A DNA stretch of 22,728 nucleotides from a virus. Below, one piece after another: positions 1 through 22,728 of the stretch. The stretch covers positions 1-22,728 of the IMG/VR virus record IMGVR_UViG_3300040794_000008. One strand, written 5' to 3'. The position numbers were made by a program, and so were the translations under genes. Below the pieces are notes generated by a model that worked only from the letters and a program-made list of their open reading frames with translations, searched no databases and was not told where the DNA came from. How positions within the stretch are numbered: the first letter of the stretch is position 1; each line of letters opens with the position of its first letter.

Positions 1-963
1 AGCCACCCATGGGCTGCTCTGTGGCATCATCTGCCCAGACTGTGCCCCGGTGCCTGCGCTGTTGTTGTATTGGGTGCCCAGCGGGGCAAGTGCGCCAAGA
101 ACCCCGTTAATCTGTCCAGTCCTATTCCACGGCTCCGCATACTGGTATTGGAACCGCGACATCGCGTCGTCCAGCGCTTTTTGCTGGTAGCCTTCGGCAA
201 CCTGTCCGTAGTCGAGCCCGGTCTGGCCACCCCGGTTTAGGTAATCGCCAGCGGCTCCCATAGCGCCCGCCGGGGCGAGCATCCCTGCCAACAGGCTATT
301 GGTCTGCCCTAGGGCGCTTTGCTGGGCGCCGAGCCCCTGGCCATAGGCCCCAAGCAGCAGTCGTTCATTGGCGTCTGAGATTCCCTCCTGAGTGCCTCTG
401 GCCGCAAGGCCCTGGGCGATGCCTTGGCGACTTGACCCGAGAGCGTTGACACCCACCGAGCTGTCTTGGATGGCTGGCATCAACTGCTCATTGAAGTTGC
501 GGTTCAACAGCCGGGCGTTCTGCCCCATCATGTCTTGGACGTAAGGGTTCTGGCCCACGTTGGCCGCGTTGCTCAGGAATCCGTAGTTGCCGAGGGCCTG
601 CCCGAGCGCGCCCGTCATCCAGGGCGCCGCCGCAGCACTGGCTTGGGCGGCCTGGCCATACTGATCGAGGGAGCCCATACCCATGTTCATGCCGGCCTGG
701 GTCGGTGCCGATGGGCCGACGTAGCCCTGTCCGGGGAAGTAAGGTGTGGGCGTCTGGCCCATCTGGTTGCCAATGCCGCCGAGCATCCCGTACATGGGGC
801 TTGCCATACCCGTCGGGGCGAAGGTGCTCTGCCCTTGGCTGGACGAGGCACTTGTCTGTGGCGTATTGGCGATCCGCTCAGCGGACTTGTTGGCGCTTTG
901 CTGGCCCATATACCCAACGGCAGCGGACCCAAGGCTCCCTATTCCTACCCACATCATGCTCAT
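1..963 (-). CDS. Putative internal virion / DNA-ejection-type structural protein (3' end cut by window edge)
   Basis: The reading frame is open for 321 codons from ATG 963 to the window edge, so the C-terminus is missing. The start overlaps the stop of the cupin-like gene (ATGA), and GGAG lies about 8 bases upstream. The N-terminus is hydrophobic and glycine-rich (roughly residues 4-20, WVGIGSLGSAAVGYMG) and could be a membrane-active segment. The rest is rich in Gly, Ala, Gln, Met and Pro. The later part (about residues 260-300) contains a SRFQYQYAEPWNR-like stretch followed by a Gly/Leu segment. This pattern recurs in phage proteins annotated as tail or injection proteins encoded after the nozzle gene. 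The last position in a morphogenesis operon and the amphipathic composition fit a protein ejected with the DNA. That role is inferred, and no enzymatic motif is visible. Confidence 0.6.
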   Translation of the reverse strand, partial: MSMMWVGIGSLGSAAVGYMGQQSANKSAERIANTPQTSASSSQGQSTFAPTGMASPMYGMLGGIGNQMGQTPTPYFPGQGYVGPSAPTQAGMNMGMGSLDQYGQAAQASAAAAPWMTGALGQALGNYGFLSNAANVGQNPYVQDMMGQNARLLNRNFNEQLMPAIQDSSVGVNALGSSRQGIAQGLAARGTQEGISDANERLLLGAYGQGLGAQQSALGQTNSLLAGMLAPAGAMGAAGDYLNRGGQTGLDYGQVAEGYQQKALDDAMSRFQYQYAEPWNRTGQINGVLGALAPLGTQYNNSAGTGAQSGQMMPQSSPWVA

Positions 964-1448
964 TGTTTCTGCTCCAGTAGCAGCTCGTCATGGGACGAGG
1001 CTGTTAACTCAAAAAAGGCGGTCTGCGGGTCTTTGATGTCGGTGCCGAGGCACGCAGCCCAGAGGGTATCGGTCTCGGCGTACACTGCGGTCTTGCACCC
1101 GGCATGGAACTCACCAATCCACGGGGCCTCTACCACTTGTGCCTGAAACTCGTCAACGAACCGGCACCGCCCAGCAAGGATCATGCAAACGCGGGCCTGC
1201 TTGTGCAAGCGGCCGACAACCACCGACCCGGCCTTGATCCATAGCGACCGCACATAGACACCGTCGCCAAAATAATGGTCGCACTCCGCGCTGCCCTCAT
1301 CGGTACCCCCCATTGGCAGAGGCTCGAAAACACCTTCCTCGATGCCTTTCAGCATCGCGTCTTCGAGTGATTCAATCGACGCCCGTACTTGCTCACGCTG
1401 CGCGGGCAGAAAACTCTGTGGACCAGCGATGTTGAGCAGTTCGTTCAT
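960..1448 (-). CDS. Cupin-like small phage protein
   Basis: A 162-residue protein with no signal peptide. Residues about 57-135 look like a single-domain cupin-type beta barrel: HYFGDGVYVRSLWIKAGS, then GRLHKQARVCMILAGRCRF, an acidic/aromatic turn, and FHAGCKTAVYAETDTLWAA. His58 and His82 are candidate metal or ligand residues, but the classical cupin ligand set is incomplete, so catalysis is uncertain. ATG 1448 overlaps the stop of the GNAT-like gene, and its own stop overlaps the next start, so it is tightly coupled on both sides. Cupin-like and acetyltransferase-like genes side by side near the end of a podovirus structural operon are an arrangement I recall from other phages. The substrate is unknown. 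A non-enzymatic virion role is an alternative. Confidence 0.6.
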   Translation of the reverse strand: MNELLNIAGPQSFLPAQREQVRASIESLEDAMLKGIEEGVFEPLPMGGTDEGSAECDHYFGDGVYVRSLWIKAGSVVVGRLHKQARVCMILAGRCRFVDEFQAQVVEAPWIGEFHAGCKTAVYAETDTLWAACLGTDIKDPQTAFFELTASSHDELLLEQKQ

Positions 1449-1858
1449 TCGACACAGACCTCGATTTCAAACGAATGAATTGGGGTCACCCCCAAGTAAC
1501 GTGCCCAACCTGGGCGCCCTCTTCCGTGAATTGCCTTACACCCCATCAGTTTAGCCTCTTCTTTCAACGCTGACAGCGTTTCTTTCCACTGCTTACTGTT
1601 GATGTCGGCGCCAAACAGGACAATCTCCATGACGCTGCGCTGCCCGTAACGGGCGAGTGCAGTCACCCCAGCACCAATCAGCCGGCCATCATTCCTCGCA
1701 ACTCCGTAGAGGCCCCACACCCCGTTGTCTAACTGTTCACGGACCTGCTCTAGGCTCCAGTCTTTGTCTGCACCCTCGGCCATGGCGTCGGCCAGATAGG
1801 GCTCCACCTGAGCCCAAGTGCCGGGCCAGCGAGAATTGCCACGAACCAGGGTAGTCAT
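1445..1858 (-). CDS. GNAT acetyltransferase-like phage protein
   Basis: A 137-residue protein. The layout fits a compact GNAT fold: N-terminal helices with WSLEQVREQL, a beta strand pair GLYGVARNDGRLIGAG, a central strand RSVMEIVLFGA, a helix ending ALKEEAKLMGCKAIHG, and a C-terminal RGRPGWARYLG motif typical of short phage GNAT-like proteins. A clear R/Q-x-x-G-x-G/A pyrophosphate loop is not obvious, so acetyl-CoA binding is not proven. The start overlaps the stop of the upstream tail gene (ATGA), and its stop overlaps the start of the cupin-like gene. It may modify a host or virion protein; the target cannot be told from sequence. Confidence 0.55.
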   Translation of the reverse strand: MTTLVRGNSRWPGTWAQVEPYLADAMAEGADKDWSLEQVREQLDNGVWGLYGVARNDGRLIGAGVTALARYGQRSVMEIVLFGADINSKQWKETLSALKEEAKLMGCKAIHGRGRPGWARYLGVTPIHSFEIEVCVE

Positions 1859-2925
1859 TGCATCTTGGTCAGAGTGACTCGGGCAATAAGGGTGGCCGGT
1901 GAGATAGTGCCGGTCCTCTGCTGGAAGTAAACGTAATGCTCGACGTTAGCGGGCAGTACGGCAGCCCGGCTTACCACCGCGTTCACCCGCCCCTCTGCCG
2001 ATCCACTGGCTGTGAGTGGGACTGTGTTTTTGAATAGCTGTGCCCCAAAGAGATCACGGACGATAATGTCCAGCTCGCGATAGCTGCTTGATGCGTTGAC
2101 TATGCCGTTCCAGTCGATGGTGATCAACGTCGGGACTCCGGTAAACGTCGTGTAGAATCCGGAGGAGAACACAAAATCCGGGTTGCCAGAGTTAACCACG
2201 GTAGCCGAGACAAACGGCAACATCTGCTCACTGGTGAGACTACCGAAGGTCTTATCCTCCGCCTCCGCCCAAATGGTAGATATCCCCCCGCCTCCAGACG
2301 GGGGGTCAACCCAGGCCCGAACACCAGCGATTGATGACGAGAGGATCTGCCCGTCGACTGTCGGCACACCAAGGCCGTCTTCAACCTGGTTTGGACCGGG
2401 GCCAACATCGCCGTTAGTAACAAGGTGTTCATACGTGACAAAAGCATCCGCTCGGGCCCAAATCTTTTCAGTTCCAAAGAAGCTGCCGGTAAACAGGGAG
2501 TAATAGTTGCCGTCTGAAGGAGAGTTGCCTAACGACGGCTCTTTGCCGTCGAGCGTCGTCTGGAGGTCGGTGATAGCGCCTATCGGGTGCTGCCCAGTCT
2601 GGTCACGATTGACGAGCTGATTATGGTCAGACGTGCCGCCACTGCTGTTCCCTGTAATAATCTCCCACGCCTCGGTCGCCGCGTTCCAGCGGTACAACCC
2701 TTCACCGTCGCCGGGATCCCAGTCCATGCCGTCGGCGTAGACCATCATGCCGTCTTCGGCGCGGTCTGGCGGCATGTATGAGGTAGCTAAGTGGAGCTGC
2801 TGGTCGGTGCCCAGGGAGCGAGCGATGCGGGCGAACTCATTGGCTATCCACGGAAGCAGCTCCGGGCCAACCTGGTTTGGAACGGCACTAGTGGAGTAGG
2901 GTTGGCGAACAAGCCGATTGGCCAT
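1855..2925 (-). CDS. Virion tail protein with QHPI-type repeat-hinge motif and beta-rich C-terminus
   Basis: A 356-residue protein. The N-terminus (MANRLVRQPYSTSAVP followed by LLPWIANEFARIARSL) resembles phage proteins that attach to the tail. Around residues 98-125 is the phrase DHNQLVNRDQTGQHPIGAI, a connector motif that recurs in many phage fibre and decoration proteins just before receptor-binding or decoration domains. A GGTS linker precedes it. A Gly/Pro stretch (DPPSGGGG) separates the middle from a C-terminal region of about 140 residues with alternating hydrophobic strands, consistent with a jelly-roll-like domain (TNF/C1q-like by pattern only). It is encoded directly after the nozzle gene with a TGATG overlap. 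I infer an accessory tail fibre or decoration role; the receptor is unknown. Confidence 0.6.
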   Translation of the reverse strand: MANRLVRQPYSTSAVPNQVGPELLPWIANEFARIARSLGTDQQLHLATSYMPPDRAEDGMMVYADGMDWDPGDGEGLYRWNAATEAWEIITGNSSGGTSDHNQLVNRDQTGQHPIGAITDLQTTLDGKEPSLGNSPSDGNYYSLFTGSFFGTEKIWARADAFVTYEHLVTNGDVGPGPNQVEDGLGVPTVDGQILSSSIAGVRAWVDPPSGGGGISTIWAEAEDKTFGSLTSEQMLPFVSATVVNSGNPDFVFSSGFYTTFTGVPTLITIDWNGIVNASSSYRELDIIVRDLFGAQLFKNTVPLTASGSAEGRVNAVVSRAAVLPANVEHYVYFQQRTGTISPATLIARVTLTKMQ

Positions 2926-4406
2926 CAGTGGTCCCCCGCCGGCTCCAAGCGCAATGTCAGACTACCAATCTCCCAAGGTCCGTTGTCGCTGGTCTCCATC
3001 GTCCAGCCAATGTGCCGCCCGGTGATCCTTGGGAACACAGCGTAGTCCCGCGACGAGGTAAACCCAAGAGGCCCATCAGTGCGAAAGACACCGGCAGTTG
3101 GGCCTGTTGCTGTGAAGCTAAAGCTACCCGTAAAGGCTCCGTTGACCTCGGGCCAGACCTGGGTCAGCATCGACAAGGTGTCAGCCCCGGCGATCGGCAT
3201 CTGGGCACGAGTGATGCGCGAAACTTTGCCCGCCTCCCCGGTGCCGTCGTCGGTCATGTAGACCGCACGCCAGCCGCTGCCGCTGCGCTCGAACGCAAGG
3301 ACTGCGGTATTGCGCCCACCGCCTGGCGTCGTTGTGACAACGTTCTCTAGGCCGTAGACGCTGTTCAGCGCCACATGCCCCCAAGCGCCGGTTGTCGTCT
3401 CCATCACCAAGGCCTCGGAATGAGCGCCGTCACTGGAGCCTTTCCCGAGCACCCACAGGTAGCGGTTGTCGCCGCTCAGGAACACGTCCCCGCGGGAAGC
3501 GCCGCCGACTACCAGTGATTCCTTCAAACGCTCAGATACCTTTCCCTTGGTGAGCGACGTTGTCTGTGCCCCGTCGTAAGAGTAGAGGTCATCTCCGCTG
3601 AGCAGGACCAGGGAGCCTTTGAACTCCGCAGTCGCCTCCTCGCTGCCGATACGAAACACCCCGTTCAGGCGCCGGTTTGCCAGTACCGCGGGCAGCCCAA
3701 TGTAGCTGAGCGAATAAACCGCGTCGGTCTTGATGATCCAGAGTTGGTCCTGAACCAGCCGTGTGCCGATCAGCGGGCCGGAGGTCTCTCCGAGGATGTC
3801 ATCGCCGGCGTCGTTGGTGGCGGCTGGAATCCACTGGTTCGGGATAGTCCCCTCAACGCTGGAGTTAGACCATCGGATTTTGTGCTGGTAACGCTTCCTG
3901 TCTTGGCCCACCTGCTCGCGCTCGTACATGCCATAGGCGACAAGGTAATACTTGAACGAGGCCATACCGTCACAGCGCCAGTCATCCGGCCACCCTGTGT
4001 CGGTCATAGGCTGGAGCTTGTTGCCCGGACCCGGCCAGTAGAATGGCCCGTCAGAAACGGAGTTGTAGACCAGCACCCCGTTGTGGTTGCACATAGTGAC
4101 CCTATTGGTCGCTGTGCCCCCCTCCGGGGTGATGTTCTCCCCGAAGCCGTCTATGGTGTACGCCTGAACCTGGATGCCGTCGGAGACGATCAGGTACTGC
4201 CGGTCCAGGCTATCCAGAAACGAGAACCTGAACTTCGGCATAACCTCGACGGAGAATGCCAACTTGGGGTTCCATGCACAGCGCGCTTTACCATCACGCG
4301 GGATGACGTGCTGCGCATCTGTCCAGGCGTTTGGCGGCAGGCTGAAAGGACCAAGGTCGCTGTTCAGGCCGTGCCCGCCGATTTGATCAATCCTCTGGGA
4401 TGGCAT
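2925..4406 (-). CDS. Tail nozzle / tail-tubular-B-like protein
   Basis: I choose ATG 4406 (493 residues), preceded by GGAAGCGG. Upstream in-frame codons to 4487 give only a basic, low-complexity extension that shadows the 54-residue gene. The N-terminus, with IGGHGLNSDLGPFSLPPNAW and then a conserved 'trained-for-position' NV/QHVIPRDG block, is the hallmark of podovirus nozzle or stabilisation proteins. The remainder is a series of beta repeats compatible with a propeller, including FKYYLVAYG, LWIIKTDAVYSLSYIG, LVLLSGDDLYSYDG and RYLWVLGKG. Such proteins close the tail tip beneath the adaptor ring. Its place close to the adaptor and ahead of the ejection-type gene fits. The exact family (P22 gp10-like or T7 gp12-like) cannot be settled by eye. 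Confidence 0.75.
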   Translation of the reverse strand: MPSQRIDQIGGHGLNSDLGPFSLPPNAWTDAQHVIPRDGKARCAWNPKLAFSVEVMPKFRFSFLDSLDRQYLIVSDGIQVQAYTIDGFGENITPEGGTATNRVTMCNHNGVLVYNSVSDGPFYWPGPGNKLQPMTDTGWPDDWRCDGMASFKYYLVAYGMYEREQVGQDRKRYQHKIRWSNSSVEGTIPNQWIPAATNDAGDDILGETSGPLIGTRLVQDQLWIIKTDAVYSLSYIGLPAVLANRRLNGVFRIGSEEATAEFKGSLVLLSGDDLYSYDGAQTTSLTKGKVSERLKESLVVGGASRGDVFLSGDNRYLWVLGKGSSDGAHSEALVMETTTGAWGHVALNSVYGLENVVTTTPGGGRNTAVLAFERSGSGWRAVYMTDDGTGEAGKVSRITRAQMPIAGADTLSMLTQVWPEVNGAFTGSFSFTATGPTAGVFRTDGPLGFTSSRDYAVFPRITGRHIGWTMETSDNGPWEIGSLTLRLEPAGDH

Positions 4407-4551
4407 CCGCTTCCGCCGCAGGCGCGTTCTGCTGATCGAAGATCTGTTGAATGATGTGCGAGACTTCCGCGAAAGGCTGGCGAGCAAGAACGTTCAGCAC
4501 GTACTGCATGTCTTTAGTCGGCAGGGTGACAGTCAGGGTCTCAGTGGGCAT
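4387..4551 (-). CDS. 54-residue conserved-type phage protein
   Basis: A short gene from ATG 4551 to TGA 4387 encoding 54 residues. It begins MPTETLTVTLPTKDMQYVLN, continues with a helical segment containing RQPFAEVSHIIQQIFDQQ, and ends in an Ala/Glu-rich tail. The pattern 'LTLP..xVxYVLxxLxxxPFxEVxxLIxxIxxQ' is one I recognise from tiny hypothetical proteins in phage structural operons. It overlaps the end of the S74 fibre gene by 11 bases and the start of the nozzle gene by 20 bases, as expected for a coupled gene. It fills exactly the space otherwise left between those two genes. No function is known to me; a small assembly factor is a guess. Confidence 0.7.
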   Translation of the reverse strand: MPTETLTVTLPTKDMQYVLNVLARQPFAEVSHIIQQIFDQQNAPAAEADAIPED

Positions 4552-6166
4552 GGACAGTCCTCGCTAGTTCGCTAACAGCCGCCATCAAGTAGCGTGTCAG
4601 CCGGGTTTCATTTACACGCAGCATTCCGTCGTCGTCTTCCATGACACAGTCCGGGAACACCTCGCGCACGTCTTGTGCGACAAAGCCGACAGATTCGGCA
4701 CCGTCCGCCTTGTAGCGGAATCGCTTTGACTCCAGGCCGGCGAATGCCGGCAGCATCGACTCTGCTGGGCGGAGGTCTTCCTTCAGACGCACGTCGGACG
4801 CAACTGTGCCGGTAACGTTGTTCGCAACACCGTCGCTTCGGATCGTCCAAACCGGGGCGCCAGAAAGTGTGCTGACATTGCCGATGTAGCTTGTGCCTCC
4901 TTCGGATGAGGTAAACAAGCCGCGGAATCCACCGGAGTTACGGCGCCTGAACACCGCCACCGCATTCGACCCAGCAAGGTTGCTAATCGTTTCAGGAATC
5001 GCGGATAGCACGCTGCCGACAACAAGCGACTCGTCATTAGTACTGACCACAGCAGGCCGAATATCCCAGTAATGGCTAACGCCGGTGCCAGTGTTGTATG
5101 GGTCGGTGCCAATCTGAAGGACCGCGTTGCGCACCGAGGCCGTCTCGCGCTGCCGCGCCGCAAATACCCGCGTCGATGTCTCCGTGCCTCGAATGGTGAA
5201 TGACGACGCACCGCTACCCAAGAAGTCTCCCCCTGGCCCGAGAGTAATGTCATTGGTGCTGCCGTTGATCTTAAAAGCGTACTCGTCGCCCGAGCGAATG
5301 CCGATGATTGGACCATTGGAGAACTGGAACCAAAGCTGCTCGGCATTTTGGGTTAATTCGCCGGGGCCGATAGCCCAATGATGGGGTACAACAGTTGAAC
5401 CAGTGCCTGGCTTATCCGCAGCAGCAAGACCAATGAGCCCAACCATTCCGTGTGTACCTTCAAACCCGCGAAGTTGGACCAAGGGCGAATAACTGTCCCC
5501 GTTGGCTGCGCGCCAAATTAGCTCCAGTGCTTGGTCGCGGTAAATGGTTGAGTCTGCCTTGCGCGGGTAGTAGATCATCCCGCGCATCGCCGCACCGTCA
5601 GCCGCAATCTCCGATTCAACTCTCAGCATGGCCGATGACGCCCAGCCTGTGAGCGGGGCTCGGGCTGCGCCGATACGAGTATTGACCCCCGCCGTCAGCC
5701 GGCAGTGGCCCTGTGCGCTGTCAATGTCACCGACATCAACAACGGAGTAGTCGTTCACGCCGATAGCAGAATGATTGACCCGAAGCAGTGGGGTCTCGCT
5801 GGAGCTTTCAACCACAAACTGGTCGGTCGTTGGGTCCAGCGGGCACGTGATGATCAGGCCAGCAGACCCTGCGTTGAGCGGAACAATTGTGTTCTCCGCG
5901 CCGGTTGGCTGCTGCTTGATGTACTCCGTTTCTGATGGCCCGGAATCGGATGTGATCTGTACCCACTGCCCGTTGCGTCGCCCGAAGATCGCAGAGGGGT
6001 CAACCCCGCCGCCAACGTCCGCGACAACGTCGAGGTAGTTGAGTACCTCCTGACGTGTCTGGGACTCCCCAAGGCCGTCCCAGACGGCGTTAGCGACGGT
6101 GTTGAGGTACCCGGCGCAAATCGGCGTTGATGCGTCGTTATCGACAAAGACTGGTTTGGTGCTCAT
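4541..6166 (-). CDS. Tail fibre/spike with C-terminal S74 intramolecular chaperone
   Basis: A 541-residue protein. The N-terminus (MSTKPVFVDNDASTPICAGYLNTVANAVWDGLG) resembles virion-attachment segments. The long middle is beta-rich with many short strand-turn units, as in trimeric fibres. The last 85 residues are an S74-type self-cleaving chaperone: SDVRLKEDLRP contains the Ser457-Lys462 dyad, followed by FRYKADGAESVGFVAQDVREVFP and a terminal helical stretch NETRLTRYLMAAVSELA. In known S74 proteins this domain drives trimerisation of the fibre and is then released by autocleavage before the Ser. A good Shine-Dalgarno AGGAGA sits before ATG 6166 and overlaps the stop of the upstream gene. 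The middle part gives no recognisable enzymatic motif, so it is probably a receptor-binding fibre. Confidence 0.85.
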   Translation of the reverse strand: MSTKPVFVDNDASTPICAGYLNTVANAVWDGLGESQTRQEVLNYLDVVADVGGGVDPSAIFGRRNGQWVQITSDSGPSETEYIKQQPTGAENTIVPLNAGSAGLIITCPLDPTTDQFVVESSSETPLLRVNHSAIGVNDYSVVDVGDIDSAQGHCRLTAGVNTRIGAARAPLTGWASSAMLRVESEIAADGAAMRGMIYYPRKADSTIYRDQALELIWRAANGDSYSPLVQLRGFEGTHGMVGLIGLAAADKPGTGSTVVPHHWAIGPGELTQNAEQLWFQFSNGPIIGIRSGDEYAFKINGSTNDITLGPGGDFLGSGASSFTIRGTETSTRVFAARQRETASVRNAVLQIGTDPYNTGTGVSHYWDIRPAVVSTNDESLVVGSVLSAIPETISNLAGSNAVAVFRRRNSGGFRGLFTSSEGGTSYIGNVSTLSGAPVWTIRSDGVANNVTGTVASDVRLKEDLRPAESMLPAFAGLESKRFRYKADGAESVGFVAQDVREVFPDCVMEDDDGMLRVNETRLTRYLMAAVSELARTVHAH

Positions 6167-6171
6167 TGGTG

Positions 6172-6177
6172 TCTCCT
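6172..6177 (-). promoter_or_regulatory. Ribosome binding site for the S74 fibre gene
   Basis: The minus strand reads AGGAGA, about 5-6 bases before ATG 6166, and overlaps the TAG stop (6176-6178) of the Cys-rich gene. It is among the clearest Shine-Dalgarno sites in the window and confirms the fibre start. Confidence 0.8.
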
Positions 6178-6490
6178 AAGCGCACGGGACCGCAATACAA
6201 GGGACCGCCTGACAAGGCGTCGAAAGGGAGGTGCCGGGTGGAGGCGAATCCCCACAGTCCAGCGAACAAGGGATCGCCTGGCACGGAACCGCCTGACAAG
6301 GGATAGAGCACGGGCCATCAGTGCCTGGGGGCGTCTTGCAGCCGAGGTCTTGGCATAGGTACTCGTCGTAGCCCTCGACGCCGCAACGGGGCTGTAAGAC
6401 CCAGCAGGGCGAGCCTCCCGCAGCTGCGGCATCCCAGGCAGTCGCGCCGTTGTCCCAGACCGTCGCGCCGTTGTCCCAGATGGTGCTCAC
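6176..6490 (-). CDS. Cysteine-rich protein with WDNGAT and Pro-Cys pentapeptide repeats
   Basis: I choose GTG 6490, which overlaps the adaptor stop as GTGA; an upstream ATG at 6535 would run 49 bases into the adaptor gene. The product is 104 residues with 12 cysteines. Residues 4-20 hold near-perfect heptads (IWDNGAT, VWDNGAT, AWD). Residues 28-51 have four widely spaced cysteines. Residues 60-79 and 92-104 are pentapeptide repeats of the form CxxxP or CxxxD (CSIP, CQAVP, CQAIP, CSLD; then CQAVP, CIAVP), so Cys recurs every 4-5 residues. There is no signal peptide or CxxCH haem motif. It lies between the adaptor and a fibre gene, which suggests a virion or assembly role. Metal binding or disulfide cross-linking is conceivable. 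I do not recognise a named family. Confidence 0.7.
   Translation of the reverse strand: MSTIWDNGATVWDNGATAWDAAAAGGSPCWVLQPRCGVEGYDEYLCQDLGCKTPPGTDGPCSIPCQAVPCQAIPCSLDCGDSPPPGTSLSTPCQAVPCIAVPCA
6182..6310 (-). repeat. 15-bp imperfect repeats encoding Cys-x-x-x-Pro pentapeptides
   Basis: On the plus strand, variants of caagggaccgcctga, caagggatcgcctgg and cacggaaccgcctga recur in two blocks (about 6182-6214 and 6254-6310). They encode the pentapeptide cysteine repeats of the Cys-rich protein. A spacer coding for a Ser/Pro/Gly linker separates the blocks. Confidence 0.75.
6441..6480 (-). repeat. 21-bp-period tandem repeat (WDNGAT heptads)
   Basis: The 19-base unit gtcgcgccgttgtcccaga occurs exactly at 6441-6459 and again at 6462-6480, a period of 21 bases (seven codons). 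It encodes the N-terminal heptads of the Cys-rich protein. Identity at silent positions suggests a recent duplication. Confidence 0.9.
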
Positions 6491-7065
6491 CGGCTTAGCA
6501 CCACCCGAGGCGCCGCGGCGATGTTCTGGTTCCATCCTTGGGCTGCCAAGTTGCCGACGGCACGGTCGTACATCGGCTGCCAGACCTGGATGTTATCTCG
6601 GTCTTTGAACGCGATGGCTGCGGAGCAGAGCATGCCGTACAGCATACAGTCAGGGAAGTAATCCCGCACCCAATGCGCGGGCGTTGAAATCAGCGGGAGT
6701 GACTGGCTGTACTCGATGCGGTAGCGTGTTGCTTCCGACTGAGAAACGGTCAACTCGATACAGTCACCGTGGCTGATAAATCCCTCAACGCAGATTTGAT
6801 CACGTGGGTACGCGGTGCTGAATTGCTGCAACGTCAATGTGCCTCGCGCCACGCGCTGCAAGGCAATGATGTCATAAGGCAGCGGAAGCAGGTCTTGGTT
6901 TGCCTCAGCATCTAGAAATCCGACCCGCTGTAGCCTTGGGTGATCCTTAAGGGCGGTGTTCAACTGCCCCTTGACCACTTCGGCAAACATGTCGAGCTGC
7001 GTGTCAGTCAGGTTGGGCCGGTCGAGAAACTCTTTTACAGCACCAAACAGTTCGTTAAGGGTCAT
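6487..7065 (-). CDS. Head-tail adaptor protein
   Basis: I choose ATG 7065, which overlaps the stop of the upstream deacetylase-fibre gene (ATGA). An in-frame ATG at 7083 would only lengthen the overlap. The product is 192 residues. It starts with a helical block (MTLNELFGAVKEFLDR, then QLDMFAEVVKGQLN), a beta-rich centre (FLDAEANQDLLPLPYDII), and ends with a helix containing YFPDCMLYGMLCSAAIAFKD and NIQVWQPMYDRAVGNLAAQ. The 'Y..LLYG.L..AA..L.D.....W...Y..A' ending is characteristic of podovirus adaptors that dock under the portal, including the SU10-type family. In the virion it would connect the portal to the nozzle. Here it is separated from portal and capsid by the fibre and lysis genes. 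Confidence 0.75.
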   Translation of the reverse strand: MTLNELFGAVKEFLDRPNLTDTQLDMFAEVVKGQLNTALKDHPRLQRVGFLDAEANQDLLPLPYDIIALQRVARGTLTLQQFSTAYPRDQICVEGFISHGDCIELTVSQSEATRYRIEYSQSLPLISTPAHWVRDYFPDCMLYGMLCSAAIAFKDRDNIQVWQPMYDRAVGNLAAQGWNQNIAAAPRVVLSR

Positions 7066-8132
7066 GGATAATACCCCGTGCAATCGTCATCAGTGCAGCC
7101 GAAAGTCGGGAGCGAGGCTTTCAATGCGTCAATCTCCCCATCAGCTGACGTATCCCGCACACCATCAGCGATAATACGGTGATACACGTAGAGTTTAGAG
7201 ACTTCAGTTCCGCCTGGGTGCCCATCACCTTGGTACCAGGTCCAAGTATTCGGCAACGATGACGAGGGGTACGCTGCGTCAAAGGCCGCGTCGGAATCCA
7301 CAAAGGACTGCCGCAAGGGCAGAAAATCACCCGTTATCCAGTTGCCCTCAACCCAAGGCAACAATAGAGACTCGTTAACGTAATCGTCGGGAGATGCGCC
7401 GCCCACGTTGCCTTCAGGAGTTGCGTTGACGTAGATCCCGGAGAACCAACAGCTCTTCCCGAACTCGACGCACGCCGCCACCGTCTCTTCATGGACTATC
7501 CGGTGGTGAACGTGCCCATACTCTCCCCAAGGGTTGTGTGTAAATATGTTGTGCGCGGGCGTTGTCCGAACAAAATCGCGGATACGATTGCGGAAATGCT
7601 CCCGCTGCATATAGTCCAGGCGCACTGTCTGGTCGGCCCAGATATTCAAAAAGCTGTCTTCTATGGCATTGCCGACCGGGATGCGCAGCCGCAGGTTATA
7701 CCAGCTCGGCAATCTCGCTATGCCATAGTAGTGCTTATCACTAAGTGGGTGGGCCGTGACATCGCAGCTCTTTGCCAGATAAAGCGCAGGCAACAGCCAA
7801 AGAATCTCATCGTCAAAATGAGCTACCGTGAGTGCTATCCCTCCGTCTACTAAAGCAGAAGCAGACAGAGACCCGTCAGAGAATAGCGGAGAAATGCTCG
7901 GGGTCGGGTCAACCCCTGACGAAAAATTTTCGATAGCCTCCGTGACATCTGCCGGCGACCAAGTGCGGGGCGTTGTGCCTGTGCCAGCAGCCACTTCCGC
8001 CGACGACACCGGGGCGGGCATGTCTGCCTGAAGTGCCTCAATCTCCGATTTAGCCGCACTAAAGTTGTTTCGCACGTTCCCTGTGCTGGCGGCGCCAGCA
8101 GCTGGGTAGGCGGGATTGATGTTGCTAGCCAT
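7062..8132 (-). CDS. Tail fibre protein fused to a PIG-L/LmbE-type deacetylase domain
   Basis: A 356-residue two-part protein. Residues about 1-75 look like a phage fibre N-terminus: AYPAAGAASTGNVRNNFSAA is a typical virion-attachment start, and VSSAEVAAGTGTTPRTWSP is the connector motif common in fibres. Residues about 97-325 carry PIG-L/LmbE metal-dependent N-deacetylase hallmarks: AHFDDE at 104-109 (canonical HPDDE, with H105 and D108 as metal ligands and D107 as probable base) and GHVHHRIVHE at 206-215 (canonical HxDH, with H210 the expected third ligand). The family removes N-acetyl groups from amino sugars. I infer a virion-borne enzyme that deacetylates a surface polysaccharide receptor. 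The Asp-to-His change in HxDH and Pro-to-Phe in HPDDE are deviations. There is no signal peptide, which supports a virion rather than secreted location. Confidence 0.8.
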   Translation of the reverse strand: MASNINPAYPAAGAASTGNVRNNFSAAKSEIEALQADMPAPVSSAEVAAGTGTTPRTWSPADVTEAIENFSSGVDPTPSISPLFSDGSLSASALVDGGIALTVAHFDDEILWLLPALYLAKSCDVTAHPLSDKHYYGIARLPSWYNLRLRIPVGNAIEDSFLNIWADQTVRLDYMQREHFRNRIRDFVRTTPAHNIFTHNPWGEYGHVHHRIVHEETVAACVEFGKSCWFSGIYVNATPEGNVGGASPDDYVNESLLLPWVEGNWITGDFLPLRQSFVDSDAAFDAAYPSSSLPNTWTWYQGDGHPGGTEVSKLYVYHRIIADGVRDTSADGEIDALKASLPTFGCTDDDCTGYYP

Positions 8133-8199
8133 ACGCTATGACCTTAACTGGCGCCCCGCCCGAGCCGTTCACTGCATACCCATCCACCACGATCAGCAC
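8125..8199 (-). other. Orphan reading frame, possible tiny gene or gene remnant
   Basis: In the 98 bases between genes, one minus-strand frame is open from 8277 to a TAG at 8125-8127. It reads as a protein-like C-terminus (DLVLIVVDGYAVNGSGG then APVKVIAYG). The only plausible start inside it is GTG 8199 (24 residues). The stop overlaps the deacetylase-fibre start in the style of this operon. An ATG at 8224 is in a different frame and gives only 26 unlike-protein residues. It may be a decayed tail-gene end, a frameshifted gene, or chance. Confidence 0.25.
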
Positions 8200-8230
8200 T
8201 AGGTCTTCGGTTCGGGCAGGGCATTGAGCG

Positions 8231-8698
8231 TTACGCGCTACGTGCTGTCTTGACCAGGCGCTCCAGGGCCTCGGTGATCATCTTCACCTGATAGCCCTGT
8301 TCGTCGACATTCCACTGCCTGTCGATGGCGATGTCAGCAGCACGCATGTCCTGAGAGTTGCGCCCCTTAGCGTGCGATGACGTCATCTCGCGCTGAGTCT
8401 GATCAAAGTCGGCGCTGTTGCTCAGCTGACGCTGGCGAATGACCGACAGCTCGTCTTCGCGACGCGTGCGGCGGTCGAACATCTCTTCCGTGTGGCGCAG
8501 GAACTGTAGCTGGGCGAGCCGCGTCAAATCGTCGCTGGTCGAGCCGAACTTCGCAAGCCCGGCGGCAACGTGCTCCGCCTCGCCGATGTCGACTTTGACA
8601 TCCGTGGATTTTGACTTGTCGTCGCTGCCGGTGAAACTGGCGCGTTCAACCACTTTCGTCGTGTCAACGTCTTTTTCGATCGTGTCTTGATTCGACAT
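8231..8698 (-). CDS. Hypothetical charged helical protein
   Basis: I choose ATG 8698 (155 residues) because GGAGAAG lies about 6 bases before it, while the in-frame ATG at 8710 has no Shine-Dalgarno. The first about 45 residues are polar and probably disordered (many Asp, Lys, Thr). From about residue 46 it is predicted helical and highly charged, with EMFDRRTRREDELSVIRQRQ, SADFDQTQREMTSSH and a C-terminal helix MITEALERLVKTA. There are no cysteines, no membrane segment and no enzymatic motif. It sits between the lysis genes and the deacetylase fibre. I do not recognise the family. A coiled-coil virion or assembly protein is plausible, and nothing excludes a host-takeover role. Confidence 0.6.
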   Translation of the reverse strand: MSNQDTIEKDVDTTKVVERASFTGSDDKSKSTDVKVDIGEAEHVAAGLAKFGSTSDDLTRLAQLQFLRHTEEMFDRRTRREDELSVIRQRQLSNSADFDQTQREMTSSHAKGRNSQDMRAADIAIDRQWNVDEQGYQVKMITEALERLVKTARSA

Positions 8699-8722
8699 GT
8701 TCTTCTCCATCAGTTGTGCTAC

Positions 8723-9055
8723 TCACTTTTTCGGCTCTGGGCACAGGGGGCTCTTGAACAGCTTGCAGTAAACGGCGAGCTTGTTGCCCTCGACTTTCAC
8801 TGTGCTGCGGTCGCTGAACCGCAGAACTGTGCAACCCTCTTCCGCCGCCGAGACCAGCGCGGCGACCATGCCTACGCTGAACCACGCCTCGTTGCCGTGG
8901 CGCGGCCCGTAGAGGTCGGTGAGCGTCTCGTCCTTCACCGAGTGACAGATCTCCAGGCGCACCATCGGAGACTGCGCAACGGCCGCGTTGATCGCAAGCG
9001 CGATCAAGACCCCGGCAAGGAAGCAGGACAACAGGAAAGCGATGGTCTTAATCAT
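8723..9055 (-). CDS. Small secreted or membrane-anchored protein of the lysis cassette
   Basis: I choose ATG 9055 (110 residues); the upstream TTG at 9061 is possible but unnecessary. Residues 3-29 form one hydrophobic segment (KTIAFLLSCFLAGVLIALAINAAVAQ). It ends in AVAQS, which could be a signal-peptidase site, or it may stay as an N-terminal anchor. LLSC at 8-11 resembles a weak lipobox. The remainder is soluble, with four further cysteines (in EICHSV, EGCTVL, AVYCKL and SPLCPE) that could pair in the periplasm. It follows the endolysin gene, where spanins or accessory lysis proteins are usual. It lacks the long coiled coil of an Rz-type spanin, so that assignment is not made. Function is unknown. 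Confidence 0.6.
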   Translation of the reverse strand: MIKTIAFLLSCFLAGVLIALAINAAVAQSPMVRLEICHSVKDETLTDLYGPRHGNEAWFSVGMVAALVSAAEEGCTVLRFSDRSTVKVEGNKLAVYCKLFKSPLCPEPKK

Positions 9056-9091
9056 TATCAACAGAGCGTCGATGCACCAAGAATTAACCCG

Positions 9092-9868
9092 TCAGTCATC
9101 GCCCACATCCAGCAAGCGCTCCCAGGAGGCCCGTCCACAGATGCCGTCAGCGACGAGGTTCTGCGCCTTTTGAAAACCTTTCAACGCCTGGTCCACGGTT
9201 TCCCCGAATGTCATCAGAAGTTCCTTATCCCTACTTGGGAACAGGGCTTCCTTGGACGCGGCGCCCCACCGCAGCAGCAGGGCACGCAGGGCGATGACGT
9301 GCGGGTGCTTGTCGCCAAGACCCAGTTGCGCAGCGGACACCGTGATGTCGATCATCGGGATGGTGGACTTGGGCGGTTGCCCCGGCATCGGCGTGCTGGT
9401 CATGTAGCCGTTGGCATCGAGCCCCAGGACGGCGTGGTAGTCGAAGACGGGGCACGCCTTCGCGGCTACCTCGTTGTGCCCTCTGAACCGCATCTGCCCG
9501 CCATAGGCGTTGTTGATCTCGTTGCACAGCCAGCGCAACTGGTCGAACTGGGCTTCATCGAAGTCTTCCACTTCCAGGCCGTTCAGCGAGATGGCAATGC
9601 TGCCCTCATTGTAACCGGATTGAGCAGCCGGTGTCTGCTCCAAGTCACGCCCGTACTGCATCTCGCCTTGCGTGGTGCAGAGCATGTGGTAGCCGATTGC
9701 CGACCAGCCATTGCTGTCGACATGTAGATCATGGCAAGCCTTGGCGTCGAAGCTCGGGTTGGACGTGGCTGTACAGTGAATGAACGTCGTGTCCACGTAC
9801 CGCTTCGGCTTTACGAACTCGGTCACCGTCTCCCCGAGGTTGGGGGTGTAGCTATTGGAAGCGGCCAT
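9092..9868 (-). CDS. Endolysin: N-acetylmuramoyl-L-alanine amidase with C-terminal peptidoglycan-binding domain
   Basis: I choose ATG 9868 (258 residues), with AGGTGGG upstream; a GTG at 9880 is the alternative. Residues about 22-155 are an Amidase_2/T7-lysozyme-like domain. His31 (FIHCTAT), His131 and Cys139 (GHNEVAAKACPVFD) match the zinc ligands. Tyr60 lies 29 residues after the first His and Lys137 six after the second, the same spacings as the catalytic Tyr and Lys of T7 lysozyme. Residues about 180-252 match a PG_binding_1 domain (FGETVDQALKGFQKAQNLVADGICG then a Trp/Leu ending). The enzyme would cut the bond between N-acetylmuramate and L-alanine at lysis. No signal peptide is present, so export needs a holin, and the 31-residue membrane gene just upstream is the candidate. 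The region inhibiting RNA polymerase in T7 lysozyme cannot be judged here. Confidence 0.93.
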   Translation of the reverse strand: MAASNSYTPNLGETVTEFVKPKRYVDTTFIHCTATSNPSFDAKACHDLHVDSNGWSAIGYHMLCTTQGEMQYGRDLEQTPAAQSGYNEGSIAISLNGLEVEDFDEAQFDQLRWLCNEINNAYGGQMRFRGHNEVAAKACPVFDYHAVLGLDANGYMTSTPMPGQPPKSTIPMIDITVSAAQLGLGDKHPHVIALRALLLRWGAASKEALFPSRDKELLMTFGETVDQALKGFQKAQNLVADGICGRASWERLLDVGDD

Positions 9869-9870
9869 TG

Positions 9871-9966
9871 TCAGACCCACCTAAACTGGAGGCTAATCAG
9901 ATACGCGCCTGCCACGCCGGCCGCAATGGCGGTTAAGATTTGCACAGCTTCGATCAGATTGCTCAT
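9871..9966 (-). CDS. 31-residue membrane peptide, holin candidate
   Basis: ATG 9966 to TGA 9871 encodes 31 residues: MSNLIEAVQILTAIAAGVAG followed by AYLISLQFRWV. Residues about 8-26 form a single hydrophobic, Ala/Gly-rich transmembrane helix, with an acidic residue before it and Arg-Trp at the end. GGTGGT precedes the start. The stop lies two bases before the endolysin ATG, so the two are coupled. A ten-codon reading frame (9966-9998) ends in TGATG overlap with this start and may act as a leader. The position next to an endolysin without a signal peptide suggests a holin or pinholin. The very short length is unusual, so function is inference. Confidence 0.6.
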   Translation of the reverse strand: MSNLIEAVQILTAIAAGVAGAYLISLQFRWV

Positions 9967-10004
9967 CAGACCACCGCCCGCAAGTTCGTTGTTTTCATAG
10001 GACG

Positions 10005-10523
10005 TTACTCGGTAGCGAATTCTTCTGCGGTGTAGCCCTCAACGTCGTGGAGCACGCGGAGAAATTTGGGCCCTTGACGTTGATTGGCTGGTTGTTGACA
10101 GTAGTTGAGCACCGCGTCACGACCCTCTAGCGTGACATTACGCCCGACCTGTCTATTATTGATTAGATAGGTGCCTGTTTCTTCGATTTGCGCGTCAGTC
10201 GATAGTGTTCTAGCGACGCCATTTTGAACCCGCGCGATGCGGAACATCTTGACCAGCGGAACGTCTTCAGCGTCAAGAATAACGTCCTCCTGCACCAACT
10301 GTTGCCCATCGCGGATTGCCTTCGGTCGCTCGGGGAGTTTTGCGGACCACTGTAGCCATGGATGCGCCTGCACCTTTCTTGCGCCTTCAAGGGCAAGGAC
10401 GTACGCCTCAAATAAAGCATACGCCTCGGCATACTGAAGCCCCATGCAGCCCGCTTCGATAGCTGCCTGAATGCCGTCCTCGCAAGCGCCCATGTCGCGG
10501 AGAAACTGTTCTGTAATGATCAT
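10005..10523 (-). CDS. Hypothetical protein coupled to the polyglycine adhesin gene
   Basis: I choose ATG 10523 (172 residues), which overlaps the adhesin stop as ATGA. The longer frame to 10739 only shadows the Gly-rich coding sequence. The product starts MIITEQFLRDMGACEDGIQA, is helical to about residue 60 (YAEAYALFEAYVLALEGARK), has a central block (LPERPKAIRDGQQLVQEDV) and a beta-rich C-terminal half ending EGYTAEEFATE. No membrane segment or catalytic motif is seen. Its place directly after an adhesin gene, where T-even phages encode or process adhesins and many phages carry fibre-assembly chaperones, suggests a fibre-assembly factor. That is inference from position only. I do not recognise the family. 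Confidence 0.65.
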   Translation of the reverse strand: MIITEQFLRDMGACEDGIQAAIEAGCMGLQYAEAYALFEAYVLALEGARKVQAHPWLQWSAKLPERPKAIRDGQQLVQEDVILDAEDVPLVKMFRIARVQNGVARTLSTDAQIEETGTYLINNRQVGRNVTLEGRDAVLNYCQQPANQRQGPKFLRVLHDVEGYTAEEFATE

Positions 10524-11479
10524 GCTAGACCGCCGTGCAGGTGACCCCCGCCAGAAAAACCTCCAGTCAGTCTGACCGAGAAGCCCTGCGTGACGATTGC
10601 GGCCCCGCCGGCTCCTCCGAACTGATCCCAAGGAGGGCCCGGCTCCTCGGTTTCTCTGACATTCCCGCCGGCAGCGCCCCAACCACCACCACCCGCGGCT
10701 AGGGGAATAGCACTGCCACCACCATCGCGGCCTACCCATGCGTCATCGCCAGGCTGATCTTCAGACCCGCCGTCCGCCGGAGTAGTAGGCGCCATTCCGG
10801 GGAACGATCCCCCGCCGCCGCCAATACCGGGGAAACCACTGCCCCCGCCGCCGCCAGCACCGGACACACTGTTTGCAGTATCGAAAACCCCGCCGCCGCC
10901 GCCAGCGGTGCCTCCTTGCCCACCAAGCGCCGGTGCACCTGTCGATCCACCTGGCTGGCCCTGACCACCAAGAATAGAAGAACCAGCGCCGCCAACGGGC
11001 ACATCAGCAGTAACGCTATCATATCCTCCCTGTCCGCCCCCAGCGCCGCCACCTCCGCCGACGCACGCTTTTATGCCGTAGGTCGACGCTCCCCCTCCGC
11101 CGCCGCCCGCTATGAAGCCAGTCCCGGCGATCGTGACGTCCTGAGCAATCCTGATGGCTGGCCCGCCGGCCTGAGCCTCCTCAATGACTACACCATCGGC
11201 ACCATTGAGTTTTTGCCCATTGCCGCCTTTTCCGTACACGGCCCCGTTGATCTCCAGCGTCAGCCGACCGCCTACGTCTTCGACGTCAAGGGCCGGCGCG
11301 GCAATCGATCCTGAGAAAAGATATCTGCTTGCTGGAAGCACGAAACGAACGGGTACGGTACCCTCCCAGCCAAATGTCTCAAGAAGGTCACGCGTCACCA
11401 AAACATTTTGGGCATTCACTGGGTAAACAACGACAAACTCATTGTCCGTTGCGAGGATTTTGATGTGCATTGGGTGCAT
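10520..11479 (-). CDS. Glycine-rich tail adhesin (polyglycine-sandwich type)
   Basis: A 319-residue protein; ATG 11479 forms TAATG with the collagen-like fibre stop. Residues 1-105 are beta-rich: YPVNAQNVLVTRDLLETFGW, FVLPASRYLFSG, then LTLEINGAVYGKGGNGQKLNG. From about residue 120 there are repeated glycine runs (GGGGGG, CVGGGGGAGGGQGG, GAGGGGGSG, GIGGGGG, AAGGGGWG) separated by short variable loops. It ends in TQGFSVRLTGGFSGGGHLHG. This design, strings of poly-Gly helices alternating with exposed loops, is like the gp38 adhesins of some T-even phages, in which the loops bind the receptor. The N-terminal part matches a common phage fibre-tip family with 'YGKGGxGG'. It probably forms the receptor-binding tip working with the collagen-like fibre encoded just before it. 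Confidence 0.8.
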   Translation of the reverse strand: MHPMHIKILATDNEFVVVYPVNAQNVLVTRDLLETFGWEGTVPVRFVLPASRYLFSGSIAAPALDVEDVGGRLTLEINGAVYGKGGNGQKLNGADGVVIEEAQAGGPAIRIAQDVTIAGTGFIAGGGGGGASTYGIKACVGGGGGAGGGQGGYDSVTADVPVGGAGSSILGGQGQPGGSTGAPALGGQGGTAGGGGGVFDTANSVSGAGGGGGSGFPGIGGGGGSFPGMAPTTPADGGSEDQPGDDAWVGRDGGGSAIPLAAGGGGWGAAGGNVRETEEPGPPWDQFGGAGGAAIVTQGFSVRLTGGFSGGGHLHGGLA

Positions 11480-12981
11480 TAGACGTTATGCCCCAAATGC
11501 TTCCCAAACAATACAGAATCTATTTTCCAGAAGCAGAACCAGTTTGTTGCATCGCTGAGATACTGCGGGGGCTGCCCGACCCACGTCATAGATGGCCATG
11601 TGATCGTATACAACAACGTATTACCAACCCCATAGAGGGCAGACTCGCCCTCATTGAGGCTGTCAGTAAACGTCACGTTAGTGTTCAACGCATACATCCT
11701 TGTCGGTGGGCGCCCCTCAATAACGGCCCAGACTCCAGTGTTTGTTGCGGTCCAGCCATGGGCTGCTTGGTAAGTGTATTGGTGGTCCCAGGCCCAATTC
11801 GACGTAATTGCGCTATCAATAGCGCCGTCAACCGGGACGTCATCGAGATTGACAGGCCCAGGCGGCCCTTCGGGGCCGGTGTCGCCGATATCACCTTTGA
11901 CGCCCTGCTCACCTTGGATGCCTTGTGGTCCCTCAGGACCGTCTGGACCCTGCGGCCCCGTGTCGCCAGTGTCGCCCTTCGCCCCAGGAAGCCCCTGAGG
12001 GCCTTCTGGACCCTCAGCACCGACAGGCCCCTCGGGTCCGGTGTCGCCCGTGTCGCCCTTATCGCCTGGTAGACCCTGTGGGCCGATCGGCCCGTCAGGC
12101 CCCTGTGGGCCGGTGTCGCCGGTATCGCCCTTGAGCCCCTGCGGCCCCTCGGGGCCGGTATCGCCTTGCGGCCCCTGGATTCCCTGCTCTCCTTGGAGGC
12201 CTTGGGGGCCTGTGTCTCCGGTGTCACCCTTTGGACCCTGGAGACCTTCCGGTCCCTCAGGTCCAGCCGGACCCTGCTCACCTTGAGGGCCTTCAGCGCC
12301 CGGGGCGCCTTGCAGGCCCTGGTCGCCGGTATCGCCCTTCGGACCCTCGGGGCCACGGATCGGGCCGACGTTGGTCCATTGCGCACCATCCCAGGTCAGG
12401 CCGTCGCCGGCCATCGCGTTAGGCGGATCGTCTTCACTGACAATCCACATATCGCCAGAATTGGCATCGACAATCGCGATGATGTTGGCGTAGGTATCGG
12501 TACCGATGATGGTGACACCCGACCCAGCCTCGCCTTGCGGGCCGGTTGGTCCTTCCGGCCCTTCCGGACCAGTGTTGCCGGTGTCGCCTTTGTCACCTTT
12601 AGGACCTTCCGCGCCTGTCGGTCCTGCGGGGCCTTGAGTACCCTGCGGGCCTTCCGGTCCTTCTGGACCTTGCGGGCCGGGCACCGTCGAATCAGCGCCG
12701 TCTTGTCCAGGATCGCCTTGTGGCCCTGGAGGTCCTTCCGGTCCTTCCGGTCCAGCCGGAATCCCAGCAATGATCGCGTCAGTTTCAGCTTCTGTATAGT
12801 ACCGCCCGTCATGGTCGGCACTGGTCTTGTGCGTGTTCAGTTCGGTCGCTTTGGAGAACCCAAGGGCGCCTTTCTGGATGATCGTGTTTTCGTTGGGCGC
12901 GCCGGGTTCCACCGCCGTCAAAAAGTCGGTGTCTTCAAGGCTCGTAACCTCGCGGAATTCACTGATCTTCTGGTCAGCCAT
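11479..12981 (-). CDS. Collagen-like tail fibre protein
   Basis: A 500-residue protein. Residues 1-75 are an attachment region starting [20 protein letters not shown], a common phage fibre N-terminus. Gly-X-Y collagen repeats occupy about 77-153 and 206-375, rich in GPEGPQ, GDTGDT and GPKGDT triplets. A non-collagen insert (154-205, with [12 protein letters not shown] and GLTWDGAQW) separates them. It looks like the small beta module often inserted in phage fibres. Residues 376-500 are a globular C-terminal domain ([18 protein letters not shown], then [13 protein letters not shown]), a likely trimerisation or tip domain. Phage collagen-like proteins form homotrimeric rods. The gene overlaps the coiled-coil gene upstream by 8 bases and the adhesin gene downstream, so fibre and tip are probably translated together. 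Confidence 0.88.
11857..12366 (-). repeat. Collagen (Gly-X-Y) repeat block 2
   Basis: A 9-base periodic GC-rich coding repeat giving about 56 Gly-X-Y triplets (residues 206-375). Higher-order near-repeats are visible, such as the GDTGDTGP unit recurring four or more times. It is likely prone to length change by recombination or slippage. Confidence 0.85.
12523..12753 (-). repeat. Collagen (Gly-X-Y) repeat block 1
   Basis: Coding repeat for residues about 77-153 with one short interruption (GADSTVPGP, about residues 95-103). It precedes the non-collagen insert of the same fibre. Confidence 0.85.
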
Positions 12982-13666
12982 TGGAAAGAGCCTTTACCGC
13001 CAATCCAAAACCTTCGAACTGGTGCTGCAAAACAGTTAGCTTATCGTCGATCTGTTTGACGGATGCTTGGGCTCGATACAGCATCTGCTCTGATTTATCG
13101 TGCAGCGTCTTGGCCTTGTCCTCAAGAGTCTTTTCCACCGCCACCATTCGAGCAGTCGTCTTCGCCATGCGGTCTTGTGCGCTTGCGATATCTACCTGGA
13201 CTTCCTTCAGCAAGGCGTCGCGCTGCTCTTGTAAAGAGGCCATCGACGCATCCGCCAATGCCTGGACGGCCTTCCTGGACTGGTCTAAATCCATCTGCTG
13301 TTTGCCGAGGGTCTTGGCCTTGCCGTCGAGATCGGCCATAAGCGCCGCAACCTCCGCTGCAAGCTGCTCGCGGTGCTCGATTGCTTCGGCTTTATTGGCC
13401 TCGACCACTGCTTGAATCTTGACAATTTTGCCCGCCATGTCGTCAGCCCAGCGCCGGGCTTCTTGACGTACCACGGAAAGCTCTTGAATCCTGCGGGCCA
13501 TTGTTGCCGCTTCTGAAGCGCGGGCGGCGGTTACATCCTGCATTTGTGCTTGGGTCTGCTTTAGCCCCTTCACTGCTGCCCTGACCTCCGCTTTCAGCTC
13601 GGCCAACAACGGGTCAAACATTTCGCGGGCAAGCGCCGTCAGCTCCTCTTTACCTACTTGCTTCAT
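12974..13666 (-). CDS. Long alpha-helical coiled-coil protein
   Basis: A 230-residue protein starting at ATG 13666, with GGAGA about 8 bases upstream. After about residue 10 it is almost entirely helical, with heptad-like spacing, many Ala, Lys, Glu and Gln, and no prolines. Examples are [20 protein letters not shown], then [20 protein letters not shown], and a C-terminal helix [19 protein letters not shown]. There is no membrane segment or enzymatic motif. It overlaps the collagen-fibre gene by 8 bases and the upstream gene by ATGA. I infer a trimeric rod or stalk linking a virion-attached protein to the collagen fibre. A free assembly or host-interacting factor is the alternative. No named family is recognised. 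Confidence 0.65.
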
Positions 13667-14421
13667 GAGCTTGTCTCCGTCTTGGTCCGGTCGCTGCCTT
13701 CGGTAAGTAGATAATCGCCAGCTTCAGTTCTGATGAACTCGCCAACGGGGAGCATTTCGAGCCGCAAGTCAATCGTGATTGGTGTATCGGACGACCCAAT
13801 GTTGTTGAACTGCAGGATGGCCGTCGTGATCCCCTCAAGGAGCCCAGACGGGTCCATCGTCACGTCGACCCAGTCCATCGGACCCTGCCCGCTGGTCTTG
13901 CTGACCGTGAACGCAACGCGCTCCGGCGCCTCGGACAGCGACCACGCGCTGGACTGCCCGTCGTCCCACCGACTTTGTAAATAGACACGTGTCGTGATCG
14001 GTTGGGTATCACCAACGTTCGCTTGGACCGTGATATTGGTAGTCGAAGCCCAGGAGCCTGCGTCCGGATTAAGCAGGCCGACCTCGGTCCAGAACATCTC
14101 CCAATCAGCGCCAACACCGGGTTCGCTCTCAGGCACAACGCCGTGATCGGCGTTGGCGATGAAATAGTGGTGCGTGCTGTCCTCGTTGGAGTGGTAGACG
14201 ACGTCGCATTCGGCATACGTGCCAGGCGTTCCAACCCAGTTACCGCGACCAATGAACTCAGGGCATGTAAACTGTGGCGGGCGGGGACCTCCGTCAATGC
14301 TGCCAAGAAAGTTACCAGTGGTATGCGCACAAATACCGCCTCCAATATTCTGCATTAGTGGCCCAGACAAATTACGTCCACGCCAAAAAAGCAATCTATT
14401 TTGCGGTTTGCAACTAACCAT
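13663..14421 (-). CDS. Virion-type protein with possible carbohydrate-binding module
   Basis: A 252-residue product from ATG 14421, which overlaps the upstream stop by 8 bases; an internal ATG 14355 (230 residues) is a real alternative. Residues about 55-112 read GNWVGTPGTYAECDVVYHS, HHYFIANADHGVVPESEP, ADWEMFWTEV. This matches the pattern 'W..G..Y..GDVV.Y....Y.A...H....P......W' seen in CBM5/12-like chitin-binding and related fibre modules. The rest is beta-rich, with VYLQSRWDDGQSSAWSLSEA, then ILQFNNIGSSDTPITIDLRL. It leads the fibre gene set, so I infer a virion protein binding surface glycans. The first about 22 codons are AT-rich, unlike the rest of the gene, because the base-composition boundary falls here. 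Confidence 0.6.
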   Translation of the reverse strand: MVSCKPQNRLLFWRGRNLSGPLMQNIGGGICAHTTGNFLGSIDGGPRPPQFTCPEFIGRGNWVGTPGTYAECDVVYHSNEDSTHHYFIANADHGVVPESEPGVGADWEMFWTEVGLLNPDAGSWASTTNITVQANVGDTQPITTRVYLQSRWDDGQSSAWSLSEAPERVAFTVSKTSGQGPMDWVDVTMDPSGLLEGITTAILQFNNIGSSDTPITIDLRLEMLPVGEFIRTEAGDYLLTEGSDRTKTETSS

Positions 14422-14809
14422 CTGAATTTTGCTCTTTAATTGGCAAAATGCTGCCTTTATCTGGCGACATAGAATCTGGAATCAAATTCTTATTCACGGT
14501 GCGTAACCGCTCCCCAAGTGGTGAGCGTAGCAGCTTAAGCCATGCGGCGGTTGCGATTTGTGGGTCAGTAGACCTTAAATCTGGGTTAGCTTTTACTAAC
14601 TGTTGATAATCTGCAAAAGGTATATTACCGATAGGTAATGACCAACTGCCTTTTCTAGTAACTGCCGCTTTACCGATTACCTTTCTTGACTCTTGATTTT
14701 GTGCGTAATATGGATCTGTATTCTGCACTCTTACATGCCGAAATTCTGATCCGTTATACTCCACATAGTGGACGCCATCCGTGGCTGTTTCTAGAATCCG
14801 TCTAGCCAT
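14414..14809 (-). CDS. Conserved-type hypothetical protein following the capsid gene
   Basis: A 131-residue protein beginning MARRILETATDGVHYVEYNG, with the middle phrase NPDLRSTDPQIATAAWLKLL followed by RSPLGERLRTV. I recall similar small proteins encoded just after the major capsid in other podoviruses, though without a known function. The start lies six bases after the capsid stop with no clear Shine-Dalgarno, so coupling to capsid translation is likely. Its composition is AT-rich like the head module, and it is the last gene before the shift to GC-rich DNA. A head-completion or decoration role is possible. No membrane segment or catalytic motif is present. Confidence 0.65.
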   Translation of the reverse strand: MARRILETATDGVHYVEYNGSEFRHVRVQNTDPYYAQNQESRKVIGKAAVTRKGSWSLPIGNIPFADYQQLVKANPDLRSTDPQIATAAWLKLLRSPLGERLRTVNKNLIPDSMSPDKGSILPIKEQNSDG

Positions 14810-14815
14810 CGTAGC

Positions 14816-15913
14816 TTACGCAGTAACAGCCAAAGTAGGGTCAAGGTCAGAAATGACACCGCTGGCCTTTTCTTGAAGGCAAAGCAGACTAACATCACAA
14901 GACACATACTTATGATCAGAAAGACCTACTTTGGCCAGAGGTTTGGTCATGTAACCTTGCAGCGTAGAGTTGGCCCAATACTCAGGGTCAATTAGCAACA
15001 AATCGCAAGCATCGGCAGACCCGGCACCGCCATCCAAGCTGTCGTACAGCTCGTACTGACGATCAGGTACTAGCTCAAGCGTAATACCAAAGTCAGTAGC
15101 AATGACGTTCACTGAGCCATACGCAGTCAACCCAACGCTGTCACTGCCACTACCTTGCTTTTTGTCACTGCTCAGCGTAGCAATTTGCGCAGAGGCATTA
15201 AACTGCCAAGCGCTATACTTACGAATCATCTTAGGATGACTGATAGCATAGCGAGGATTGCCACCTGCCATGAAAATATCTTCAAGCAGGTCACGTACCA
15301 TTGTGTCACTAAGCGCGCGCTTCGTGCCTGCAACTGGAGCTACAGAAGGATAGCCAGCTTTGTTGACGTTATCCGACATTTCCGGAGCATCAGCGTCTGA
15401 AGCAGCGTTTCGGTTAGTGTATAACCAAGTAGGCGCACCAGGTAACTTACCAGGACCAGTAGTTGCAGCGTTAGCCACAATACCATCACCAACCTGACTA
15501 GCTTGGGGATAAAGCTTGATTGCTTCTTCGTCACGCTTGATCTCTTTCTGGATCATCGCTACCTGAAAGAGCAACTCATCGGCCCGGGCAATAGTGTCTA
15601 CGTTTTGAGCACGCTCAGAAACGTCAACGTTGTCCAGCAAGATCTGGTGGTAGGCACCAAGACGCTTACCTTCATCGCCTTTCTTGCTGGTAACCGGCTG
15701 GCCATCAACAGCAGCATTAGCAATGTTACGTGCGCGTAGTGCACGTTCGGTAAACTCTTTGTAGATATTACTGGCAGAAACATTGCCAATCATATCAATA
15801 AAGGGGCGCTCTACAGGATCAATGTTGTAGAGCTGATCCATAACGTCTTCACTTATGAGACCACCAACCGGAGCGTTACGAAGGTTAATGGCGTCTGTAT
15901 TAGTGCTCGCCAT
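14816..15913 (-). CDS. Major capsid protein (SU10-like, HK97 fold)
   Basis: A 365-residue protein starting at ATG 15913, with GAGGA about 9 bases upstream. The N-terminus MASTNTDAINLRNAPVGGLI, then SEDVMDQLYNIDPVERPFID, is characteristic of the SU10-type major capsid family, which has the HK97 fold. An E-loop-like region covers about 55-110 (TERALRARNIANAAVDGQPV). Peripheral and axial domain strands follow, with YAISHPKMIRKYSAW and LLLIDPEYWANSTLQGYMTKP. It builds the icosahedral head on the scaffold encoded upstream. There is no N-terminal protease or delta domain, consistent with a separate scaffold. GC content is intermediate, higher than in the portal gene, as is common for highly expressed capsid genes. 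Confidence 0.88.
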   Translation of the reverse strand: MASTNTDAINLRNAPVGGLISEDVMDQLYNIDPVERPFIDMIGNVSASNIYKEFTERALRARNIANAAVDGQPVTSKKGDEGKRLGAYHQILLDNVDVSERAQNVDTIARADELLFQVAMIQKEIKRDEEAIKLYPQASQVGDGIVANAATTGPGKLPGAPTWLYTNRNAASDADAPEMSDNVNKAGYPSVAPVAGTKRALSDTMVRDLLEDIFMAGGNPRYAISHPKMIRKYSAWQFNASAQIATLSSDKKQGSGSDSVGLTAYGSVNVIATDFGITLELVPDRQYELYDSLDGGAGSADACDLLLIDPEYWANSTLQGYMTKPLAKVGLSDHKYVSCDVSLLCLQEKASGVISDLDPTLAVTA

Positions 15914-15923
15914 AATTCTATCC

Positions 15924-16568
15924 TCACATTAGGTCAGTTAAAGAGACATCACTCGTATAAAGAGTGCCTTTCATCAAGTTTTCCTTCGCGGTTAATATTT
16001 GCAAGTTCCACGCTACATGGAGCCCACAAACATTCTTACCTGCTAAAGGAATAATATGGTCAACGTGTCTCTCAACCCCTGTCATTACTGTGAGATTCTG
16101 AGCTTGGTCATAAATCTCCAATATGTCCTTATGGCTAACCCACTCGGGTGTCGCTCGTAACTCTTTTGCTCGTCTCCGAGCTGCGGCTGCTGTGTTAAGC
16201 GCCCGACTTCGCTCAGGATTTGCTTCTTCCCAAGCTTTGTTGCACTGCCTAACTTTGTCAGGATTTGCTTTTGCCCATGCTTTTGCCCACGCTTTGTATC
16301 TTTCTGGGTGTTTTTTATACTGAACACGTGCCGCGGCTTTACACTTTTCAGGATGCTTTTCGTAGTGCTTGCGCGATGCAGCTTTTACAGAAGCTTTTCC
16401 TTCTTTTGTTGCACGCTGCTGCTCTTGAATTTCATTTGTACAAGTTTTGCACCTACTGCGAAGCGATACCGTATTAGCCTTTTTATTTTTATATAGACTA
16501 AAGTTATCACGCTCTTTGATCTCACCGCAGCAACTGCATCGCTTAAAGTCTGGGCGAATGTCTCGCAT
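15924..16568 (-). CDS. HNH endonuclease (free-standing, homing-type)
   Basis: A 214-residue protein. The N-terminus has a zinc-ribbon-like pair: Cys11-x2-Cys14 (CSCCG) and Cys40-x2-Cys43 (RCKTC). The middle (about 62-130) has four basic repeats around HPEK, HPER, NPDK and NPER, each followed by KA/RA helices, typical of DNA-contacting linkers in phage HNH enzymes. The nuclease motif lies near 168-200: HVDHIIPLAGKNVCGLH, then NLQILTAKEN. It fits the HNH pattern, with the catalytic His in VDHIIPL and metal ligands in the later Asn and Asn/Lys. It sits between scaffold and capsid, a common site for homing genes. ATG 16568 overlaps the scaffold stop (TAATG), so insertion has preserved coupling. 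It may cut related phage genomes lacking it. Confidence 0.9.
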   Translation of the reverse strand: MRDIRPDFKRCSCCGEIKERDNFSLYKNKKANTVSLRSRCKTCTNEIQEQQRATKEGKASVKAASRKHYEKHPEKCKAAARVQYKKHPERYKAWAKAWAKANPDKVRQCNKAWEEANPERSRALNTAAAARRRAKELRATPEWVSHKDILEIYDQAQNLTVMTGVERHVDHIIPLAGKNVCGLHVAWNLQILTAKENLMKGTLYTSDVSLTDLM

Positions 16569-17602
16569 TACAGTATACCCGCTCGGGTAGCAACTGCACG
16601 GAATGCTGCACGACGGTCTGTTTCACTACGGGTCTCCCGTGCTCGCTTAACCGCTGCTTCTGCTTGCTCAGCTTTTAGCGTACTAGGCTCTGAATGCGCT
16701 CCAGAGACTACTCGCTTAAGTTTACTTGCGCTTACTTTTTTCACTGTTGTTTGCACATCTTTTTGATGCTTATCCCATAGCATTGCTTTATATGCAATAG
16801 CAACCTGCTTTGCGTCAACAAGATTATTAAGCGCTTGCTCTGGAATACCTGTGTTTATTAGGTACTCTCTAAGCTCTGTTTGAACTTTTTGTCTACTGTC
16901 AGGCTTAGCAAATTCTGGAACTAGTTTTTGTAGCTCTTGAAACTGTTGTTGCCGATACTGATTAAAGTATTGTGATTGAATTTGCTGTTGCTCATTTATT
17001 GCTTGTTCATGCTCTGAACGAAGCGAGCCATACAAATTTTGAATCTTTGTAAGTTCAGCTTGAGTGCGAACAAGTCCTTCTGTATCATTAGCGTCTGCTT
17101 GCTTATTCAATAGTTCAGTGAAATGAGCGTACGCTTGTTCTAAACCTGCAACCTGCTGTTGAATTTTTTGAACTTTTTCAGATTGTGGACCAGTAAAATT
17201 GTTTGCAGTTAAAATCTGCTGCTGAATTTGTTGTTCTGCTTGTCTAATTTCAGCTTCTTTTTGCTCTAATGCTTCCCTAGTAGAAGCAATAGCTTGCATA
17301 TTGTCTTTAATTTCAGACCAAGTGTACTCTTTGCCATCAGACGTTTTAAGCTTTAACTTATAAAATTCATCTGGCTCTAGGTTTAGAGCAGCTGGTAAGT
17401 CATTAAAATACTCAATGGCTTCTTCTTTTTCTCCTGCTGTTTCTTTTGTAGTATCAAGCTCTTCTTCGAGCTTTTCAACTTCTTCCTCTGGCTCTTCAAG
17501 TTCTACAATAGGCTCTTCTTCAACAACAGCAGCTTCTTCGATGTTGTCTCCAATCATCTGATCTCGAATACTTTCTAGCTGCGCACGCTGCTCAGGGTTC
17601 AT
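16568..17602 (-). CDS. Scaffolding protein
   Basis: A 344-residue protein from ATG 17602 with AGAGGA upstream. Residues 20-60 are strongly acidic with Glu runs (EEEPIVELEEPEEEVEKLEE). Residues about 65-100 form a small domain (YFNDLPAALNLEPDEFYKLK, TSDGKEYTWSEIKDNM), which is a recognisable pattern in phage scaffolds. About 105-235 is Gln-rich coiled coil. The C-terminal 60 residues are basic (KKVSASKLKRVVSG, RARETRSETDRRAAFRAVAT). This order of acidic head, coiled coil and basic tail is typical of scaffolds that bind the capsid protein by the C-terminus and leave before packaging. It lies between portal and capsid as expected. No protease motif is present. Confidence 0.8.
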   Translation of the reverse strand: MNPEQRAQLESIRDQMIGDNIEEAAVVEEEPIVELEEPEEEVEKLEEELDTTKETAGEKEEAIEYFNDLPAALNLEPDEFYKLKLKTSDGKEYTWSEIKDNMQAIASTREALEQKEAEIRQAEQQIQQQILTANNFTGPQSEKVQKIQQQVAGLEQAYAHFTELLNKQADANDTEGLVRTQAELTKIQNLYGSLRSEHEQAINEQQQIQSQYFNQYRQQQFQELQKLVPEFAKPDSRQKVQTELREYLINTGIPEQALNNLVDAKQVAIAYKAMLWDKHQKDVQTTVKKVSASKLKRVVSGAHSEPSTLKAEQAEAAVKRARETRSETDRRAAFRAVATRAGIL

Positions 17603-17811
17603 TTTAATTCCTCTCGGAGTTTATTCATTATTTCGTGTAAAACACTTAGCTTATCTCTGAGTCTAAGTGCTGCTTCATCGGACATTTCAGGCTGAAATTC
17701 CAAAAACATTTGAGCAGATAAAACATCAGTCAACTCAATAAACACTTCAGGTGTTATTTGGCTTAACTGAGCTTTCACCGCCGGGGACAGGGTCGTTATC
17801 ATACTTTGCAT
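17599..17811 (-). CDS. Small helical protein between portal and scaffold genes
   Basis: A 70-residue reading frame whose stop overlaps the scaffold start (ATGA). It encodes helices rich in Leu and Glu (ITPEVFIELTDVLSAQMF, then DEAALRLRDKLSVLHEIM). The first ATG 17811 runs 65 bases into the portal gene, and codon 4 (17802) and later GTG or ATG codons are alternatives. None has a clear Shine-Dalgarno, so the start is unsettled. Small genes at this position are common in podoviruses. An assembly role is inferred from place only. No cysteines, membrane segment or known motif are seen. Confidence 0.55.
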   Translation of the reverse strand: MQSMITTLSPAVKAQLSQITPEVFIELTDVLSAQMFLEFQPEMSDEAALRLRDKLSVLHEIMNKLREELK

Positions 17812-19771
17812 TCAGTTCAATAAGTTTTAGTCTAAGTTCTTCATATTTAAGCGTTAATTCTTCCATGTCTACTGGTTGCTGCATATTAAGCTCAAGCTGC
17901 TTTATTTCGTTCCGTAGCATTTGAACTGTTGCAGCACTTTGCGCTTTAATTTGCTCAATCTGCGGCAGCAACTGCATGTTCATCATTTGAACTTGCATTT
18001 CCATTTGCTTTTGCTCTTGCATCGCTTGTTGCTTTTGCTGTGCAAGTTGCTGTCCTTGTTGACTTTGTGGGTCAATATAGTATGAGTAGCTATGCGGAAT
18101 CATCAAAGCATTCGCACGCGCAATAAGCAGTCTGTACATTTCTTGTTCTGTTACAAGAGTACTGCCTTGCTGCATAAGCTCTTTTTGCTCTCCAATAAGT
18201 ACGCTATACTGTTGCCCTTGACGTAATCTGTCTCCCATGGTTAAGCCAAGCGCAGTTGTTACATGTGTACGCTGCGGCCATAACTGTGGGGTAGAACAAA
18301 TCCAATTACCCCCTACTTTAGCTTGAGCTTCACCTTGAAAATTTTTGCGAAGATTAGAATGAATCTTGACGTAAATTTGTGCTAAAAGTGTTTCTGCAAG
18401 AGTTTTTGCAACTAGGCTATTAAGCTGCTCCATGGCAGACATAATGCGTTCTAGTCCATGCGCAGTGTCTCCGCCTACTAATATTTCTTCATTTGCTTTA
18501 TCAATGGCAGAGCCGCCACTTTCTTTCCTAGTCTTATCCATAATCCCAAGAAGTTCTGCCACTTCTGCGGGATATCTGTCGCCAGGAAGAGGCACAACAC
18601 CATTTGGCGTAGTGAGGCGCACCCATCCACCAAATACTGAAGTGTTTAAATCATCAATGTTAGCTTGATTACCAACTACACCAAGACGTGATCTTGCTGC
18701 ACGCTCACCTGCTGTTAGCAACTGGCGTAATACTTTAGTTTTTACGTCTGCTACTTGTTTAATTGTGTCGTATAAGCTAACTCCAGCAACTCTATGTGGC
18801 TGGATAAATGGCACACCTACACAATAAGGTTGATAATCAATAGGCTCATCTTCTAGTATTGTAGGAGACGTTTCTAAGTTACCTGCAGCAACAATTCTGC
18901 GTCTTTCTGCAATACCATCATCATCCTCATCAACTTGGAAGTAACAAAAAGCAACACGAACTTTTTTAACTAAATTTGTGTTATCTGTAGTAATTTGATC
19001 TTGCTTATGAGGTACTTGATACGTATTTTCAGCGTAATCTGGCAACGTATCAATAAGTTCTCTAGAGTAGCCTAGCTCAACTAGCTCAGAAGACGTTAAA
19101 ATACGCTCCCGGGCTACAAAACGTGCAGAATCTAAATTAGGCTCTTCGTGATCTCCGTTAAAAAGCAACTCATCTGGAGGAAAAGCTTTGACAACTAACG
19201 ATTGTACTTCAGTTGTCTTTCTAAGTTGTACTTTTTTTATAAAATAACCAGTTTCATCTGCTTCTTCAATATCTACAATATCAATTTGATCATTTGACTG
19301 TTGCTCTAGCATAGAAGTTAAAATTTCTATGTTAGTATCTTCAATAGTTAAATAAGAAACTTCTTGCCGTTTAACAGTCTGAACTTCAACTACACCTAAT
19401 CTACGAAGTAATGAGTCTTTAATTGCAGTAGTTAGCTGGATAAACCCACTATTTTGCTCTAAAAAGATGTTGTTTACAAGTTTAGTTTCAACTTGTGCTT
19501 GCGCTTCGTCACCTGGGCCTTCAGGAACAAAAACAACAGGAGATTCCGAGGCAAAAGCAGGCATAATGTCTGCTAACGTATGCTCTACAGCGTTTGGAAC
19601 GTCTGGAGAAACAATAGACTTAAAATACTCACTAACGTCTTTGTCAATAATGCCAGGTAACTCTCTGTTAAAATAACCTAATGCATCTTCTGTATTTTGA
19701 AGGTAATTATCTTCGTAATAGCTTCTTGCGTTAAGAAGCTCTTTAGCTAACCTTGATTTAATCGTCTGCAT
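17747..19771 (-). CDS. Portal protein
   Basis: A 674-residue protein, the usual size for podovirus portals. The N-terminus is helical (SRLAKELLNARSYYEDNYLQ) and is followed by LGYFNRELPGIIDKDVSEYF, a family-typical segment. The large central alpha/beta part contains VGVPFIQPHRVAGVSLYDTI, a signature near the crown-wing transition in podovirus portals, and the LLTAGERAARSRLG helix. From about residue 567 a Gln/Met-rich helix of almost 90 residues (QQLAQQKQQAMQEQKQMEMQ and onwards) suggests a C-terminal barrel as in P22. It forms the dodecameric DNA gate and docks the terminase encoded one base upstream. The start ATG 19771 lacks a clear Shine-Dalgarno, so coupling to terminase is likely. Base use is strongly AT-rich. 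Confidence 0.88.
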   Translation of the reverse strand: MQTIKSRLAKELLNARSYYEDNYLQNTEDALGYFNRELPGIIDKDVSEYFKSIVSPDVPNAVEHTLADIMPAFASESPVVFVPEGPGDEAQAQVETKLVNNIFLEQNSGFIQLTTAIKDSLLRRLGVVEVQTVKRQEVSYLTIEDTNIEILTSMLEQQSNDQIDIVDIEEADETGYFIKKVQLRKTTEVQSLVVKAFPPDELLFNGDHEEPNLDSARFVARERILTSSELVELGYSRELIDTLPDYAENTYQVPHKQDQITTDNTNLVKKVRVAFCYFQVDEDDDGIAERRRIVAAGNLETSPTILEDEPIDYQPYCVGVPFIQPHRVAGVSLYDTIKQVADVKTKVLRQLLTAGERAARSRLGVVGNQANIDDLNTSVFGGWVRLTTPNGVVPLPGDRYPAEVAELLGIMDKTRKESGGSAIDKANEEILVGGDTAHGLERIMSAMEQLNSLVAKTLAETLLAQIYVKIHSNLRKNFQGEAQAKVGGNWICSTPQLWPQRTHVTTALGLTMGDRLRQGQQYSVLIGEQKELMQQGSTLVTEQEMYRLLIARANALMIPHSYSYYIDPQSQQGQQLAQQKQQAMQEQKQMEMQVQMMNMQLLPQIEQIKAQSAATVQMLRNEIKQLELNMQQPVDMEELTLKYEELRLKLIELNAKYDNDPVPGGESSVKPNNT

Positions 19772-19772
19772 A

Positions 19773-21152
19773 TCAGTGATGATTTGGCTGATTAATAGGA
19801 ATATTCCAATCTTTGGTATATCCTAAAATTTCGTAACTTTCACCAGCACCAACCATTGCGTACTGAACAGCTTCACAAACGTGTGAGTACATTGTTTTAT
19901 CTGGCTTATCATGATAGCGCTCTTCGCCTACTACCATAATACGCTTAAACTTATAGCCGCCGCCCATACCTTTTCTAAGCATTTTGCACTTTGACGAAAT
20001 AATAAATCCAGGCTGCCCTGTAAATGTCATTCGTGTTAGCTTATGTGCAACTGCTTCGCGCCTAATCGAGAAATCATTAGTAGGTGCTGGCTGCGCCGAC
20101 AACCCCAAGGAGTTAAGGATCATAAACGGCGTTGTTTCGTCCGTCTGAGCTGCTTGATCTCCTGCAGGATCACCCCATAACTCTGCATCCATGTGCGCAT
20201 AATCTCTACGTAAGAGTCTACCTAACTCTTCACCAAAGTTTAATGCACCCATTCGCTCAGAAACAAGCTCATCAACAATCCGCCACTGCCCTTGAATATT
20301 TTGACAAAAAGCAGCTGCTGGTGTCAAACCGAAGTCAATACCTATATAAATGGGCTCTTCTCGAACAACAGGAATCTCATAGTCCACCGCATGAACATCA
20401 TCATTATACTCTGGGTAGACTGGATTACCGTCGCTCACAAAGCCATACTTCCCATGCACATAAACATTGATCCATTCTTGGGTTTTACCAGTCTGCATAT
20501 TTTCGTAGTATGTAGCTGGTAAATTTTCTCTGTTTTCAGCACCAGGACCTACTCCAGATGGTTGATGAAACAACTGCCAGTTACTAGGCCGCTTTTCCTC
20601 AAACATCTTGTAAAACCAGTGGTCTACATCCGGTGGGTTAGTATCTAAAATAATACCGTGCCAGTAGTTATTCACTGATTTTCTTGCTGGGTATCTTCCG
20701 ACACGACCCATAAGCATGTCTAGCACTGCTTTTGGTACTTCTCTAGCCTCGTTAATCCAAGCACCAGTCAGCTCAAGTGACAATAGCTTTCTAATATCTT
20801 GCGGGCGATCAAGGGCCCTGAACATTACTTCAAGTTCAACAACACTACCGTCTCCTGGCGCAAACTTGGCAACAAAGTTCATACTTTGCTGATTATACTT
20901 CCCCAAGTCTTGTGGTATCCACTCAAAGAAAGTACGACACGTTGTATCTTTTAACTCAATATACGTATTTCTAATTACGGCCCAGCGGCTTTGCCGAATA
21001 CCTTCACTGCTTAGTGGTTGCCTACATGCCTTACGTAAGATTTCAACACAACAAGCTACAGATTTACCAGATCCAATTGGCCCCAGAAGAGCTCGTACAA
21101 ACTCATCAGACTTATGGAATTGTCTGCATGTGGGTGACGCAACATATTCCAT
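19773..21152 (-). CDS. Terminase large subunit
   Basis: A 459-residue DNA-packaging motor with ATPase and nuclease domains. Walker A is GPIGSGKS (24-31). The Walker B region is LTGAWINEAREVP (129-140) with Glu135 as catalytic acid; the Asn before it (instead of Asp) is usual in this podovirus group. The coupling motif is LDTNPP (169-174). The RNase H-like nuclease is shown by IGIDFG (Asp273), WGDPAG (Asp328) and KPDKTMYSHVCEAVQYAM (Asp418). ATG 21152 overlaps the upstream stop (TAATG), and portal begins one base after its stop. It cuts concatemeric DNA and pumps it through the portal. The packaging strategy (headful, cos or direct terminal repeats) cannot be decided from this alone. Confidence 0.95.
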   Translation of the reverse strand: MEYVASPTCRQFHKSDEFVRALLGPIGSGKSVACCVEILRKACRQPLSSEGIRQSRWAVIRNTYIELKDTTCRTFFEWIPQDLGKYNQQSMNFVAKFAPGDGSVVELEVMFRALDRPQDIRKLLSLELTGAWINEAREVPKAVLDMLMGRVGRYPARKSVNNYWHGIILDTNPPDVDHWFYKMFEEKRPSNWQLFHQPSGVGPGAENRENLPATYYENMQTGKTQEWINVYVHGKYGFVSDGNPVYPEYNDDVHAVDYEIPVVREEPIYIGIDFGLTPAAAFCQNIQGQWRIVDELVSERMGALNFGEELGRLLRRDYAHMDAELWGDPAGDQAAQTDETTPFMILNSLGLSAQPAPTNDFSIRREAVAHKLTRMTFTGQPGFIISSKCKMLRKGMGGGYKFKRIMVVGEERYHDKPDKTMYSHVCEAVQYAMVGAGESYEILGYTKDWNIPINQPNHH

Positions 21153-21913
21153 TACTGCCGCTGTTTCTGTATTAGCTGGTAGATATACTTAGCAGCATTT
21201 GAAAGCGTAAACGGCATACTAGACTCTTGTTCTTCAGCGCTGCGCATACTTGGAGTGTGCAAGTAAGCAGCTTTAAGAAAGTCTGATTTAGACTGAACAT
21301 CTGGGAAAGCTTGAGTGTACCGGGGGTCATCCCAAACCCGAGTACCACTTGGATATGTAGCGTCATGGCCTGCCATAGCAGCCATTGCTTCATTAGGATT
21401 AGTTTGATATCGCTCTGGAAAGTACTCAGAAGGAACTACGCTTTCGTAGTCAAGAGGAGCGACGTCAGGATTGTATTCGATACCAGCAGCACGCTGATTT
21501 CTAGGCGCATGCCCTACCAACTCATGCCCTAAAAGATAACCACCTTTATCAGATGCTAACGTATTCTGATCAAGATAAACAGTGTCGCCTTTGCCAACGT
21601 CTGTGGCTCCGTAGATATACCCACCGCCACCTTGATCATGCCTAGCATCAAGTGTTTGCATAAACCGCTGATCTACTGGATTTAAGTTAACTCTTGGTAA
21701 CCACTCAGTATCTCTTGGGAAGTACAGCTCTGGATATTGTGCAGCAAGAGTGTCTTCATACTGCTTTAGCGTTTCAGCTAATCCGTAGAGTTCAATTGGA
21801 TACTCTTGTGAGCTAACGTCAGGCAAGTCATAGTTATCCACAAAAAATTGCGCCAGCTCAGGTCTGACGCCAAGTTCCTGCAACGCACGAGACTTGTCAA
21901 TCGTAGAAGGCAT
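21152..21913 (-). CDS. Putative metallopeptidase-like protein with HExxxH motif
   Basis: A 253-residue protein encoded between the two terminase genes. The N-terminal 70 residues are helical and acidic with Tyr/Pro patches. Residues 110-135 read TVYLDQNTLASDKGGYLLGH then ELVGH. The His130-Glu131-x3-His135 spacing has one residue more than classical HExxH. A downstream NPNEAMAAMAGH (Glu175) would suit a third metal ligand as in gluzincins. I recall HExxGH variants in large phage polyvalent proteins, so a zinc-dependent hydrolase is plausible but unproven. No signal peptide is present. It could be carried in the virion or act early in morphogenesis. The rest is not recognisable. The 5' end carries a small duplication (see the repeat at 21907-21943). 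Confidence 0.55.
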   Translation of the reverse strand: MPSTIDKSRALQELGVRPELAQFFVDNYDLPDVSSQEYPIELYGLAETLKQYEDTLAAQYPELYFPRDTEWLPRVNLNPVDQRFMQTLDARHDQGGGGYIYGATDVGKGDTVYLDQNTLASDKGGYLLGHELVGHAPRNQRAAGIEYNPDVAPLDYESVVPSEYFPERYQTNPNEAMAAMAGHDATYPSGTRVWDDPRYTQAFPDVQSKSDFLKAAYLHTPSMRSAEEQESSMPFTLSNAAKYIYQLIQKQRQ

Positions 21914-21943
21914 CTTTTACACGCTTTGTGTGAAAGGCATCTT
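21907..21943 (-). repeat. Duplicated start context with seven-codon micro-ORF
   Basis: The 10-base unit aaggcatctt occurs at 21907-21916 and 21934-21943, 27 bases apart. On the minus strand both copies contain an ATG-CCT start. The upstream copy opens MPFTQSV and then TAA (21917-21940); the downstream copy starts the real gene three bases later. The duplicated start could act as a leader ORF or a decoy ribosome site. Confidence 0.6.
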
Positions 21944-21959
21944 CTGGCCTATTGTTGAA

Positions 21960-22271
21960 TTAATCGTCAAGGGTAATCTTAAAGCTTTTGACATTAGCCA
22001 CGCCTTCAGCTTTAACCCACTCTTCGCCGAATTGAGACAGTGCAGCAAGGGAAGCCTGCATGCCATTCCGCCCAGACATTTGCTCTTTGAGCTTAGTCAG
22101 CGCAAAGTGCTTGATATTGACTTTACCTTTACGCCAAGTCTTATCAAAGACCTGCTTTTTCTCATCATCCAGGTCAGCGTACACAAGCCCGAAGTAATCA
22201 AGTACTTCTTGCTGAGACATACCTTCACTGAGGCTCTCTATCAATGTCAGCTCTTGCTCAGTGAACATCAT
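21960..22271 (-). CDS. Putative terminase small subunit
   Basis: I choose ATG 22271 (103 residues). The longer frame to 22346 would start upstream of the promoter at 22317-22325 and could not be on that transcript. A helix-turn-helix-like block (TEQELTLIESLSEGMSQQEV, then LDYFGL) is followed by a charged helix (DDEKKQVFDKTWRKGKVNIK) and a helical oligomerisation-like region (LTKLKEQMSGRNGMQASLAA, FGEEWVKAEG). HTH plus 'K..W..GK..I...A...L' plus a closing helix is the layout of many phage small terminases. It is the first gene of the operon, close to the large terminase. It would recognise the packaging site. Identification is by layout, not by a unique motif. An HTH regulator is the alternative. 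Confidence 0.6.
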   Translation of the reverse strand: MMFTEQELTLIESLSEGMSQQEVLDYFGLVYADLDDEKKQVFDKTWRKGKVNIKHFALTKLKEQMSGRNGMQASLAALSQFGEEWVKAEGVANVKSFKITLDD

Positions 22272-22316
22272 TCTGGCCAGTTGGTAAAGTTTTGGATAAG
22301 CCCAATTCTTTCGTAA

Positions 22317-22325
22317 ATTATAGCA
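22317..22325 (-). promoter_or_regulatory. Extended -10 promoter for the head operon
   Basis: The minus strand reads TGCTATAAT, a perfect sigma-70 extended -10 (TGn plus TATAAT). Transcription would start near 22310, giving a leader of about 40 bases before ATG 22271. No good -35 hexamer is found at 16-18 bases. Instead a 9-bp repeat copy covers that place, hinting at activation. Confidence 0.7.
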
Positions 22326-22341
22326 CAATGGAAAGGAAAAG

Positions 22342-22372
22342 TGCACACTTGCTGTGCCCTATTTGCACACTT
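22342..22372 (-). repeat. Paired 9-bp direct repeats upstream of the promoter (candidate operator/activator sites)
   Basis: The minus strand has AAGTGTGCA at 22342-22350 and 22364-22372, exactly 22 bases apart (about two helical turns). Relative to the inferred start near 22310 they centre at about -36 and -58, the places where class II and class I activators or repressors bind. Confidence 0.5.
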
Positions 22373-22471
22373 TTTGTCTACACCAAGGCCTACCGGCCCA
22401 ATCCCCAAGAAGGTACTAGCCGCCAACCCGAATACTAGAAAGGGGCAAAGACGTCTTCCACACGCTCGGTG

Positions 22472-22503
22472 TACTAAATTAGAAAACGCTAATATACTAA
22501 ATT
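22472..22503. repeat. 9-bp direct repeats tactaaatt
   Basis: The plus strand has tactaaatt at 22472-22480 and 22495-22503, 23 bases apart. They flank an AT-rich stretch with aacgctaa. They could be iteron-like or operator sites. Chance is possible for a pair of AT-rich 9-mers. Confidence 0.4.
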
Positions 22504-22543
22504 GGCCTCCTGTAAGCTCCTGTGAGCTCTCCGCGAGGAGGCC
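22504..22543. other. Inverted repeat / alternative hairpins
   Basis: GGCCTCCT (22504-22511) pairs perfectly with AGGAGGCC (22536-22543) across a 24-base loop. Within it a competing CTCC-GCGA-GGAG hairpin (22529-22540) has a GNRA-type tetraloop, and ctcctgt is repeated at a 10-base interval. There is no T tract next to it, so it is not a simple terminator. Confidence 0.45.
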
Positions 22544-22569
22544 TAGGGGCTAACCAGGGCCCCCCCTTG

Positions 22570-22607
22570 AAAAAGCCGTGGTGGACTTCTGAGGAGACCA
22601 CAGGGCT
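22570..22607 (-). terminator. Candidate rho-independent terminator (minus strand)
   Basis: On the minus strand AGCC-CT-GTGGT pairs with ACCAC-GGCT (a 9-bp stem with a two-base bulge and a 15-base loop) and is followed directly by TTTTTC. It would end transcription entering from beyond the window and insulate the head-operon promoter about 250 bases downstream. Confidence 0.4.
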
Positions 22608-22728
22608 ATCTCAAAAGGCAGGAGAGGGGAGAAGCTAGCTGTAAACAATTCGTGTACATTGTATACTGCAAAAATATTTTTAAGGAGAGCCGAGTACCTA
22701 TAGATTAAAATTGGGCAAAATAGTGAAT

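Follow-up and report, generated by a model that had tools for sequence, protein, structure and literature searches.

In the current study, we characterized the gene for a 356-aa protein, P0001, within a 22.7-kb fragment of a virus (the window, i.e., the whole 22,728-nt stretch of DNA analyzed). The gene lies on the minus strand, with its ATG at 8132 and a TGA stop at 7062–7064, and the plus strand of the same interval is broken by stops; a preliminary description had placed the ORF correctly and left its strand unstated. The neighborhood comprises genes for a terminase, portal, capsid, collagen-like fiber, amidase, P0001, adaptor, S74-chaperone fiber and virion structural protein (Table 1), which together form the structural module of an SU10-type phage with a short tail. 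The amidase, a lysis gene, lies shortly upstream of the P0001 gene (9092–9880). On the downstream side, the stop codon of P0001 overlaps the ATG of the adaptor gene in an ATGA junction, and the same junction is found in Thiohalocapsa phage LS06-2018-MD04 (MD04; fiber–PIG-L gene 13159–14223, adaptor gene 14220–14813). Elsewhere on the minus strand, we observed a fiber gene with long collagen-like Gly-X-Y repeats (11479–12981) followed by a glycine-rich, gp38-like gene (10520–11479), and an HNH-endonuclease-like ORF between the scaffold and capsid genes (15924–16568). Two further minus-strand ORFs had no Pfam match: a small acetyltransferase-like ORF near the virion structural gene (1445–1858; conserved in MD04 at 43%) and, upstream of the terminase gene, an ORF that bears an HELVGH motif and may encode a metallopeptidase (21152–21913).

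Table 1. Features of P0001 and selected virion genes of the window (residue numbers are those of P0001).
Feature	Position	Strand	Evidence
Tail fiber–PIG-L fusion protein P0001, 356 aa	7062..8132	-	Full-length MD04 homologue, 49% identity
N-terminal tail-fiber anchoring module (supported), residues 1–38, MASNINPAYPAAGAASTGNVRNNFSAAKSEIEALQADM	8019..8132	-	66 viral contigs
Linker/connector, residues 45–73, AEVAAGTGTTPRTWSPADVTEAIENFSSG	7914..8000	-	Conserved in MD04
PIG-L/LmbE catalytic domain core, residues 94–299	7236..7853	-	PF02585, MshB profile match, structural matches
Metal motif 1, AHFDDE, residues 104–109	7806..7823	-	Alignment; family HXDD + H rule
Metal motif 2, THNPWGEYGHVHHR, residues 198–211	7500..7541	-	Profile alignment to MshB; family roles
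WTW motif, residues 297–299	7236..7244	-	Invariant in 36-member family
C-terminal tail, residues 300–356	7065..7235	-	Modeled at low confidence; strong conservation in MD04 alone
SU10-type adaptor (head-tail connector) gene	6487..7065	-	PF24175 E=2.7e-11
Second tail fiber, C-terminal S74 intramolecular chaperone	4541..6166	-	PF13884 8.6e-12
SU10-type major capsid protein	14816..15913	-	PF17236 2e-51
SU10-type portal protein	17747..19771	-	PF23899 2e-103

The first 38 residues of P0001 match protein N-termini in 66 viral contigs, in ORFs with many different downstream parts, and the PHROGs families of the module-bearing proteins are mostly tail fiber, tail and tail-spike. The MD04 protein matched a profile of this module at 9.5e-17 when MD04 was left out of profile building, and a helix is predicted at residues 17–36. 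These observations bear out the earlier suggestion of a phage-fiber N-terminus. The module occurs near an SU10-type adaptor gene in seven cases (the window, MD04 and five other contigs); its gene directly adjoins the adaptor gene in L004, L018 and L024, and in L006 and L016 the adaptor lies farther away at the same locus. In SU10, the adaptor ring is the docking place of long-fiber N-termini. Taken together, the identification of residues 1–38 as a tail-fiber anchoring module is supported. In more distant phage relatives (L176, L177, L181, L182), the slot before the adaptor is filled by a tail-collar-type protein, a reading of the sequence with no profile match. A "connector motif" had also been described (residues 45–66, about GTGTTPRTWSPADVTEAI). 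This motif is conserved in MD04, and a linker helix is predicted at residues 60–71; however, a motif census did not reveal it as a general tail-fiber connector. No trimerization domain was identified in P0001.

The remainder of the protein is dominated by a PIG-L/LmbE domain spanning residues ~94–330. By itself, P0001 matched the Pfam family PF02585 (PIG-L) at residues 171–220 with E=6e-5 and a score of 24 bits, short of the curated 28.2-bit cutoff, which is a practical rule and not a biological property. Since the single-protein score is under the cutoff, the assignment uses family-profile and fold evidence. PIG-L was matched by all 36 aligned family members, and the relative L086 scored 30.9 bits. 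A profile of the 36-member family retrieved MshB (1q74, 1q7t, 4ewl) at E ~7e-6, with GEYGHVHH of P0001 aligned to GGYGHPDH of MshB. A phmmer search of the PDB with P0001 alone gave no match, and NCBIfam and PHROGs searches returned nothing useful, the protein being absent from PHROGs. No SGNH/GDSL hydrolase domain was matched in P0001 by Pfam up to E=1, where PIG-L was the only hit, and none of 20,000 shuffles of P0001 held H.DD followed by Y.H..H at LmbE spacing.

Additionally, an AlphaFold model of P0001 was built from the 36-sequence alignment of PIG-L relatives (pTM 0.60). Most of residues 91–225 had pLDDT values of 65–94, falling to ~50 around 150–170, and residues 1–90 and 300–356 were of low confidence; the single sequence yielded no usable model (pLDDT 33). 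When the model was structurally re-aligned against the PDB, the best 22 rows were all of the LmbE fold (Z 10.3–13.0, with row 23 at 7.7), a comparison that is not fully independent since the model was built from PIG-L relatives. These 22 matches include teicoplanin/A40926 deacetylases, diacetylchitobiose deacetylases, LnmX, MshB, BshB, TT1542 and GalB, nearly all of them deacetylases; GalB is a hydratase. This VIA re-alignment set the LmbE family apart where the Foldseek ranking did not, the latter being uninformative and placing DOT1L and further Rossmann-like proteins near the top at E>1e-3. The best matches in a BFVD search were two weak phage LmbE proteins. Overall, profile and model support the presence of a PIG-L/LmbE-fold domain with a Rossmann-like core, as the preliminary description had proposed and as its suggested comparison with MshB/LmbE structures has now indicated.

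According to a review of the LmbE superfamily, members obey the rule HXD1D2 + H, in which D1 is the general base and the second and third ligands are 97–148 residues apart. P0001 fits this rule with H105-F-D107-D108 and H210, with a gap of 102 residues between D108 and H210; H105, D108 and H210 are thus predicted to be the metal ligands and D107 the general base. In register with MshB, Y205 corresponds to Tyr142 (oxyanion), H207 to His144 (substrate), H209 to Asp146 and H210 to His147 (third ligand), and in the alignment the catalytic set H105-x-D107-D108 plus Y205-x-H207-x-x-H210 is complete. AHFDDE and GHVHHRIVHE, which had been singled out as PIG-L metal motifs, occupy residues 104–109 and 206–215. 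A104, H105, D107, D108, T198, H199, N200, G203, E204, Y205, G206, H207, H210 and W297-T298-W299 do not vary among the 36 sequences. An equivalent of the conserved substrate-binding Arg68 of MshB could not be located with confidence in P0001.

Two substitutions in these motifs, Pro to Phe and Asp to His, had previously been said to make specificity or activity worth testing. In the family alignment, the first falls on the freely variable X of HXDD. The second concerns the position of MshB Asp146, at which nearly all cellular relatives carry D or E and His occurs in the window, MD04, L070, L072, L085, L086 and L196–L198; these nine His-type sequences form one clade (support 100/99). With the first change at a variable position and the second clade-wide, neither by itself indicates altered activity, and the notion that the His marks lost activity was dropped, as it is fixed through the nine-member clade. 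These residues bear directly on whether P0001 might be a virion fiber whose PIG-L domain is non-catalytic and binds a glycan or receptor in the manner of a lectin. The MshB D146A variant retains 1% or less of its activity, D146 being thought to act indirectly, and a His at this position of P0001 could be read in favor of such a binder. In contrast, a deep clade that includes the window, MD04 and cellular relatives shows no variation at any metal ligand, at the general base or at the Tyr142/His144 equivalents, and His209 gives no sign of decay because His is the norm in its clade, cellular genes included. We regard a purely binding domain as rather unlikely.

The only full-length homologue of P0001 is WBC28574.1 of MD04 (49% identity), which is annotated as a hypothetical protein. 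In tblastn searches of 50,697 phage records, MD04 was the sole convincing relative with P0001 as the query and the only one with L072 as the query, and a typical cellular member retrieved none. P0001 is the most similar of the ten window proteins with a detectable match in MD04, ahead of the adaptor (37%), capsid (31%) and portal (24%) proteins. The MD04 paper, in which CRISPR spacers served to assign the phage to Thiohalocapsa, makes no mention of a deacetylase or of a tail fiber (PMC10370329). A further PIG-L gene of the His-type clade, with a signal-peptide-like start, is found on viral contig L072 (5917–6951), among large structural-looking ORFs for which PHROGs gives no functions. A ~65-residue repeat splits its PIG-L domain, and the neighboring ORF (6983–8638) contains this repeat two times (37–40% identity). 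L072 is a possible further instance of PIG-L in a phage structural gene region. Another viral contig carries a methyltransferase-like domain fused to PIG-L (L078:5368–6531). Separately, a marine phage UDP-sugar dehydrogenase-like gene (L001:17–1954) has an apparent intein-like insertion and lies within a large glycosyltransferase cluster.

The nearest cellular relatives were found in a Thiohalocapsa MAG (L086) and L196–L198, genomes sampled from Chromatiaceae, and in a Bdellovibrio MAG (L085). With Thiohalocapsa as its assigned host, MD04 is the only named phage with the enzyme, whose closest cellular kin thus fall within that host's family. Read by eye, the protein begins in a signal-anchor-like manner in L086 and L198 and has a lipoprotein-like start in L085; for L196 and L197, the start codons used gave no clear signal. 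With export signals in some of them, these relatives suggest that the substrate is a glycan of the surface or periplasm, and O-antigen or capsule is plausible. Our reading is that the phages may carry a form in which the export signal has been replaced by a virion anchor. In Chromatiaceae L086 (3845–5877), L196, L197 and L198, the PIG-L gene adjoins a GDSL/AlgX-like gene, a call based on PF13472 and PF16822 matches below cutoffs in three of the four genomes; the two genes may be a conserved surface-glycan acetyl-editing pair. In Nitrospira, PIG-L is fused to a glycosyltransferase-like region (L130:3962–5953 and L135:3890–5929). The chemistry of such neighbors and relatives also raises the idea that P0001 is an active virion hydrolase with another substrate, i.e., O-acetyl or other N-acyl groups, or amino sugars of peptidoglycan or lipid A during entry. 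Some LmbE-family members hydrolyze N-acyl amides according to the review, and the SGNH/AlgX-like neighbor suggests O-acetyl chemistry nearby. However, all characterized LmbE-like enzymes in the review use N-acetyl or N-acyl glucosamine cores, and we consider a different substrate improbable.

Based on its module order and gene position together with the complete catalytic set, P0001 is probably a fiber of an SU10-type short-tailed phage, with a zinc-dependent PIG-L/LmbE de-N-acetylase acting on a host-surface glycan as its receptor-engaging part. We infer its presence in the virion, activity, substrate and role in adsorption along the following lines. The N-terminal ~38 residues would anchor P0001 at the adaptor ring, as gene adjacency and homologous fiber modules suggest, and the catalytic domain would project outward to take N-acetyl groups off amino sugars of the host surface polysaccharide by the MshB mechanism. 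Zn would be bound by H105, D108 and H210, a metal-bound water activated by D107, and the oxyanion and substrate stabilized by Y205 and H207. The glycan backbone would be left intact, as with G7C gp63.1, and the enzyme could serve in adsorption or in passage through the glycan layer. Since an enzyme family otherwise known from cells, where it strips acetyl groups from amino sugars, is found on an apparent tail fiber, the phage probably modifies the host's sugar coat upon attachment instead of cleaving it, as predicted from sequence. That P0001 is instead a non-virion late protein, altering the host glycan before lysis or masking the receptor against re-adsorption of progeny, is very unlikely: the nearby amidase gene and free-standing PIG-L genes in other phage glycan clusters would suit such a role, whereas P0001 has a tail-fiber N-module in place of the signal peptide of exported relatives, and the gene overlaps the adaptor gene in both the window and MD04.

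P0001 shares its fold, the HXDD + H residues and the Tyr142/His144 equivalents with the LmbE-like superfamily (MshB, teicoplanin deacetylase, diacetylchitobiose deacetylase). It differs in having His for D146 and the WTW motif common to its subfamily and, unlike the known members, which are free enzymes of metabolism and of antibiotic or GPI synthesis, it is fused to a tail-fiber anchor. In a full-text literature search, which covered few subscription papers or bioRxiv preprints, we found no description of a phage virion protein with a PIG-L/LmbE domain. The MD04 protein agrees with P0001 in full-length architecture, gene slot and the overlap with the adaptor gene. This homologue has a predicted host, Thiohalocapsa of the pink berries, and the protein is small enough to be expressed directly. 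The SU10/Kuravirus tail resembles that of the window phage in its capsid, portal and adaptor families; the fiber parts of SU10 described so far resemble T4 fiber tips, with no mention of a PIG-L domain in the passages covered (PMC9509320). Stenotrophomonas phages DLP3 and DLP5 likewise have a PIG-L domain in their genomes, but theirs are free-standing morons of ~212 aa, annotated without a fiber module and located beside the sugar-biosynthesis genes WcaG and WecE.

Deacetylation without backbone cleavage is a recognized entry strategy in G7C, Possum and many Klebsiella prophages. Like P0001 as proposed here, G7C gp63.1, Possum gp66, PP99 gp55 and the Klebsiella prophage SGNH fibers are phage tail proteins whose deacetylation of host polysaccharide spares the backbone. 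These fibers are shown or predicted O-acetyl esterases, and the G7C, Possum and Klebsiella ones have the SGNH fold, in keeping with the earlier remark that known deacetylating tail proteins use another fold; in contrast, the PIG-L domain of P0001 belongs to an unrelated zinc hydrolase fold. If a PIG-L fiber is confirmed, it would extend this strategy to the N-acetyl groups that many capsules, O-antigens and biofilm glycans contain. It would further test whether phage entry can be driven by deacetylation in general and not just by the removal of O-acetyl groups. De-N-acetylation would also turn neutral amino sugars cationic and thereby change the surface charge at the attachment site. On balance, we lean slightly toward the view that tail-mounted PIG-L zinc de-N-acetylases, related to an exported clade of Chromatiaceae and others, represent a separate solution for glycan-editing receptor-binding proteins, alongside the O-acetyl esterase fibers of G7C and its counterparts.
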